Below are positions 1-64,000 of a DNA stretch of 64,000 nt, piece after piece. Under the pieces are notes generated by a model, which was given only the letters and a program-made list of their open reading frames with translations, had not been told where the DNA came from and did no database searches. Made by a program: the position numbers and the translations under genes. Each line of letters begins with the position of its first letter. Position 1 is the stretch's first letter. The DNA lies in NCBI GenBank assembly GCA_945897805.1, contig CAMDFX010000001.1, forward strand, positions 62,001-126,000. Direction: 5' to 3'. This DNA is from Chryseobacterium gleum. Lineage in GTDB: Bacteria > Bacteroidota > Bacteroidia > Flavobacteriales_D > Crocinitomicaceae.

Positions 1-595
1 TGCGCGAAATATGCAATTGGAGTCAGCATGGAAAAGATACAGCGTTGGACATTTTTTGATTTTTAAACACAAAAGTCCAACAGTGGCTTCGATTGCTTAT
101 TGGACTAATTTGAAAAGCGTTAATCTTTTTGCAGAAGAGTTGGTTTGTTGGATTGGATTTCATAAAAATGGCAACGGTTCGACAGAAAATGGCATCAATT
201 ACATGGATAAGTTTTGGGATTCCCGCATCAACACCGCGGGACTATTTTTGAAAGACGGCAGCGGACTTTCACGCACAAATGCCATTAGTGCAGAGCACTT
301 TTGTGAATTATTGAAACACATGCACCACTCAAAAAATGCAGCAGCTTTCAAAAAAACGTTGGCAATTGCAGGAGAAACGGGAACCATGGCAGAAATTTGT
401 AAAAATCAAGCGGGTGAAGGTAGAGTCAAAGCCAAAAGTGGAACGATGTCAAAAGTAAAATCTTACGCAGGTTATGTAACTACAAAATCAGGGAAAGAAT
501 TGGCTTTTGCGTTTATTTTCAATAATTACAATTGTACAAATAGCGCACTGGTTTTGAAGATCGAAAAGCTGATGAATACCATGGCTTTGATGTAA
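1..595 (+). CDS. dacB: D-alanyl-D-alanine carboxypeptidase / PBP4 family (S13), 3' part only
   Basis: The gene enters from the left edge, where the reading frame is already open, so the N-terminus with the SxxK nucleophile is missing. About 197 C-terminal residues are visible. They carry the SVN motif (second active-site motif, about residue 36 counted from the first visible Met), the family block DGSGLSR (82-88) and KSGT (142-145, the KTG equivalent). PBP4-type enzymes trim or cleave peptidoglycan cross-links in the periplasm; Bacteroidota members are usually 430-480 residues long, so a bit under half is present. The Met at position 11 is not the true start. The stop codon lies inside a terminator hairpin. 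Family assignment is firm; the exact substrate activity is inferred. Confidence 0.88.
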   Translation, partial: ARNMQLESAWKRYSVGHFLIFKHKSPTVASIAYWTNLKSVNLFAEELVCWIGFHKNGNGSTENGINYMDKFWDSRINTAGLFLKDGSGLSRTNAISAEHFCELLKHMHHSKNAAAFKKTLAIAGETGTMAEICKNQAGEGRVKAKSGTMSKVKSYAGYVTTKSGKELAFAFIFNNYNCTNSALVLKIEKLMNTMALM

Positions 596-635
596 GTGAT
601 TTTAGCCGTTAGAATCACTTACAGTCCTTATTTTT
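591..635 (+). terminator. Rho-independent terminator of the PBP4-type gene
   Basis: A perfect 11-bp inverted repeat (591-601 with 613-623, core GTAAGTGATT/AATCACTTAC) has an 11-nt loop and is followed by a T-rich stretch. The left arm includes the TAA stop codon of the upstream gene. Confidence 0.75.
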
Positions 636-737
636 CTGGTATCTTCAGGTTTTTAAAACCCAATTTGTCAATTATTTTCACCACTTTCTTTCAAAAATCA
701 ATATTTTAAGGGAACTTTGCATACATTATTAGGGTAA

Positions 738-2135
738 ATGAGAACAAAATACATCGATTTAATAGACCAAACTTTTGATTTTCCGCAAGATGAGTTCAAC
801 TTGCAAGACGACCGATTAATTTTTCATGGAATTGATTTGATGCGATTGATTGAAGAATATGGCACACCATTGAAATTCAATTATCTGCCTCAGATTTCGT
901 ACAATGTGCAAAGAGCCAAAGGTTGGTTTAGAGAAGCGATGAATAATATCGGTTACACAGGAAATTATTATTATTCCTATTGCACAAAAAGTTCGCATTT
1001 TGCCTTTGTTTTGGATGAAGTTTTGAAAAATGATGTACACATTGAAACGTCTTCAGCTTTCGATATTGATATCGTTAAAAATTTATATAATTCAGGGAAA
1101 ATAGCAGATGGAAAGTACGTGATTTGTAACGGATATAAACCTGAAAAATATATCAATAACATTGCGTCTTTGATGGCTGAAACAAATTTGAATATCGTTC
1201 CTGTTGTCGACAATACGCAAGAATTGCAAGATTTACTTTCAGCGACAGACAAGGATTTGAATATCGGTATTCGAATTGCTTCGGAGGAAGAACCAAAATT
1301 TGAATTTTATACCTCTCGTCTAGGTATTCGTTACCGTGAAATTGTTCCGTTTTATAAGGCGATGGTTCACGACAATCCGAGAGTTAAAGTGAAAATGTTG
1401 CATTTCTTTATCAATACTGGAATCAACGACACTTCCTACTATTGGAACGAATTAACCAAATTGTTGCGCATCTATTGCGACTTGAAAAAAGTTTGTCCAA
1501 CTTTAGATTCACTGAATATCGGCGGTGGATTTCCAATCAAAAAATCATTGGCATTCGATTTCGATTATGCTTACATGGTGAAAGAAATTTTAACGCAAGT
1601 GAAAAGAATGTGCACAGACAATGACATTCCTGAACCACACATTGTCACTGAATTTGGATCATTTACAGTCGGCGAAAGTGGTGGTGCTATTTTCAATGTT
1701 TTGCACCAAAAACAACAAAATGACCGTGAAAAATGGAGCATGATTGATTCGTCTTTCATGACCAATTTACCAGATACTTGGGCAATTAATCAACGATTTA
1801 TTATGCTGCCGATCAACAGATGGAACGACGATTATGAACGCGTTTTATTGGGAGGTTTGACATGTGATAGCGATGATTATTACAATTCAGAGCAACATTC
1901 AAATGCGATTTATTTGCCAAAGTTCAATAAAAACAAACCTTTGTACATTGGATTTTTCAATACGGGCGCATACCAAGAAACCATCGGAGGATTTGGCGGA
2001 TTGAAACACTGCTTAATTCCTGAACCAAAGCATATTCTGATTCAACGAGATGAAAATGGTAAAATCTTTACTAAGTTGTTTTCTGAAGAGCAAACAGCGA
2101 GCGACTATCTCAAAATATTGGGTTATCAGCAATAA
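738..2135 (+). CDS. speA: Arginine decarboxylase, short Bacteroidota form
   Basis: A PLP-dependent fold-type III decarboxylase of 465 residues; it should convert arginine to agmatine for polyamine synthesis in the cytoplasm. The PLP-binding lysine is probably K84 in YCTKSSH. The glycine-rich phosphate loop is GGGFP (262-266), followed by the EFGSFTVG block (305-312) and the C-terminal CDSDD block (376-380) that supplies the catalytic cysteine and substrate-binding aspartate. Classical SpeA is about 630-660 residues; the shorter version is usual in Bacteroidota. It stands alone, with an ATG start and no agmatinase beside it here. A diaminopimelate or other amino-acid decarboxylase is less likely because of overall resemblance to Flavobacteriales SpeA, but substrate is inferred. 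Confidence 0.88.
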   Translation: MRTKYIDLIDQTFDFPQDEFNLQDDRLIFHGIDLMRLIEEYGTPLKFNYLPQISYNVQRAKGWFREAMNNIGYTGNYYYSYCTKSSHFAFVLDEVLKNDVHIETSSAFDIDIVKNLYNSGKIADGKYVICNGYKPEKYINNIASLMAETNLNIVPVVDNTQELQDLLSATDKDLNIGIRIASEEEPKFEFYTSRLGIRYREIVPFYKAMVHDNPRVKVKMLHFFINTGINDTSYYWNELTKLLRIYCDLKKVCPTLDSLNIGGGFPIKKSLAFDFDYAYMVKEILTQVKRMCTDNDIPEPHIVTEFGSFTVGESGGAIFNVLHQKQQNDREKWSMIDSSFMTNLPDTWAINQRFIMLPINRWNDDYERVLLGGLTCDSDDYYNSEQHSNAIYLPKFNKNKPLYIGFFNTGAYQETIGGFGGLKHCLIPEPKHILIQRDENGKIFTKLFSEEQTASDYLKILGYQQ

Positions 2136-2206
2136 TTGTTTAATTGAAATTAACATTAAATAAACATTTTTACACAATAATATAAGATTTAATGAAATCT
2201 TAATCC

Positions 2207-2227
2207 TATTTTTGCGGTCTAATTTTG
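2207..2227 (+). promoter_or_regulatory. Promoter(s) for the 124-aa gene
   Basis: Two exact matches to the Bacteroidota -7 consensus TAnnTTTG lie at 2207-2214 (TATTTTTG) and 2220-2227 (TAATTTTG), 29-49 nt upstream of the ATG at 2256. Confidence 0.5.
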
Positions 2228-2255
2228 ACGAGCACAACAACATTCAATCAATAAA

Positions 2256-2630
2256 ATGAAAGTTATACAATTATATTTCGAAGATAGTACTTTTGGCAAG
2301 GCAATCTCAGATTGGGCTGAAGGTATTGGCATCGAAACTGTAAAATTTGATCACAAAACGGAAGAACAATTGGACCAAATTGATGGCTTATTGCTTTTTC
2401 ACGAAAACCACGACATAGATAAGGTGCAACAAGAATTATTGGCTGCTTTTGAACAGAAACAACGTGGAATTAGTAAAATTGATATCAACGGAACTTTGTC
2501 TGTTGCGGTATCCAATTTTTCACTTTGGCTAGATCGTAATAAATGCAAAACAATCCTTGCAACTGGTTCAGATGCATTGACTAAAAATCCAAATTTAGAA
2601 CGTTTTTTAGAACAACTCAAAACAGCATAA
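2256..2630 (+). CDS. Conserved hypothetical protein, 124 aa
   Basis: A soluble protein of 124 residues without signal peptide or membrane segment. Its N-terminal half is acidic; the C-terminal half contains KIDINGTLSVAVSNFSLWL (about 75-93), followed by an ILATGSDAL stretch. It reads like a small alpha/beta protein that I associate with uncharacterised Flavobacteriales proteins, but I do not know a function. It has its own promoter matches and is followed by a strong terminator, so it is a single-gene transcription unit between speA and a secreted protein gene. No catalytic motif can be pointed out. Confidence 0.75.
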   Translation: MKVIQLYFEDSTFGKAISDWAEGIGIETVKFDHKTEEQLDQIDGLLLFHENHDIDKVQQELLAAFEQKQRGISKIDINGTLSVAVSNFSLWLDRNKCKTILATGSDALTKNPNLERFLEQLKTA

Positions 2631-2650
2631 TTCGTTTTGAAATAACATTG

Positions 2651-2681
2651 AATCCCGGTAAGTTTTTATCGGGATTTTTTT
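2651..2681 (+). terminator. Rho-independent terminator
   Basis: An 11-bp stem with one G-T pair (2651-2661 with 2666-2676, core AATCCCG/CGGGATT) has a 4-nt loop and a run of T residues. It ends the unit of the 124-aa gene. Confidence 0.85.
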
Positions 2682-2770
2682 GGTTATTAAAATCTAAATG
2701 TGATGAATTGAAATTCGTTAAAAACTTAAAAACCAAATCCATTCTGAACATTTTTTCTTAATTTAGTGGC

Positions 2771-4204
2771 GTGAAAAAATTAATCTCTTCGTTGTTCTTG
2801 TGTTTTGCCTTGTTGGAATCGATATTTGTTTTTGCGCAGAATCCTGATTTGAAAAGAACTAATCATTGGTACTTTGGTAATGGAGCAGGGCTTGATTTTT
2901 CTAGCGGGACTCCAGTTGCCGTTACAGATGGAAAGCTTCATACTTCTGAAGGTTCCGCAGTTATGAGTGATACTGCTGGGAATTTACTTTTTTACACTGA
3001 TGGGGATACAATTTGGAATAAAAATCATCTGCCAATGTCAAATGGCACGGGTTTATTCGGTTGTGGAAATTATGGAAGCACTGCGCAGGCAGCATTGATT
3101 ATTCCAAAGCCTCAAAACGACAGTATTTATTATATCTTCACAAATGATTGTTTTGAAAACCAAGGAGTAAAAGGGTTTCGATATTCAATTGTTAATATTT
3201 ATTTGGATAATGGTCTAGGTAGTGTTATTTCAAAAAACAATCTGCTATTTAGCCCTAGCACGGAAGCTTTGGCGGCAACAAGGGATTCATCTGGAAATGG
3301 ATATTGGATAATGACACACGGTTATAACACAAATAATTTTTATGCCTTTCATTTGACAAACTTTGGACTAGATACCATCCCTGTTGTTTCATCAATTGGT
3401 CTGAATTCAAATGGTTATTTTTTTGGGTTAAAATTTTCCCCAAATGGAAAAAAAATAGCAGTCGCAAATCCAAACATTTACCAAGTAGATCAATTATTTG
3501 ATTTCAACAGTAGCAATGGAAAAGTTCTTAATTTAATAAATTTAACTGATCAATTTATTGCTGGAAATGCTTATCATTTATCGTTTTCAAATGATAATTC
3601 CAAATTATATTATGTTGTTTCAGGTAGCTATATTTACCAATATTGCTTAACTGTCCCACAAGATTCTATCTCTATAAGTGCAACAGTTAGCATGGTAGAA
3701 TATAATCCTGATAATTCCACTTTCGCGGATATGCAAATTAGTCCAGATGGGAAAATAATTATTGCAAGTATCTATGGAGATTCTCTAAGTTATATAAATT
3801 TCCCTAATAAATTAGGGGATTTATGTGATGTAAGAGTTAAAGAATTATCATTAGAAAATCATGAAACAGTTTTAGGACTACCAACTTTTGTACAGTCCTA
3901 TTTTGAAGATATTAACATACAACCTAATCTATGTGATTCAACAAATGATTTAGATGAAAATAGTTATATTAAGAGCACTTTTTCAATCTTCCCAAACCCA
4001 GTAAACGATATCCTCCAAATCGAATCAGAAAAACCAATAGAAAAAGTAGCTGTCTATAATTCTTTTGGTCAATTAATTTTCACCAAAGAAAATTTCCCCA
4101 ATGACGATTATAATTTAAATCTTGAGCAAATCGATGCAGGAATTTATTTTGTCAAAATTCGAACTCAATCTTCCGAGGTCGTCCAAAAAATAGCGGTGAA
4201 CTAG
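2771..4204 (+). CDS. Secreted beta-propeller-like protein with type A T9SS C-terminal domain
   Basis: A 477-residue exported protein. It begins with GTG, the only start after an in-frame stop a few codons upstream. Residues 1-22 form a signal peptide ending in VFAQ. The middle resembles a repeat beta-propeller: segments such as FSPNGKKIAVAN and ISPDGKIIIAS look like PD40/WD40-type blades. Residues about 400-477 form a type A sorting domain: FSIFPNPVNDILQI, then VYNSFGQLIF, then GIYFVKI and a terminal hydrophobic strand. Such proteins cross the outer membrane by the type IX system and are usually anchored or released at the surface. The specific role is unknown; a TAATTTAG near-match to the promoter lies directly before the GTG. 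Confidence 0.82.
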   Translation: MKKLISSLFLCFALLESIFVFAQNPDLKRTNHWYFGNGAGLDFSSGTPVAVTDGKLHTSEGSAVMSDTAGNLLFYTDGDTIWNKNHLPMSNGTGLFGCGNYGSTAQAALIIPKPQNDSIYYIFTNDCFENQGVKGFRYSIVNIYLDNGLGSVISKNNLLFSPSTEALAATRDSSGNGYWIMTHGYNTNNFYAFHLTNFGLDTIPVVSSIGLNSNGYFFGLKFSPNGKKIAVANPNIYQVDQLFDFNSSNGKVLNLINLTDQFIAGNAYHLSFSNDNSKLYYVVSGSYIYQYCLTVPQDSISISATVSMVEYNPDNSTFADMQISPDGKIIIASIYGDSLSYINFPNKLGDLCDVRVKELSLENHETVLGLPTFVQSYFEDINIQPNLCDSTNDLDENSYIKSTFSIFPNPVNDILQIESEKPIEKVAVYNSFGQLIFTKENFPNDDYNLNLEQIDAGIYFVKIRTQSSEVVQKIAVN

Positions 4205-4237
4205 TCTTAAAATCCTAACATCTTAATATCCTAAAAT
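4205..4237. repeat. TCCTAAAATC-type simple repeat between convergent genes
   Basis: The gap between two convergent genes holds imperfect copies of an AATCCTAA/AATATCCTAA unit. It has no clear hairpin and resembles the low-complexity CCTA tracts seen elsewhere in the window. Confidence 0.35.
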
Positions 4238-4600
4238 CTACTTCACATAATCCTGCTTCATTACCAACATATACTGGTCATTTTCCAACTTAATGTAGCC
4301 ATGCTCATAACAGAAAAAATATTGTCCTCCTTTTTGAGTTGTGTAAATATTGGTGTAATAGTGAAAATTAAAACCTTCTTCCGCCAAAGTAATTCCGTCT
4401 GAAGTGAATTTTCCATTAGGGTTCAATTTCTCTAAAATACGTCGATTTTTGCGTAAAATACCGTTGATTCGACGCACGTATTTATTCGAATCTTCATTCA
4501 ATTTGTTATTAAAGCCATTCCGACAATAATCAGAACAAAATTTTTGATCTTTTCTACCAATTAATTTTTGACCACATTCCTGACAAGCACGCTGTTCCAT
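4238..4600 (-). CDS. Small zinc-ribbon protein (DUF2116-like), 120 aa
   Basis: I start this gene at the ATG at 4600 (MEQRACQECGQ), because the longer open frame upstream encodes a low-complexity Leu/Asn stretch over the intergenic region. A Cys4 knuckle follows: CQEC at residues 6-9 and CSDYC (about 22-26), then RNGFNNKLNED. That arrangement is typical of short bacterial zinc-ribbon proteins related to DUF2116. The C-terminal half is aromatic-rich (FFCYEHGYIKLENDQY). It probably binds one zinc ion; nucleic-acid binding is possible but not shown. It is divergent from moxR and convergent with the secreted protein gene. Confidence 0.7.
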   Translation of the reverse strand: MEQRACQECGQKLIGRKDQKFCSDYCRNGFNNKLNEDSNKYVRRINGILRKNRRILEKLNPNGKFTSDGITLAEEGFNFHYYTNIYTTQKGGQYFFCYEHGYIKLENDQYMLVMKQDYVK

Positions 4601-4707
4601 AAAATTGAATGTCTGATTTACCAAAACAAGGTTAACAATATTTAACAGCAACAGCAAGTTTTTGCCCACAAACTTTAGCAATTTTGTGAGTTCATCCAAT
4701 TTATGAT

Positions 4708-5730
4708 ATGTCGGAGTTTGAAAATGCTACTTTAAGTCCTGCGGAGAATCTAAGAATTCTTTCGGAAAAAATCCAAAAAGAAAATGGAATAATTCAACAA
4801 TTGCGGAAAGAAATCGCAAAAGTAATTGTTGGTCAAACATATATGGTTGATCGTTTGTTGATTGCACTTTTGGCCGATGGTCATGTTTTGTTAGAAGGTG
4901 TTCCAGGATTGGCAAAAACATTGGCAATCAAAACGCTTTCAGAAGCAATCGATACCCAATTTAGCCGCATTCAATTTACGCCAGATTTGTTGCCCGCAGA
5001 TGTTACAGGAACCTTGATTTACAATCAAAAAAGTGAAGCTTTTATCGTCAAAAAAGGGCCGATTTTTGCCAGCTTTATTTTGGCTGATGAAATTAATCGT
5101 GCACCAGCAAAAGTGCAAAGCGCGTTGTTGGAAGCGATGCAAGAAAAACAAGTCACGATTGGCGATGAAACGTTTCCGCTACCGAAACCATTTTTGGTAT
5201 TGGCAACTCAAAATCCGATTGAACAAGAAGGAACATATCCTTTACCCGAAGCACAAGTCGATCGATTTATGCTTAAAGTGGTGTTGGATTATCCCAAAAT
5301 GGAGGAAGAAAAGCAAATTATTCGCTCTAATGTGCGCAAAGAAGGCCTGGCGAAAGTCAACAAAGTGGTCGATTCAAACCATATTTTGAAATTGCGCGAA
5401 TTGGTTCGGGAAATTTATTTGGATGAAAAAATTGAGCAATACATCGTTGACATCGTTTTTGCAACGAGAAATCCCGAAAAGTATAATTTAAATGAATTAG
5501 CGCCATTGATCAGTTTTGGTTGTTCGCCGAGAGCAAGCTTAAATTTGGCTTTGGCCGGAAAAGCACATGCTTTCTTGCAAAATCGTGCTTTCGTTGTGCC
5601 TGAAGATATTCGTGCCGTAGCTGCAGATGTGATGCGCCACAGAATAGGCTTGACTTATGAAGCCGAAGCAGAAAATATGGACGCTGCTCAAATCATTGTA
5701 AAGATTTTAAACCGTGTTGAAGTTCCTTAA
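4708..5730 (+). CDS. moxR: MoxR-family AAA+ ATPase
   Basis: A 340-residue AAA+ ATPase of the MoxR/RavA clade. It shows Walker A GVPGLAKT (64-71), Walker B LADEIN (125-130), sensor 1 ATQNP (166-170) and the family block EAQVDRF (181-187), with a C-terminal lid domain. MoxR proteins act as chaperone-like ATPases that work with VWA-domain proteins, and two such proteins lie downstream. It is the first gene of a head-to-tail cluster (moxR, DUF58, batD-like, batA, batB), with 42 bp to the next gene. A near-match to the -7 motif (CAATTTTG) precedes it. Identification of the family is very secure; the client is inferred. Confidence 0.93.
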   Translation: MSEFENATLSPAENLRILSEKIQKENGIIQQLRKEIAKVIVGQTYMVDRLLIALLADGHVLLEGVPGLAKTLAIKTLSEAIDTQFSRIQFTPDLLPADVTGTLIYNQKSEAFIVKKGPIFASFILADEINRAPAKVQSALLEAMQEKQVTIGDETFPLPKPFLVLATQNPIEQEGTYPLPEAQVDRFMLKVVLDYPKMEEEKQIIRSNVRKEGLAKVNKVVDSNHILKLRELVREIYLDEKIEQYIVDIVFATRNPEKYNLNELAPLISFGCSPRASLNLALAGKAHAFLQNRAFVVPEDIRAVAADVMRHRIGLTYEAEAENMDAAQIIVKILNRVEVP

Positions 5731-5772
5731 TTGAGGAGTTGAATTTCATTTCAAAAGTTGTAATCCGAAACA

Positions 5773-6642
5773 ATGGACACAAACGAATTGCTGAAGAAAA
5801 TTAAGTTGATTGAGATCAAAACGCGTGGTTTGACCAAGCAGGTTTTTTCAGGTGCTTATCATTCTTCTTTCAAAGGAAAAGGTATGGCATTCAGCGAAGT
5901 GCGTGAATATAATGTGGGCGATGAGGTGCGCACAATTGATTGGAACGTGACGGCAAGATTCAATGCGCCCTTCGTTAAAGTTTTTGAAGAAGAACGCGAA
6001 CTGACCGTAATTTTGATGATTGATGTTTCTGGCTCGGCTGAATTCGGAACGCAAAACAAAACTAAAAAAGATTTAGCACTTGAATTGGCTGCTGTTTTGG
6101 CATTTTCAGCCATTGCAAATAACGATAAAATCGGCGCTATTTTCGTATCCGATCAAATTGAAAAATACATCGCACCTGCAAAAGGTAAAAAACACGCGTT
6201 GTACATTTTGCGAGAATTGATTGCTTTGAAACCAAAAAGCTTGAAGACGAATATCAATGAAGGATTGAAATTTTTGAGAAATACGCAAAAGAAACGGAGT
6301 ATCGGTTTTGTAATCAGCGATTTTATTGATTCAAATTCTTTTCAAGAAGGTTTCAATGTCAATAAAAGAAAACACGATTTGGTGGCGATTCGCTTGTCAG
6401 ATCCTGCTGAAAGTGCATTGCCAGATTTGGGAATGATTCATTTATACAACGCTGAAACTAGCAGAAAAACGTGGGTCAATTCATCTTCCTCAGTTGCTCA
6501 AAAGATTTTCGATGAAAACTTTAGGTCTTTTGAAAATCAATTGAAGGATATTTTTAAACAGTTGGGAATCGACCAAACAACGATTCAAACGACAGACGAT
6601 TATATTCCTAAATTGATGCAACTTTTTCACACTAGAAAATGA
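5773..6642 (+). CDS. DUF58 domain protein of the Bat cluster
   Basis: A 289-residue protein with the DUF58 signature VGDEVRTIDWNVTAR (48-62). A von Willebrand A-like fold follows, with a MIDAS-type DVSGS (84-88) and IGFVISDFID (about 177-186). No membrane segment is visible. DUF58 proteins almost always sit next to MoxR and are thought to be its partner. The stop overlaps the next gene by 4 bp (ATGA), so translation is probably coupled. The role in aerotolerance is inferred from gene order. Confidence 0.9.
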   Translation: MDTNELLKKIKLIEIKTRGLTKQVFSGAYHSSFKGKGMAFSEVREYNVGDEVRTIDWNVTARFNAPFVKVFEEERELTVILMIDVSGSAEFGTQNKTKKDLALELAAVLAFSAIANNDKIGAIFVSDQIEKYIAPAKGKKHALYILRELIALKPKSLKTNINEGLKFLRNTQKKRSIGFVISDFIDSNSFQEGFNVNKRKHDLVAIRLSDPAESALPDLGMIHLYNAETSRKTWVNSSSSVAQKIFDENFRSFENQLKDIFKQLGIDQTTIQTTDDYIPKLMQLFHTRK

Positions 6643-7577
6643 AAAGGTGGGTTTACATATCGCTTTTGATTTGCTTGCCATTCGTGGTTTCAAGTCAAAT
6701 TTCGCACATCCAAAAATCAACTTTGCAAATTGGTGAACAAACCACCATTTACTATGAATTAAATCTGGCCAGTGAGAAAGATGATGTGCGTTTTGAACCA
6801 AAAATGAGATTGATACCTTGTGCGATTGTTCAAAAAAATAGCCAACTTTCGTCAGGACAAAAAGTAAATATTGAAATCATCGGAAAATTTAAAGAAAGTT
6901 TGGATTATGGGAAAAAAGTAAAATGGATTGGAAAATATACAATCACCGCATGGGACACAGGACATTTTGAAATTCCAGCACCAGTCATCGTTTGGAATGA
7001 CAGCATGGTCAATTTTCAGCCGATTCAATTTAATGTTATTCCTACCAAATTGATTGCTGGAAAAGAATTGATGGAATCTGACCCGATATTCACAGATATT
7101 CCAGAAGATTCATTTTATTGGCTCAAATCCAATCTTTGGTGGATGATTTTATTGCTGGTTTTATCCGTTTTGTATTGGTTTTATATTCGTTGGAAAAATA
7201 AAAAACCTGAACTTATCAAAAAGGAAACTTCCTTGAAGGAAAAAACATTGTTCGCCATCGAATCCCTCGATCATTCAAAACTTTGGGAAAAAGGAATGTT
7301 GAAAGAACATTACGTCGAAATGTCTTATATTTTGAGATCTTATTTAGGTGTGCGTTATGAATTGAATTTGCTTGAAGCTACCAGTTTTCAAACTAAAATT
7401 TTACTGAAGCACAAAGGTTTGAGTGAAGATACTGTAGAAACGATTCAAATGATTTTAGAACAATCCGACATGGTGAAATTTGCAAAATCACTGCCAACAG
7501 AAATTGAGATTTTGAGAATTTCTGCATTGGCAAAACAAATTGTTGCTGAAACAAGTCCTTTAGAATTTGATGTTTAA
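6639..7577 (+). CDS. BatD-like membrane protein of the Bat cluster
   Basis: A 312-residue protein with a signal peptide (residues 1-19, ending VVSSQ), an extracytoplasmic beta-rich domain of about 140 residues, one transmembrane helix (about 166-184, LWWMILLLVLSVLYWFYI) and a basic, helical cytoplasmic tail. This layout matches the short BatD/DUF4381-like proteins found between DUF58 and BatA genes in Bacteroidota. The tail contains a conserved-looking SYILRSYLGVRYELN. It overlaps the DUF58 gene by 4 bp and the next gene by 8 bp. It may link the VWA proteins to the membrane; this is inference. Confidence 0.72.
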   Translation: MKRWVYISLLICLPFVVSSQISHIQKSTLQIGEQTTIYYELNLASEKDDVRFEPKMRLIPCAIVQKNSQLSSGQKVNIEIIGKFKESLDYGKKVKWIGKYTITAWDTGHFEIPAPVIVWNDSMVNFQPIQFNVIPTKLIAGKELMESDPIFTDIPEDSFYWLKSNLWWMILLLVLSVLYWFYIRWKNKKPELIKKETSLKEKTLFAIESLDHSKLWEKGMLKEHYVEMSYILRSYLGVRYELNLLEATSFQTKILLKHKGLSEDTVETIQMILEQSDMVKFAKSLPTEIEILRISALAKQIVAETSPLEFDV

Positions 7578-8601
7578 AAACTGGAACATATTGATTTGGG
7601 AATATGATTTCCTTTCTCCACATTGGCTGTGGTTACTCTTGCTTATTCCATTTTTGATTTGGATGGCATTTTATTTGGATAAAAATAAGGCAGGCGATTT
7701 CAAATTTTCTCGCACTGAACGTGAACAAAAGAATTTGGGAAAGGATGGAATAAAATACATTCGCTGGTCGATTTTGACTATTTACATAGTTGTCGCATCG
7801 CTTCTAATCGCGGCTTTTGCAAGGCCTTTTCATTGGTCAGCTTTTGATGACAACGATTCGGATTACAAAAATGGAATCGATATTGTGATTGCATTAGATA
7901 TTTCTGGATCGATGTTGGCGCAAGATTTCCTCCCAAATCGATTAGAAGTTGCGAAAAAAGTCGCCAAAGATTTTATAAAAGGTCGAAAAGGCGATAGAAT
8001 CGGTTTGGTCGCATACGAAGCGGAAGCATTTACTGCTTGTCCTGCAACGACAGATTACGAAGTTTTGTACCAACAAATTGATCAATTGCAATCTGGAATT
8101 TTGGAATCGGGCACTGCAATTGGCATCGGACTGGGCACTGCCGTAACGAGACTTCGCAACGACAGTTTGCCTTCCAAAGTGATTATTTTATTGACAGATG
8201 GTGTGAGCAGCGACGGCGATATTTCTCCCGAAGAGGCGGCAAATTTGGCAAAATCCAAAAATATCAAAGTTTACACAATTGGCGTCGGTTCTCGCGGAAT
8301 GGCGCCTTCGCCAGATTTCACTCCCTTCGGCGTGCGCTACGTCGATGCGCTAGTTGAAATCGATGAGGTAACTTTAATGAAAATCGCTAAAATTACTAAT
8401 GGACAATATTTTAGAGCTACGGATGAAGCTAGTTTGCGTTCCATTTATGAGCAAATCAATCAGCTCGAAAAACGAAAAATCAAGACAATTGATTATAAAT
8501 CTGAACCACCAACAACGCCTTTGCCATTCCTAAATTGGGCTTTGGTGTTGATTTTAGTGGCTTGGATTTTTCAAATTTTATATTTCAAAACCAATGGATA
8601 A
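7570..8601 (+). CDS. batA: BatA, VWA-domain membrane protein
   Basis: A 343-residue protein. I take the ATG at 7570 rather than the TTG one codon earlier. It has an N-terminal hydrophobic segment (about 19-36, SPHWLWLLLLIPFL), a second at about 68-84, a von Willebrand A domain with MIDAS DISGS (110-114) and a later TDG (in LLTDGVSSDG), and a C-terminal helix (about 320-340). Bat proteins (Bacteroides aerotolerance) form a periplasm-facing complex connected with stress resistance. The 3' end overlaps batB by 8 bp. VWA plus two or three membrane helices next to MoxR makes the assignment strong. Confidence 0.9.
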   Translation: MFKNWNILIWEYDFLSPHWLWLLLLIPFLIWMAFYLDKNKAGDFKFSRTEREQKNLGKDGIKYIRWSILTIYIVVASLLIAAFARPFHWSAFDDNDSDYKNGIDIVIALDISGSMLAQDFLPNRLEVAKKVAKDFIKGRKGDRIGLVAYEAEAFTACPATTDYEVLYQQIDQLQSGILESGTAIGIGLGTAVTRLRNDSLPSKVIILLTDGVSSDGDISPEEAANLAKSKNIKVYTIGVGSRGMAPSPDFTPFGVRYVDALVEIDEVTLMKIAKITNGQYFRATDEASLRSIYEQINQLEKRKIKTIDYKSEPPTTPLPFLNWALVLILVAWIFQILYFKTNG

Positions 8602-9769
8602 ACGTTTGTTTACATACCGAATTCCGTTGATTTTGACCGGGATTTTGATTTGGGAATTCATTTTCTGGATTACTTTTTTCGGATTTTTACTCATGATGGG
8701 CTACTTTAGCCATTCAAATATTGGCCCGCAAATGGGATTCAAGAATGAAGACGCACTTCCATTTTTACTCTTGATTTTGCCTTTGAATTTGGTTTTTCTT
8801 TGGTTTATTTCTTGGAAAAACAAGCGATTTAATTCAATCGGAAATAGCCATATTCAAAGTATTATGCTTTCATCGATTTCGAGTTTGCAAGCGTTTTTGA
8901 AATTTTTCTTCTTCAGAAATACAGTTGCATTTGTCATTCTTGCCATGGCACAACCAGTTTTTGGAACAAAAAAGGTGACTGGAACGATTGAAAGTTTAGA
9001 ACTAATTGTTGCGCTGGATATTTCTACTTCGATGAATGTAAAAGACATTGATGACAAGGTTTCCAGATTGGGAATTGCGAAGCGTGCAATGGTGCAATTG
9101 ATCAATAATTTGCATGGTGAAAAATTGGGCGTAGTCGTTTTTGCAGGCGATGCTTTCGCTCAATTGCCGCTAACAATGGATTACGATGCAGCCAAAATGT
9201 TTGTGGGTGAAATTGAAACAGGAATGATTTCAAATCAGGGAACAAATATTGCTTCAGCATTGCAAGTTGCGCGAAAAATGTTTACCAAAACTAAATCAAG
9301 CAGGGCAATTATTTTGATTTCAGATGCGGAAGACCACGAGGGTGGAATTGATGTTTTCTTGCGTCAATTGAAGGAAAAAGAGATTGAATTATCTGTGCTT
9401 GGGCTAGGAACAGCGAATGGCGGGTTGATTCCAAATAATCCTGACCAACCCGAGTTTGGCTATAAATTGAGTCCTTCAGGCACGCCGATTGTATCAAAAA
9501 TGAATCCAGATTTGGTTAAAGCACTCGCAGCTAAATCAAGCGGAACATATCTAATCAGCGAATCGCCTTATCCCGATTTAACGACTTTATTGGAAAATTT
9601 AAAGCGGATGAAACGCACAAAAGTGAAAACTATTTCATTTGATGTAAAGCAAAATATCTATCAATTTCCGCTTTTTATGGCAATAATTTCTTGGATATTG
9701 TTTTTGGCTTTACCTCAAAAATTGAATCTGTCAATGGAAATTCGGCAAAGAAAAACTAGCAAAAACTAG
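8594..9769 (+). CDS. batB: BatB, VWA-domain membrane protein
   Basis: A 391-residue VWA protein with MIDAS DISTS (142-146) and the later SDAEDHEGG. It has membrane helices at about 12-37, 55-73 and 108-120, plus a C-terminal one near 355-372. It carries roughly 50 extra N-terminal residues, with an additional pair of helices compared with typical BatB proteins of about 340 residues. It shares the conserved FAGDAFAQLPLTMDY block with BatA-like proteins. It overlaps batA by 8 bp and is separated from batC by 175 bp that contain a promoter match, so the cluster may be read as two units. Confidence 0.88.
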   Translation: MDKRLFTYRIPLILTGILIWEFIFWITFFGFLLMMGYFSHSNIGPQMGFKNEDALPFLLLILPLNLVFLWFISWKNKRFNSIGNSHIQSIMLSSISSLQAFLKFFFFRNTVAFVILAMAQPVFGTKKVTGTIESLELIVALDISTSMNVKDIDDKVSRLGIAKRAMVQLINNLHGEKLGVVVFAGDAFAQLPLTMDYDAAKMFVGEIETGMISNQGTNIASALQVARKMFTKTKSSRAIILISDAEDHEGGIDVFLRQLKEKEIELSVLGLGTANGGLIPNNPDQPEFGYKLSPSGTPIVSKMNPDLVKALAAKSSGTYLISESPYPDLTTLLENLKRMKRTKVKTISFDVKQNIYQFPLFMAIISWILFLALPQKLNLSMEIRQRKTSKN

Positions 9770-9825
9770 CATTATAAATTCGACATAATTAACACAAATT
9801 AACCAATACCTGTTTTGATTTTGAA

Positions 9826-9833
9826 TAACTTTG
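9826..9833 (+). promoter_or_regulatory. Probable promoter of batCDE
   Basis: An exact TAnnTTTG match (TAACTTTG) lies in the 175-bp gap between batB and batC, with a TTTTGATTTTG stretch upstream that could serve as the -33 region. The leader to the ATG would be about 110 nt. Confidence 0.45.
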
Positions 9834-9944
9834 TTTCTCTTAAATTTAAATGTTTTTCTGAAATTGACTACTAAGACAAAATTTAAAGCTTTTTTGAAAA
9901 GTCATTAACATTTGCTACAAATATAGATTGCTTTGAGTACTAAA

Positions 9945-10649
9945 ATGAAAATTGTAACGTACATATTTTTCTTATTTGCATTTTTTCAGCCCATTTTTGG
10001 TCAGGAATGGCGTGATGTTTTGCGTGAAGCGAGACAAGCTTGCGTCAATCATGAATACGAAAAATCCTACAAGAAATATCGTTCAGCACAGAAATTAGCA
10101 CCTAAACAAATTGATTTATCCGATGAAATAGGACATGCTGCTTATCGAGCTGGGAAATACAAAGATGCTGAAAATATTTTTTCGAATTCAAGTTCAAACA
10201 AAGGAAATGCTACTCAGAAGGGAAATGTGCAACGTCAAATTGGTGATTCCAAAATGCAACAGCGCAAGTATGAAGAAGCAGCCGAATCATACAAAGAATC
10301 GCTTAGAAATAATCCACAAGACAGCAAATCAAGGTACAATTTGACGCAAGCTTTGAAAAAAGCGAAAGAGCAACAGCAACAAAAGCAAAGTCAACAGAAT
10401 CAGGCGAAAAATAATTCGAAGAAAAACGGGAAACCAAATCAACCAAATAAAAATCAATCACAGCCACAATCTAAATCGCCTTCAAATTCAGAAAAAAAGC
10501 AAGGAGAAAGCAAGCCGGTAAATCTATCGGACAAAAAAACCGAACGCACATTGGATGAGTTGGTGAAAAAAGAAATGGAAACTAAAAAGAAATTTGACGG
10601 AGTGAAAGGTTCGGGAACTGGTGTGAAACGAACGGGGAAAGATTGGTAA
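9945..10649 (+). CDS. batC: BatC, TPR protein
   Basis: I start at the ATG at 9945; the upstream TTG would place charged residues before the signal peptide (MKIVTYIFFLFAFFQPIFG). It has 234 residues. Two to three TPR-like helical pairs (about 25-140) are followed by a Gln/Asn/Ser/Lys-rich linker (about 145-200) and a conserved basic tail (TLDELVKKEMETKKK). BatC is a periplasmic TPR protein that forms a scaffold in the Bat complex. It ends in TAATG, overlapping the batD start by one base. Confidence 0.85.
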   Translation: MKIVTYIFFLFAFFQPIFGQEWRDVLREARQACVNHEYEKSYKKYRSAQKLAPKQIDLSDEIGHAAYRAGKYKDAENIFSNSSSNKGNATQKGNVQRQIGDSKMQQRKYEEAAESYKESLRNNPQDSKSRYNLTQALKKAKEQQQQKQSQQNQAKNNSKKNGKPNQPNKNQSQPQSKSPSNSEKKQGESKPVNLSDKKTERTLDELVKKEMETKKKFDGVKGSGTGVKRTGKDW

Positions 10650-12358
10650 TGAGGTGTTTGATAATCATATTTTGTTTTTTCAATTTTGCAACTATTTTGT
10701 TTGCTCAAAAGCCATACATCAAAATTTCTTCAGATTTTGATGAAGTTGAAGTGGGCCAAACTGTCATTATCACGGTTAAATCGACTATTTCAGGGACTTT
10801 GGATATCACTTTTCCAAGTGAATTTGTGAACGGTTCGGGGGAGCAAAATGGGATGCAACAAGAAATGGATTACAACACAGGAAAAGTGTCAACGGTTTAT
10901 TTTTTTGCTCAAAATGGCGCTTTTTCCAAAGTCGGAAATTATACTTTGCGCGCTTTGATTACCAATAAAAACAAAGTTTACAGGTCGAAACCGATCACAA
11001 TTAAAGTGGTAAAACAAGTTTCTCAAAAAGGTGGTTTGAGTCAAAGAGATCTAAAACAACCTGTTTTTGGCCTCGTGGAAAAATCCAAGTGTAAAGTGTA
11101 CGAAGGCGAGCCAGTGTTGATTAATGGAAAGATTTACACCAAATCTAAAGTAAACGTTCAAGGGTATCATCCTTTCGAAATTGCCGGAAACGCTGAAGTG
11201 ATAGAATTGAGTAATTCTACCGACTTGATTTTCACTCCTGAAATATTGAATGGTCAGAAATTTGCTTCAGCTGAATTTGAGAAAAAAGTTTTGTTTTTTA
11301 CTTCGCCAGGAAAATATAAAATCAGTCCTTTTGAAATGGCAGTTTTGTATCAGGTAGAAAATATTTATGCAGAATCTACTTCTTTTGCTTCCAATGCTGG
11401 AACGATTGAAGTAATTCCATTGCCTACTAATGCTCCTGCGAATTTTATAGGCGCAGTAGGAAAATACACATTCGAACGTACTTTTGATAAAACACAAGTA
11501 AAACAAGGTGAGATTATTACAATGGCCATTACTGTTTCTGGATATGGAAATTTGCACAATATCAATACGCCAACTTTCAAACTTCCCAAAGGAATTGTGG
11601 TTTATGGCGATCCTGAAATTGAAGAAAAGGTAACTTTTGGTTTGCGCGGTGCTGAAGGTCAGATGATTTTTAAATTCAACTTGCAAGTTATCAAGGAGGG
11701 CGATTTTGAGCTGGAACCAATGTCTATCTGTTATTTTGACCCCAATTTGAAGAAATATGTTTCTTTGAGTGAAGAAAAAGTGACTGTTTATGGCGAAAAA
11801 TCAAGCGCTTTCAAAGCTTCTATGCCAACAAAAAAAGTAAATAAAAACGCTGAACTTGATCAATTGCGTCCAATAGTATCAAAAGCTTCTTCCAAATCTA
11901 AAAGTACACCTTTTATAGAGTCTGTTTTGTTTTGGCCAACATTGGTTAGTCCGATTGCAATTGCGTTTTTAGGTGGTTTATTTTTTACCAGGAGAAAAAA
12001 GATTGTCAAAGTTCTTACCCAAAATTCAATCACAAAAGATAGACAAAAAAGGGTGGAAGATTGGATGCATCAAGCAGCAATTAAAGCCAGTGAAGATGAA
12101 ATTAAATCTGCGTTTTCTGCCATTGAAAAAGGAGTTAAATTGGCTATTTGCATCAAATTGCAACGCGAGGAAAATGAACTAACAATGTTAGAAATTTCTT
12201 CAGCATCAGAACAGTATCCTCTGGTTGAAGAAGTTGTGAAATTATACCAGCAAATCATCTTGAATTGCGAGGAAGCACGTTATGCGTTCATGGAGGACAT
12301 GGAGAAATTCAATCATACTTTTGAAGAAGCAAAAACTTTTATTCAAACTATTTCTTAA
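10649..12358 (+). CDS. batD: BatD, membrane protein
   Basis: A 569-residue protein starting at the ATG that overlaps the batC stop (TAATG). It has a signal peptide (to about residue 19, ILFAQ), a long extracytoplasmic region of several beta-sandwich domains (BatD fold, about 20-410), one membrane helix (about 420-440), and a C-terminal cytoplasmic helical domain (about 455-569). That is the standard oxygen-tolerance BatD architecture. The next gene begins 11 bp downstream. The assignment is secure from order and architecture; the molecular activity of BatD is not known. Confidence 0.88.
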   Translation: MRCLIIIFCFFNFATILFAQKPYIKISSDFDEVEVGQTVIITVKSTISGTLDITFPSEFVNGSGEQNGMQQEMDYNTGKVSTVYFFAQNGAFSKVGNYTLRALITNKNKVYRSKPITIKVVKQVSQKGGLSQRDLKQPVFGLVEKSKCKVYEGEPVLINGKIYTKSKVNVQGYHPFEIAGNAEVIELSNSTDLIFTPEILNGQKFASAEFEKKVLFFTSPGKYKISPFEMAVLYQVENIYAESTSFASNAGTIEVIPLPTNAPANFIGAVGKYTFERTFDKTQVKQGEIITMAITVSGYGNLHNINTPTFKLPKGIVVYGDPEIEEKVTFGLRGAEGQMIFKFNLQVIKEGDFELEPMSICYFDPNLKKYVSLSEEKVTVYGEKSSAFKASMPTKKVNKNAELDQLRPIVSKASSKSKSTPFIESVLFWPTLVSPIAIAFLGGLFFTRRKKIVKVLTQNSITKDRQKRVEDWMHQAAIKASEDEIKSAFSAIEKGVKLAICIKLQREENELTMLEISSASEQYPLVEEVVKLYQQIILNCEEARYAFMEDMEKFNHTFEEAKTFIQTIS

Positions 12359-12369
12359 TTTCTCTATCG

Positions 12370-13104
12370 ATGAAAAGGTTGATTTTAACTTGGTTTTTTT
12401 GCGCTGTTTGGCTTTTTTCTTTTTCGTCTGAATTTGAAAATGGTGTCAAAGCGGCAAGTTCTAAAAATTGGCATGAAGCGGAAATTTCCTTTCGAAAATG
12501 TGTGGCGCAAAATCCAAACGATGCAAATGCATTTTATAATTTAGGCACAACGTTGGCTGCTGTAAATCATTATCCAGAAGCGATTTGGGCATTGGAAAAA
12601 GCCATTAAATTGAATCCTGAATTAGTCGGCGCTGAAGAAAACTTGCAATTTTGCTGCAACAAGTTGAATATCTTAGATTACAATGACTCAGATTTGAGTC
12701 CATTTGAACAAAAAATATTTTCTGTTGGCGCTCAGAATTGGACTTTTTTTACATTGATTTCAGCCTTTGTAATCGCCATTTTAATATGGTTTCGCATGAC
12801 TTCTGTTAATTCATCTATGCGAAAAATCAGTTTAATTTTTGGAGTTTTACTAGCATTCTTTTTACTTTTCTCACTCAAAAATGCCATTCAGACTTCAGAT
12901 TACCAAAACGTGAACACACATGCGATTGTGCTACATGACATTTCCGCAGTTTTTAACGATTCTCAGGGAAACATGAAAATTGACATGAGTTTAAAAATGG
13001 GAAGTCGGTATAAAATTGATGGAATATCAAACAGCAGAATTGGCATTATAATGCAAAATCAAATGGTAGTTTGGATTGACAAAAGTGACCTGAAATTGTT
13101 CTAA
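12370..13104 (+). CDS. batE: BatE, TPR and SH3-like protein
   Basis: A 244-residue protein with a signal peptide (about 1-20), a TPR region (about 21-100, with NPNDANAFYNLGTTLAA), two membrane helices (about 118-137 and 150-168) and a C-terminal SH3b-like domain (about 180-244). This is the usual BatE layout and it closes the Bat cluster. The combination suggests a periplasmic scaffold that is tied to the membrane. 94 bp follow before the next promoter. Confidence 0.85.
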   Translation: MKRLILTWFFCAVWLFSFSSEFENGVKAASSKNWHEAEISFRKCVAQNPNDANAFYNLGTTLAAVNHYPEAIWALEKAIKLNPELVGAEENLQFCCNKLNILDYNDSDLSPFEQKIFSVGAQNWTFFTLISAFVIAILIWFRMTSVNSSMRKISLIFGVLLAFFLLFSLKNAIQTSDYQNVNTHAIVLHDISAVFNDSQGNMKIDMSLKMGSRYKIDGISNSRIGIIMQNQMVVWIDKSDLKLF

Positions 13105-13163
13105 TAGTAGGTAATTTATCCGGATTTTTATTTATTTCAGAGATAAAAAATCGATAAAAATCC

Positions 13164-13193
13164 TTGAAACCACAATTTCTTAAGGTATTTTTG
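13164..13193 (+). promoter_or_regulatory. Promoter of the O-acetylation operon
   Basis: TTG at 13164-13166 and an exact TAnnTTTG match at 13186-13193 (TATTTTTG) are separated by 19 bp, the spacing known for Bacteroidota sigma-A promoters. The ATG follows only 5 nt after the motif, so the transcript would be almost leaderless. Confidence 0.6.
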
Positions 13194-13198
13194 TAGAA

Positions 13199-14671
13199 AT
13201 GAAAGTTTTTAAACCACACCACGTATTATTTTTCTTGCTCTCGGTAATGCTTTTGCTTGCGCCATTGGTATGGTTTTCTCCCTCGGATGGTTGGGATTTA
13301 AATGGTTTTAGGTTGCGTTTTTTGACTTTCAATAAGTTCATGAGTCCTATCAAAAAGGAACAGAAAGACATTACCAAAATTATCACAAATGTGGATACTA
13401 CGATAGCAGAAACGCCACTGAATGACACGGTTTTACTAGCAAATAATGTAAATTCTAAGACAGGTTTACCGACGGGAGGAAAACTCAATACTGAAAGTGC
13501 CACACAAATTTTGTTTAACCAAATAGGTTTAGATCGTTTACATCAACTTTTCGTCAAAATGGAAAATGCGGTAAACTCAAATCAAAAAGTGAGAATTTTG
13601 CATTATGGAGACTCCCAAATTGAAGGAGATAGAATGACTTCATACATTAGACAGCGTGTTCAAGAGCAGTTTGGCGGAAATGGCCCAGGAATGATTCCAG
13701 CTATAAATGTTTACAATACTTTTTCTTTTAAACAAAAATATTCTCCTAATTTTCAGCGTTATACTTGCTTTGGAGGTTCAAAATTGAAATCTCGAAAATA
13801 TGGAATAATGAACACTGTAGGAAGGTTTACACCAGAATATTTGGATTCAGCGGAGCGAATGAGCATCACTTCCATCAAAGAAGCTTGGATCGAAATTGAA
13901 CCTTCAGCTTCAGCATACGGACGAACGAAGCAATACAATAATGTGGACATGTATTACGCAAGTTGTTATAGACCTTGCGCAGTAAAAGTTTATCAAAGAG
14001 GAACATTGATTCATGAAGACAGTTTGATTAAAGATGGCAAATATCATGTGTTGCATCTAAATTTTCCTTTCACACCAGGTAAATTGCGTTATGAATTTTC
14101 AAGTACCGTAAGTCCAAATATTTTAGGTTTTTCTTTGGAAGGCGATGTCGGCGTGCAGATTGATAACATTGCGATGCGAGGTTCAAGTGGTACTTTTTTT
14201 GGAAACATTGATCAGCAATTGGCGGCAAAAATGTACGCCGATATGAATACAGAATTGATTATCATGCAGTTTGGTGGGAATTCAGTGCCGTTTTTTAAAG
14301 ACAGCAGCAGTGCTAGAAATTTTGCCAGACAGTTTAAAGGACAATTAAATGCCATCAGAAAGTTGCGTCCTTCTGCAGCAATTATTGTGATTGGACCAAG
14401 CGACATGTCGAAATTGGAAGACGGCGTTCGGGTCACTTATCCGTATCTTCCCGCATGTGTTTCGGCCATGAAGAAAGTTGCCATGGAAGTTGGTGCGGGT
14501 TATTACGATTTATACAATGCCATGGGAGGAAGAAATTCAATGCCTTCGTGGGTTGAACGCGGTTTGGCTGGCGATGATTATATACATTTTAGCAATCGAG
14601 GAGCAAGGATCGCTTCTCAATTATTTTACGATGCTTTTTCTGCTGAATATGCAAAATGGAAATCGCAATGA
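13199..14671 (+). CDS. SGNH/GDSL-hydrolase-like exported protein
   Basis: A 490-residue protein with an N-terminal hydrophobic anchor (about 9-26). The SGNH fold shows block I YGDSQIEGD (136-144, nucleophile S139), a GGNS in MQFGGNSVP that probably corresponds to block III, and DYIH (460-463) as the block V Asp-x-x-His. A carbohydrate-binding-like insert lies in the middle. Upstream of the fold, residues 27-110 are a linker. The 3' end overlaps the next SGNH gene by 16 bp or less, and an MBOAT gene follows, so this is probably the periplasmic acetyl-transfer partner (AlgJ/AlgX-like role) rather than a free esterase. Substrate polymer is unknown. Confidence 0.78.
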   Translation: MKVFKPHHVLFFLLSVMLLLAPLVWFSPSDGWDLNGFRLRFLTFNKFMSPIKKEQKDITKIITNVDTTIAETPLNDTVLLANNVNSKTGLPTGGKLNTESATQILFNQIGLDRLHQLFVKMENAVNSNQKVRILHYGDSQIEGDRMTSYIRQRVQEQFGGNGPGMIPAINVYNTFSFKQKYSPNFQRYTCFGGSKLKSRKYGIMNTVGRFTPEYLDSAERMSITSIKEAWIEIEPSASAYGRTKQYNNVDMYYASCYRPCAVKVYQRGTLIHEDSLIKDGKYHVLHLNFPFTPGKLRYEFSSTVSPNILGFSLEGDVGVQIDNIAMRGSSGTFFGNIDQQLAAKMYADMNTELIIMQFGGNSVPFFKDSSSARNFARQFKGQLNAIRKLRPSAAIIVIGPSDMSKLEDGVRVTYPYLPACVSAMKKVAMEVGAGYYDLYNAMGGRNSMPSWVERGLAGDDYIHFSNRGARIASQLFYDAFSAEYAKWKSQ

Positions 14672-16023
14672 AAGAAGTAATTATGAAAATAATTGGATCA
14701 TTAGTGCTCGCCATTTGCTTGATTTCGTGTAATTCACACGGACAAGAAGACTCTATTCGCAGAAGTGATTCGTTGAATAGTTATCAAAATCGCGTGTTTT
14801 TTGGAGTAATTGATACTGCGATGACCGACAAATATCCTTTCATTCATTTTGAGCGAAATCATTTTACTTTCTACACAGAAAATAGTGCGAATTTTGAAAA
14901 ATTGTACTACGATTTTCAACGAATGATTCAACAAAAAGACAGAAAATTAAACTTTTACCACATCGGAGGTTCGCACTTACAAGCAGATTTATACACACAT
15001 CAAATTAGAACTTATTTGCAAACAAATTGGGCAGGATTGCCTGGTGAACGAGGTTTGATTTTTCCTTTCGATTTGGCAGGAACGAATAATCCTTGGAATT
15101 ACGAATTCAAATCTCCCAATAAATGGAAGCGTTTTCGCTCTGTGACAGACCGCCCAGACTCTTTGGATTATGGAATTTTGGGCGCCGTCATTGAATGCGC
15201 AGATTCAGCGATTCAAATTCAATTTCAATACGATAAAACGATTGTAAAACCTGGATTCGATCACTTGCGGATTTACCATAACAAAGGAAATGTGCCGTAT
15301 TCATTGAATTTTGGCGAAGATGAAATTTTGGTGTTGAGAAAACAAACAAATACTGAAATTGGTTATACAGATGTTTATTTCACAGATGAATTGCAAAGTT
15401 TCAACGCTTATTTCTCAAGAGATTCGATTCAAAGTTATCCACTGAGAATCATGGGCTTTCAGCTGTTGAATCAACAACCAGGAATTTCTTACACGACAAT
15501 CGGAGTAAATGGTGCGAGTTTGCCAACTTATCTCAATAACAAGTTTTTTGAGGAACAATTGAGAGAATTTCCGCCGGATTTATTTGCTTTTTCTGTTGGA
15601 ACGAATGATGCGAATACAACTTATGCGAATTTTCGCCCTGAAGTTTTTAGAGCCAATTTAGACTCATTGATTCAAGTGGTGTTGCGCGTCAATCCAAACT
15701 GTGCGATTTTATTGACTGTTCCAAATGATGCGTATTTTCAAAAAAGATACATGAACAAAAACGTGGCGCGTGAAAGAGAAATGATCATTCAACTGGCCAG
15801 AAAATATGAAGCAGCAGTTTGGGATATGTACGGAATTATGGGTGAATTGGGCGCAGCGAAAACGTGGAGTAGAGCAGGACTGATGAAATCCGATTTGGTG
15901 CATTTTACAGCAAATGGCTATCGCTTAAAGGGCGACATGTTTTATGAGTCTTTTCTCAAATGGATTGAACAAATGGAGTTAAGAAAATTACAATCTGAAA
16001 AATTAGAAAATGGAAAGATTTAA
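14668..16023 (+). CDS. SGNH-like lipoprotein with GGS in place of GDS
   Basis: Starts are possible at 14656, 14668 and 14683; 14668 overlaps the previous stop as ATGA and gives a lipobox LISC (residues about 18-21). The protein is about 451 residues. Block I reads HIGGSHLQAD, so the usual GDS is GGS with the serine kept (about S102); block III is GTND (in FSVGTNDAN) and block V is DLVH. The catalytic Ser, Asn, Asp and His therefore remain in place. Overlaps the MBOAT gene by 14 bp. Likely a surface- or periplasm-facing acetyl-transfer or esterase partner of the MBOAT protein; this is inferred from operon structure. Confidence 0.75.
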   Translation: MKEVIMKIIGSLVLAICLISCNSHGQEDSIRRSDSLNSYQNRVFFGVIDTAMTDKYPFIHFERNHFTFYTENSANFEKLYYDFQRMIQQKDRKLNFYHIGGSHLQADLYTHQIRTYLQTNWAGLPGERGLIFPFDLAGTNNPWNYEFKSPNKWKRFRSVTDRPDSLDYGILGAVIECADSAIQIQFQYDKTIVKPGFDHLRIYHNKGNVPYSLNFGEDEILVLRKQTNTEIGYTDVYFTDELQSFNAYFSRDSIQSYPLRIMGFQLLNQQPGISYTTIGVNGASLPTYLNNKFFEEQLREFPPDLFAFSVGTNDANTTYANFRPEVFRANLDSLIQVVLRVNPNCAILLTVPNDAYFQKRYMNKNVAREREMIIQLARKYEAAVWDMYGIMGELGAAKTWSRAGLMKSDLVHFTANGYRLKGDMFYESFLKWIEQMELRKLQSEKLENGKI

Positions 16024-17671
16024 TCATTTTTGGTTATTCGATAAGCAAGATCCTTTGATGCTCAATCAATTGGATTTTTGGTTGTTTTTCTTATTGGTGA
16101 TGGCTTTGTTTTCTTTCTTGCACAAAAATAAATTAGTCAGAAGCATATTTTTGACCGCTATCAGTTTATTTTTCTACTATAAAACTTCAGGTTTGTCGGT
16201 CATCATTTTGGGGATTTCCTTGATTTTCAATTTTTTTACCGGACGACAAATCGCCAAAAGCACTTCAACACTTGGTTCGAGAACTTTTTTGGTCATTGGC
16301 ATTCTCTTGAATTTGTTGATTTTAGGATATTTCAAATACGCCTATTTTTTCACTGAATCTTTCAATGAAATATTTCACAGCAATTACGAAGTTTTCAATA
16401 TAATGGCGCAATTCAAAAGTGGTTTTTCGACTTCTGGCAATAGCATTGTGGAGAAAATCGTCGTTCCTTTTGGCGTTTCATTTTTTACTTTTTCAAGTAT
16501 AAGTTACATTGTGGATGTGCATCGAAAAGAGGTAAAACCGTTCAAAAATTTCTTCGATTATTCTTTTTTCGTGTCGTTTTTTCCGCATATCGCGATGGGT
16601 CCAATTGCCCGCGCAAAAGATTTTATTCCGCAAATCAATGCGCCATATTCCTTAGACAAAGAAGAATTTAGCTGGGCCATTGCGCAAATTGTAAAAGGAT
16701 TGGTTAAAAAGCTGATTTTAGCAGATTTCATCATGGTTCACTTTGTGGATTTGGTCGTTGATCATCCTGAAAATTATCCAGGCTTTGTTAGCATTGTTGC
16801 GATGTGGGGCTATTCTTTGCAGATTTATGGGGATTTCTCAGGTTACATTGATATTGCCCGTGGAGTAAGTAAATTGATGGGATTCAATTTGAGTAAGAAC
16901 TTCAATTCACCATACAAATCGACAAGCTTAGCAGATTTTTGGAGGCGCTGGCACATTTCTCTCGGTTCGTGGTTTAGAGATTATTTATACATTCCTCTGG
17001 GTGGAAATAAAACGGGAGGAATTGGTTCATTTGTCGGAATTTCAATCATTTTCATCTTCTTGATTTTCATCACGCAATGGTATGAATTGATTTTCGTTTA
17101 CGTCGGTTTGATGGCGATTTACGGTATCATCGTGCTCTTAATGCCGAAATTGAAAATCTATATTTACCGCGATTTAAATTTATTAATTACGATGGTTGTC
17201 GGAGGTTTGTGGCACAATCCGCATCAAAACTTCGTGATTTGGGGCGCATTGAATGGCATCGGTTTGGTGCTTTACAATCACTGGCGAAAAGTGAGTCCTT
17301 ACGAGAAATCAAATTGGCTGGTTATACATTTTTGGAAGATTTTCATCACTTTCAATTTCATTACTTTTACACGTTTATGGTTTCGATTAAAAGGGGAAGA
17401 AAAACCGATTGAAATGTTGAATCATATCACCCAAAAATTCAATTTTTCGGGGGAAGCTTTCAGTCAAATGTGCACAATTTTTATGCCCGCATTGATTGTT
17501 ATGGTGGTAGGTTACATCATCCATTGGTTACCGGAAAAAACCAAAAATTACACTTTGTCCACCTTTGCTAAAACACCAGCACCGTTGCAAGTAATTGTTG
17601 TTTCTCTGATTATATTTCTGACTTATCAATTGATGTCAGAGGGTACAAAACCAATTTACTTTTCTTATTAA
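16010..17671 (+). CDS. MBOAT-family O-acyltransferase (AlgI/DltB-like)
   Basis: A polytopic protein of 553 residues with about 10-12 membrane helices. It carries the MBOAT signature SLADFWRRWHISLGSWFRDY (about 304-323), the PLGGNK motif and the catalytic histidine in GGLWHNPHQNFVIWG (about 398-412). Proteins of this type move acetyl groups across the membrane for transfer to a polysaccharide by SGNH partners, and two of these are encoded directly upstream with overlapping ends. The target could be an exopolysaccharide, peptidoglycan or a surface glycan; nothing in the window decides this. Confidence 0.88.
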   Translation: MERFNHFWLFDKQDPLMLNQLDFWLFFLLVMALFSFLHKNKLVRSIFLTAISLFFYYKTSGLSVIILGISLIFNFFTGRQIAKSTSTLGSRTFLVIGILLNLLILGYFKYAYFFTESFNEIFHSNYEVFNIMAQFKSGFSTSGNSIVEKIVVPFGVSFFTFSSISYIVDVHRKEVKPFKNFFDYSFFVSFFPHIAMGPIARAKDFIPQINAPYSLDKEEFSWAIAQIVKGLVKKLILADFIMVHFVDLVVDHPENYPGFVSIVAMWGYSLQIYGDFSGYIDIARGVSKLMGFNLSKNFNSPYKSTSLADFWRRWHISLGSWFRDYLYIPLGGNKTGGIGSFVGISIIFIFLIFITQWYELIFVYVGLMAIYGIIVLLMPKLKIYIYRDLNLLITMVVGGLWHNPHQNFVIWGALNGIGLVLYNHWRKVSPYEKSNWLVIHFWKIFITFNFITFTRLWFRLKGEEKPIEMLNHITQKFNFSGEAFSQMCTIFMPALIVMVVGYIIHWLPEKTKNYTLSTFAKTPAPLQVIVVSLIIFLTYQLMSEGTKPIYFSY

Positions 17672-17700
17672 TATTTCTTTAAGTGATTGATATATTAATT

Positions 17701-17732
17701 CCCCCTTTTGGAGGGGGTTAAAGGGGGAGGAC
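17701..17732 (+). repeat. C/G-rich interspersed repeat, copy 1
   Basis: A tract with runs of 5 C, then 5 G and 5 G (CCCCCTTTTGGAGGGGGTTA then AAGGGGGAGGAC), highly unlike the AT-rich surroundings. An almost identical copy in inverted orientation lies at 23511-23543. The type is familiar as a short intergenic repeat in Bacteroidota. It is self-complementary (CCCCC with GGGGG). Confidence 0.7.
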
Positions 17733-17788
17733 ATTTATTAAATCCTTTGTCGATGTTAAATATCAATCAATTATTCTCAAAATCTGCG

Positions 17789-17796
17789 TATATTTG
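17789..17796 (+). promoter_or_regulatory. Promoter of fbp
   Basis: An exact TAnnTTTG match (TATATTTG) lies 13 nt upstream of the ATG at 17810. It settles the fbp start, since the longer open frame would begin inside the repeat. Confidence 0.65.
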
Positions 17797-17809
17797 CAAA
17801 AAAAACGCC

Positions 17810-18829
17810 ATGTCAAAAATGATCACACTTCATGAGTTTATCATGGATCGCCAGTCAGAATTTCAATATGCTTCAGGCGAATTATCTAGATTATTAAATG
17901 ACATCGCTGTGGCCTCGAAAGTGGTTAGTCGCGATGTTAGAAGAGCTGGTTTGACAGATGATATTTTAGGCGCACAAGGCGAAACGAATATACAAGGTGA
18001 AGAACAACAAAAATTAGACGTAGTAGCTGATATTCAATTCATTAAAATGTTTGAATCAGGTGGTGAAGTTTGCGGAATTGCATCTGAAGAAAATGATGAT
18101 TTCATGGCTTTTGAAAGTGATTTGTCAAAGGCTGGAAATTATGTGGTGCTTTTTGACCCATTAGATGGTTCATCAAACATTGACGTAAATGTTTCTATCG
18201 GAACTATTTTTTCAATTTACAGACGTGTTTCACCAGTTGGCACAAAAGCTACTTTGGAAGATATGTTGCAGCCAGGCACAAAGCAAGTTGCTGCTGGATA
18301 TGTACTTTACGGTTCTTCCACTATGTTGGTTTACACAACAGGACATGGTGTGAACGGTTTTACATTAGAACCTTCAATTGGAGAATATTGTCTTTCACAT
18401 CCAAACATGAAAATGCCCGAAAAAAGCCGTCTCTATGGAATGAACGAAGGAAACATTGAAATTTGTCATCCAGGAATTAAAGATTACGCGAAATATTGTC
18501 AATCATTTGAAAATGATTTTGGTGCGCCATATTCCGGCAGATATATTGGTTCATTAGTTGCTGATTTCCATAGAAATTTGATCAAAGGCGGAATTTACAT
18601 TTATCCTGCAACAACGACTTCTCCAAATGGAAAATTGCGTTTGTTATATGAATGTAATCCATTGGCGATGTTGGCTGAACAAGCTGGTGGATTGGCAGTT
18701 ACGGAAACGGAGCGTGTGTTGGATATCGTTCCTACAGCTTTGCACCAACGTTGTGGCTACATCACAGGTTCCAAAAACCAAGTGGAGAAAGTTCAAGAAT
18801 TGATTGCAGCAAGAGAATCTCAAAAATAA
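17810..18829 (+). CDS. fbp: Fructose-1,6-bisphosphatase class I
   Basis: A 339-residue enzyme that hydrolyses fructose-1,6-bisphosphate in gluconeogenesis. It shows the metal-binding [11 protein letters not shown] (about 113-123), the GTIFSIYRR strand following it, ASEENDD (about 87-93) and the substrate-binding [15 protein letters not shown] near the C-terminus. Length fits class I enzymes. I start at MSKMITL because a promoter match ends 13 nt before it. It is convergent with the E1 gene, with a 21-bp gap. Confidence 0.95.
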
Positions 18830-18850
18830 TCCTGACAAATCAATGGTTAT

Positions 18851-20854
18851 TTAATAATTAGCCAATTCCACCAAAGCGTCAAGCAACCTTTGTTTTGGCA
18901 AGAAATTATCCTCTAATGAATTAGTAAACGGAACGGGAGTATCAAGCGACGCAACTCTTTTTACAGGTGCATCTAGGCTTGAGAAACAATTTTCGTTGAT
19001 GATTGAAACCAATTCACCGCCAATTCCTCCAGTCAAACAATCTTCGTGAAGCACGATTACTTTTCCTGTTTTGCGCACAGAATTGTATATTGCTTCGGTG
19101 TCTAATGGTGCCAACGTTCTCAAATCTAGAATATCGATTGAGATTGAAGGATTTTTTTCAGCGGCTTCCATCGCCCAGTGAACACCCATTCCGTATGTAA
19201 TAATTGAAACATCTATTCCTTCAGAAATTGTTCTCGCTTTTCCGATCTCGACTGTGTAAAAATCGTCAGAAACGTCTTCTCGAATGGAACGATATAAGTT
19301 TTTGTGCTCGAAAAACATGACTGGATTTGGATCTTCAATCGCTGCGGCAAGCAAACCTTTGGCATCACCTGGAAATGCTGGATAAACGATTTTAAGTCCT
19401 GGCGTGTGAAAAAACCATGCTTCGTTGCTTTGACTGTGAAATGGTCCTGCTGCGGAACCAGCTCCTGTCGGCATTCTCACCACAACATCCGCATTTTGTC
19501 CCCACCGCCAGTGGATTTTAGCTAAATTATTGACAATTTGATTGAATCCACAAGTCACGAAATCAGCGAATTGCATTTCAACAACGGCTTTCATTCCGGC
19601 GATTGATAATCCTAAACCTGCACCAACAATGGCTGACTCACAAATTGGTGTATTGCGAACCCTGGCTTTTCCAAATTCCTCCACAAAACCTTCTGTAATT
19701 TTGAAAACACCACCATATTCAGCAACATCTTGCCCCATGATAATTAATTCAGGATATTTTTGCATCGATTGTTTTAAACCATCTTGTATGGCATCGATGT
19801 AACGTTTTTCTGTTTTTTTATCAGTTGCTGGTTCGATAATTTTTTGCTCAAAAGGCGCAAATAAATCGTTCACTTCGTCCTCAGTATTAGGAGTGATATT
19901 TTCCTCGGCAAAAGCCAAATCTAAACCGTCTTGAATTTCTCTTTTGATATCAGCTGTAATTTGATTGACCAATTCGTCGTTCAAAACATTGATTTCTCGT
20001 AAATACATTTCATAATTGACTACAGGATCTTTTTTTGCCCACAAATCTTGAAGTCCATCAGGATAATATTTCGTTCCTGATGCTTCTTCGTGACCACGCA
20101 TTCTGAAAGTCATGAATTCTAATAAAAACGGTCTTGGTTTTTGGCGAATTGAAGCAGCAATTTTTCTAACCGTTGAAATCACCTGCAATATGTTGTTTCC
20201 ATCTACTTGAAAAGCATCCATGCCGTAACCGATGCCTTTGTCGATGAATTGTTTACATTTAAATTGCTCGTTACTAGGCGTTGAAAGTCCCCAAGCGTTG
20301 TTCTCGATCCCGAAAATTACTGGCAAATCCCATACCGCAGCAACGTTTAATGCTTCGTGAAAATCTCCTTCACTTGCGCCACCATCGCCTGTAAAAACAA
20401 GCGTTGCTTTTTGCTCGTTTTTCAAGTTGGAAGCCAAGGCAATTCCATCAGCGATGCCCAATTGTGGTCCGAGATGTGAAATCATTCCCACGATTTTGTA
20501 TTCGTTTGTTCCAAAGTGAAAAGAGCGGTCTCTGCCTTTCGTGAAACCTGACATTTTTCCTTGAAATTGAGCAAATAAACGGTTCAACGGAATTCCTCTT
20601 GTGGTAAAAATCCCCAAGTTGCGGTGCATTGGCAATAAATATTCATCGTCATTCATTCCCAAGGCAGAACCGACAGAAATTCCCTCTTGACCCCAACCGG
20701 AAAACCATTTTGTGATTTTTCCTTGGCGCAACAAGATGAGCATTTTTTCTTCAATCAAACGGGGTTTAAGGATAGATTTATAGATAGAAATTAATTCCTG
20801 ATCTTCAAAATCTGTTCTGTCGTATTGAATCGTTCTTTTTTCGAGAAGTTCCAT
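18851..20854 (-). CDS. Fused E1 alpha/beta 2-oxoacid dehydrogenase (probably 2-oxoisovalerate dehydrogenase)
   Basis: A 667-residue single-chain E1. The N-terminal alpha half has the thiamine-diphosphate motif TGDGGASEGDFHEALN, ending in NN of GIENNAWG (about 150-190), and the phosphorylation-loop-like RMRGHEEASGTKYY. From about residue 330 the beta half follows, with GQDVAEYGGVFK, a GAGSAAGPFHSQS block and HEDCLTGGIGGELV. The fusion is common in Bacteroidota, where it is annotated as branched-chain 2-oxoacid or pyruvate-type E1; I favour branched-chain on overall resemblance. No E2 or E3 gene is in the window. An exact promoter match (minus strand TAGTTTTG, 20877-20884) lies 23 nt upstream. 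Confidence 0.85.
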   Translation of the reverse strand: MELLEKRTIQYDRTDFEDQELISIYKSILKPRLIEEKMLILLRQGKITKWFSGWGQEGISVGSALGMNDDEYLLPMHRNLGIFTTRGIPLNRLFAQFQGKMSGFTKGRDRSFHFGTNEYKIVGMISHLGPQLGIADGIALASNLKNEQKATLVFTGDGGASEGDFHEALNVAAVWDLPVIFGIENNAWGLSTPSNEQFKCKQFIDKGIGYGMDAFQVDGNNILQVISTVRKIAASIRQKPRPFLLEFMTFRMRGHEEASGTKYYPDGLQDLWAKKDPVVNYEMYLREINVLNDELVNQITADIKREIQDGLDLAFAEENITPNTEDEVNDLFAPFEQKIIEPATDKKTEKRYIDAIQDGLKQSMQKYPELIIMGQDVAEYGGVFKITEGFVEEFGKARVRNTPICESAIVGAGLGLSIAGMKAVVEMQFADFVTCGFNQIVNNLAKIHWRWGQNADVVVRMPTGAGSAAGPFHSQSNEAWFFHTPGLKIVYPAFPGDAKGLLAAAIEDPNPVMFFEHKNLYRSIREDVSDDFYTVEIGKARTISEGIDVSIITYGMGVHWAMEAAEKNPSISIDILDLRTLAPLDTEAIYNSVRKTGKVIVLHEDCLTGGIGGELVSIINENCFSSLDAPVKRVASLDTPVPFTNSLEDNFLPKQRLLDALVELANY

Positions 20855-20876
20855 GGATTTATATTTTTTGCGAGTA

Positions 20877-20884
20877 CAAAACTA
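20877..20884 (-). promoter_or_regulatory. Promoter of the E1 gene
   Basis: The minus strand reads TAGTTTTG, an exact TAnnTTTG match, 22 nt before the ATG at 20854. Confidence 0.55.
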
Positions 20885-20917
20885 CTAATAAGTTATCATT
20901 GAAAGAAGGCATTCTTT

Positions 20918-22117
20918 CTAAAACAAAAAGTGATTATAGGGATACCTAATTTGAAAAATGCGTTTGACTTCTTCGTAAATCACACTTTTCAAATCATCGA
21001 TATTTTCTTTGTTTTCGGCTGAAATGAAAACACAATTTTTGTTGTTCATTTTCGACATCCAAGTGCGTTTTAATTCATCTAAAGACAAATTTTCTGCAGT
21101 TCTGGGGGACAAATCATCTTCGTCTTTTTCGATGTATTCGAAGGCGTCGATCTTATTGAAAACCAAAATCATCGGCTTTTCCGTTTTGTCGATTTCTGCC
21201 AAGGTTTCATTTACCACATGGTATTGATCTTCGAAAGTCGAATGCGAAATATCGATTACATGTATCAATAAATCTGCTTCGCGCACTTCATCTAACGTTG
21301 ATTTGAAAGATTCTACCAATTGATGCGGCAATTTTCTGATAAATCCAACGGTGTCGGTTAAGAGAAACGGCAAGTTTTCAATCACCACTTTGCGCACAGT
21401 TGTATCGAGCGTGGCGAAAAGTTTATTTTCAGCAAAAACGTCAGATTTACTCAGTACATTCATCAAAGTACTTTTGCCAACATTCGTGTAACCAACCAAA
21501 GCCACACGTACCAATTGACCTCTATTTCCCCGCTGAATCGACATTTGTTTGTCAATATCTTTCAATTTTTCGCGCATCAAAGCAATTCTTGTTTGAATGA
21601 TTCGGCGGTCGGTTTCAATTTGAGATTCTCCTGGTCCACGCAAACCGATTCCTCCTTTTTGACGTTCTAAGTGGGTCCACATTCTGGTCAAACGGGGCAA
21701 CATGTATTGCAATTGAGCCAATTCAACTTGCGTTTTGGCGTGAGATGTTCGAGCACGACTGGCAAAAATATCTAGAATCAAAATGTTTCGATCCAATATT
21801 TTACATTCCAAGGCGCGTTCAATGTTGCGCAATTGAGAGGGAGAAAGTTCGTCGTCAAAAATGACCAACTCGATGTCTTTCGCTTTCACATATTCGCGAA
21901 TTTCTTCCAGTTTTCCTTTCCCAACAAATGTTTTCGGATTGGCGATGGACATTTTTTGCAAAAATTTTCGTTGCGTTGTTGCGCCAGCCGTTTCCGCCAA
22001 AAATTCCAATTCGTCAAGGTATTCGTTTGCTTGTTCCTCAGAAAGTGATTGCGTGATGATGCCCACAAGAACACACGTTTCTTCTACCGCATCAACCATT
22101 ACGTGACCTTCTTCCAT
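20918..22117 (-). CDS. hflX: GTPase HflX
   Basis: A 399-residue ribosome-associated GTPase that splits or rescues stalled ribosomes, mainly under stress. The N-terminal HflX domain has the glycine-rich NPKTFVGKGKLEE and FDDELSPSQLRNIE; the coiled-coil linker contains ERQKGGIGLRGPGESQIETD. The G domain shows G1 GYTNVGKST (about 212-220), G2 around LDTT, G3 DTVGF and G4 NKID. It directly abuts the cytochrome c gene (stop and start adjacent) as the last gene of a three-gene unit. Length is normal. Confidence 0.95.
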   Translation of the reverse strand: MEEGHVMVDAVEETCVLVGIITQSLSEEQANEYLDELEFLAETAGATTQRKFLQKMSIANPKTFVGKGKLEEIREYVKAKDIELVIFDDELSPSQLRNIERALECKILDRNILILDIFASRARTSHAKTQVELAQLQYMLPRLTRMWTHLERQKGGIGLRGPGESQIETDRRIIQTRIALMREKLKDIDKQMSIQRGNRGQLVRVALVGYTNVGKSTLMNVLSKSDVFAENKLFATLDTTVRKVVIENLPFLLTDTVGFIRKLPHQLVESFKSTLDEVREADLLIHVIDISHSTFEDQYHVVNETLAEIDKTEKPMILVFNKIDAFEYIEKDEDDLSPRTAENLSLDELKRTWMSKMNNKNCVFISAENKENIDDLKSVIYEEVKRIFQIRYPYNHFLF

Positions 22118-22447
22118 CTATTTTCTCAGGGTTTTAACAAATTCAACCAAACCATTGAGGTCTTTTTCATTGGTGATAATATCCTTGTAAGGCATCATTC
22201 CTTTTTCGTTTCCGTTCAAAATGACATTTTTAATTTTAGCGTCTGAAAGTTTACTAATTGCCAAATTTGCGGCGCCAGAACTTCCTTTTTCACCGTCCAA
22301 TCCATGACAAGCTTCGCAATGCAAAATGTACAAAGATTTAGGTTCAACTGAAGCAACATTCTCTGTGTCTTCAATTGATTTTACTTCTCCAGAACCACAG
22401 CTGGCGGCGAGAAATAAGATTCCAAGAGAGAAAAGCCTCAAAACCAT
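22118..22447 (-). CDS. Small c-type cytochrome lipoprotein
   Basis: A 109-residue protein with a lipobox LAASC (lipidated Cys17) and one haem c site CEACH (C44, C47, H48). A likely axial methionine lies in KGMMPY (M84 or M85). Monohaem class I cytochrome, attached to a membrane on the periplasmic side. Its start overlaps the upstream membrane protein by 10 bp, and hflX follows without a gap, so the three are co-transcribed. Redox partners cannot be read from the sequence. Confidence 0.88.
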   Translation of the reverse strand: MVLRLFSLGILFLAASCGSGEVKSIEDTENVASVEPKSLYILHCEACHGLDGEKGSSGAANLAISKLSDAKIKNVILNGNEKGMMPYKDIITNEKDLNGLVEFVKTLRK

Positions 22448-22872
22448 TCTGTTCCAAATCCTCTAAATGGCCAAGGAATTCCAGCCAAAATTAATATCAA
22501 TCCGATGGTAAACCATTTTACAATCGTTCCGTGTTTTACAGCAATATTCGATGCATTTTCTGCTTTTTTTCTTCCGATTGTAATCACAGCAATGGCAATT
22601 ACCATAATCAGCAAATGTTCCATTCCGTAAAAACGTGATTTAGCGGTTTTCATCCAACCCTCGACAAATGTAACATTTGGACTTTTGAAATAGAGTACCA
22701 ATCCAATTAGCAACTGGATGTGCAAGACAATCATCGCGAATAAATTCAGCATTTTGTCTTTTTTCTCATATTTTCCTTTTCCCTTGGATGATAAAGCATT
22801 GAAAATCGCCACAACCAATAATAACAATGCCACCCAACGTAAACCTGAATGTGCGTATTTTAAAATTTCCAT
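22438..22872 (-). CDS. Four-helix membrane protein, cytochrome b-like
   Basis: I start at the ATG at 22872; the TTG at 22893 falls inside an exact promoter match. The 144-residue product has four membrane helices (about 10-27, 44-61, 84-100, 117-134) and a histidine in or beside each one (H8, H51, H86, H114), a pattern that would suit one or two b-type haems. It begins with MEILKYAHSGLRW, which I recognise from Bacteroidota proteins sometimes labelled cytochrome B. The partner gene encodes a cytochrome c, which supports a redox role. Haem binding is not proven. Confidence 0.65.
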   Translation of the reverse strand: MEILKYAHSGLRWVALLLLVVAIFNALSSKGKGKYEKKDKMLNLFAMIVLHIQLLIGLVLYFKSPNVTFVEGWMKTAKSRFYGMEHLLIMVIAIAVITIGRKKAENASNIAVKHGTIVKWFTIGLILILAGIPWPFRGFGTEWF

Positions 22873-22890
22873 AATTCGTTTGTTTGAGCA

Positions 22891-22898
22891 CAAAAATA
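22891..22898 (-). promoter_or_regulatory. Promoter of the cytochrome b-like/cytochrome c/hflX unit
   Basis: The minus strand reads TATTTTTG, an exact TAnnTTTG match, 18 nt before the ATG at 22872. Confidence 0.55.
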
Positions 22899-23097
22899 CC
22901 GAATGTTAATGAAATTATTGATTTTCGTTTTGGATTCCTTTTATTATTTAGAATAAATTTAGATTAGATGGTTTGATGTTGTTTTTAAAAATGGATAAAA
23001 ATCGTTTTTCGAGAAGAAGAAAGTTCATTTACTGAACTTATCACATAACTCCTTAGGAAGGGGAGAAAAAGGAAAAAGTGTATTCAAAATTAGGTGG

Positions 23098-23388
23098 TAA
23101 TTTCGTCCCTAGCGCGACGAGATGATGCGCCTGATATCGTTTTTACCCATATTTCATTCCTACAGGATGTAGCTATGTGAGAGATTTTACACCTTCTTTC
23201 AGCCCGTATGATGTTGAAAATCATGCGTTTTTTGCTATTATATTTATTCCATCTAAAAAGGATTAGTGAACTTTTCTTAAACATTAAGCAATCGATAATT
23301 TGTCGAAAAACGAGATGTACCTCTAGGCACAAAATATGGGTAAAAAACAACACCGCAACTCATTTTCGTCGCGGTAGGGACGACATTT
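23098..23388. repeat. Long imperfect inverted repeat, MITE- or REP-like
   Basis: The outer arms are TCGTCCCTAGCGCGACGA at 23103-23120 and its complement at 23366-23383, 17 of 18 bases matching. Second arms follow inward: TTTTTACCCATATTT at 23140-23154 matches the complement of 23332-23346 over 15 of 15 bases, and weaker pairing continues (CCTA..AGG on both sides). The outer arms are also self-complementary (TCGTC/GACGA). No transposase is encoded inside. The arm sequence resembles dispersed repeats I know from Bacteroidota genomes. Confidence 0.7.
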
Positions 23389-23510
23389 GAAGAAACTCTT
23401 TTGTTAAAAATAGATCTTCATCTTTCGAAAATCAACCTAAAATTCATGCATTTAGAACTTAAAAACCTGAAAATTTCAAAAATCTAATGTTCTTATATAT
23501 TGGAAATGAG

Positions 23511-23543
23511 TCCTCCCCCTTAATCCCCCTCCAAAGGGGGAAA
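23511..23543 (-). repeat. C/G-rich interspersed repeat, copy 2 (inverted)
   Basis: The reverse complement (CCCCCTTTGGAGGGGGATTA then AGGGGGAGGAC) matches the copy at 17701-17732 with only a few differences. The two copies face each other across 5.8 kb. Confidence 0.7.
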
Positions 23544-23662
23544 AGTAAAAAGCGCCCCAAAATACTGATTTGCAAACAAGTAATTATTTTTAACTTTCTT
23601 CAAAAACTTATAACCTGTATGTTTTGTTTTTTAATTAAATTCACAACCTTAAATCACTTCTT

Positions 23663-26600
23663 ATGAGAATAATTATTCTTCTATTTCTTTGCTTTTCCTT
23701 TTGCATCAGCGCTCAAGAACTTTCTCCAAAAAATGGTTCTGCGCAATCGAAGGCAAGCTGTTACGCATTGACGAACGCCACAATTTACGTTTCTCCAACC
23801 GTTAAAATTGAGAAAGGCACAATCTTGATCAAGGATGATAAGATTATCGAAACTGGGAAAAATGTCAAAATTCCGCAGGACGCTGTAGTGATTGATTGCG
23901 CTGAAAAAACAATCATGGCAGCATTTATTGAGAGCAACACCAATTTAGGTTTGCCTGGCCAAACAGGGAGAAGACATGGAAATTCACCTCAATTAGAATC
24001 TTTGAAAAAAGGCGCTTATCATTGGAATGAAACGATTCATCCTGAGGTAAATGCAGTTGATTCATATTCTTTTGATGAAGAGAAATGTAAACAATGGTTG
24101 CAAATGGGTTTTGGAATGGTGTCAACGCACATCAACGATGGAATCATGCGCGGAACGGGAACTTTGGTTTCATTGGGTAAATCGAATTACAACAAACAAA
24201 TCTTAAAAAGTGAATCGGCGGCCTATTTTTCATTCAAAAATGGAAGTTCAAATCAAACTTATCCATCTTCACAAATGGGAAGTATTGCATTGATTAGGCA
24301 GACTTTTTATGATCAAAAATGGTATCAAAGCAACCAAAATAAAGAATTGAATTTATCGCTTGAAGCGTTGTCTACTCAAATGAGATTGCCTCTGCTTTTT
24401 CAAACGGATGACAAATTAGAAATCTTGAGAGTAGCAAAAATTGGCAAAGAATTTAACTTGAATTTTGCTTACATTGGTTCTGGAAATGAATACGAAATCA
24501 TTCCCGCCTTGAAAAAATTAAGCGGAACGCTCGTTTTACCCATTAATTTTCCTGACGCTTTCGAAGTCAAAGATCCTTACATCGCCAAACAAATTCCATT
24601 GAGCGATTTGAAAAACTGGGAATTGGCGCCTTCAAACCCTTATTTATTAAGAAAAGAAGGCATTAATATTGTTTTATCCGCAACTGGAAATGCCACGCCA
24701 GCGGATTTTTGGAAAAACATTCAAAAAGCGATTTCCAGGGGACTTTCTGCTGAAGAAGCTTTGCGTGCTTTGACCATTGCACCCGCAGAATTGTTGGGAA
24801 TTCAATCAGAATTTGGCTCCTTGGAACCGGGCAAAAAAGCAAGTTTTGTGATTTATGACAACAATCCTTTCATTCAGGAAGCAACTTTATTGGAATCTTG
24901 GTTGTTGGGTGAACAAAATATCCTCGTTCAGAAACAAACCAACGACATCAGAGGAAAATACAACGCATTGATTGACGGTGAAACAATTCCTTTCGAAATT
25001 TCCGGAACAATTGAAAAACCAACGGTGAAATTCAAAACGTTGGTGACCAAAACCGATACAATCACCAAAATCGCTAAAACTGATACAATTTCAACCAATT
25101 GTTTTGCAAATTTGATTGGCAATGATTTGACAATTCAGTTCAATTCCAAAATAGCGAAGTGGGAGGGAAGCGTGAATTTACATGCCAAAGTGAACACGAA
25201 AGTAGGCGTTTTTGAAGGCGATGGAACTTTACCTGACGGAAGATGGATTAAATGGACAGCAATCAGAAATAAGCTGAACGAAAAACCAGACGAAAATAAA
25301 CCATTTAAATTAGATTCTTTGCCATTGGGAAAAGCATGGTTCCCAAATTTGGCTTATGGTTTTGATTCGATTCCATTTAAGCAAACTATCCTAATTCAAA
25401 ATGCGACACTTTGGACCAACGAAGTCGAAGGAATTTTGGAAAAAGGAAATGTGCTAGTTGTGGATGGAAAAATTAAATATGTCGGCAAAGAAATTCCTGC
25501 ATTTCCTGTCGGAACAACAATTATTGACGCAAGTGGAAAACACGTTACGAGCGGAATTATTGACGAACATTCACACATTGCGATTTCAAAAGGAGTGAAT
25601 GAAAGCGGTCAATCGATCACGGCGGAAGTCAGTATTGGCGACGTGGTAAAATCTGATGACATCAACATTTACAGACAATTGAGTGGGGGAGTAACAGCTG
25701 CTCAATTATTGCATGGCTCAGCTAATCCAATTGGTGGTCAATCTGCATTAGTCAAACTAAAATGGGGCCATACGCCAGAAGAAATGGTGATTCCAAATTC
25801 GCCTAAATTTATCAAATTTGCATTGGGTGAAAATGTGAAGCAAGCCAATTGGGGCGACGAAAATTCGGTAAGATTTCCGCAAACGAGAATGGGTGTAGAG
25901 CAGGTCTTTTACGATGGATTTGAACGCGCTAGAAAATACCAAGCGGATAAAATCAATTGGTTGTCGCTTTCAGAAAAGAAAAGAGCACAATCTGGGTTAC
26001 AATCGCCGAGATTTGATTTGGAACTGGAAGTTTTGAGTGAGATTTTGAAAAGCGAAAGATTTATTACTTGCCATTCCTATGTGCAATCAGAAATCAATAT
26101 GTTGATGCATGTGGCAGATTCCATGGGGTTCAAAATCAATACTTTTACGCATATTTTAGAAGGTTATAAAGTGGCTGACAAAATGAAAAAACATGGAGTT
26201 GGCGCTTCCACTTTCGCTGATTGGTGGGCGTATAAATTTGAAGTAAACGATGCCATTCCCTACAATGCGGCTATTATGAATCAGCAAGGAATTGTGACGG
26301 CAATCAATTCTGATGATGCCGAAATGGGAAGAAGATTGAACCAAGAAGCTGCAAAAACTGTCAAATATGGCGGTGTTTCGGAGATTGATGCATGGAAAAT
26401 GGTGACTTTGAATCCAGCCAAATTGTTGCATTTAGACAATAAAATGGGAAGTTTGAAAATTGGGAAAGATGCAGATATCGTGATTTGGTCAACCAATCCG
26501 CTGAGTATCGCAGCTAAAGTTGAAAAAACAATCATCGATGGTGAAATTTTATTTGATGCTGAAAGAGATTTGACAATGCGTGAAAGAAATGCATCTGAAA

Positions 26601-26737
26601 AAGCGAGAATTATTTCCAAAATGTTGATGTCAAATGAAAAAGGTGAACCTGCCAAAGCATTTGAAAGGAAAAAACGCAAGGAATTTCATTGCAATACATT
26701 CGGCGAAGAAGGAAGTGAAGGCGCCAATGATCATTAA
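23663..26737 (+). CDS. Exported protein with two amidohydrolase domains
   Basis: A 1024-residue protein with a signal peptide (1-17, CISAQ). Residues about 40-420 form an amidohydrolase-like domain that lacks the HxH metal motif: the position reads IMAAFIESNTNLGL. A middle beta domain (about 430-570) follows. A second amidohydrolase domain (about 580-1000) has the metal motif DEHSHIA, a later histidine in ITCHSYV and a THILEG, and an Asp in INSDDAEMGRRL, so it is probably the active one. Large double proteins of this type are known in Bacteroidota with no clear substrate; imidazolonepropionase- or dipeptidase-like chemistry is possible. The next gene encodes a related protein 28 bp downstream. 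Confidence 0.8.
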   Translation: MRIIILLFLCFSFCISAQELSPKNGSAQSKASCYALTNATIYVSPTVKIEKGTILIKDDKIIETGKNVKIPQDAVVIDCAEKTIMAAFIESNTNLGLPGQTGRRHGNSPQLESLKKGAYHWNETIHPEVNAVDSYSFDEEKCKQWLQMGFGMVSTHINDGIMRGTGTLVSLGKSNYNKQILKSESAAYFSFKNGSSNQTYPSSQMGSIALIRQTFYDQKWYQSNQNKELNLSLEALSTQMRLPLLFQTDDKLEILRVAKIGKEFNLNFAYIGSGNEYEIIPALKKLSGTLVLPINFPDAFEVKDPYIAKQIPLSDLKNWELAPSNPYLLRKEGINIVLSATGNATPADFWKNIQKAISRGLSAEEALRALTIAPAELLGIQSEFGSLEPGKKASFVIYDNNPFIQEATLLESWLLGEQNILVQKQTNDIRGKYNALIDGETIPFEISGTIEKPTVKFKTLVTKTDTITKIAKTDTISTNCFANLIGNDLTIQFNSKIAKWEGSVNLHAKVNTKVGVFEGDGTLPDGRWIKWTAIRNKLNEKPDENKPFKLDSLPLGKAWFPNLAYGFDSIPFKQTILIQNATLWTNEVEGILEKGNVLVVDGKIKYVGKEIPAFPVGTTIIDASGKHVTSGIIDEHSHIAISKGVNESGQSITAEVSIGDVVKSDDINIYRQLSGGVTAAQLLHGSANPIGGQSALVKLKWGHTPEEMVIPNSPKFIKFALGENVKQANWGDENSVRFPQTRMGVEQVFYDGFERARKYQADKINWLSLSEKKRAQSGLQSPRFDLELEVLSEILKSERFITCHSYVQSEINMLMHVADSMGFKINTFTHILEGYKVADKMKKHGVGASTFADWWAYKFEVNDAIPYNAAIMNQQGIVTAINSDDAEMGRRLNQEAAKTVKYGGVSEIDAWKMVTLNPAKLLHLDNKMGSLKIGKDADIVIWSTNPLSIAAKVEKTIIDGEILFDAERDLTMRERNASEKARIISKMLMSNEKGEPAKAFERKKRKEFHCNTFGEEGSEGANDH

Positions 26738-26765
26738 AAAATTATCGAAATAAAATATTGAAGAA

Positions 26766-28046
26766 ATGAAAATTATCATTCAAATAATAGCGCTAGTTTT
26801 TTGCGTTTCTGCACAAGCGCAAAAGGCAAACACCAAACTGTTTATCAATGGTTATCTGCATGTCGGAAATGGCAAAGTGATTGAAAAATCACTGGTTGGA
26901 ATTCAAGGCGACAAGATAATCTTGGTGAAAAATGCATTGGCATATACCATCAAAAAGGAAGATTGGGATACAATCATCGATATTTCAAATCAACACATCT
27001 ATCCTGGATTCGTTGCGCCAAATTCCACTTTGGGTTTGACAGAAATCGATGCCGTTAGAGCAACGAGAGATTTTTCGGAAGTGGGAATTTTCAATCCGCA
27101 TGTGCGCGCATTAATTGCATACAACGTGGAATCAAAAGTGATTGCCACTGTCAGAACAAATGGCGTTTTATTGACGCAAGCAACACCAAGAAGCGGACAA
27201 ATCTCTGGAACTTCAAGTGTGATGCATTTGGGCGGTTGGAATTGGGAAGACGCGGTTGCCAAAACAGACGATGGAATTCATGTAAATTGGCCACAAAGCA
27301 CGCAAGGTGGCGGATGGTGGGCAGAACCAGCGAGTAAAAAGCGAAATGAAAATTACGATATTCAAAGACAAGAATTGACACAATTTTTCAATTTATCGAA
27401 AGCGTATGCAAAAGCAAAAGAGCCTATTTTAGACTTGAGATTTGAAGCCATGAAAGCAACATTTTTAGGGAATAAAAGGGTTTATTTTCATGCCAATGAT
27501 ATTCAGCAATTGCTAGATGTTATTGATTTTGTGCACAATTTTGAAATTGCATTTCCTGTGATTGTGGGCGGTTATGATGCACATTTGGTTGCCCGACAAT
27601 TGAAAGATGCACAAATTCCGGTGATGCTTCCGCGTTTACACAGTTTACCAGAATTGGAAGAAGATGCGGTTGATTTGCCTTACAGATTGCCTTTTTTATT
27701 GCAATCAGCTGGGGTGAAATTTTGTTTGCAAAACGAAGGCGATATGGAAGCCATGAACGCAAGAAATTTACCTTTTTTAGCGGGAACAGCCATGTCTTGC
27801 GGTTTGACAGAAGAAGAAGCAATTCGCTCGATTAGTTTAAGTGCTTGCGAAATCATGGGCATGGAAAAGCAATTTGGTTCAATCGAAGAAGGTAAAATCG
27901 CCACACTTTTTGTCTCCAAAGGAAATGCTTTAGACATGCGCTCCAATTTTATTACTTCTATTTTGATGAATGGAAAATGGATTGATGTCACCAATACTCA
28001 AACCGAATTATTTAAAAAGTACAGCGATAAGTTGAGTGAAAAGTGA
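26766..28046 (+). CDS. Exported amidohydrolase-like protein without HxH
   Basis: A 426-residue protein with a signal peptide (1-18, VSAQAQ). It has the composite amidohydrolase fold: N-terminal beta-sandwich strands, YPGFVAPNSTLGLTEID where active enzymes have GxxDxHxH, and a C-terminal SIEEGKIATLFV that matches the family's closing strand. It is closely similar in layout to the first domain of the upstream protein (both have NSTLGL/NTNLGL-like text). The metal-binding residues seem absent, so it may be a structural or regulatory partner of the neighbouring enzyme. Same operon, 28-bp gap. Confidence 0.75.
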   Translation: MKIIIQIIALVFCVSAQAQKANTKLFINGYLHVGNGKVIEKSLVGIQGDKIILVKNALAYTIKKEDWDTIIDISNQHIYPGFVAPNSTLGLTEIDAVRATRDFSEVGIFNPHVRALIAYNVESKVIATVRTNGVLLTQATPRSGQISGTSSVMHLGGWNWEDAVAKTDDGIHVNWPQSTQGGGWWAEPASKKRNENYDIQRQELTQFFNLSKAYAKAKEPILDLRFEAMKATFLGNKRVYFHANDIQQLLDVIDFVHNFEIAFPVIVGGYDAHLVARQLKDAQIPVMLPRLHSLPELEEDAVDLPYRLPFLLQSAGVKFCLQNEGDMEAMNARNLPFLAGTAMSCGLTEEEAIRSISLSACEIMGMEKQFGSIEEGKIATLFVSKGNALDMRSNFITSILMNGKWIDVTNTQTELFKKYSDKLSEK

Positions 28047-28094
28047 TTGAGTTTTTCAATTTTTAAATATATGTAATTCAATATTTTAAGTCTT

Positions 28095-28135
28095 AAATCA
28101 TCAAAACTTGTAAATTTTGCAAGTTTTGATGATTT
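28095..28135 (+). terminator. 16-bp hairpin after the amidohydrolase operon
   Basis: A perfect 16-bp inverted repeat (28095-28110 with 28120-28135, AAATCATCAAAACTTG) has a 9-nt loop. Only a weak T tail (GTGTTT) follows. It probably terminates the amidohydrolase unit. Confidence 0.6.
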
Positions 28136-28251
28136 GTGTTTAAATGCTCATTTAGCTCCGCTTTCCAATTGCCTTTAAAACATTTTATCCGCATCTTTGT
28201 ACTTTAATTGTACTCGTTCATTTCTGACAAAAATCATTTTTCTTCAAACGC

Positions 28252-31200
28252 ATGAATCAAGCGGAATTTTTACAGCTTTTTAAAAAAAACAACCAAGTAG
28301 ATCAAATTGCTAATTCTTTGCAACAAGCTGAAATTCGGATTCATTTGAAAGGGTTGGTCGGTTCTTCACGTGCTGCAATAGCTTCTGCTGTAGCTAGTCA
28401 AGTCCCAGGAAATCATGTTTTTGTGTTGAGCGATAAAGAGGAAGCGGCGTATTTCCTAAATGATTTAGAGAATCTTTTCCCAAACGAAAAACACATCGTT
28501 TTTTATCCCGCCTCATATCGTTCTGCTTACCATTTTGAAGAAACAGACAACGCAAATGTGGTTTTGCGCGCTGAAGTATTGGAGAAAATTAACAACGGCA
28601 CAAATACTTGGATTGTCACATATCCGCAAGCGTTATTTGAAAAAATTCCAACGCAAAAAAAGCTGACTGAAAACACCTTGAAGGTCCAAAAAGGAAAAAC
28701 TTATTCCTTGGATTTTATGAATGAATTGTTGCTCGAATATGGTTTTGAAAGACTTGATTTTGTTTACGAGCCAGGACAATTTGCTATTCGAGGTGGAATT
28801 TTAGATGTTTTTTCATTTGCAAACGACCTGCCTTTTCGTGTAGAATTTTTTGGCGATGAAGTAGATTCAATTCGAACATTCGATCCTGTCGATCAGCTTT
28901 CTGTCAATAACCACGATTTTTTCAATATTATTCCCAACGTGCAACGCCATCTTATGCAAGACGGTTTTGGAACTTTTTTAGATTTCGTTGGAAAGCAAAG
29001 CACCCTTTGGGTTTCTTCCAATCAGTTAATTGTAAATATGTTGTCGAAAGAATACGACAAAGCAGTGAAGATTTATGAAGGACTCAATCACACCATCAAA
29101 CAAACAATTCCATCCGATTTATATACGCACAAAACAGAATGGCTAGAAAAATTGGAAGCTTTTTCGGTGGTGGAATGGGGACCAGATTTTTCATTCAAAC
29201 CAACTGTTGAAATTGCGTTTAAAGTTCAATCTCAACCTGCATTCAATAAGAATTTTGACTTGCTAAAAGAAGATTTATCCGCCAGAAAAAAAGCGGGTTT
29301 TACCAACTTGTTTTTCTCCAATCAACCAAAACAAATTGAACGCTTGTATTCTATTTTTGAGGATATTGGCGCGGATGTCGAATTCATTTCCATGCCAATC
29401 GCGTTGCATGAAGGTTTCATTTTTCAAGACATGAAATTGGTGTGCTATACGGATCATCAAATCTTTGAACGTTACCACCGTTTCAAACTGAAAGAAGGAT
29501 TTTCTCAAGCCAAACAAGCTTTGACCTTGAAGGAAATTTATAACCTTCAAAAAGGAGATTATGTAACACACATCGATCATGGTGTTGGGCAATTTTCTGG
29601 TTTACAAACAATTGATGTAAACGGAAAACCGCAAGAAGCCATTCGATTGATTTACAAAGATGGCGACGTTTTGTATGTCAGTATTCACTCTTTACACCGC
29701 ATTTCAAAATTCTCAGGAAAAGATGGTACTGCGCCTAAAATGAATAAATTAGGAACGCAAACTTGGACAACCCTCAAAAATAAAACCAAAACGAAAATCA
29801 AAGAAATTGCCTTTGATTTAATTCAACTTTACGCCAAACGAAAATCACAGCCAGGTTTTGCATTTATGCCTGATACTTATCTGCAAAATGAATTGGAAGC
29901 ATCTTTCATGTATGAAGATACGCCAGACCAATTGAAAACCACGCAAGCAATTAAAGAAGACATGGAATCGCCCACACCGATGGATCGCTTGGTTTGCGGT
30001 GATGTTGGTTTTGGCAAAACAGAATTGGCTATTCGCGCTGCTTTCAAGGCGGTTACGGACAGTAAACAAGTAGCGATTTTGGTTCCAACAACGATTTTAT
30101 GTCATCAACATTACAGAAGTTTTAGCGAGCGATTGAAAGATTTTCCAGTGACTGTTGACTACATAAATCGTTTCAAAAGTGCGAAACAAGTTACAGAAAC
30201 GTTGAGAAAAGTGGCGGCTGGCGAAATCGATATTTTGGTTGGAACGCATAAAATTGTTGGTGAAAAAGTCAAATTCAAAGATTTAGGCTTGATGATAATC
30301 GACGAAGAGCAAAAATTTGGCGTGGCGGTAAAAGACAAATTGAAAACAATGAAAGTGACTGTTGATACCTTGACTTTAACAGCAACTCCGATTCCACGGA
30401 CGCTGCAATTTTCGCTCATGGGCGCACGAGATTTGAGCATCATCAATACGCCACCACCCAATCGACAGCCTGTTTTGACAGAAGTGATTCAGTTCAACGA
30501 GGAAGCGATTCGCGATGCGATTGCGTATGAAGTGAGCCGCGGCGGACAAGTGTATTTTGTGAACAATAGATTGCAAAATATCAAAGAGGTTTCTGGCATG
30601 ATTCAGCGTTTGTGCCCCGGCGTGCGTGTGGGAATCGGTCACGGACAAATGGACGGAAAACAGCTTGAAAAAATCATGATGGATTTCATTCAGGGCGAAT
30701 ATGACGTGCTGCTCGCAACTACGATTATCGAATCTGGAATTGATATTTCCAATGCAAATACAATGATTATCAATAATGCGCAAAATTTTGGTTTGAGTGA
30801 TTTGCACCAATTGCGCGGTCGTGTTGGGCGTTCTAATAAAAAAGCATTCTGCTATTTGATTGCGCCAAAATACCACGAAATGACATCCGAAGCCAGAAAA
30901 AGATTGGAAGCATTGATTCAGTTCTCAGATTTAGGAGCTGGATTCAATATTGCGATGAAAGATTTGGACATTCGTGGGGCAGGGAATTTATTGGGTGGCG
31001 AACAAAGTGGATTCATTGCCGACATTGGTTTTGAGATGTATCAAAAGATCTTGAATGAAGCAATGGAGGAATTGCGTGAGTCAGAATTCAAAGATTTATT
31101 TGCAGAAAGAAATACAGATCAATTTGTCAATTTCGTTAAAGATTGTGTGATTGAAACTGATTTAGAAATCAGAATTCCAGATGATTATGTGAATAATGTC

Positions 31201-31587
31201 GCTGAACGATTGAGTTTGTATCAAAAATTAGACAGTTTAGAAAACCAAGAAGCGTTGGATAAATACGGACAAACTTTAATTGATCGTTTCGGACCTTTGC
31301 CTCGCACCGTAAAAGAATTGTTTCGTTCATTTGAATTGCGTTGGTTGGCCCAAGATTTGGGAATCGAAAGGTTGGTGATGAAATCTGGTTCAATGGTTTG
31401 CTACTTCATTTCAAATCCACAATCGCCATTTTACGATTCAGGTATTTTTCAGCATGTATTGAAATACATCCAAAGCAATCCGAAAGATTGTAAATTGAGT
31501 GAAAAAAACGACAAATTACGCTTGTTATATAGCCATGTGATGACAATTGATCAAGCGGTGAAAAGATTGAACGAGATTGTGGAGTAG
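28252..31587 (+). CDS. mfd: Transcription-repair coupling factor Mfd
   Basis: An 1111-residue superfamily 2 translocase that removes RNA polymerase stalled at DNA lesions and recruits UvrA. The N-terminal UvrB-like module includes FVYEPGQFAIRGGILDVFSF (about 163-182). The RNA-polymerase-interacting domain has GDYVTHIDHGVGQF (about 436-449). The translocase shows Walker A GDVGFGKTE (about 583-591), DEEQ box (about 684), TATPIPRTLQFSLMGARDLS and the motif VI region QLRGRVGRS. The C-terminal TRCF domain is present. Length matches the family. A MITE-like element begins only 5 bp after the stop. Confidence 0.96.
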   Translation: MNQAEFLQLFKKNNQVDQIANSLQQAEIRIHLKGLVGSSRAAIASAVASQVPGNHVFVLSDKEEAAYFLNDLENLFPNEKHIVFYPASYRSAYHFEETDNANVVLRAEVLEKINNGTNTWIVTYPQALFEKIPTQKKLTENTLKVQKGKTYSLDFMNELLLEYGFERLDFVYEPGQFAIRGGILDVFSFANDLPFRVEFFGDEVDSIRTFDPVDQLSVNNHDFFNIIPNVQRHLMQDGFGTFLDFVGKQSTLWVSSNQLIVNMLSKEYDKAVKIYEGLNHTIKQTIPSDLYTHKTEWLEKLEAFSVVEWGPDFSFKPTVEIAFKVQSQPAFNKNFDLLKEDLSARKKAGFTNLFFSNQPKQIERLYSIFEDIGADVEFISMPIALHEGFIFQDMKLVCYTDHQIFERYHRFKLKEGFSQAKQALTLKEIYNLQKGDYVTHIDHGVGQFSGLQTIDVNGKPQEAIRLIYKDGDVLYVSIHSLHRISKFSGKDGTAPKMNKLGTQTWTTLKNKTKTKIKEIAFDLIQLYAKRKSQPGFAFMPDTYLQNELEASFMYEDTPDQLKTTQAIKEDMESPTPMDRLVCGDVGFGKTELAIRAAFKAVTDSKQVAILVPTTILCHQHYRSFSERLKDFPVTVDYINRFKSAKQVTETLRKVAAGEIDILVGTHKIVGEKVKFKDLGLMIIDEEQKFGVAVKDKLKTMKVTVDTLTLTATPIPRTLQFSLMGARDLSIINTPPPNRQPVLTEVIQFNEEAIRDAIAYEVSRGGQVYFVNNRLQNIKEVSGMIQRLCPGVRVGIGHGQMDGKQLEKIMMDFIQGEYDVLLATTIIESGIDISNANTMIINNAQNFGLSDLHQLRGRVGRSNKKAFCYLIAPKYHEMTSEARKRLEALIQFSDLGAGFNIAMKDLDIRGAGNLLGGEQSGFIADIGFEMYQKILNEAMEELRESEFKDLFAERNTDQFVNFVKDCVIETDLEIRIPDDYVNNVAERLSLYQKLDSLENQEALDKYGQTLIDRFGPLPRTVKELFRSFELRWLAQDLGIERLVMKSGSMVCYFISNPQSPFYDSGIFQHVLKYIQSNPKDCKLSEKNDKLRLLYSHVMTIDQAVKRLNEIVE

Positions 31588-31887
31588 TAGTAACCTGAGT
31601 TCGATTATTAAAACAAAGTCAAAATTAATTTAGCGACTTGGTTGCTAGGCATATTTTATAAGGGATAACGAGTTGTCATGTTAAAATCTAACGAAGGAAA
31701 CAAGTTGTTAAATTAAGCAAGAAATACGCAAGTTCACCAATAAAAAGCAATCTACTTCCCTTTTTTGCACCGAAATATCTCGATATTCCGATTTAAAAAA
31801 TTTCGTATCTCAATATTTATAGGTGTTTTGACACCGCGTAGGAGCAGCCACGAATTGAAAGTTTGAATAATCGAACTCAGGTTAGTA
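31588..31887. mobile_element. MITE-like element with 5-bp target duplication
   Basis: A 290-bp element (31593-31882) ends in 22-bp inverted repeats: ACCTGAGTTCGATTATTAAA at the left and its complement at 31861-31882, 21 of 22 bases matching over the full arm. It is flanked by TAGTA at 31588-31592 and TAGTA at 31883-31887, a clear target-site duplication. It contains no transposase. The nearby stretch 31883-32086 is AT-rich and empty of genes. Confidence 0.82.
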
Positions 31888-32056
31888 AGGTAATGGTTTT
31901 TTTTGTAAATCGGAAACAACAAAAAAGATACCAATTGATTTTAATCTTAAAAAGAATACAATAACTTGGAAAAATATGGCAGGGTTGAGAGATGAACTTA
32001 TCCATGAAAAACGGAAATATTATCATCATCCAAAGACAAAATCGTGCAAGCAAATC

Positions 32057-32085
32057 CCTAATGCCTATTGCCTATTGCCCAAATC
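32057..32085. repeat. CCTAATGCCTATTGCC tract
   Basis: Short tandem-like units (CCCTAATG, CCTATTG, CCTATTG, CCCAAA) lie just after the SDR gene. A related tract lies on the other side of the SDR-DUF2805 pair (33140-33200). Confidence 0.45.
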
Positions 32086-32086
32086 C

Positions 32087-32770
32087 TCATCTCAACACAT
32101 TCATTCCCCCATCAACCGCTAAAATCTGCCCAGTAATCCAGCTTGATTTGTCCGACAATAAGAAAGTTACCGCATCCGCCAATTCAGTTGCTGTTCCAAC
32201 TTTACGCATCGGATTTCTTTTCTGTGAAGCTTCGATTTTTTCAGGCGAATTCAATAACTTTTCGCCCAAAGGCGTGTCGGTCAATGAAGGCGCAATACAA
32301 TTTACGCGAATCATTGTTGCGTATTCTGCAGCCAAAGCTTTAGTCAATCCTTCAATAGCGCCTTTCGCCATGGAAATAGAAGCGTGAAAAGGCATTCCAA
32401 CGGCAACGGCAACAGTGCTCATCAAAACGATACTTGCTGATTCACTGCTTTTTAAGTTAGGAAAATAGGCTTGAATAAAAGCAATTGCGCCCAAACTATT
32501 GATTTGATAATCACGCAAAAAATCAGCTTCGCTCAAACGGTGAAAAGGTTTCAAATTGATTGTACCAGGAAAATAAACCAATCCGTCAATTGTTCCTTCG
32601 ATTTTAGGAAAAGTGTTGAAATCGTATTTTTCGATGGTGTAAAATTCATCGTATTCAAAGCTTTCTGTTTTGGTTGAAATTCCAATCACTTTGTGACCTG
32701 CTGCTTGCAATTGTCTCGCACTTTCTTGCGCCATTTTGCTTGATGCTCCTGCAAATAAATATGTTTTCAT
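32087..32770 (-). CDS. SDR-family protein lacking the catalytic tyrosine
   Basis: A 227-residue Rossmann-fold protein of the short-chain dehydrogenase superfamily. The nucleotide-binding loop is FAGASSKMAQ (about 6-15, changed from the usual TGxxxGIG), then NSLGA, a serine in VLMSTVAV and the C-terminal GQILAVDGGM. Where YxxxK is expected the sequence reads ISMAK (about 151-155): lysine is kept but tyrosine is isoleucine. I recall a flavobacterial SDR group with the same change, often near DUF2805 and photolyase/cryptochrome genes. The start overlaps the DUF2805 stop by 4 bp (ATGA). Activity as a normal oxidoreductase is doubtful. Confidence 0.75.
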   Translation of the reverse strand: MKTYLFAGASSKMAQESARQLQAAGHKVIGISTKTESFEYDEFYTIEKYDFNTFPKIEGTIDGLVYFPGTINLKPFHRLSEADFLRDYQINSLGAIAFIQAYFPNLKSSESASIVLMSTVAVAVGMPFHASISMAKGAIEGLTKALAAEYATMIRVNCIAPSLTDTPLGEKLLNSPEKIEASQKRNPMRKVGTATELADAVTFLLSDKSSWITGQILAVDGGMNVLR

Positions 32771-33123
32771 CGTTTCGATATTTTGTTGTTTGTGATTGTT
32801 CGTTGCAAGTTACACTTGAATCTATTGATTTCAGAAGACCGCGTTTTGGCATGTTTGGTTTTGCAATTTTCTACTCTTTTGCGCCACAATTTGTAACTGC
32901 TAAATTTCAAATTATTTTTCATCAACGCTTTCACATCAGCCTCTTTCAAGCCAAATTGATATTCGATTGCATCAAAAGGTGTTCTGTCTTCCCAAGCCAT
33001 TTCGATGATGCGATCCACGTCCATTTCCGATAATTCTGAACTTTCTTCTTCGTCAGCCTTCATATCCATATAAGCCATCGGAGAAGGCAAATCACTGTAA
33101 TAACAATATAAATTCTCGCTCAT
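32767..33123 (-). CDS. DUF2805 / TIGR03643-type protein
   Basis: A 118-residue protein. The core LSEMDVDRIIEMAWEDRTPF, then DAIEYQFGLKEADVKALM and SSYKLWRKRV is the signature I associate with TIGR03643 (DUF2805), where the segment looks like a helix-turn-helix. The C-terminus is very basic. No function is established; these genes are often found next to photolyase-cryptochrome and SDR genes, and here the SDR gene follows with a 4-bp overlap. Confidence 0.8.
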   Translation of the reverse strand: MSENLYCYYSDLPSPMAYMDMKADEEESSELSEMDVDRIIEMAWEDRTPFDAIEYQFGLKEADVKALMKNNLKFSSYKLWRKRVENCKTKHAKTRSSEINRFKCNLQRTITNNKISKR

Positions 33124-33139
33124 TTTAAAATCTTCGCAT

Positions 33140-33200
33140 AAATTCCTAATCCCTGCGGCCTAAATCCTAGTGCCTAAACCCTATTGCCTGACTTACCCAA
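33140..33200. repeat. CCTAAAnCC-type degenerate tract
   Basis: Units such as TTCCTAATCCCTG, GCCTAAATCC, TAGTGCCTAAACCC and TATTGCCTGAC follow one another upstream of the DUF2805 gene. It is similar to the tract at 32057-32085. Confidence 0.45.
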
Positions 33201-33263
33201 TTCCTAAATATACAGACAATCAAAAGACAAAATTGTTCACCTTTTCCACCAAATATAAATCCT

Positions 33264-33271
33264 TACTTTTG
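33264..33271 (+). promoter_or_regulatory. Promoter of lipB
   Basis: An exact TAnnTTTG match (TACTTTTG) lies 15 nt before the ATG at 33287. Confidence 0.6.
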
Positions 33272-33286
33272 TAGAAATATTTTGCG

Positions 33287-33979
33287 ATGACAACGGTGCA
33301 GTATAAAAATTTGGGATTAATCGATTACAAGGAAGCTTGGGATTTACAAGAACAAATTTTCGCTGAAAACATTCAACGTAAAATCAACATTCGCAACGGA
33401 GTAGAAGCGCTTCCGACAGAAAATCAAGTGCTTTTTTGTCAGCATCCTCATGTGTACACGCTTGGAAAAAGCGGTTCTTTAGACAATTTGTTATTAGATG
33501 AGAAAGGCTTAAAAAGTAATCGCGCAACATTTTATAAAATCAATCGTGGCGGCGATATTACCTATCACGGTCCGGGACAATTGGTAGTTTATCCGATATT
33601 GGATTTGGATTATTTTTTCACTGATATCCACAAATATTTGCGTTTTCTCGAAGAAGCAGTCATTCTCACTTTGGCTGAATATGGAGTTATTGGCGGCCGC
33701 TACGATGGATACACAGGCGTTTGGATTGAACCTGAAGGAGAAAATGCCAGAAAAATTTGCGCGTTAGGTGTAAAATGTTCACGCTGGGTAACTATGCATG
33801 GTATCGGATTTAATATAAATAGCGACTTATCTTATTTTAATCACATAGTTCCTTGCGGAATTGATGATAAAGCTGTAACTTCCATGCAGAAAGAGTTGGG
33901 TGTGGCTTTGGATTTCGAAGAAGTTGCAGCCGTTTTTAAAGAAAAATTAGCGCAACAATTTAATTTTCAGTATGTCTAA
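33287..33979 (+). CDS. lipB: Octanoyltransferase LipB
   Basis: A 230-residue cysteine/lysine-dyad acyltransferase that moves octanoyl from acyl-carrier protein to lipoyl domains. It shows RGGDITYHGPGQLV (87-100), RKICALG with catalytic K156, MHGIGFN and the catalytic C190 in VPCGI; the spacing of 34 between K and C equals that of known LipB proteins. It fits the presence of a 2-oxoacid dehydrogenase E1 in the same window. The 3' end overlaps the next gene by 8 bp. Length and motifs are standard. Confidence 0.94.
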   Translation: MTTVQYKNLGLIDYKEAWDLQEQIFAENIQRKINIRNGVEALPTENQVLFCQHPHVYTLGKSGSLDNLLLDEKGLKSNRATFYKINRGGDITYHGPGQLVVYPILDLDYFFTDIHKYLRFLEEAVILTLAEYGVIGGRYDGYTGVWIEPEGENARKICALGVKCSRWVTMHGIGFNINSDLSYFNHIVPCGIDDKAVTSMQKELGVALDFEEVAAVFKEKLAQQFNFQYV

Positions 33980-35219
33980 AACTCCATCCAAACTGCGAAA
34001 TTGGATTCGTAAATTTTCACGAATCACCCTTTTTACATTGCTTTTTCTTGTGATTACTGCGAATTTATTTATCATTCTTTCAGGAAGATTTTATTTGTAC
34101 AAAGGCATTGCGAGTACTTATCTAAAAGGAAAATCGGGTCCTGGAATTTACGATAAGGACGTTTTTGTATACTCGACCATCAAACATTCCGATGACGTTT
34201 TCAAATGGAAGAAATCAAAACGGCACTTTTCTTTGACTCCGGACGAAACGAAATACATGGAAAATTTAGAAACTTCATCTTTTCTGGTTTTTCAAGGCGA
34301 TTCATTGATTTTTGAAAAATATTGGGGCGAACATCAAAAAGAAACAGTTTCAAATTGCTTTTCTGCTGCCAAAACATTTGTTTCCTTGTTGGTCGGAATT
34401 GCCATTGACGAGGGGGACATCAAAAGTTTGGATGAGCCAGTTGGAACTTATATTCCTGAATTCAAAGAAGGGGCAAAAAACAAAATTACAGTCAGACATT
34501 TATTGCTGATGTCATCAGGATTAGATTGGGGAGAAAGCGGAAAAAATCCTTTATCAGACAACGCTGAATCTTATTATGGCACTGATTTATACGGATTAGT
34601 AACGAGTCAAAAAGTGATTGAAAAACCAGGTGTGAGATTCAATTACCAAAGCGGAAATTCCCAGTTATTGGCTTTCATAATCGAGAAAGCAACAGGGGCT
34701 GATTTGTCGGATTACGCCTACAACAAAATTTGGTCAAAAATCGGCACAGAACATGATGCTTATTGGAGTTTAGACAAAGAAAATGGCGCTGAAAAAGCAT
34801 TTTGTTGCTTGTATGGAACTTCCAGGGATTTTGGTCGCTTGGGAAAATTGATTTTGCAAGAAGGAAAATGGAATGGCAAACAACTTGTGCCACTTTGGTA
34901 CATGAAGGAAATGGTGAAAACGCCAGCCATGAAGACCAAAGAGAGAATTCCAAATTACAGATACGGATTGCACATTTGGACTTTCACAGGCGGAGCGACT
35001 CCAGTTTATTATTGTCGCGGAATTTTGGGACAATACATTTTGTCGATTCCTTCCAAAAACTTGGTGATTGTGCGCACAGGTTCTAAAAGAACCCTAGATT
35101 TCGTTTTACCTGAAAAAATGAAAAATGATCCCGTTTATTTGAAAAAGTACGAACGCATTTTGGGCCATCCAACAGATATTATGAAATATATTGCGATAGG
35201 AAAAAGAATGATAAAATGA
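33972..35219 (+). CDS. Membrane-anchored serine hydrolase (beta-lactamase/class C family)
   Basis: A 415-residue protein with a membrane helix (about 18-38) and a periplasmic serine hydrolase domain. The SxxK motif is SAAK (131-134); Y225 in NYQSGN is the probable general base, and TGG-like text appears at FTGGATPVY near 337-345. It resembles the esterase/6-aminohexanoate-hydrolase branch rather than true class C beta-lactamases. Substrate is unknown. It overlaps lipB by 8 bp, which suggests co-transcription without an evident functional link. Confidence 0.82.
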   Translation: MSKTPSKLRNWIRKFSRITLFTLLFLVITANLFIILSGRFYLYKGIASTYLKGKSGPGIYDKDVFVYSTIKHSDDVFKWKKSKRHFSLTPDETKYMENLETSSFLVFQGDSLIFEKYWGEHQKETVSNCFSAAKTFVSLLVGIAIDEGDIKSLDEPVGTYIPEFKEGAKNKITVRHLLLMSSGLDWGESGKNPLSDNAESYYGTDLYGLVTSQKVIEKPGVRFNYQSGNSQLLAFIIEKATGADLSDYAYNKIWSKIGTEHDAYWSLDKENGAEKAFCCLYGTSRDFGRLGKLILQEGKWNGKQLVPLWYMKEMVKTPAMKTKERIPNYRYGLHIWTFTGGATPVYYCRGILGQYILSIPSKNLVIVRTGSKRTLDFVLPEKMKNDPVYLKKYERILGHPTDIMKYIAIGKRMIK

Positions 35220-35303
35220 TTGAATTTTCTTCAATAATATTCATTTTGATTATCAGATTATCCCCGTAAATTTATAGTCAGCACCTCAAAATAAATAAAT
35301 CCC

Positions 35304-35311
35304 TAAATTTG
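35304..35311 (+). promoter_or_regulatory. Promoter of the 136-aa gene
   Basis: An exact TAnnTTTG match (TAAATTTG) lies 24 nt before the ATG at 35336. Confidence 0.6.
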
Positions 35312-35335
35312 CACTTTATCTGAAATAAAATCAAA

Positions 35336-35746
35336 ATGCGCGAAGAACTATTAGGGCCAAAAGTAGAGAATGTAGCCGTTGCAGTTGTGCAACAATTTGG
35401 AGAAGAAAATCATCCGATTTACAATACTTATCTGATCAATCTGCGTGATGATATCATGGAAGGAATCATTATTACCAGCAATGGTTACGGTGAAAATGTA
35501 GCGACTGGCGAGAAAATAAAAACTTCGATGTTGCGTCATTGTATGGAAATTCTTTTGCCCAATGAAGCAGCGCGCGTTGAACCAATAATGGAAGATGTTT
35601 TTGGATTGACCAACGAATATTGGGTTAGTTTTTGGGTCAACGACACAATGTACGACAAAAAATTCATTTTTCTTCCAGAAACAATTCAAGAAAAAAACAT
35701 GAAATTGATACCAATTTTAGGACTCAAAGGCATCATCATCCAATGA
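35336..35746 (+). CDS. Conserved hypothetical protein, 136 aa
   Basis: A soluble protein of 136 residues. The pattern NTYLINLRDD.MEGIIITSNGYG, then KTSMLRHCMEILLP and EYWVSFWVNDTMYDKKFIF is typical of a widespread Bacteroidota family that is sometimes mislabelled as a phenylalanyl-tRNA synthetase subunit. I see no catalytic motif and no reason to accept that label. Its stop overlaps the start of the next lipoprotein gene by 4 bp (ATGA), so the two are translated together. Confidence 0.75.
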   Translation: MREELLGPKVENVAVAVVQQFGEENHPIYNTYLINLRDDIMEGIIITSNGYGENVATGEKIKTSMLRHCMEILLPNEAARVEPIMEDVFGLTNEYWVSFWVNDTMYDKKFIFLPETIQEKNMKLIPILGLKGIIIQ

Positions 35747-36171
35747 TTCGATCTACAATAATTCTCACATTATCGATTTTTTTATTGGAGGGTTGTTACC
35801 TGCGCACCAAGAAATTTTGGACACGTGAAGAAACGAAAATGCAAACTTGCAGAGAAGCGTGGACATATCAAGATTTGAGTCAACCAGCATTGGTGAAGAT
35901 TTTACTTTTCAGAAATCGCTTGGTTTTTGACCGTGTTTATCCAGCTTTTATTATCGGGATCAATGACCAAAAAGACACAGTCGCATTTATAGACAAAGAT
36001 TTTGATGGAATTTTTGAAGTGAACTCAACCGTAAAAGTTACTCCTGCAAACTGGACACCGATTGAAAAAGTAGAATTAGATCCCGTTTTTTCCGTTTATC
36101 CAAAATCAAAAGTCAATGATTTTCATTGCGTGGTAAAAGTGGTTTATTATGGGAAGTTTTCAGCCAAATAA
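35743..36171 (+). CDS. Small lipoprotein, 142 aa
   Basis: I start at the ATG overlapping the previous stop (ATGA); a longer open frame upstream only mirrors the neighbour. The lipobox is LLEGC (about 14-18). The rest is a beta-rich domain of about 120 residues with the charged AFIDKDFDGIFEVN segment. It does not match a family I can name. Probably exported and lipid-anchored. Confidence 0.68.
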   Translation: MIRSTIILTLSIFLLEGCYLRTKKFWTREETKMQTCREAWTYQDLSQPALVKILLFRNRLVFDRVYPAFIIGINDQKDTVAFIDKDFDGIFEVNSTVKVTPANWTPIEKVELDPVFSVYPKSKVNDFHCVVKVVYYGKFSAK

Positions 36172-36259
36172 TTTATAAAGATGATTCCGATTTGGTTTGA
36201 TTAAAGATCCAATTTTTGTCTAAAAAAAAAGATTATTTCAATTTTTAGGACACAAAAAA

Positions 36260-36326
36260 ACCTGAAAAGAGTTCGTAAAAAACAATATTGATCCTTTGTT
36301 TTTTGAGGTAGAAACTCTTTTCAGGT
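36260..36326. ncRNA. Compound hairpin, candidate structured RNA or bidirectional terminator
   Basis: The outer stem has 14 perfect pairs (36260-36273 with 36313-36326, ACCTGAAAAGAGTT/AACTCTTTTCAGGT). An inner stem of 9 perfect pairs (36277-36285 with 36296-36304, AAAAAACAA/TTGTTTTTT) closes a 10-nt loop. It lies in the 264-bp gap between convergent genes. No T tail follows the outer stem, so it is unusual as a terminator. Confidence 0.4.
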
Positions 36327-36435
36327 ACCTGCAAGGGTAAATAAAACCTAAGACGCACAATCGTTATTGTCGCGACTTGAAATATAGACGTGATTTTAAA
36401 TTTAAAGGTTGGCGGTGAAAGGTATTTTTTTGAAA

Positions 36436-37020
36436 TTATTTTTGCTTTTGCTTTTCAAGCTCTCGATCTACAATTTCCATTTCTTCGTAAAACGCTTCTC
36501 CATAAGCTCTAACGATTGGTTCTTTGAGAAATTTGTACACTTTAACATTCAAGTGTTCTCCGCAAGCACAAGCGGGTGCACAAATTTTCCATTCGCTGTA
36601 ATTTAATGCTTCAAAGTCGGCATATTTTTTTGCTCTAATTGGATATAAATGACAAGAAATCGGTTTTTTGAAACTTGTTTTTCCTTTTTTGTGTGCTTGT
36701 TCAATGGAACATTTGGTGATGCCTTTTTCATCGAAAAACACAAATGCACATTCAGCACCGTTTACTAAAGTGGTGACAGCTTCATTGTCCCAATCCATGT
36801 AAAAAACGCCCGATTTATCAACTTCGGCAATTCCTTCTGGTCGCATGTAAGGTTTGATAAATTCTAAATCATCTTCCAAAATAGCAATTTCTTCCTCTGT
36901 AATTGGCGCTCCAGAATCGCCTTCAATGCAACAAGCTCCTTTGCAAGCATTCAAATCACAAACAAACTTTTTTTCAAATAAATCTAAGGAAACAACTTTA
37001 TCTTGGATTTCAATTAACAT
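36436..37020 (-). CDS. DUF3109 family cysteine-rich protein
   Basis: The ATG at 37020 is chosen because a promoter match sits just upstream; the longer frame begins with TTG inside that motif. The product has 194 residues. Cysteines are arranged as CDLNACKGACCIEGDSGAP (near the N-terminus), CAFVFF, CSIEQ, CHLYP and CAPACACG, with the ISCHLYPIRA block typical of DUF3109. The pattern suggests metal or Fe-S binding, related to YkgJ-type zinc/iron-chelating proteins. Function is not established. Confidence 0.82.
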   Translation of the reverse strand: MLIEIQDKVVSLDLFEKKFVCDLNACKGACCIEGDSGAPITEEEIAILEDDLEFIKPYMRPEGIAEVDKSGVFYMDWDNEAVTTLVNGAECAFVFFDEKGITKCSIEQAHKKGKTSFKKPISCHLYPIRAKKYADFEALNYSEWKICAPACACGEHLNVKVYKFLKEPIVRAYGEAFYEEMEIVDRELEKQKQK

Positions 37021-37035
37021 GGAATGGAATTTTGG

Positions 37036-37043
37036 CAAAGGTA
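37036..37043 (-). promoter_or_regulatory. Promoter of the DUF3109 gene
   Basis: The minus strand reads TACCTTTG, an exact TAnnTTTG match, 15 nt before the ATG at 37020. Confidence 0.55.
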
Positions 37044-37044
37044 A

Positions 37045-37079
37045 ACAAAAAAAATAGCCACTCTATTCAAGTGGCTATT
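37045..37079 (-). terminator. Terminator of the choice-of-anchor L / T9SS type B gene
   Basis: A perfect 10-bp stem (37053-37062 with 37070-37079, AATAGCCACT/AGTGGCTATT) has a 7-nt loop, and on the minus strand it is followed by eight T residues. Confidence 0.85.
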
Positions 37080-37098
37080 CATAAAATTTAATCGTATC

Positions 37099-39357
37099 TT
37101 ATTTTCTAATCAAATGCAAAAAGCCGTGACCTTCAAGAAATTGATTGTTATAACCTGTGATTTTGTATTGAATGAAATAAACTCCTTCACTCACTTCCAT
37201 TCCATTTGCTTTACCATCCCAAGCTGGTGAAGGATTGATTGATCCTCCCGAGAACATGATGTCGCCCCAACGATTGAAGATTGTAAATTGAACATTCAGC
37301 GCGTTGGTTGTAGTCAAGAAAAAAGTTTCATTTGCTTTGTTTGCGTCTCCATCAGGAGTAAATACATTTGGGATTTCTACCGTCGGAATTGGGTACATGC
37401 AAGTTCCATCATTCAATTGTGCATTTGGATCGTAATTGATTGCCAATGGATCAGTACAGCCACAAACTGCAATACCAATATTTACATAAGAAGTATCACT
37501 GCATCCATTTGCGCTAGCAATCAATCTAATCACTGAATTCGCTGTGTAGGTTTGCGTCTGAGAACTCAAATCATTCACATTGGCAGTTTGTCCATTTCCA
37601 AAATCCCAAGCGTATGAAGTAGAATTTTGACTATTATTGGTAAATACGACTGTAAGTGGCGTACAACCTGAAGCTGCACTTGGCGAGAAACTCGAGATTG
37701 GTGCTAAGTCTTGGTTTAATAAAATACTGTCATTCTCAACACAAACATTGTCTGTAATTGTAAAGTAATACCAACCTGCAGCTAAATTCTGGAAAACAGA
37801 TGCTGTGATTGAATTTGTGCTATTTGCGCCAGGTCCTGTCCAATTGTAAACCGGAGTTCCAGAAAATCCTGAAGCAAAGCCAACGACTGTTCCAGTTGGA
37901 AGACAGGCAGAAGCTGGATATTGTAACATAGAATCAATAGCCAAAGTCTGGTTTAAAGTAATCGTTACAGTATCAGTCATTTGAAATCCACAAAGATCTG
38001 TTGCAGTTACAATATAATTTGTTGGTCCATTAATCGAAACGTCACCATAGGCGGGACTTCCTGTTTGACCATTATTCCAAGTATAAGTATAAGGTGCAAA
38101 ACCTCCACTTGCCGCTGCTGTCATTTGAATCGAATCATTGGCACAAAGCGCTGTCGGATCGTTTTCATTGATTGTTATATTCGGCTTGTCTAATATGTAA
38201 ACTGTGCCTTCTGAAACCAATGTATCACCACAAATATTGACGATATAAACAGTTAAAGTAACTGATTCAGGACCTTCAGTCAATCCATCTTGCACGGGAG
38301 TAAGCGTGATGATTACAGTGTCTTGTCCTGGTAAAAATGTAACTGGATTTAAAAGTGTATTATAGTCAGTTCCTTCAATTGCATTTCCTGTGATATCATA
38401 ATTCACAATTAAAGTGTCGTCCATTTGAGATTCTGGTCTTGTAAAAATGAAATTAGCATCCGTACAACCTTCAATAACAGTAGAATCTCCAGTTACAGTT
38501 GCAACACTCACGTCTACAGCATCGGATGTAAAAGATCCTGATTGCAAAAGTACCCATGAATCAAATGCTGAATCTCCTCCATCTGCTACTGCAAATTTGA
38601 AGTGATAACTTTCACCACAAACAACAGTAAAAGAAATATTCATCAAAACAGTCATTCCATCTGCTTGAAAATCAGCGCCAGGGGCATTGTCGAAATAAAT
38701 ATTATTAGCTGCCCAATTTGGATCTAAATCAGAACAATTTGTCACAAATCCATTGGCGCCAACAGTTCCATTATTAACAGTATTTATAGAGATTGGAATA
38801 TTTGTACCAGGAATCAAAGCCAAATTCGTGTTGTTGTAGGTTCCTCCCGCTGGAGCTAGAGCAGTAACAAAAAATCCAAAAACATCATTTACTGAACCAC
38901 AAACATATTCATTGTATTCCTCACTTCCGAATAGGAAATTGAAACTAACTGTGTTTCCCGCCGGGATAAAATCAAATTCTAATCTTCCAACATCAAAAGT
39001 CGCAAATCCTGCAATTGCATTCAAATCTGGGTCGTTCGATAATGCGCCACCAGTAAATGCATTTGTGCTACTTCCTGAGTTATTTGGCCCAGCCAAACCA
39101 GTAACAGCGCCACTCGCCATCACTAAACCTGATGAAAATGGAATTTGTGTACCAGTGTAATTAAAACTCCCAATTTGATTTCCAGTATAACCTGCTAATC
39201 CATTGTATGTTACATTGGAAACTTGTACACCTGGTCCAATTAATACATTTTGAACATATTGAGCTGGAGTTAATGTACTTGAAACAGTAACTTGAGCATT
39301 TACATTCGAAAAAATGTATAAAAAACTAACTGAGAGAAGTAATGTTATTTTTTTCAT
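37099..39357 (-). CDS. Large secreted choice-of-anchor L protein with T9SS type B domain
   Basis: A 752-residue exported protein with a signal peptide (1-21, SNVNAQ). Choice-of-anchor L domain (about 22-275) with FNFLFGSEEYNEYVCG; a Calx-beta-like stretch (about 285-390, TEGPESVTLTVYIVNICGDT); then Ig/PKD-type beta modules (about 395-640, including YAWDFGNGQTANVND). The last ~85 residues form the gliding-motility-associated C-terminal domain: IPNVFTPDGDANKANETF, FTIFNRWGDIMF, WDGKANGMEVSEGVYFIQYK. Such proteins are cell-surface or secreted adhesin-like T9SS cargo. A strong terminator follows. The partner or ligand is unknown. Confidence 0.85.
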   Translation of the reverse strand: MKKITLLLSVSFLYIFSNVNAQVTVSSTLTPAQYVQNVLIGPGVQVSNVTYNGLAGYTGNQIGSFNYTGTQIPFSSGLVMASGAVTGLAGPNNSGSSTNAFTGGALSNDPDLNAIAGFATFDVGRLEFDFIPAGNTVSFNFLFGSEEYNEYVCGSVNDVFGFFVTALAPAGGTYNNTNLALIPGTNIPISINTVNNGTVGANGFVTNCSDLDPNWAANNIYFDNAPGADFQADGMTVLMNISFTVVCGESYHFKFAVADGGDSAFDSWVLLQSGSFTSDAVDVSVATVTGDSTVIEGCTDANFIFTRPESQMDDTLIVNYDITGNAIEGTDYNTLLNPVTFLPGQDTVIITLTPVQDGLTEGPESVTLTVYIVNICGDTLVSEGTVYILDKPNITINENDPTALCANDSIQMTAAASGGFAPYTYTWNNGQTGSPAYGDVSINGPTNYIVTATDLCGFQMTDTVTITLNQTLAIDSMLQYPASACLPTGTVVGFASGFSGTPVYNWTGPGANSTNSITASVFQNLAAGWYYFTITDNVCVENDSILLNQDLAPISSFSPSAASGCTPLTVVFTNNSQNSTSYAWDFGNGQTANVNDLSSQTQTYTANSVIRLIASANGCSDTSYVNIGIAVCGCTDPLAINYDPNAQLNDGTCMYPIPTVEIPNVFTPDGDANKANETFFLTTTNALNVQFTIFNRWGDIMFSGGSINPSPAWDGKANGMEVSEGVYFIQYKITGYNNQFLEGHGFLHLIRK

Positions 39358-39512
39358 GTGATTTGTTTTTTAAGAAGACTTTGAAACACAATATTTGGTT
39401 GCATGTCTTGATTATTATTGCGAAATTAATGTAATTTTGACAATTGTAAAACTTGAAAGCTAAAAATTAAGTTTTATTGAGCTGAAAATTAGTATATAAT
39501 TCATAAAATAGC

Positions 39513-40901
39513 ATGGAAAACACGCAACATTTTATCCAAAAACACAAAGAACAATTTTTAAACGAATTGATTGATTTACTTAAAATTCCATCCATTTCAG
39601 CAGATCCTGCTTATGCGCAAAATGTGCATGATTGTGCTCAAAAGGTGGCAAATCACTTGACTTCAGCGGGTGCGGAAAATGTACAAATCTTCCAAACTGC
39701 TGGTTATCCAATCGTATTTGGTGAAAAAATCATCGATGCTTCGTTGCCAACTGTTTTGGTTTATGGACATTACGATGTGCAACCTGCTGATCCAATAGAA
39801 TTGTGGCACAATCCTGCCTTTGAACCGGTGATTAAAACTACGCCAATTCATCCAGAAGGAGCAATTTTTGCCCGCGGTTCTTGTGATGATAAAGGACAAA
39901 TGTTTATGCATGTTAAAGCATTCGAAGCCATGGTGAAATCCGGCGAATTGGCTTGCAATGCAAAATTTATGATCGAAGGAGAAGAGGAAGTTGGAAGTGC
40001 CAATTTAGGCATTTTTGTTGCTGAAAATAAAGATTTATTGAAAGCTGATATTATCTTGGTTTCAGATACTGGAATGTTGTCAAACGACACGCCTTCAATC
40101 ACTACTGGTCTGCGTGGATTGAGTTATGTTGAAGTCGAAGTTACCGGTCCTAACCGTGATTTGCATTCAGGACTATACGGTGGTTGCGTTGCCAATCCAA
40201 TCAATGTGCTTACAAAGATGCTTGCTTCTTTGCATGATGAAAACAACCACATTACCATTCCAGGATTTTATGATAAAGTATTGGAACTTTCTCAAAATGA
40301 ACGCGATGAAATGGCCAAAGCACCTTTTAGTCACGAAAAATATTGCGAAGCGTTAGATATCAATAATGTTTATGGTGAAACGGGGTATTCTACTCCAGAA
40401 CGTGGTTCTATTCGTCCGACTTTGGATGTGAACGGAATTTGGGGCGGATACACTGGCGAAGGAGCTAAAACGGTGATTGCTTCCAAGGCTTATGCAAAAA
40501 TTTCCATGCGTTTGGTTCCTCATCAATTGCCTGATGAAATCACAGAACTTTTTCAAAAACATTTTGAATCTCTTGCACCAGCAGGAACGCGTGTGGTTGT
40601 AACTCCGCATCATGGCGGTGATCCTGTGGTAACACCAATCGATTCTATCGGTTATCAAGCAGCAAGTTTGGCTTACGAAACGACTTTTGGAAAAAAACCA
40701 ATTCCAGTGAGAAGTGGAGGAAGTATTCCAATCGTGGCCTTGTTTGAAAAAGAATTAGGGTTGAAAACCGTGATGATGGGATTTGGCTTGGATTCGGACG
40801 CTATTCACTCGCCGAACGAACATTATGGTTTATTCAATTTTTACAAAGGCATTGAAACGATTCCATATTTCTACAAGCATTTTGCTGAATTATCAAAATA
40901 A
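39513..40901 (+). CDS. M20-family dipeptidase
   Basis: A 462-residue cytoplasmic zinc peptidase of the M20A type. Metal ligands appear in order: H86 with D88 in VYGHYDVQP, D125 in RGSCDDKG, the catalytic E157-E158 in EGEEEVGS, and H in the terminal DAIHSPNEHY. The dimerisation lid (about 205-330) carries GPNRDLHSGLYGG. Cleaves dipeptides or short N-acyl amino acids; specificity is inferred. It is read toward a lipoprotein gene 9 bp downstream. Confidence 0.9.
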   Translation: MENTQHFIQKHKEQFLNELIDLLKIPSISADPAYAQNVHDCAQKVANHLTSAGAENVQIFQTAGYPIVFGEKIIDASLPTVLVYGHYDVQPADPIELWHNPAFEPVIKTTPIHPEGAIFARGSCDDKGQMFMHVKAFEAMVKSGELACNAKFMIEGEEEVGSANLGIFVAENKDLLKADIILVSDTGMLSNDTPSITTGLRGLSYVEVEVTGPNRDLHSGLYGGCVANPINVLTKMLASLHDENNHITIPGFYDKVLELSQNERDEMAKAPFSHEKYCEALDINNVYGETGYSTPERGSIRPTLDVNGIWGGYTGEGAKTVIASKAYAKISMRLVPHQLPDEITELFQKHFESLAPAGTRVVVTPHHGGDPVVTPIDSIGYQAASLAYETTFGKKPIPVRSGGSIPIVALFEKELGLKTVMMGFGLDSDAIHSPNEHYGLFNFYKGIETIPYFYKHFAELSK

Positions 40902-40910
40902 TTTTACCCA

Positions 40911-41384
40911 ATGAAAATATTGAATTGGATCGCCATTTTTGTATTAATTTTCTCTTTGCAAGGATGTTTTGAATTTGAAAATGTGGATTTCAAAGGCATT
41001 GAAAGTGTGAAGATGCCCAAAATGGACGACAAAGAAATTTTGGTTGATTTGAGTTTCAAGTTGGAAAACCCTAATAATTTCAACATCAAATTGAAGCCGT
41101 CGCAGATTGATGTTTTCGTTGCTGACAAAAAAATGGGAACCGTACTTTTGGACAATAAAATTGTTTTCAAGAAGAAAAAGGAAAATGTTTATAGCACCCA
41201 AATCAAAGTTAAACTAGAGGATGGCGCTTTCTTTTCGCTTTTTAAATTGGTGACCAAAGATGAAATCCCCGTCAGATTCAAAGGTAAAATTAAAGGTTCA
41301 GTTTTTGGAATTTCGAAAAAAATCGACATCGACCAAGTCAAAAATTTCAGTGGCAAAGATTTGAATTTCTTGAAAAAATCGTGA
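40911..41384 (+). CDS. LEA14-like lipoprotein
   Basis: A 157-residue protein with lipobox LQGC (about 16-19), so it is exported and lipid-anchored. The rest is a WHy/LEA14-type beta domain (about 30-140): ILVDLSFKLENPNNFNIKL, then SQIDVFVADKKMGTVLL and IPVRFKGKIKG. These domains are linked to stress or desiccation tolerance in several phyla; in Bacteroidota the role is unknown. The stop overlaps the next GTG start by 4 bp (GTGA). Confidence 0.8.
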   Translation: MKILNWIAIFVLIFSLQGCFEFENVDFKGIESVKMPKMDDKEILVDLSFKLENPNNFNIKLKPSQIDVFVADKKMGTVLLDNKIVFKKKKENVYSTQIKVKLEDGAFFSLFKLVTKDEIPVRFKGKIKGSVFGISKKIDIDQVKNFSGKDLNFLKKS

Positions 41385-41938
41385 TTCCTAATTTTCAGCT
41401 CTCAGCTAATGGTTTAGCGACAAATGCATTCACAGCGTTGAATATTACTGATTTCAACGCTGCTTGTTTCCACATTCAAAACTTGAAATATGGAAGAATT
41501 TCAAATCCTTCAGATTTCACATTGGTTTTGAGGGAAAGTCAAGGAACATGCTCGTCAAAACACGGTTTGTTGGCACTTTTAGCAGAGGAACATGCGCAAA
41601 ATGACATTCATTTGATGGTAGGTATTTTTTTAATGTCTGCTGAAACACATCCAGCGGTCGGACCTATTTTAGCTCAAAACGGGTTGAAATCAATTCCCGA
41701 AGCACACGCATATTTCCGATATGATGGAAAGCGGTATGATTTCACGGTAAAAGGCAAAAGCATCGAAACGATTGAACCGTTCATCGTTCGCGAACAACGG
41801 TGCGAGCCCAACCAAATGATTGAATGGAAACCGATGATTCATAAAAATTATTTGGAAGGCTGGCTCAAACGTCAAAATTCAACTTTTACAGTTGATAAAA
41901 TTTGGGAAACTAGAGAAGAATGTATTGCTGCTTTGTAA
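41381..41938 (+). CDS. Transglutaminase-like protein
   Basis: A GTG start overlaps the previous stop as GTGA. The 185-residue product has no signal peptide. It shows a likely Cys-His-Asp triad: C57 in GTCSSKHGLLALL, H109 and D120 in EAHAYFRYDGKRYDFT, the same spacing pattern as in the transglutaminase core (C-alpha helix, then HAxx and DxT). I would call it a small papain-like or transglutaminase-like protein. Reaction and substrate are unknown. It seems coupled to the LEA14-like lipoprotein. Confidence 0.65.
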   Translation: MIPNFQLSANGLATNAFTALNITDFNAACFHIQNLKYGRISNPSDFTLVLRESQGTCSSKHGLLALLAEEHAQNDIHLMVGIFLMSAETHPAVGPILAQNGLKSIPEAHAYFRYDGKRYDFTVKGKSIETIEPFIVREQRCEPNQMIEWKPMIHKNYLEGWLKRQNSTFTVDKIWETREECIAAL

Positions 41939-41959
41939 TAAATTTAGGTCAAAACGAAA

Positions 41960-43090
41960 TTAAAATGCTTCGCCGATATACAAATATATGCCATTGCCTT
42001 CTTCTGTAAAGGCAAAGTCTAATCTTGTCCAAATGTCTTTTTTAGGGAACAATAAAAAGCGAACTCCCATTCCTCCTGCATAAACTATGTTGGTTGCTTT
42101 GCTAGATGCAATTGAATTTGATACTACGCCCGCACTTACAAAAATGGTTGAACCAAATCTTTTAGAAAAACTGAAAGGCAACATGCGATATTCAGTCTGA
42201 AAAGCCATTAGATTTCGATCCCTATAACGCCCTGTATAGTAACCTCTCATCATCATTTCACCACCCATCAAGGCTAATTGACTAAAAGGGGCATTTCCTA
42301 GGGTAAATTGACCTACATATTGAAGGGCCAAAACATTTCTTTTGCGAATGGGATGAAAATATCTGAAATCTGAATTAATTGAAGTAAACGTGAATTGACT
42401 GCCAAATTTTTGCTCATAATGTAAAAATGCGAGTTCAGCAAATATACCCTCGCGAACATTTAAGATATTGTGACGATTGTCATATAAGATGCCCGCACCG
42501 ATTCCAAAGTTGGCAAAACCATTTGAGCCACCAGGCTTTTCGTAAGAAATAGATTCATCGTAATTTATAAAGCGAACGTTACTTAAATTCTGGAAATCGA
42601 ATTCTAAACCAGCATAAATAGACTTATGAACCTTGCGCAATAGTCTTTCTTTAACTTGAATTTGAAAGGCATCTACCTTAGCAAGTTTTTGATTTTTAGT
42701 TTCAGGTCCTATTCCGTAATAAGATAGTGGAAAACTTTGAAGTTTTAATTTTCCCAAGATAAACCATTTATTTTGATCACTGTAGATGGCATGCTCTAAA
42801 AATCCACCAAATTGATTTTCTAATGTATAAAATGTGAATGCATTGATTTCACTCAATCTATTTGTAGTGTCTCCTTTCGCATATCTTACATACAAACTAC
42901 TGAAACCAAATTCAATATTCGTTTCAGGTGAATAAGCCAAAACAGGATAAACCATTAATTGAGGCTTTGAAATTTCGGTAGTGTCTTTGATAATTTTATT
43001 GATGTATCTTCGAGGCAGAGATTTAAGCTGGGCTATCATTTGAAAGCTCAACAAAGTAAAAACAAAAAGTACAATTATCCTAGAAAACAT
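41960..43090 (-). CDS. BamA/TamA-family outer-membrane beta-barrel
   Basis: I start at the ATG at 43090; the upstream TTG lies in a promoter match. The 376-residue product has a signal peptide (about 1-20) and no POTRA domains, then alternating amphipathic strands ending in a C-terminal aromatic (GEAF). It contains MMRGYYTGRYRDRNLMAFQTEYR, equal to the Omp85 motif VRGY with GRYRD that is common in Bacteroidota surface-antigen proteins. Likely a 16-strand outer-membrane barrel. Role in insertion or secretion is unknown. It is convergent with the transglutaminase-like gene. Confidence 0.8.
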   Translation of the reverse strand: MFSRIIVLFVFTLLSFQMIAQLKSLPRRYINKIIKDTTEISKPQLMVYPVLAYSPETNIEFGFSSLYVRYAKGDTTNRLSEINAFTFYTLENQFGGFLEHAIYSDQNKWFILGKLKLQSFPLSYYGIGPETKNQKLAKVDAFQIQVKERLLRKVHKSIYAGLEFDFQNLSNVRFINYDESISYEKPGGSNGFANFGIGAGILYDNRHNILNVREGIFAELAFLHYEQKFGSQFTFTSINSDFRYFHPIRKRNVLALQYVGQFTLGNAPFSQLALMGGEMMMRGYYTGRYRDRNLMAFQTEYRMLPFSFSKRFGSTIFVSAGVVSNSIASSKATNIVYAGGMGVRFLLFPKKDIWTRLDFAFTEEGNGIYLYIGEAF

Positions 43091-43564
43091 AAGTTGAACC
43101 AAAATTAAGAATTAAAAGTTAAAGTTTGAATCTTAGTTTAGTATAAATTTTTTGTCAATTTTTGTAAAAATAAAGCCACAAGGATTTCATTTTTCTTTTC
43201 AATAATTTAAGAATTTTGTAAGTAGTATCGAATATAATTAATCAGTTATTAAGAAAATTAGTTGTGATAATTTCTTTGATATTGTTGCCTTCATTCTGTT
43301 TTAGTCCCTAAAAAATCGGACGAAATTATATTAAGAAATCGATTTTTTGAAAGATGGAAAAACGAAAATTTATTAAGAAATAGAAGCTAAAGAAATTATA
43401 AAATGTCCAGCTATCCTAGAAAACTTGATGACCCAATTTTGAAATTTTGGTTTGAAGGATTTAATTCTGTTTTTCTTTGTCGATTCAAATTAGAATTTTG
43501 ATGATTTAAACAATGTAATGTAAACAATCGGTCAAACTGATTGTCTCTTAAATAAAAAAGGTAT
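43091..43564. other. 474-bp intergenic region
   Basis: No gene is supported. It includes the minus-strand promoter match TAATTTTG at 43100-43107 for the beta-barrel gene and a small 9-bp hairpin at 43524-43544 (ACAATCGGT/ACTGATTGT, one G-T type mismatch) just before the next plus-strand gene. Otherwise it is AT-rich and unremarkable. Confidence 0.6.
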
Positions 43565-44152
43565 ATGATTCGAATAATATTGGTTTTCATTTTTGTTCCC
43601 CAGTTCTTGTTCTCACAAAAAGATACGATTTTTAGCTTAGACGAAGTATGGAAAATCAATCTTAACAATCAACGTAGTATCAACAAATCCGGAATGTATA
43701 CTTTGTTATGTTGGTCTAGTACAAACATCGTTACGGGCACAATTGCTTCCACCCAAACAGAAGGTTCAGCCCATTATTTTCATCAAATGAACGCAATGTG
43801 GAATACCGTGAATTTGGGTTTGTCAATTAGCGGTTTGCTGCAAGAACGAAAACTGAAAATTGAAAACCTGCAAGATCTCAGTGATAGACAGCAAAAACTT
43901 GAAAAAATATTTATCATCAATGGTGGTTTAGATTTGGTATACATGGGCGTTGGCAGTGGATTGCTTTTATCAAAAAATGAAACCGACACCAAACAAGGCT
44001 ACGGACAAAGTTTATTGCTCCAAGGTGGATTTTTGATGCTTTTCGACGGAACGATGTACTTTTTGCACAGAAATAATCGAATCAAGGTTCACAAGAATGT
44101 AGATTTTAAGATTGGATTTCAGTCTGTTGGAGTCCGATACATTTTTAATTAG
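43565..44152 (+). CDS. Uncharacterised exported or membrane protein, 195 aa
   Basis: A 195-residue protein with a signal peptide (1-17, FLFSQ). Two or three possible membrane segments follow: SGMYTLLCWSSTNIVTGTIA (about 42-61), NTVNLGLSISGLL and GGLDLVYMGVGSGLLL. Short blocks such as YFHQMNAMWNTVNLG resemble a Bacteroidota family (I recall it as DUF6992, not certain). No function is known. A 9-bp hairpin lies in front of the start. Confidence 0.65.
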   Translation: MIRIILVFIFVPQFLFSQKDTIFSLDEVWKINLNNQRSINKSGMYTLLCWSSTNIVTGTIASTQTEGSAHYFHQMNAMWNTVNLGLSISGLLQERKLKIENLQDLSDRQQKLEKIFIINGGLDLVYMGVGSGLLLSKNETDTKQGYGQSLLLQGGFLMLFDGTMYFLHRNNRIKVHKNVDFKIGFQSVGVRYIFN

Positions 44153-44266
44153 GACTTTCCCAAATCGAATAATCTAATTATCCAACCATCTAACAATCCA
44201 AAATTTTAGCATTTTTTCACATTTTATTTAAATTTCAAATCAATTAATTCATTTACTTTGCAATTC

Positions 44267-44276
44267 AAAGTACTTT
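44267..44276. promoter_or_regulatory. Palindrome AAAGTACTTT, candidate operator 1
   Basis: A perfect 10-bp palindrome within TTTGCAATTCAAAGTACTTT, six bases before the ATG of the membrane protein gene at 44282. The same palindrome in the same CAAAGTACTTT context occurs before the DUF4173 gene (45237-45246). Likely the operator of the winged-helix protein encoded between them. Confidence 0.55.
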
Positions 44277-44281
44277 TAGTT

Positions 44282-44917
44282 ATGGATGAAAAAGAAAAAG
44301 ATTATTTGCAAGATTTAACCGAGATTCGTTCGATGATGGAGAAATCCTCCCGTTTTATTTCATTGAGTGGTTTGGCGGGTGTGTTTGCTGGAATTTTCGC
44401 TTTGGCGGGTTCGATTTTAGCGCATTACATCATCAAAAATTTCTACATCGATATTTGGTTTGAAAACGATATTATTCAATTATCCAAAGATTTGGTGTTG
44501 CATTTGTTTTTAGTTGCGATGGCAGTGTTGCTTTTGTCGCTGTTTTTCGGCTACTATTTCACGACCAAAAAAGCCAAGAAATTGGGTCATAAAACCTGGA
44601 ATAAAACTTCGCAATTGATGCTTATCAACCTAGCTATTCCATTGTTTGCAGGCGGCATTTTTTGTGTTTCGCTTTTTCTACGTGATCAATTGGGATTGAT
44701 TGCGCCAACAACCTTGATTTTTTACGGTTTAGCCTTGGTAAATGGGAGTAAATTCACTTTAAAAGATATTAAATATTTGGGCTATTGCGAAATGATTGTC
44801 GGTTTGATCGCCACTTTTTTCATCGGTTGGGGATTGTGGTTTTGGGCTTTCGGATTCGGGATTTTACACATTGTTTACGGCATTTCCATGTATTTTAAAT
44901 ACGAACACAAACAATGA
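44282..44917 (+). CDS. Six-helix membrane protein next to a winged-helix regulator
   Basis: I start at the ATG at 44282 (MDEKEKDYLQDL); the upstream TTG lies in front of the operator. The 211-residue product has an acidic N-terminus and about six membrane helices (roughly 30-50, 75-98, 115-137, 145-163, 168-186, 190-206). This resembles the membrane protein usually found before a small winged-helix regulator and a DUF4173 gene in Bacteroidota. The stop overlaps the regulator start by 4 bp (ATGA). Its activity is unknown. Confidence 0.72.
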   Translation: MDEKEKDYLQDLTEIRSMMEKSSRFISLSGLAGVFAGIFALAGSILAHYIIKNFYIDIWFENDIIQLSKDLVLHLFLVAMAVLLLSLFFGYYFTTKKAKKLGHKTWNKTSQLMLINLAIPLFAGGIFCVSLFLRDQLGLIAPTTLIFYGLALVNGSKFTLKDIKYLGYCEMIVGLIATFFIGWGLWFWAFGFGILHIVYGISMYFKYEHKQ

Positions 44918-45207
44918 AAAGTTTTATCAGTCAGCTAAATAAGTCCTTCGAAAGCAGGATTAGACTGGGCATCATGTCAGTGTTAATGGTCAATGAATCA
45001 ATTGATTTTTTGAGCCTCAAAGAGATGTTGGATGCCAGCGATGGAAACATTGCCAGTCATGTTGCTGCACTCGAAAAAGCAGAATATTTGACCATCGAAA
45101 AGAAATTTGTAGGGAAGAAAACAAGCACAACATATAAGATTACAATACTTGGAAGAACGGCATTTAAACAACATTTAAATGCCCTTGAACAACTTTTAAA
45201 ACGCTAA
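44914..45207 (+). CDS. Winged-helix transcriptional regulator (MarR/ArsR-like), 97 aa
   Basis: A 97-residue DNA-binding protein. The winged helix covers FESRIRLGIMSVLMVNESIDFLSLKEMLDASDGNIASHVAALEKAEYL (about 12-60) with the wing at KKFVGKKTSTTYKIT. Similar small regulators of the HTH_34 type control the membrane protein and DUF4173 genes next to them. The two matching palindromes around the group are probably its binding sites. A C-terminal helix (FKQHLNALEQLLKR) may mediate dimer formation. Confidence 0.85.
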   Translation: MKSFISQLNKSFESRIRLGIMSVLMVNESIDFLSLKEMLDASDGNIASHVAALEKAEYLTIEKKFVGKKTSTTYKITILGRTAFKQHLNALEQLLKR

Positions 45208-45236
45208 TATTTTTTTGAACATCTACTGTGAATTGC

Positions 45237-45246
45237 AAAGTACTTT
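45237..45246. promoter_or_regulatory. Palindrome AAAGTACTTT, candidate operator 2
   Basis: The same palindrome as at 44267-44276, in TGAATTGCAAAGTACTTTTT, 25 bp upstream of the DUF4173 gene. Confidence 0.55.
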
Positions 45247-45270
45247 TTTAATTAATTAAAAATAAGAACC

Positions 45271-46770
45271 ATGAAAAAGAAAACCATTTTATTATTTGTA
45301 TCAGTTTTTGCTTACTGCTACTTATTTTACAATCAAGGAATTGGGATTAATTTTTTGATTTTCAACCTGCTTTTAGTTTTTGCATCTATTGTAATTGATT
45401 TTTCATTGGTCAAGAGATTGAATTGGTTGCTTGTTGCCGCTGGCGCTTTGATTACAGCGACAAGCGCTTTTTTATACGGTGATCTTTTGGCTGTGATTGC
45501 AAACGTGATTTCTTTGCTTTTCTTGGCATATGTGAGTTATAATCCCAAATCAACTTTGGTTTTTGCTTTTATTCAATCTTGTTGGACTTTAATCAGTACT
45601 TTTTTCCTTCAAATTGAGAAAATATTCACACCAAAGCAAGTGAAAGAGGGGGAAACGGAAGAAACAAAATCTGAATTTACTTTTGCTGATTTGCTTAAAT
45701 TCATTATTCCAATCGCTGTTCTGCTTACCTTCTTTTTAATCTACAAATTTTCCAATCCGATTTTCTCAAAATTTATTGATAATCTCAATTTGGATTTCAT
45801 TTCATGGACTTTTGTCGGTTTTATGTTGGTCGGATTTTACCTTTTGTTTGTCTTCTATTTTCCTGTCAACAGCCAGCGATTGATTCGTGTAGACAAATCG
45901 AGTTCCAATCAGCTTTCAGGTGGAATTTTGCCCCACGAAAAAGGAATGTTCAAAGATTTATCCAAAGAAATGAGTGCCGCGATGATGACTTTTGGGTTGC
46001 TGAATGTGCTGCTGCTGCTCGTAAATGTTTTGGATTTGAATTTTATTTTCAGCGGTCAAATGAATAGCATCACCAACTATTCAAATTATGTGCACCAAGG
46101 GATTAATAGTTCGATTTTTTCAGTGGTCATCGCCATTTTTGTGATGCTATACTTCTTCCGAGGAAATTTGAATTACGTGGCCAAAAATAAGCAACTGAAA
46201 TTTAATGCGATGTTTTGGATTTTATTAAATGCAATTTTATTGCTGACTTGTTTCCACAAAAATTTCGCTTATATTATGGATAGCGGACTGACCTACAAAA
46301 GAATAGGCGTTTATTTTTATTTACTACTCACATTCATCGCGTTAATTACCACTTTGGTCAAAATTACTAGTTTCAAAAGCAATTGGTTTTTGATTCGATA
46401 CAATGTCTGGTCCTTATTTTTGGTGTTGGTTTTTAGCACTTTATTCAACTGGGATAAACTTATTTTAGAATACAATGTGAAATTTAAACCAAGCGTTGAA
46501 CGAGAGTATTATTTATTTGAATTAGAAGAAGTTAGCTATGCGCATTTGTTGAATCATTGGGATAAAATGCCATACAACAACAATTATTATTTCATCGGTT
46601 TGTCTGAAGATTTGTTTGACAAAATGCTCAAAGTTCGCATAGATAAATTCATGGAAAAGCACCAACAAAAAGATTGGCGTTCATGGAATTTAGAACACGA
46701 TCGCATCGAAAATGAAATCCTTAAAACCACAAAGTATTTCAGAAAACATCCGGTTTATTTTAATAATTAA
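45271..46770 (+). CDS. DUF4173 membrane protein
   Basis: A 499-residue polytopic protein with about 11-12 membrane helices. It carries YSNYVHQGINSSIFSVV (about 270-286) and LTYKRIGVYFYLLLTF (about 340-355), blocks I associate with DUF4173 (DUF4153 group). The C-terminal ~90 residues are soluble and charged. It lies behind a regulator and an operator-like palindrome, so the group of three is probably co-regulated. The role is unknown. Confidence 0.8.
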   Translation: MKKKTILLFVSVFAYCYLFYNQGIGINFLIFNLLLVFASIVIDFSLVKRLNWLLVAAGALITATSAFLYGDLLAVIANVISLLFLAYVSYNPKSTLVFAFIQSCWTLISTFFLQIEKIFTPKQVKEGETEETKSEFTFADLLKFIIPIAVLLTFFLIYKFSNPIFSKFIDNLNLDFISWTFVGFMLVGFYLLFVFYFPVNSQRLIRVDKSSSNQLSGGILPHEKGMFKDLSKEMSAAMMTFGLLNVLLLLVNVLDLNFIFSGQMNSITNYSNYVHQGINSSIFSVVIAIFVMLYFFRGNLNYVAKNKQLKFNAMFWILLNAILLLTCFHKNFAYIMDSGLTYKRIGVYFYLLLTFIALITTLVKITSFKSNWFLIRYNVWSLFLVLVFSTLFNWDKLILEYNVKFKPSVEREYYLFELEEVSYAHLLNHWDKMPYNNNYYFIGLSEDLFDKMLKVRIDKFMEKHQQKDWRSWNLEHDRIENEILKTTKYFRKHPVYFNN

Positions 46771-46803
46771 GCAAATTTAAAATTGATTTTCAATCTTTTC
46801 CCT

Positions 46804-46811
46804 TACATTTG
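46804..46811 (+). promoter_or_regulatory. Promoter of the gamma-carbonic anhydrase gene
   Basis: An exact TAnnTTTG match (TACATTTG) lies 47 nt before the ATG at 46859. Confidence 0.5.
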
Positions 46812-46858
46812 AAAATAAACAATTTCAATCTAAATTTGAAATTCAAAATCAAGAAAAA

Positions 46859-47380
46859 ATGGCATTGATCAAAGCGTGTAGAGGGAAAAAACCAGCATTT
46901 GGAAATGATTGTTGGTTTGCAGAAAATGCAACGATTGTAGGCGATGTAAAAATGGGCGATCAATGTTCAGTTTGGTTTTCCGCTGTTGTTCGCGGTGATG
47001 TCAATTCAATAGAAATGGGCAATAAAGTCAATATTCAAGACGGCGCGGTGATTCATTGCACTTTTGAAAAAACCAAAACGATTTTGGGCAATAATGTTTC
47101 GATTGGTCACAATGCTTTGGTGCATGGTTGCACTGTGGAAGACAATGTGTTGATTGGCATGGGATCTATCGTGATGGACAATTGCTATATCGAATCTAAT
47201 TGTATCATCGCTGCCGGCGCGATTTTATTGGAAGGAACACGCGTTGAATCTTGGAGTATTTACGCCGGTGTACCAGCCAAAAAAGTGAAAACGCTTTCTC
47301 CAGAATTGTTTGAAGGCGAAGTGCAACGCATTGCGAATAATTATGTGAAATACGCCAGTTGGTTCAAAGAGGAGGAATAG
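46859..47380 (+). CDS. Gamma-carbonic anhydrase family protein
   Basis: A 173-residue left-handed beta-helix protein of hexapeptide repeats (about 10-140: FGNDCWFAENATIVGDVKMG, etc.). The three zinc-binding histidines are in place: H66 in AVIHC, H84 and H89 in SIGHNALVHG. A C-terminal helix follows (ELFEGEVQRIANNYVKYASWF). Members bind metal and some hydrate CO2; many are annotated without proven activity. Single gene, convergent with the ABC transporter pair. Confidence 0.9.
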   Translation: MALIKACRGKKPAFGNDCWFAENATIVGDVKMGDQCSVWFSAVVRGDVNSIEMGNKVNIQDGAVIHCTFEKTKTILGNNVSIGHNALVHGCTVEDNVLIGMGSIVMDNCYIESNCIIAAGAILLEGTRVESWSIYAGVPAKKVKTLSPELFEGEVQRIANNYVKYASWFKEEE

Positions 47381-47430
47381 AAATCTCTCTTTTTTAAAAG
47401 AATAATACTGATTAGAAGGTGGCTTATTTT

Positions 47431-48111
47431 CTATTTCAATCCAAGTCGGTGAATCTTATTTTCCATCACAATTTCTTTCATTTCATTTTCCAAAATCTCA
47501 AATTCAGGTTTTTCAACCGAGCGGATAATTTGTCCTGCTTTAATCAAATGGATTTCGTCACAAGTTGCACTCAAAGTAGAGAAAATATGAGATGAAATAA
47601 GCACGATTTTACTCAATTCTTTGAGTTTATGGATAATTTCCGTGATGATAATATTGCTTTGGATATCAACACCATTGAATGGTTCATCGAGGATGAAATA
47701 ATCATTTTCCTGCAATAAAATCGCTGTAATTGCCAACTTCTTTTTCATTCCTGTTGAATAAGTCGAAGCATATTGATTCAAGGGCAAATCGAAGACGTTT
47801 CTTGCCTCAATGTCGCCAAGTTCGATTTCACGGGCGTTGCAAAGCAACTGAATGTATTCTTTTCCAGTCAATTTTGGGAAGAAAAATGGATCTGTGAACA
47901 ACAATCCCAAGTGGTTTTTAAGCGGACTTTTACTAGCTTGAATTTCTCCTTCAAAATCTTCCAATCCAGCAATGCATCTAAAAAGTGTGGTTTTTCCTGC
48001 GCCATTTTCTCCTACGATGCCATACACTTTTCCATGTTCAAATTGCATATTGATGTTATTCAATACTTGTTTATTTCCAAAGCTTTTTGACAAATTTTTG
48101 ATTTCGATCAT
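47431..48111 (-). CDS. ABC transporter ATP-binding protein
   Basis: I start at the ATG at 48111 (MIEIKNLSKSFG), which overlaps the permease stop by 4 bp; the longer frame upstream is a shadow of the permease gene. The 226-residue product has Walker A GENGAGKTT (about 35-43), a shortened signature STGMKKKLA in place of LSGGQ, Walker B DYFILDEPFNGVD and an H-loop SSHIF. It belongs to the CcmA/ABC-2 type exporters. The substrate is unknown. Confidence 0.9.
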   Translation of the reverse strand: MIEIKNLSKSFGNKQVLNNINMQFEHGKVYGIVGENGAGKTTLFRCIAGLEDFEGEIQASKSPLKNHLGLLFTDPFFFPKLTGKEYIQLLCNAREIELGDIEARNVFDLPLNQYASTYSTGMKKKLAITAILLQENDYFILDEPFNGVDIQSNIIITEIIHKLKELSKIVLISSHIFSTLSATCDEIHLIKAGQIIRSVEKPEFEILENEMKEIVMENKIHRLGLK

Positions 48112-49085
48112 GGCAAATAAGGTTTCAGTTTTTGAATGGCTTTGAGGTAGAAGTAAGGCGCAAAAAGTAGCAACAAAGGCGGAAAAGACAATCCGAGCGC
48201 AATCACAATTCCTTCTGGTAAATTCATTTCGCTTGGATAAGCGGCGTATTTTGCTAAAATGATGGTGATGATTAACATGAATCCTATAAGCCAAGTTGCC
48301 AAAATGATTGGGTATTTTTCCGGATAAAATGTAATCAAAGTAGCGACAAAAGGCAAACTCAAAAGACTTGAAAAAATCAAGGCAATTTTAATTTTAGATA
48401 GTAAAAATTGAGCAGGGGAAACGACAAAATTCCACACAAAAATTTCATTTTCCGGCTGTGTGTAAAATGTAAGTACGATCAAGAACACGATTGCCATTGC
48501 AAAAATACCCAAGTTGAAGTTGTTGACTGAAAGCGCGATAAATTCAATGAAACAAGCGCCTATTAGCAATATAATTGTTTTTCTAAACCCTACAATAAAC
48601 TCAAAAGGTTTTTTGTAAAACGGAGTTGGTAAAGTGAAATTGAAATTTGTGCGAAAATTAGTCCAAGAAAAAATCAAAGAAATGAAAAGCAGAATCACAG
48701 CAATTAGCAAGTTTTGTTTGTAAACCAAAAAAATCATAAACGGCAATGCTGCTAAGGTATTTTCAATCGTTCGTACCAACTTGTATCCTTTTTCGTTAAA
48801 ACAAAGTTGCAGGAAATCATTTCTTTTTTGCGATGAAAGGGCAGAAGTGAAGGTCAAAGAAACAAAAGCAAACAAATAGGCCGCAAAACTAATTTGGTGA
48901 AAAAGGTATTCTGAAAACGCTATAAATCCGACTAAAATCAATAAAACACCCAAGATTGGATGAACTCCCAAATTCAAGAATTTCCGCGCGGTGATTTTGA
49001 TTTGAATAGCAAAGTATGATTTCAAATTGTTTTTTTGATTGCTAAATATAGCGCTATTCAGGTTGATGATGAGATTTTTTAACAA
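48108..49085 (-). CDS. ABC-2-type permease-like membrane protein
   Basis: A 325-residue polytopic protein with about 8 helices. The frame opens after an in-frame stop, and TTG at 49085 is the first start; no ATG follows in a sensible place, so TTG is chosen. It shares an ATGA overlap with the ATPase gene. The cytoplasmic loop near 70-95 contains SSQKRNDFLQLCF. It is the obvious partner of the ATPase, but I cannot name a family. Start is uncertain. Confidence 0.72.
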   Translation of the reverse strand: MLKNLIINLNSAIFSNQKNNLKSYFAIQIKITARKFLNLGVHPILGVLLILVGFIAFSEYLFHQISFAAYLFAFVSLTFTSALSSQKRNDFLQLCFNEKGYKLVRTIENTLAALPFMIFLVYKQNLLIAVILLFISLIFSWTNFRTNFNFTLPTPFYKKPFEFIVGFRKTIILLIGACFIEFIALSVNNFNLGIFAMAIVFLIVLTFYTQPENEIFVWNFVVSPAQFLLSKIKIALIFSSLLSLPFVATLITFYPEKYPIILATWLIGFMLIITIILAKYAAYPSEMNLPEGIVIALGLSFPPLLLLFAPYFYLKAIQKLKPYLP

Positions 49086-49105
49086 AAATTAAATGAAAAA
49101 ACATT

Positions 49106-49135
49106 TTCCCATAACGGGAACTTTTAGTATATTTG
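49106..49135 (+). promoter_or_regulatory. HigBA promoter and operator
   Basis: TTCCC/GGGAA forms a 5-bp inverted repeat with a 5-bp spacer at 49106-49120. A perfect TATATTTG (TAnnTTTG) follows at 49128-49135. The repeat overlaps the -33 region, as expected for autorepression by HigA. Confidence 0.6.
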
Positions 49136-49151
49136 TTGAAAGTTTAAAGAT

Positions 49152-49445
49152 TTGAGAATTCTTTCAAAAAAAATATTGCGTGCTTTTTGGGAAAAACATG
49201 AAGATTGTGAGCAACAGTTGAAAGTGTGGTTTTTAGAATCTACAAAAGCTAAATGGAAGAATCCAAATGAAATTAAAAAGAATTATCCAAGTGCGAGTAT
49301 TTTGAATGATAATCGAGTTGTTTTTAATATTAAAGGGAATAACTATCGATTAATTGTAAAAATAAACTATGATTATCAAATGATATGGGTGAGATTTATC
49401 GGAACTCACGCTGAATATGATAAAATAAACGCGAACGAAATTTAA
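49152..49445 (+). CDS. higB: HigB-family toxin
   Basis: A 97-residue RelE-fold mRNA interferase: ILSKKILRAFWEKHED, LKVWFLESTKAKW, NNYRLIVKINYDYQMIWVRFIGTHAEYDKI. The start is TTG (49152), directly after the promoter; no ATG is available at the right place. HigB proteins cleave mRNA on the ribosome. The antitoxin gene follows after 4 bp, the toxin-first order that is typical for HigBA. Confidence 0.88.
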   Translation: MRILSKKILRAFWEKHEDCEQQLKVWFLESTKAKWKNPNEIKKNYPSASILNDNRVVFNIKGNNYRLIVKINYDYQMIWVRFIGTHAEYDKINANEI

Positions 49446-49449
49446 TTAT

Positions 49450-49806
49450 ATGAATATCAAGCCAATCAAAACAGAAAACGATTACAATCAAGCTATCGAA
49501 AAATTGGAAACGCTTTTTGATGCCAAAATAGGTACAGCGAAAGGTGATGAACTTGAATTGCTTGGAATTTTAATAGATCAGTATGAAAATGAACATTTTC
49601 CAATTGATTTGCCCGACCCAATCGAAGCGATAAAATTTAGAATGGAACAAATGGGCTACAGTCAATCTGATCTCGCAAGTATAATTGGATTGAAAAGTCG
49701 TGCAAGTGAAATTTTAAATAAAAAGAGAAAATTGACGCTAACGATGATTCGCCAATTGCACGAAAAATTGAATATTCCAACGGATGTTTTGTTGCAAGTT
49801 TATTGA
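49450..49806 (+). CDS. higA: HigA-family antitoxin
   Basis: A 118-residue protein with a Cro/C1-type helix-turn-helix (about 60-115): FRMEQMGYSQSDLASIIGLKSRASEILNKKRKLT. The N-terminal part is acidic and probably binds the toxin. It binds the operator in front of higB and neutralises HigB. Start ATG, 4 bp after the toxin stop. Confidence 0.88.
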   Translation: MNIKPIKTENDYNQAIEKLETLFDAKIGTAKGDELELLGILIDQYENEHFPIDLPDPIEAIKFRMEQMGYSQSDLASIIGLKSRASEILNKKRKLTLTMIRQLHEKLNIPTDVLLQVY

Positions 49807-49946
49807 TGTTAAGCAAACATAATTTAATTGTAAAATAGAGTAATAAACTTAGAATATTAGCAAGAGATTACAAGATTTTTTTCATTTTTATGTATCTAAA
49901 TTCCAATTTTTACGTTCATAGAATTGTAACGTCAAAATCAATAGCC

Positions 49947-50084
49947 ATGTTTAAGAAACTTTTTTTGGTAATCACTTTCCTTTTCGCATTGACATTATTG
50001 ATAGATTCTTGTGCAACACAAAAAAATCACAAGCGCAAGTGCAACGGACAAAAAGCGATAAAAACGCCGATGGGAAATATGTAA
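49947..50084 (+). CDS. Tiny lipoprotein, 45 aa
   Basis: Starts at the ATG at 49947 (MFKKLFLVITFLFALTLLIDSC); the longer frame has no signal peptide at the start. The lipobox is LIDSC, leaving a 25-residue basic tail with two cysteines in total (CATQKNHKRKCNGQ) and IKTPMGNM. I recall similar very short proteins in Flavobacteriales. Function is unknown. Confidence 0.6.
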   Translation: MFKKLFLVITFLFALTLLIDSCATQKNHKRKCNGQKAIKTPMGNM

Positions 50085-50117
50085 AACCATTTTGCATCAA
50101 AAATGCTTCATAATTCC

Positions 50118-50657
50118 TTATCGTGGCATTTTAAAATCAGCGAATTTTTCCTCGATTTTCGAATTGGTGTAATCTGGAATCCAGCCCGAAGTATCAATAA
50201 AAATGCGGATTGCTTTCACAAAAGGATCTTTTTCTCCTGCGTCAAACCAATGTCTCGTTCCAGCAGGTACAGAAATCAAATCACCTTTTTCGCACAATAA
50301 ATTGAAAATGGGTTCACCTTCCAAATGAAACCAAAATAATCCTTTTCCGTCCACAAAAAAGCGAATTTCATCTTCAGAATGTGTATGTTCTGACAAAAAT
50401 TTCTGGCGAATTGCATCGTAATTTTCTGTCAAATGATTGATAGAAATCACATCCGCAGTTTCATAATCGCCTTTTTCCATGAAATGTCGCAATTCACTTG
50501 CATACGCTTCTAAAATGATTTCTTGTGTGGCATCTTCCTCAAATTCAACTGAGCAAGTCCATTGATCAAAGAAAATACCGCGTGATTCCATGAAAACACG
50601 AATGTGAATCGGATTCTCTAATTGTTTATTTTCACTCGGAATGGAAAGTAGTGCCAT
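50118..50657 (-). CDS. mtnD: Acireductone dioxygenase
   Basis: A 179-residue cupin enzyme of the methionine salvage pathway. It oxidises acireductone to the keto acid precursor of methionine, using Fe or Ni. Metal ligands H91, H93 and E97 (EHTHSEDE) with H136 (GTRHWF) match the family. The length is normal. It is 95 bp downstream of mtnB on the same strand, so both act in one pathway. Confidence 0.93.
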   Translation of the reverse strand: MALLSIPSENKQLENPIHIRVFMESRGIFFDQWTCSVEFEEDATQEIILEAYASELRHFMEKGDYETADVISINHLTENYDAIRQKFLSEHTHSEDEIRFFVDGKGLFWFHLEGEPIFNLLCEKGDLISVPAGTRHWFDAGEKDPFVKAIRIFIDTSGWIPDYTNSKIEEKFADFKMPR

Positions 50658-50752
50658 GGCTTAAATTTTAATTTTGTCAGTTCTAAATCACCTCATAAAG
50701 TTAGCGATTTGGAGGTAATTGAAATGTTAATATTGGTTGTTTTTTTAGGAGA

Positions 50753-51355
50753 TTAATCATTTAATTTATGACGAACCTTTAGCAAATATTCCAAGGTTTC
50801 CAAATGTCTTTTCGCTTCAAAAAGATTTTTCCCCCAAGCGTAAGTTCCATGATTTCGGATCACAAAGCAATGGTTTCCAAAATGATCTTTCGAGGCGCGC
50901 AGCCAAGCAGCAAATTCTTGCATGTCTTGCGAGTTTGGCAAAATTGGAATGGAAATTTTATTTTCATGCGTTTTTTGTCCGGCAAATCCTTTCTGTATTT
51001 CATATCCTTCAAAAGTAATTTCAGCTTCAAATTTTTGCGACATCAATACAGAATAAACAGAATGACTGTGTAAAATCACTTGTGTTTCGGGAAATAAATC
51101 ATATAAAACGCAATGAATCAATGTTTCTGCAGAAGGTTTGATTCCTGCAAATTCAGCAATTGGATTTCCTTCAAAATCAACACAAATGAAATCTTCAGGC
51201 TGAAATTGAGATTTGTCAATTCCTGAACGAGAAACAAAAATCGTTTTTGCATCTGCTTCGGTTCTGAAAGAATAGTTGGTTGATGTAGCTGGCGACCAAC
51301 CTTTTTGGTGGTAAGCGCGAATTGTTTCAGCTAATTGTTGATTCATTGTTTTCAT
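50753..51355 (-). CDS. mtnB: Methylthioribulose-1-phosphate dehydratase
   Basis: A 200-residue class II aldolase-fold enzyme of methionine salvage. Metal ligands are H96 and H98 (ILHSHS) and H169 (RNHGTYAWG), with catalytic Glu77 in KPSAETLIH. The N-terminal WSPATSTNYS is typical. ATG at 51355 is chosen (an alternative ATG lies at 51346); an exact promoter match (minus strand TAATTTTG, 51361-51368) ends just before it. No mtnC (enolase-phosphatase) gene is beside the pair. Confidence 0.92.
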   Translation of the reverse strand: MKTMNQQLAETIRAYHQKGWSPATSTNYSFRTEADAKTIFVSRSGIDKSQFQPEDFICVDFEGNPIAEFAGIKPSAETLIHCVLYDLFPETQVILHSHSVYSVLMSQKFEAEITFEGYEIQKGFAGQKTHENKISIPILPNSQDMQEFAAWLRASKDHFGNHCFVIRNHGTYAWGKNLFEAKRHLETLEYLLKVRHKLND

Positions 51356-51390
51356 CACAGCAAAATTAATTTAATTTGAACAAATTCTGC

Positions 51391-51428
51391 ATGAAAAAAG
51401 GGAAGTAAATTTGAATTCACTTCCCTTT
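51391..51428 (-). terminator. Terminator of the second choice-of-anchor L gene
   Basis: A perfect 10-bp stem (51397-51406 with 51419-51428, AAAGGGAAGT/ACTTCCCTTT) has a 12-nt loop and a T-rich tail on the minus strand. It separates the secreted protein from mtnB. Confidence 0.82.
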
Positions 51429-51452
51429 AGCTGTAGTTACAAGTTATAATTT

Positions 51453-53087
51453 CTAATCCATCAAAATCAATTTCGATGTTTTGATTTTATTTTCATTTCC
51501 AATTTTTACGAAATATGCTCCTGCTCTTAAGCTTGAAACGTCTAATTTTTGGATGTTTGATTCTATTTTTCCAGTGTAAACCAATTGTCCATTGATTTCA
51601 AAAATTTGGATATTCATTCCAGACAATCCCTCGCTTTTGATGGTGATTTCACCTTTACTAGGGTTTGGCACGATATTAAAATTCAAAGCATTTTCGCCCA
51701 ATCCCAAAACGGAAAGTTCCGAATGAATTCCATCAGTTTCAATGCTGTGATTTATGTTTCCACCGTGTGTTGCACCTGCTGCAATTAACACTGTAATCGT
51801 ATCTAATTGAGGCATGTAAGGAACATCTAGTAAAACTTGGTATTCTCCATAAGGCAAATTTTCAAAACTGTAATTTCCATCAATGTCAGATTTAGTGTAA
51901 TCAACAAATTCACCGCTGATTGCATCTCTCAAAAGCACCACTGCATTTGGACAAGGCATTGGTAGCGCTTTTTGGAAAGAAGAGTCGATGAAAATTGTTC
52001 CGCTCACCAAACCAGGACCTGTCAATGAAACTGAGGTAGAATTTAGATCTTGGCTATTGAAAAAACAAGGTAAACCTATTAAATCAGCTGTTGACCAAGT
52101 TGTTCCATTTGTGAAATAAGATGGCATTGCTGAAGGATTTAAAATCAAATCAGGCAAATAACGAACGTGGTAATTTCCTCCAGGAATACTATCCACAGAG
52201 TATGTTCCGTTAGTGACAGGAACAGTGTAAAGCGGATTCACAACCGTAGAATCTTCTGCGGCATCAAAAATTTGAATCACACCATCTTGCGCAGGATTTC
52301 CAGCTACAGCTAAATTTCCAGAAATGGTAGAAAAACTTCCTTGTTCGTCTAGGAAAATCGCACTGTCAAAAACACCATCAGCGACATCGGCAACTACCAA
52401 TTTAATGGTATAAGTGCTTCCGGCAGCAGCATAAAATTTCGCTTGCAAAGGAACAGTGTAGCCATCAAAAACAAAATCTTGATAAGTTGCACTCGTTGCG
52501 CTATTGTCAACATAGTAATTAGAATTTATAAATTGATTGATTGAATTTATTTGAACAATTGTTCCATTTGGTAAAACCGCAATGTTTTGGGAAGGACCAT
52601 TATTTTCAGAAACCAAAAACAGAAAACGATCATTGTAATTTGAGGTACTAAATTCAGGATATTCTTCAGATGCGAAGACATAATTGAATCGAACTGTATC
52701 TGAAATTGTTGGGGTGAATTGAAAAAGTATACTTAGCGCATCATAGCTCAAAGCGCCAGTATTCAATTGGTCAATATCTATATCTCCAGCTGAACCAAAA
52801 CTAGTGCTACTGAAATAGTCTGCGTTGTAACTCGTATCAGAAAATACATTTCCAGTAGAAAGTACAATTCCTGAATTTAAGCCAATTGCTTGACCGTTAG
52901 AGAATATTCCAAATCCAACTGGAACACCTGTTACTGCAACCGTTCCGATACTTTGACATTGCAAACCAAAAATATTGGTAACAATTTGTTGAATATCATT
53001 CGGAGCAGATTGGAAAATAATTTCTTGAGATTTCGCTGGATTAGCAAAAAGTAATCCCAACACGGGTAAAAATTTTATTAGTTTCAT
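51453..53087 (-). CDS. Secreted choice-of-anchor L protein with T9SS type A domain
   Basis: The ATG at 53087 is used rather than the TTG two codons upstream. 544 residues with a signal peptide (about 1-20, PAKSQ). Choice-of-anchor L domain (about 28-270, FNYVFASEEYPEFSTSNYND), then beta modules including a carboxypeptidase-regulatory-like GNYSFENLPYGEYQVLLD (about 410-427), then a type A sorting domain in the last 80 residues (FNIVPNPSKGEITI, QIFEINGQLVY, GAYFVKI). It is a paralogue, in its N-terminal part, of the protein at 37099-39357. Surface-exposed T9SS cargo; ligand unknown. Confidence 0.83.
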   Translation of the reverse strand: MKLIKFLPVLGLLFANPAKSQEIIFQSAPNDIQQIVTNIFGLQCQSIGTVAVTGVPVGFGIFSNGQAIGLNSGIVLSTGNVFSDTSYNADYFSSTSFGSAGDIDIDQLNTGALSYDALSILFQFTPTISDTVRFNYVFASEEYPEFSTSNYNDRFLFLVSENNGPSQNIAVLPNGTIVQINSINQFINSNYYVDNSATSATYQDFVFDGYTVPLQAKFYAAAGSTYTIKLVVADVADGVFDSAIFLDEQGSFSTISGNLAVAGNPAQDGVIQIFDAAEDSTVVNPLYTVPVTNGTYSVDSIPGGNYHVRYLPDLILNPSAMPSYFTNGTTWSTADLIGLPCFFNSQDLNSTSVSLTGPGLVSGTIFIDSSFQKALPMPCPNAVVLLRDAISGEFVDYTKSDIDGNYSFENLPYGEYQVLLDVPYMPQLDTITVLIAAGATHGGNINHSIETDGIHSELSVLGLGENALNFNIVPNPSKGEITIKSEGLSGMNIQIFEINGQLVYTGKIESNIQKLDVSSLRAGAYFVKIGNENKIKTSKLILMD

Positions 53088-53138
53088 AGTCAATCAATTT
53101 TATTGAAGACGACCGAAAGGTAATTTTAGTTGCTCAAA

Positions 53139-53160
53139 GTTTGAATAATCGAATCTGGTT
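53139..53160. repeat. Solitary copy of the MITE terminal repeat
   Basis: GTTTGAATAATCGAA is identical to the first 15 bases of the right terminal repeat of the element at 31593-31882. The final bases diverge slightly (TCTGGTT against CTCAGGT). No second end is visible nearby. Confidence 0.55.
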
Positions 53161-53180
53161 AATATAATTTGAAACCAAAT

Positions 53181-53999
53181 TTACCAACTTTTAGATATCA
53201 AAATTGATTCCATTTCTTGCTGTAATTTTTGGGCTTCAATCTTTGCTTTTTCAGCAAAGTCAAGGCCGTTGGAAGCATAAATTATTTGACGGGAAGAATT
53301 TACCAACAAACCGCAATCATCGTTCCAACCATAATGAGCGACGTCTTGCAAACTTCCGCCTTGTGCGCCAACACCTGGAACCAAGAAAAAATTATTAGGT
53401 ACAATGTTTCTTACTTCTCCAATTCCTTCTGCTCTGGTTGCGCCCACCACATACATTAGGTTTTCAGGCGTTCCCCATTTTGAGGATTTTCTCAAGACTT
53501 TTTGGTACAATTTTTCTCCTTGCGTGTCGGTCATAAATTGAAAATCTAACGCACCTTTGTTAGAAGTCAATGCCAGAACAATCACCCATTTATCTTTAAA
53601 TTCGAGGAAAGGAGTGATGCTGTCTTCGCCCATGTAAGGAGCGATTGTAACAGCATCAAAATTCAAATATTCAAAGAAAGTTTTGGCGTAATATTTAGAA
53701 GTATTTCCAATATCTCCGCGTTTGGCATCTGCAATTGTGAAAATATTTTTAGGAATATATTCCAACGTCTTTCTCAGCGATTCCCAGCCTTTTACGCCCA
53801 AACATTCATAAAATGCGATATTTGGTTTGTAGGCAACACAAAAATCTTTTGTTGCATCGATAATGGCTTTATTGAACTCAAAAATTGGATCTTCTGTTGC
53901 TAAAAGATGCGCAGGAATTTTGTCTAAATCGGTATCTAAGCCTACACATAAAAATGATTTTTTAGCTTTAATCTCTGCAATGAGTTCCTTTCTTGTCAT
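53181..53999 (-). CDS. pyrF: Orotidine 5'-phosphate decarboxylase, type 2
   Basis: A 272-residue decarboxylase of pyrimidine synthesis, converting OMP to UMP. It has the catalytic [16 protein letters not shown] (about 89-104) with Asp, Lys and the second Asp, and [13 protein letters not shown] at the N-terminus. [11 protein letters not shown] near residue 210 closes the barrel. Length suits the longer type 2 group common in Bacteroidota and actinobacteria. An exact promoter match (minus strand TATCTTTG, 54017-54024) precedes it. Confidence 0.93.
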
Positions 54000-54016
54000 A
54001 TTTCAATCTTGAGATG

Positions 54017-54024
54017 CAAAGATA
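54017..54024 (-). promoter_or_regulatory. Promoter of pyrF
   Basis: The minus strand reads TATCTTTG, an exact TAnnTTTG match, 17 nt before the ATG at 53999. Confidence 0.55.
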
Positions 54025-54049
54025 ATAAAGCTTGGATTTTAGAGAAAGC

Positions 54050-54826
54050 TTACTGAGGAATAATTATTGTTTGTTCTTTTTGCGTTCTTGCAGAAAAATA
54101 TCCCAAACAACTTTTACCAAAATTGGAATCAGGATTTGCAGGCGCTGCTGTGCTTCCTGTATTGGCTTCTATCGAAAACAAATATTTGTAAACTGGTTTG
54201 TCGATACAATACATAATCACACGCACCGTATCTCCTGGAATAAAATCTCCGCCAAACAGAGGTTGTTCATTTTGAATACCGTCAGAAAATTGATCGTCTT
54301 GCAAATTGACGCCTTTCACTTGTTTACTATTTTGATAAATATCATATTGGTAAAAATTCGCAACTCCCGCTTGATCCAATCTATTCGGAACCACAGCTCT
54401 TACTGTGTCTAATCCAAATGGAAAAATAATCACTTCTAAGCCGTCTAAACTCACTTCAATTGGCAAATAACTTGTTGCTGTAAAGACCTTTCCGTCAACC
54501 GTTACAGTTATTGTGTAGTTTCTTCCTTCAACGCCCAACAAACCACTGGTTTTGTAAATTCCAGGTGAAGCCAAGGTCAAAGTTTCAGAATTTCCAGCAT
54601 CGTCAGAAATAATAACAACGGCATTATCAACGGTTGGAAAAGCGACATTTTCATCAAAATTTAAGGTTCTGGTGATTTTCACTTGGTGAACCATTTCTCC
54701 TTTGGTTACAATGCCTTCAATGACATATTTTGGGTCGGAAGTATTTAAATCGATGTCTATCACTTTTTCACACGAGGCAAAGATCAATGCAGATAAAATA
54801 ATTAATAAAAAGTAATATTTTTTCAT
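54050..54826 (-). CDS. DUF4249 lipoprotein
   Basis: A 258-residue protein with lipobox FASC (about 16-19) followed by EKVIDIDLN. It has YVIEGIVTKG (a beta-rich Ig-like domain) and the terminal FSARTQKEQTIIIP. This is the layout of DUF4249 lipoproteins, which sit beside TonB-dependent receptors. The receptor gene lies 22 bp upstream on the same strand. Probably a surface or periplasmic partner that helps capture the receptor's ligand; this is inferred. Confidence 0.85.
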   Translation of the reverse strand: MKKYYFLLIILSALIFASCEKVIDIDLNTSDPKYVIEGIVTKGEMVHQVKITRTLNFDENVAFPTVDNAVVIISDDAGNSETLTLASPGIYKTSGLLGVEGRNYTITVTVDGKVFTATSYLPIEVSLDGLEVIIFPFGLDTVRAVVPNRLDQAGVANFYQYDIYQNSKQVKGVNLQDDQFSDGIQNEQPLFGGDFIPGDTVRVIMYCIDKPVYKYLFSIEANTGSTAAPANPDSNFGKSCLGYFSARTQKEQTIIIPQ

Positions 54827-54848
54827 GATTTTAAGATTTAATCAAGGA

Positions 54849-57167
54849 TTATTTAAATTTGAAATTCCATGTAATTGCTGGAACGATTCTGAATAAAGTT
54901 GTTTGCACAGCTTCCGTTTTGTTTGGGTCACTTTCACTTTGTCTGAATGTAATTTGGTAAGCATTTTCTCTTGCATAAGCATTGTAAACGGAGAAATTCC
55001 AGCTGCTTTCAAACTTTTCGGTATTTTTTCTAATGTATGTTAGTCCCAAATCTAAGCGGTGGTAATTTGGCATTCTTGCAGCATTTCTTTCTGTGTAAGA
55101 AAATTGTGTTTCGCCATTGACTTCATATTTTCCTGTGGGAAAAGTAACAGCATTTCCTGTATAGAAAACGAACAATGCGGAGACAGAAAGTTTTTTGTTG
55201 ATGTCATAAATTCCCACAACTGAAATGTCATGCGTTCTGTCTTGTTTGGCAACATACCAATTGTTTTCATTGATTCCGTTGATTTTTCTTTCAGTTCGAG
55301 AAAGTGTATAACCAATCCACCCAGTTAATTTTCCCGTTTTCTTTTTCAAAATCACTTCCAAACCATAAGCACGCCCAACACCATAAAGCAATTCACCTTC
55401 TAATTTTTCATTTGCTTGTGTATTGGCGCCGTTTCTGTAATCGATTTGATTTTGCATAGTTTTATAATAAGTTTCCGCATTGAATTCGTATGCATTTTCC
55501 TTGAAATTCTTGAACCAACCGATTGAAGTTTGATCTGCAATTTCAGGTTTTGTATTCAAAGTAGTGGACAACCAAACATCCGTAGGCGAAGCTGCAGTAG
55601 CATTGGAAAGCAAGTGGATATTTTGTGCATTTCTAGCGTAAGCCGCTTTAAATGATGCCGTTTTAGAATAACTGTAACTCATCGAAACGCGAGGCTCAAC
55701 AATCAAATACGTTTTCACCAGCTGATTTTTCTTGTATATATTGGTGGTTGCGACATCGCCATTATCATCAAAAGTGTATGATTCAGCTTCATTTCCAAGT
55801 ACAGAAAAACCTGTTAATCTTGCACCATAACTCACGTTGATTTTTTCTGAAACTGTCCAATCGTTGGTGATATAGATGGCACTTTCGATGGATTTCAGCG
55901 GATTTATTTTGGTTGTAGATATTCCTGAAGAGGATTTTGCTTCCACTTGACCTGGGGTGATTGCGTGGTGGATGGCATTTAAACCGAATCGCAATTTATT
56001 TCTTGTATTTAGAAAATATTGAAATTCTTGTTTCAAGTTGAAATCTTGGATTTTAGATAAAATTTTGAAGTCAACATCACCGCTTTTAATCGATATTTTG
56101 TAATCATAAGAACTGAAAATGAACGATGTGTTGGAAAATAATTTTTCATTTACAATTCTATTCCATCGAGCCGTTGCAGTTGCATTTCCCCAATCTATGC
56201 CAAATGTTTCTCCAAATCCTAATTTATCTCTTCCAAAATACCCAGACAAATAAATGCGGTCTTTTTTGCTGATTCTATAATTCAATTTAGTGTTTAAATC
56301 ATAGAAATACAATTTGTTATCTTTAAATCTATCTGATGCTTTCAAAAAAACATCTGCATAAGTTCTTCGTCCAGTCACCAAAAAGGAGGCTTTGTCCTTA
56401 ATAATGGGGCCTTCCACATTTAACTTAGATGAAATTAACCCTAAACCTCCGCTGACATTAAATTTTTTGTTATTCCCCTCATTCATTTTGATGTCTAAAA
56501 CGGATGACAATCTTCCACCAAAATTGGCTGGTTGATTTCCTTTGTATAAAGTTGCATCCTTGATAGCATCAGAATTGAAAGTTGAAAAGAAACCGAGTAG
56601 GTGAGAGGCATTGTAAACAGGGGCTTCATCTAGCAAAATCAAGTTTTGATCAGCTCCACCGCCCCGAACGTAAAAACCAGAACTTCCTTCACCTGCATTT
56701 TTAACTCCAGGAAGCAATTGCATGGTTTTGATAATGTCTTTTTCACCTAATAAAACTGGCAGTTTGGCCAGTTCTTTTGGATCCAATCTTTCAACGCCCA
56801 TAACAGCATCTTTTACATTTGCATCTTGTCGGATTGCGGTTACTTTTACTTCATCCAATTCTTGAACAGGATTTTTCATTTGAACACTTAATTGAACATT
56901 TTGATTCAAATTAACTTCAATTTCTTGCGTCAAAAATCCATAAGCAGAAACAATCAATGTATATTTTCCTTCAGGCAAGGTAATGGAGAAAAATCCATAT
57001 TCATTAGAGTTTGATCCTATTGGTTGGTCTTTGACTTTGATTCTTGCGCTGATAATTTCTTCCCCTTTTGCATCGTCTTTTATACCACCACTGATGGTAA
57101 ATTTATTTTGAGAAAATGCTACTATTGAAAAGAAACAAAGTACGACGATTAAAAAATATTTTTTCAT
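54849..57167 (-). CDS. TonB-dependent receptor with carboxypeptidase-like N-domain
   Basis: A 772-residue outer-membrane receptor. Signal peptide (1-19, VAFSQ), a carboxypeptidase-regulatory-like domain (about 22-95), a plug with LPGVKNAGEGSSGFYVRGGGADQNLILLDEAPVY (about 152-185), and a 22-strand barrel to the terminal FKFK. It imports a ligand, perhaps a siderophore or a peptide/glycan, using TonB; the ligand is unknown. It forms an operon with the DUF4249 gene. The plug domain keeps the RGG and GFFSTFNSDAIK landmarks. Confidence 0.92.
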   Translation of the reverse strand: MKKYFLIVVLCFFSIVAFSQNKFTISGGIKDDAKGEEIISARIKVKDQPIGSNSNEYGFFSITLPEGKYTLIVSAYGFLTQEIEVNLNQNVQLSVQMKNPVQELDEVKVTAIRQDANVKDAVMGVERLDPKELAKLPVLLGEKDIIKTMQLLPGVKNAGEGSSGFYVRGGGADQNLILLDEAPVYNASHLLGFFSTFNSDAIKDATLYKGNQPANFGGRLSSVLDIKMNEGNNKKFNVSGGLGLISSKLNVEGPIIKDKASFLVTGRRTYADVFLKASDRFKDNKLYFYDLNTKLNYRISKKDRIYLSGYFGRDKLGFGETFGIDWGNATATARWNRIVNEKLFSNTSFIFSSYDYKISIKSGDVDFKILSKIQDFNLKQEFQYFLNTRNKLRFGLNAIHHAITPGQVEAKSSSGISTTKINPLKSIESAIYITNDWTVSEKINVSYGARLTGFSVLGNEAESYTFDDNGDVATTNIYKKNQLVKTYLIVEPRVSMSYSYSKTASFKAAYARNAQNIHLLSNATAASPTDVWLSTTLNTKPEIADQTSIGWFKNFKENAYEFNAETYYKTMQNQIDYRNGANTQANEKLEGELLYGVGRAYGLEVILKKKTGKLTGWIGYTLSRTERKINGINENNWYVAKQDRTHDISVVGIYDINKKLSVSALFVFYTGNAVTFPTGKYEVNGETQFSYTERNAARMPNYHRLDLGLTYIRKNTEKFESSWNFSVYNAYARENAYQITFRQSESDPNKTEAVQTTLFRIVPAITWNFKFK

Positions 57168-57274
57168 TTGAAATTGAAAATTGTAGGTTGCAAAAATGCG
57201 ATTTAAATTTTTAGAAAAAGAGTAAAATGTGTTAAGAGAATGTAAAAAGTGATAAGTGGATTTAGCAATTATAC

Positions 57275-57310
57275 AAAAAAATCGTTGCAGAATTTCTCCA
57301 ACGATTTTTT
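57275..57310 (-). terminator. Terminator of purM-prfA
   Basis: A stem AAAAATCGTTG/CAACGATTTTT (57275-57287 with 57299-57310) has an 11-nt loop, with poly-T after the stem on the minus strand (poly-A of the plus strand). It lies directly after the prfA stop. Confidence 0.85.
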
Positions 57311-57311
57311 A

Positions 57312-58391
57312 TTAATTATCTTGACCTTTCATCCTTTCGGCGTTTTCAGCCATCTTCAATGAATCAATCATTTCTTGGATATCACCATTCATGAACATAC
57401 TTAAATTGTACATTGTTTTATTGATTCGGTGATCAGTGATTCTTCCCTGCGGATAATTGTAAGTTCTAATTTTTGCAGATCGGTCACCAGTTGAGACCAG
57501 TGTTTTTCTGTGTGCAGCTCTTTCTTCGTGCAAACGATCTAATTCTCTTTGATACAATCTTGAACGTAAAACTGAGGTCGCTTTTTCTAAATTTTTGTGT
57601 TGTGAACGTCCGTCCTGACATTCTACCACCAAACCAGTTGGTAAATGCGTCAAACGAATGGCCGATTCAGTTTTGTTTACGTGCTGACCTCCAGCTCCAG
57701 AGGCACGAAAAGTATCTCTCTTGACATCCGTCATATTTAATTCAAAATCTACTTCTTCAGCTTCTGGTAAAACAGCGACTGTGATTGCTGAAGTGTGCAC
57801 ACGACCTTGAGATTCAGTTTCAGGCACACGTTGCACGCGGTGAACACCAGATTCAAATTTCAACATTCCGTAAATTCCAATACCTTGAATTTCCAGTGAA
57901 ATTTCTTTGATTCCTTTGGTTCCGCCTTCGTTTGAATTAAGAATTTCGTAGGTCCAACCCATTTCTTTGAAAAAGAGGGTGTACATTCTTAGGCAATCTT
58001 CCACGAAAATACAAGCTTCATCACCACCAGTTCCAGCGCGGAGTTCAAGAATGGCATTTTTGTCATCTTCTGGATCTTTCGGAATCAACAAAACTTTGAT
58101 TTGTTCTTCTAAATCTGGTTTTTTGTGCTCCAATTCATCGATTTCCATTTTTACCATTTCCCGCATTTCAGGATCTTCTTCCACTGCAAGCATCGCTTTG
58201 GCATTTCCTAGATTATCGAGTACATTTTTGTAAGCTGTATAAACGGCCACAATTTCTTCTAAGTCACGGTATTCTTTATTCAGCTTGACATATCTGTCCA
58301 TGTCCGAAATGATATCTGGATCGACAATTAATGTACCCACTTCAATAAAACGATATTGAATCGCTTCTAATTTTTTTAATAAATCTTGCAT
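57312..58391 (-). CDS. prfA: Peptide chain release factor 1
   Basis: A 359-residue release factor that recognises UAA and UAG. The anticodon-like PxT motif reads PET (190-192) in HRVQRVPETESQGR, which sets RF1 apart from RF2. The GGQ motif is at 234-236 (GAGGQHVNK), responsible for peptide release. The start lies 6 bp after the purM stop, so both genes form one unit. Length is normal. Confidence 0.97.
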   Translation of the reverse strand: MQDLLKKLEAIQYRFIEVGTLIVDPDIISDMDRYVKLNKEYRDLEEIVAVYTAYKNVLDNLGNAKAMLAVEEDPEMREMVKMEIDELEHKKPDLEEQIKVLLIPKDPEDDKNAILELRAGTGGDEACIFVEDCLRMYTLFFKEMGWTYEILNSNEGGTKGIKEISLEIQGIGIYGMLKFESGVHRVQRVPETESQGRVHTSAITVAVLPEAEEVDFELNMTDVKRDTFRASGAGGQHVNKTESAIRLTHLPTGLVVECQDGRSQHKNLEKATSVLRSRLYQRELDRLHEERAAHRKTLVSTGDRSAKIRTYNYPQGRITDHRINKTMYNLSMFMNGDIQEMIDSLKMAENAERMKGQDN

Positions 58392-58397
58392 ATGATT

Positions 58398-59564
58398 TTA
58401 ATAAACAAACTCTCCAAATTCTGATTGAATGGTGAGTTTTTTTCCTTCAAAATATTCAACATGCCCAACAATTTGTGCTTCAACGCCAAAAGATTCTGAG
58501 ATGGTAATAATTTCTTGTGCTATATTTTTTGGGACATAAATTTCCATTCTGTGTCCCATGTTGAATACTTTATACATTTCCTTCCATTCTGTTTTCGATT
58601 CTTCCTGAATCGTTTTAAATAATGGAGGAACTTCAAATAAATTATTTTTAATGATGTGCACATTGTCCACAAAGTGTAAAACTTTCGTTTGTGCGCCACC
58701 GCTGCAATGCACCATTCCGTGAATTTCAGAACGATGAGAATCTAAAATTTTCTTAATAATTGGCGCGTATGTTCTCGTTGGCGAAAGCACTAACTTACCA
58801 GCATTGATTGGCGAATTTTCAACAGCATCCGTTAAATTGTATTTCCCAGAATAAACCAATTCTTCAGGCACCGAATGATCAAAACTTTCAGGATATTTGG
58901 TTGCTAAATGATGATTAAAAACATCGTGTCGAGCGGAAGTCAAACCGTTGCTTCCCATTCCACCATTGTATTCAGTTTCGTAAGTTGCTTGACCAAAAGA
59001 GGAAAATCCTACAATAACATCGCCGTTTTGGATATTGTGGTTAGAGATTACATCGCTTCTTTTCATTCTGCAAACAACGGTAGAATCTACAATTAATGTT
59101 CGCACTAAATCACCAACATCAGCCGTTTCTCCGCCAGTAGAATAAATGCCAATTCCTTGGTTTCTCAACTCAACAAGTAATTCTTCGGTTCCGTTGATGA
59201 TGGCAGAGATTACTTCACCAGGAATTAAGTTCTTATTTCTTCCAATGGTTGATGAAAGTAGAATGTTATCAGTTGCGCCAACACAAAGTAAATCATCGAT
59301 ATTCATGATCAGTGCATCTTGAGAAATTCCTTTCCAGACAGATAGATCTCCAGTTTCTTTCCAATACATATAAGCTAAGGCAGATTTTGTTCCTGCACCA
59401 TCAGCATGCATGACTATACAATAGTCTGCATCACCAGAAAGTGTATCAGGCACAATTTTACAAAAAGCTTGCGGAAACAAACCTTTGTCAACGTTTTTAA
59501 TGGCATTGTGCACATCTTCTTTTCCTGCTGAGACTCCTCGTAAATTGTATCTAGTATCTGACAT
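58398..59564 (-). CDS. purM: Phosphoribosylformylglycinamidine cyclo-ligase (AIR synthase)
   Basis: The ATG at 59564 (MSDTRYNLRGVSAG) is used; the longer frame passes through the promoter. 388 residues, slightly longer than the usual 345. It has the DADYCIVMHADGAGTKSALAYMYW block, DALIMNIDDLLCVGA, the glycine loop STGGETADVGDLVRT, and a C-terminal ATP-grasp-like domain with MHCSGGAQTKVL. It forms 5-aminoimidazole ribonucleotide in purine synthesis. The Bacteroidota version differs in the middle of the sequence, but the family is clear. Confidence 0.88.
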   Translation of the reverse strand: MSDTRYNLRGVSAGKEDVHNAIKNVDKGLFPQAFCKIVPDTLSGDADYCIVMHADGAGTKSALAYMYWKETGDLSVWKGISQDALIMNIDDLLCVGATDNILLSSTIGRNKNLIPGEVISAIINGTEELLVELRNQGIGIYSTGGETADVGDLVRTLIVDSTVVCRMKRSDVISNHNIQNGDVIVGFSSFGQATYETEYNGGMGSNGLTSARHDVFNHHLATKYPESFDHSVPEELVYSGKYNLTDAVENSPINAGKLVLSPTRTYAPIIKKILDSHRSEIHGMVHCSGGAQTKVLHFVDNVHIIKNNLFEVPPLFKTIQEESKTEWKEMYKVFNMGHRMEIYVPKNIAQEIITISESFGVEAQIVGHVEYFEGKKLTIQSEFGEFVY

Positions 59565-59578
59565 AATATTGAAAGCTA

Positions 59579-59586
59579 CAAAATTA
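59579..59586 (-). promoter_or_regulatory. Promoter of purM-prfA
   Basis: The minus strand reads TAATTTTG, an exact TAnnTTTG match, 14 nt before the ATG at 59564. A 12-bp hairpin with one mismatch (59599-59628) lies directly upstream. Confidence 0.6.
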
Positions 59587-59634
59587 ATAAAAAGCACCGA
59601 TTTATCTAAGGTCCAACTTGGATAAATCCTTGAA

Positions 59635-59666
59635 ACAAAAAAAGACTGCCAAAATTGACAGTCTTT
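59635..59666 (-). terminator. Terminator of the PorE-like gene
   Basis: An 8-bp stem (59641-59648 with 59659-59666, AAAGACTG/CAGTCTTT) is followed by T-rich sequence on the minus strand. Confidence 0.72.
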
Positions 59667-59685
59667 CCTTGAAAATATTTAGAAC

Positions 59686-61812
59686 TTATTTAGGTAATTT
59701 TTGAAATTGAGTGTAAATCACAGGAGCTACAGGAGTAGTTGCTGGATCAAATTCCATTGTCAACACTTTTGCATCTGTTCTACGATTCAACTGGTGTAAT
59801 CTTTCAAATTCTTTTGTATTTGTTTTCATGAAAGAATTGATGTAAGCTTCTTTCAAAACGATTTGTTTTCCTGTTGCATCAAGAACTGGAGCGCTAGTAG
59901 CTACATCAGTTAATAATTGAGATATACTTTCACCTCTTCCAACAGGGACAATTCTGCGTGGGTCAATCCCTTTTTCTTCAACCAAATATTTGTAGCATGC
60001 TTTTGCACGATTTTCAGAAAGAACTTGGTTGTATTTGTCATTACCTCGTGAATCCGTATGAGAATTCAATTGCAATACCATTCCAGGATATTCGTTCAAC
60101 AAGTCAAAAACATAGTTCAAAGAATCTTTAGAATTGATTGTTGAATCAACTAGCAAAGACCATTGGTTGAATGGATAGCGAACTTCTGGTAATCTGAAAG
60201 TTTTGTTTGGAACCATCTGCATGTCGATAACGAAACTTTGGCTGTAGTTCAAGCCAACGGTTGTGAGGTTTTCGATTTTGTTATTTTCCAAATAACCAGC
60301 TTTAGTTCCTAAACTAACAGCATAAGCAACATCTTGCTTGATGTATCTACTCGCATCAGTTTTCTTTTCCCAGAATACTTTCCCGTCAGCGTTTGTAATA
60401 CCTTCCCATTTTTCACCGTTTGTACCAACAACATATACTGGCAAATCAGCAATTCTTTTCTTTTTAGTCAAGTCACCAACTTCACCAACATTCACTGTTA
60501 GGTCGAACAAATTTGGAGGCATTACGTAGTTCCAGATATCTGCTTTGTTGTCTTTGTCACCTTTTTTTCTTTCAGAAGTAAAGTAACCTTTATTCTTATC
60601 ATGCTCAATTAAAGCATAATCATTGAACTCAGAGTTGATGGGCATTCCAATATTTGTAGGATTTTCCCATTTGTTTTCGTCACCAATTTTGGCAGCACGG
60701 AAAATATCTAAACCACCTACCCCTGGTAAACCATCTGAGGCGTATAATAAATCTCCATTTATTGCCAATGTTGGAAACAATTCGTTTCCTGGGGTATTAA
60801 TTCCTGAGCCCATATTGATTGGAGTTGCCCAGCTATCTGATTTTTTATCATAAGTAGTGAACCACAAATCTTTTCCTCCAAATCCACCAGGTAAATCGGA
60901 TGCAAAAACTAAATGTTTACCATCATCAGAAACACATGGATGACCAACAGAAACAGAATCGCTAGCTTTCAAGATTATTTTCGTTGGAGCACCCCAATTT
61001 TTACCTGACAAATCAGAAACCCAAATATCACAACCAAGGTTTTTCTTTTTCACATTAGGACATCTGGTAAAGAACATTTTTTTACCTCTCCCATCAAAAC
61101 AAACTGTTCCTTCGTTATCCTCAGTGTTGATTCCTTCACCTTCAAAAGCTTTTGGAGGCATCCAGTTTCCGTTTTTATCTAATTCAGCAATCCAAAGATC
61201 CATATATGATTCACAAGTTCTTGGATCAGCGTCCCCACCTTTACTGGATTTAGAAATACTGTAAACCATCTGAATATTCTTTTTGTCACCAAACATTGGG
61301 GCCATTTCGTATCCAGAATTGTTTAATTTTTCTTCGTTGGAAACAATATGTTTTGTTTTGTTTGCTTTAAACTCGTCGTGTTTTTCACAAGATCTTAAAC
61401 CAACATCAGCACGTGAATCTTCAGGAACAAGTGTTTTGTAAGAAATATAATTTTCTTTAGCTTTTTTAAAATCTCCCGTGATTCTTAGCATGTCTGCATT
61501 ATATAAATACACCAAAGGTTCAATTTCTTGGTATTTAAGCAAGATAGCCTTTTCATACCATTCGTTGGCACTTTTAGGGTTTTCAGTTTGACGATAACAT
61601 TCAGCTGTTTTGTAAGCCATATCACCTTTCAATTTCAACGCACCTGTATTTTTTCGCACAATTTTAGTGTAAGCAAAGGCACACTTTTCTGCTCCTTCAC
61701 AAAAATTTTCGTTGCGATATATATCATTCGCTTCTTTTACGTAATTTTTTTGAGCTTGTGCTAACCATGACAAACTAACAAATACAAGAGAAAACAGTAA
61801 TTTAAAGTTCAT
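59686..61812 (-). CDS. PorE-like OmpA-family protein (TPR, PD40, OmpA)
   Basis: A 708-residue exported protein. Signal peptide (1-20, LAQAQ), a TPR-like helical region (about 25-150), a PD40-type propeller (about 185-420, VSDDGKHLVFASDLPGG and similar), a beta domain (about 430-510), and a C-terminal OmpA peptidoglycan-binding domain with LQLNSHTDSRGNDKYNQVLSENRAKA (about 577-602). The order TPR-PD40-beta-OmpA is that of PorE, the peptidoglycan-linked part of the T9SS. The propeller is long and the C-terminal tail continues beyond the OmpA domain. Role in T9SS is inferred from architecture. Confidence 0.8.
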   Translation of the reverse strand: MNFKLLFSLVFVSLSWLAQAQKNYVKEANDIYRNENFCEGAEKCAFAYTKIVRKNTGALKLKGDMAYKTAECYRQTENPKSANEWYEKAILLKYQEIEPLVYLYNADMLRITGDFKKAKENYISYKTLVPEDSRADVGLRSCEKHDEFKANKTKHIVSNEEKLNNSGYEMAPMFGDKKNIQMVYSISKSSKGGDADPRTCESYMDLWIAELDKNGNWMPPKAFEGEGINTEDNEGTVCFDGRGKKMFFTRCPNVKKKNLGCDIWVSDLSGKNWGAPTKIILKASDSVSVGHPCVSDDGKHLVFASDLPGGFGGKDLWFTTYDKKSDSWATPINMGSGINTPGNELFPTLAINGDLLYASDGLPGVGGLDIFRAAKIGDENKWENPTNIGMPINSEFNDYALIEHDKNKGYFTSERKKGDKDNKADIWNYVMPPNLFDLTVNVGEVGDLTKKKRIADLPVYVVGTNGEKWEGITNADGKVFWEKKTDASRYIKQDVAYAVSLGTKAGYLENNKIENLTTVGLNYSQSFVIDMQMVPNKTFRLPEVRYPFNQWSLLVDSTINSKDSLNYVFDLLNEYPGMVLQLNSHTDSRGNDKYNQVLSENRAKACYKYLVEEKGIDPRRIVPVGRGESISQLLTDVATSAPVLDATGKQIVLKEAYINSFMKTNTKEFERLHQLNRRTDAKVLTMEFDPATTPVAPVIYTQFQKLPK

Positions 61813-61975
61813 ATTATTTTATTTATAATCATAAATCAACCCCGAATTAAGCTATAATTTATCTCTAAAACAATTTTCTTAGGCTTAAATTCAAAAAAAA
61901 AATCTTGTAAATTCAATAATAATAGAATTATTTGATTTAAAGCTTTATAAATCAGAAAGTTGAAATTTAAATAAA

Positions 61976-62000
61976 AAAATGTTAAATATTTAACATTTTA
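61976..62000 (-). terminator. 24-bp perfect palindrome at the pseudouridine synthase stop
   Basis: AAAATGTTAAAT/ATTTAACATTTT (61976-61999) is perfectly self-complementary, with poly-A upstream that gives a T tail on the minus strand. The TAA stop codon is part of the palindrome. Probably the terminator of the rluD-like gene. Confidence 0.55.
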
Positions 62001-63080
62001 AAGGTCGTTCAATGCTTGGGTATATTTTTCCCATTTTTGAATAATCTCTTGAAAGCCTGCAGCGAGATTAGAATCAAACTGCATAAATGAATTTGTAATC
62101 GGATGTTCAAAGCCTAAAGTTTTGGCATGAAGTGCTTGACCAGGAATCAAATTAAAGCAATTTTCAATGAATTGTTTGTACTTAGTGTGAGTAGTACCTC
62201 GTAAAATTGAATCACCACCATATTCATTATCGTTGAATAGTGGATGACCCAAATGTTTCATGTGCGCCCTAATTTGATGTGTTCTACCAGTTTCTAGTTT
62301 ACATTCAATTAATGTAACCAATCCAAATCTTTGCAATACTTTGTAATGCGTCACAGCATGTTTTCCATGTTCACCCTCAGGAAAAACGGCCATCATTTGT
62401 CTATTTTTCAATGATCTGCCAATGTGGCCTGTAATAGTGCCGGCTTCTTCTTTGACATCTCCCCAAACCAGCGCATGATATCTTCTTTCTGTGGTTCTAT
62501 CATAAAATTGTTTGGCAAGATTGGTCAAAACATATTCTGTTTTGGCAATGACCATCAGTCCAGTGGTGTTTTTATCTAATCGATGCACCAAACCAGGTCT
62601 TCCGTAATAATCATCAGTTTTGGTAGGTAAATTATTAAAGTGATACATCATTGCATTTACTAATGTTCCTGTGTAATTACCATATGCAGGATGCACGACC
62701 ATATTTGAAGGTTTGTTTACAATAGCTAAATATTCATCTTCAAAAACGATTTCTATCGGAATATTTTCTGGTATTAATTCAATTTCTCTAACGGGATATG
62801 GCAGAACAACAGAAATTTCATCTCCCGGTTTCACCTTGTAGTTTGGTTTAATTGAATTTTTATTTACCAGGATATTTCCGTTTCTTGCTGCAATTTGAAT
62901 TTTGTTTCTTGAAGTATTAGGAAGTCTGTCCAACAAAAATTTATCAATTCTAAGCACTTCTTGACCTCGATCTGCTGTAACGTGGTGATGCTCGAACAAC
63001 TCATCTTCGCCATTTTCAAATTCTTCGCTTTCAAAACCGGTGTCTAAAGGCGTTTCATCAGATATTTCTTGGTCAATCAT
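61998..63080 (-). CDS. RluA-family 23S rRNA pseudouridine synthase, RluD-like
   Basis: The ATG at 63080 is used. 360 residues: an acidic N-terminal extension (about 1-35), an S4 RNA-binding domain (about 40-95) and the catalytic domain. The catalytic aspartate (about D169) lies in GRPGLVHRLDKNTTG. The GRTHQIRAHM and HPLFNDNEYGG blocks are present. RluD makes pseudouridines in helix 69 of 23S rRNA; RluA-type paralogues are hard to separate from sequence alone. An exact promoter match (minus strand TACTTTTG, 63104-63111) precedes it. Confidence 0.88.
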   Translation of the reverse strand: MIDQEISDETPLDTGFESEEFENGEDELFEHHHVTADRGQEVLRIDKFLLDRLPNTSRNKIQIAARNGNILVNKNSIKPNYKVKPGDEISVVLPYPVREIELIPENIPIEIVFEDEYLAIVNKPSNMVVHPAYGNYTGTLVNAMMYHFNNLPTKTDDYYGRPGLVHRLDKNTTGLMVIAKTEYVLTNLAKQFYDRTTERRYHALVWGDVKEEAGTITGHIGRSLKNRQMMAVFPEGEHGKHAVTHYKVLQRFGLVTLIECKLETGRTHQIRAHMKHLGHPLFNDNEYGGDSILRGTTHTKYKQFIENCFNLIPGQALHAKTLGFEHPITNSFMQFDSNLAAGFQEIIQKWEKYTQALNDL

Positions 63081-63103
63081 TTTTAATTTCAATTAATTTG
63101 ACG

Positions 63104-63111
63104 CAAAAGTA
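63104..63111 (-). promoter_or_regulatory. Promoter of the pseudouridine synthase gene
   Basis: The minus strand reads TACTTTTG, an exact TAnnTTTG match, 23 nt before the ATG at 63080. Confidence 0.55.
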
Positions 63112-63142
63112 ATCATTTCAAATTTGATTAATAAAAGCAGAA

Positions 63143-63170
63143 AGCGGGACAAAATCTCTCTTGTCCCGCT
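63143..63170. terminator. Hairpin after the partial T9SS cargo gene
   Basis: A perfect 10-bp GC-rich stem (63143-63152 with 63161-63170, AGCGGGACAA/TTGTCCCGCT) has an 8-nt loop. The T tail is poor on both strands, but the position after the stop at 63206 suggests termination. Confidence 0.65.
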
Positions 63171-63205
63171 GTGATAAAGTGTTTATTTCTCAAATATCTG
63201 TCAAA

Positions 63206-64000
63206 TTATTTCCTTTCAATGGTAATATTTCCATGACCTTGAACAGTTTTTCCATTCAAATCTAAAATGATGTATTTATGGAAATATACGCCATCGCTTA
63301 CTTCATTTCCGTTGATTTTTCCATCCCATCTGTCGGTGAAATTTTTCATCTCAAGCATTAAATCTCCCCAACGATTGAAAATTTGCACCTCTATTGTTGC
63401 GGCAAATTTTACATCAATCCAAAAAACATCATTCACGCTATCACCGTTTGGTGTAAAAACATTAGGGATATAAATGATTGGATCTGGAAATGGCAAAACC
63501 GTTATATTAACCAAGGCAGAGTCAGTACAAATGCCATTAGATGCGACTAAAATTACAGGATAAGTTCCAATATTTGTGAAACTATAATTAACAGTTTGAT
63601 TGTTGTCGTTTACAAATGAATTATTGTCAGCAAAATCCCAAAACATTTGGGTTGCATTTGCACTATTGTTTGTGAATGTAACATTTAGGGGAGAATATCC
63701 AATGGTCGTGTCAGCTGAAAAATCTGCCACTGGAACTGGCAGAACCGTGATTGTAACGTTGTCTGTATTTATGCAACCATTTGCATCAGTTCCAGTCACT
63801 GTGTAAGTATTTGTTCCCGTTCCAGGCGCAAAACTTTGCCCGTCATTTACACCATTTGTCCAAATATAGCTTAAGCCACCTGAACCGGAGAGTATTATGT
63901 TTGTTCCGGCACAAATACTTTCGTCCGCTCCCGCATTTATTGTCGGAAGCGGATTAATAGTCACAACTATTTGATCTGTATTTTGACAATTATTTCCGTC
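63206..64000 (-). CDS. Gliding-motility-associated (T9SS type B) secreted protein, C-terminal part
   Basis: The frame is open to the right edge, so the N-terminus is missing; a GTG at 63964 is not a credible start. About 264 C-terminal residues are visible. They contain Ig-like or HYR-like repeats (GADESICAGTNIILSG), a PKD module (about 85-160, DFSADTTIGYSPLNVTFTN) and the type B sorting domain in the last ~85 residues: IPNVFTPNGDSVNDVF, VQIFNRWGDLML, WDGKINGNEVSDGVYFHKYI. It is surface or secreted cargo of the type IX system. Confidence 0.82.
   Translation of the reverse strand, partial: DGNNCQNTDQIVVTINPLPTINAGADESICAGTNIILSGSGGLSYIWTNGVNDGQSFAPGTGTNTYTVTGTDANGCINTDNVTITVLPVPVADFSADTTIGYSPLNVTFTNNSANATQMFWDFADNNSFVNDNNQTVNYSFTNIGTYPVILVASNGICTDSALVNITVLPFPDPIIYIPNVFTPNGDSVNDVFWIDVKFAATIEVQIFNRWGDLMLEMKNFTDRWDGKINGNEVSDGVYFHKYIILDLNGKTVQGHGNITIERK

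Follow-up and report, generated by a model that had tools for sequence, protein, structure and literature searches.

An IS982-type MITE behind mfd carries a hairpin module that is also found in Bacteroidota MITEs with other ends

We describe a short element directly behind mfd that is very probably a MITE moved in trans by an IS982-family transposase and carrying a hairpin module selected for the fold of one strand. Judged from alignments, it is the folded shape of this hairpin, and not its exact sequence, that is conserved across many small mobile elements of Bacteroidota, some of which have clearly different ends. We propose that an IS982-family transposase would recognise the ACCTGAGTTCGATTATT ends, mobilise the MITE in trans and duplicate a 5-bp TANTA-like target; the insertion site lies between mfd and a short-chain dehydrogenase gene convergent with it. 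The hairpin would be under selection for its one-strand folded shape, acting as RNA or single-stranded DNA, and probably helps the elements to propagate or to be tolerated, rather than serving the genes beside them.

The element lies at positions 31593–31882 of the window, the whole stretch of 64,000 nucleotides that was analysed (Table 1). It spans 290 bp, a figure that the initial annotation had assigned to the stretch between the inverted ends; the size stands, and it includes both arms. The two 22-bp arms (ACCTGAGTTCGATTATTAAAAC and ACCTGAGTTCGATTATTCAAAC) match at 21 of 22 positions in inverted orientation, TAGTA directly abuts the element on both sides, and the left TAGTA begins immediately after the mfd stop codon (TAG, 31585–31587), all in agreement with the first description. 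Also as described, no transposase lies within: the list of open reading frames of the region shows none inside this gene-less element. The identity of mfd follows from its TRCF, UvrB-interaction, CarD-like and helicase domains, and the 3' neighbour across the element, the short-chain dehydrogenase gene, lies on the opposite strand. A 17-mer of the end, searched with up to three mismatches, gave three matches in the window (0.19 expected), two of which are the exact element ends. At up to two mismatches a 16-mer of the end was found at 17 places in the genome, versus none for a reversed control pattern; the end pattern is thus not due to chance. The element has the features of a MITE: it is short, has terminal inverted repeats, a target duplication and no transposase, and occurs more than once in the genome. 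A scan for promoters and terminators found one terminator-like match, in hairpin A (0.6 expected), and two promoter-like matches (3.1 expected), and neither was counted as evidence.

Table 1. Parts of the element behind mfd (window positions).
Feature	Position	Strand	Basis
Left target-site duplication TAGTA	31588–31592		Flanking sequence, end-pair comparison
Left terminal inverted repeat	31593–31614	+	First 17 bp identical to one end of the L083 IS982 element; one mismatch to the other L083 end
Hairpin A, sense on +	31621–31722	+	R2 model, 80.5 bits, E 1.4e-13
Hairpin B, second copy, sense on −	31729–31829	−	R2 model, 62.2 bits, E 9.6e-10
25 nt missing in 265-bp relatives	31833–31857		Alignment A1; variant in the own-genome partial copy C3:15855
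Right terminal inverted repeat	31861–31882	−	Arm comparison
Right target-site duplication TAGTA	31883–31887		Flanking sequence, end-pair comparison

Searching the genome with the element end, as the initial annotation had proposed, yielded further copies, two of them with 5-bp duplications of their own. The second complete copy (C1:445543–445720) is 178 bp long, has an internal deletion and is flanked by TAATA. A 28-bp remnant (C11:37502–37529; L014 in the window's own genome, G000) consists of both tips within a TTTTA duplication. Partial copies lie at C2:213542–213708, C22:21549–21712 and C3:15855–15925, and a few lone ends are also present. Elements of ∼28–33 bp, namely this remnant and L087 in G018, are made of two element tips that are apparently fused at a TCAG-like microhomology; the flanks of the two G018 copies differ at the middle base, unlike the TTTTA duplication. 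Lone 17-bp IS982 ends are numerous and were seen at L016, L025, L202 and other loci, some apparently right at the stop codons of genes. One candidate origin of such solo ends, a deletion between the TATTA in the inner part of the end and the target duplication, predicted a large excess of TATTA over TAATA outside them; 11 and 9 were found among 40 solo ends, and the idea was rejected.

The element is missing at the mfd 3' end in all four congeners. This absence and the additional genome copies bear out the original reading of a non-autonomous insertion with a target duplication, and the insertion probably took place after the lineage split from the sampled congeners. The T-run that follows mfd in the congener G004 (TTTTTTTTGTAAAT) is the sequence found just to the right of the element in the window, so the original mfd flank seems to have been displaced; the suggestion that the element had replaced the mfd terminator is not supported. 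Further to the right, positions 31913–32007 hold a remnant of a HepT-like (HEPN) gene, with 86% identity over 95 bp to the inner part of a G004 gene. That gene is the HepT-like member of a nucleotidyltransferase/HepT-like pair behind mfd, and in the window the remainder of this pair was apparently lost by deletion, beside the MITE.

A parent IS with the same ends had been predicted for this genome, either now or in the past. We found such elements elsewhere in the family, and none in the own genome or the four congeners. With at most one mismatch, the end was present in 50 of 200 family genomes and in 14 of 24 genera (control, 0 of 200). In G017 these ends bound a 1027-bp element (L083) with a frameshifted transposase, the N-terminal piece of which matches the IS982 model NF033520 with 144 bits (cut-off 130). 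Three elements of 1026–1042 bp (L061, L067, L068) hold related transposases between such ends, and the ends at three further transposase loci (L324, L334, L356) are of the IS982 type. The four two-ended IS982 elements (L061, L067, L068, L083) resemble the MITE in their ACCTGAGTTCGATTATT-like ends (at most three mismatches) and differ from it in their length of 1026–1042 bp, their DDE transposase and the lack of a hairpin match at E ≤ 1. None of the four has an exact 5-bp duplication. We collected 61 end pairs, that of the window and those of many other loci in Bacteroidota. An identical 5-bp duplication flanks 36 of them and is of the form TANTA in 24; the other 25 have no exact duplication. 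A search of the plasmid collection gave no match to the element. NF033520 had no match in any of the five genus genomes, the own one included, and the predicted parent is therefore absent today; a MITE can outlast its parent, so none is required in the same genome. Taken together, the second copy, the shared IS982 ends and the lack of a transposase in the genus identify the element as a non-autonomous IS982 MITE.

Relatives of the element are found in other genera. Two genomes of genus g10 (G059, G032) carry elements of 265–266 bp that are 97–98% identical over 241 of the 290 positions, and over 241 positions the identity is 88–89% in g22, 85% in g17 and 79% in g11. Galbibacter and Psychroflexus loci hold full-length relatives with 74% and 71% identity. 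Matches at E ≤ 1e-12 were obtained in 15 of 240 family genomes (best three candidates per genome scored) and matches in 15 of 399 order genomes, all 15 within the window's family (best two scored); with so few candidates per genome, both counts are weak as negatives. The ∼265-bp class is laid out as end, hairpin, inverted hairpin, end, and the window copy corresponds to this form plus 25 nt. A number of further MITEs share its ends and approximate length; their alignment with it is confined to the ends or to a part of the sequence, yet they fold alike. In three genomes of genus g22 (L226, L227, L228) the element has the same flanks (gcttaata and taataagc), so the insertion looks inherited there. 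In Pedobacter borealis (L147, L155, L168) the same IS982 ends bound MITEs of ∼190 bp with a different long internal hairpin, and none of these loci matches hairpin model R1 at E ≤ 1.

The inside of the element consists of two inverted copies of a ∼100-nt hairpin, an arrangement that many relatives share; BIMEs also hold inverted hairpin pairs. We searched for the hairpin with a covariance model, R1, and with a broader model, R2, built from 52 hairpins. R2 finds exactly two matches in the window at E ≤ 10, hairpins A and B, and all matches in the own genome (three with R1, five with R2) fall within copies of the element. With R1, many ∼265-bp elements show the hairpin twice, in opposite orientations, each 5' side facing its own end; in others a single copy came up to E 1. 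The opposite arrangement is seen in two Saprospiraceae elements of 412 bp (L209, L214). At L288 two R2 matches (1501–1604 and 1665–1768) lie 60 bases apart in the same orientation, unlike the inverted pairs elsewhere.

We scored compensatory changes in four alignments. A3, which was aligned without a structure model, contains 26 of 31 listed hairpins; L116, L141 and L044 were left out as tests, L209 as odd and L226 as nearly identical to L228. Conserved loop letters, approximately CWAGGC on the 5' side, AACGNAG on the 3' side and TAGC/GCTA at the tip, stand between covarying stems. Among the 30 pairs of A3, 25 have changed on both sides, and the covariation is 0.663, versus 0.215 for shuffled alignments and at most 0.203 for slid partners. 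The other three alignments follow the model structure, which biases their pair counts in its favour: covariation is 0.627 in A4 (0.201 shuffled), 0.777 in A5 (0.208 shuffled) and 0.827 in A6 (0.199 shuffled). A4 comprises ten hairpins from elements with other ends, unused for R1 (ten of the 11 offered loci matched, L141 did not), and A5 was drawn from 41 chosen loci. A6 holds 64 matches, 61 of them distinct; some genomes contribute a second copy, and one entry (L283 406–510) is another match read in antisense.

We asked how widely the hairpin occurs outside elements with IS982 ends. In a phylum sample, six of 395 genomes match at E ≤ 0.001, the own one included; the other five carry hairpins in elements with other ends, and one of them, G577, has IS982-like ends too. 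R2 detects the hairpin in 36 of 395 sampled class genomes (25 of 196 genera), again including the own; six of the 36 (G000, G018, G017, G522, G577, G581) supplied R2 sequences, and further overlaps are possible. Both searches used strict filters and scored at most ten candidates per genome. Of 48 single-hairpin copies that were chosen for inspection, 47 have inverted arms around the hairpin (L401 gave no arms), with element sizes of 159–181 bp and a median of 163; double-hairpin elements measure about 255–271 bp, and one 302–314 bp. In a set of 27 loci, four had no inverted arms (L278, L285, L292, L298), and a further set had arms at 11 of 12 loci, those of L116 being weak (11 nt, one mismatch). 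By eye, at least eight end classes can be told apart besides ACCTGAGTTCGATTATT: GAACTCATCTTGAC, AGAGCCTGTTTAAA with its relatives, GGGTTTGATATAAA, an ATAC(C/G)AA type, TAGAGCTAAATTG, AGGCTTTGTAACG, GGGAACCTCTAATAATTC and AAGCTGAACAG, of which GGGTTTGATATAAA, AGGCTTTGTAACG and AAGCTGAACAG are represented by one copy each; L260 may add CGTTAAAAATGG.

Parents of these classes were sought by comparing 50 transposase loci (L321–L370) with 13 end patterns. There was one clear match outside IS982: in G621, AGAGCCTGTTTAAA ends bound an 860-bp element (L335) with an IS5-family transposase (NF033580, 139.9 bits, cut-off 110). L337 (1775 bp) fits one end pattern loosely, and the match of L362 looks spurious. 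For the other end classes the comparison turned up no parent, and in G522 no parent with GAACTCATCTTGACTTTTT ends was found. Whether one homologous hairpin has been passed among MITEs of unrelated transposon families, namely IS982, IS5 and those of six or more other kinds of ends, is in our view evenly balanced. Because it recurs in MITEs with other ends, the hairpin probably serves the elements and not the neighbouring genes.

One strand of the hairpin folds better than the other. A3–A6 comprise 122 distinct sequences, a few of them differing from another by a single trimmed base; RNA parameters favour the sense strand in 112 of these and DNA parameters in 117. The effect may be inflated, as the models were themselves made in the sense direction. 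G-T pairs exceed A-C pairs in A3 (61:11) and A6 (135:51) and less clearly in A4 (20:13), an excess to which model-based selection could contribute by favouring sense-strand wobble pairs. In A6, 22 unpaired cells fall at one position near the tip, a frequent mismatch that resembles A-C and probably accounts for much of the A-C count. The bias suggests that the hairpin forms on a single strand, of RNA or of DNA, and not as a cruciform. An alternative that we consider possible but less likely than not is that it works as single-stranded DNA instead of RNA, for instance on the lagging strand or within an intermediate of transposition or replication. One strand is favoured with DNA parameters too, the hairpin recurs in mobile elements with unrelated ends, and its orientation shows no bias towards neighbouring transcription: among 78 single-hairpin elements, 20 lie in tandem sense and 18 in tandem antisense. 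On the other side, an unsystematic look noticed no single-strand transposase with the elements, and IS982 and IS5 belong to the DDE families, which are considered to work on double-stranded ends.

The same 78 elements bear on a role for the host, in which the element would be a regulatory RNA or 3'-end signal recruited behind mfd. Its place directly after the mfd stop, between convergent genes, would suit such a signal, as would the excess of convergent (23) over divergent (10) sites; at the remaining seven, with open reading frames called by length only, no near frame was present on at least one side. Avoidance of promoters would yield the same convergent excess, however, and the element is missing behind mfd in every congener. 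An early bias towards sites behind a co-directional gene (17 of 25), which had suggested a 3'-UTR function, was gone in the larger set. Since sense and antisense are about equally frequent in tandem contexts, a host 3'-end or leader function is unlikely, and we regard recruitment behind mfd as very improbable; the hairpin probably serves the element. Scarcely credible, finally, is a plain IS982 deletion derivative with accidental palindromes: MITE transcripts generally fold into stable stem-loops, as stated in parts of PMC10969869, and short internal-deletion derivatives such as the 28-bp remnant exist, but compensatory changes lie far above the shuffled and slid controls in four alignments, including the structure-free A3 and the A4 sequences unused for R1, the same hairpin sits in MITEs with other ends, and the four IS982 elements with these ends lack it at E ≤ 1.

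MITEs are usually taken to be empty deletion derivatives with an interior of no importance. In the elements described here it is the interior that is conserved: compensatory changes have maintained a hairpin that is common to elements with different ends. This raises the question of why elements moved by different transposases have the same folded module. If a homologous hairpin has indeed been passed among them, it would be a selfish RNA or single-stranded DNA module that many Bacteroidota MITEs need or exploit, whichever transposase moves them; should it do something for the element, it would be a new ingredient of transposon biology and, through R2, a ready marker for this Bacteroidota repeat class, which was found in no catalogue that we searched.

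Rfam 15 has no match within 31400–32100 of the window at E ≤ 1. Across 20 related loci there were 25 Rfam matches, each below the gathering score and none on the hairpin save for a three-base edge overlap at L182. We did not find the module described in the open-licence PMC literature searched, and passages of PMC4596501 and PMC2864571 hold no description of it. The closest published case that we found is MITECca01, an IS982-derived MITE of ∼240 bp from Cardinium, reported in sections of PMC9769881 as occurring in one strain only, with intact copies of its parent ISCca4 remaining. Like our element, it is non-autonomous, has IS982-like ends and a similar size, lacks a transposase, is mostly intergenic and lives in a Bacteroidota host (PMC9769881, in part). 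Those sections describe no conserved hairpin module and no sharing across different ends. Unlike MITECca01, the class described here is spread across genera and families, and no parent was found in the genus. The structured MITEs and BIMEs (ERIC, NEMIS, RUP), as presented in parts of PMC10969869 and PMC3733652, are likewise short repeats between genes, and their transcripts form stable hairpins. In contrast to ERIC, NEMIS and RUP as portrayed there, the present elements carry one particular hairpin of ∼100 nt, in which loop letters are conserved and stems covary, and this hairpin recurs with unrelated ends.
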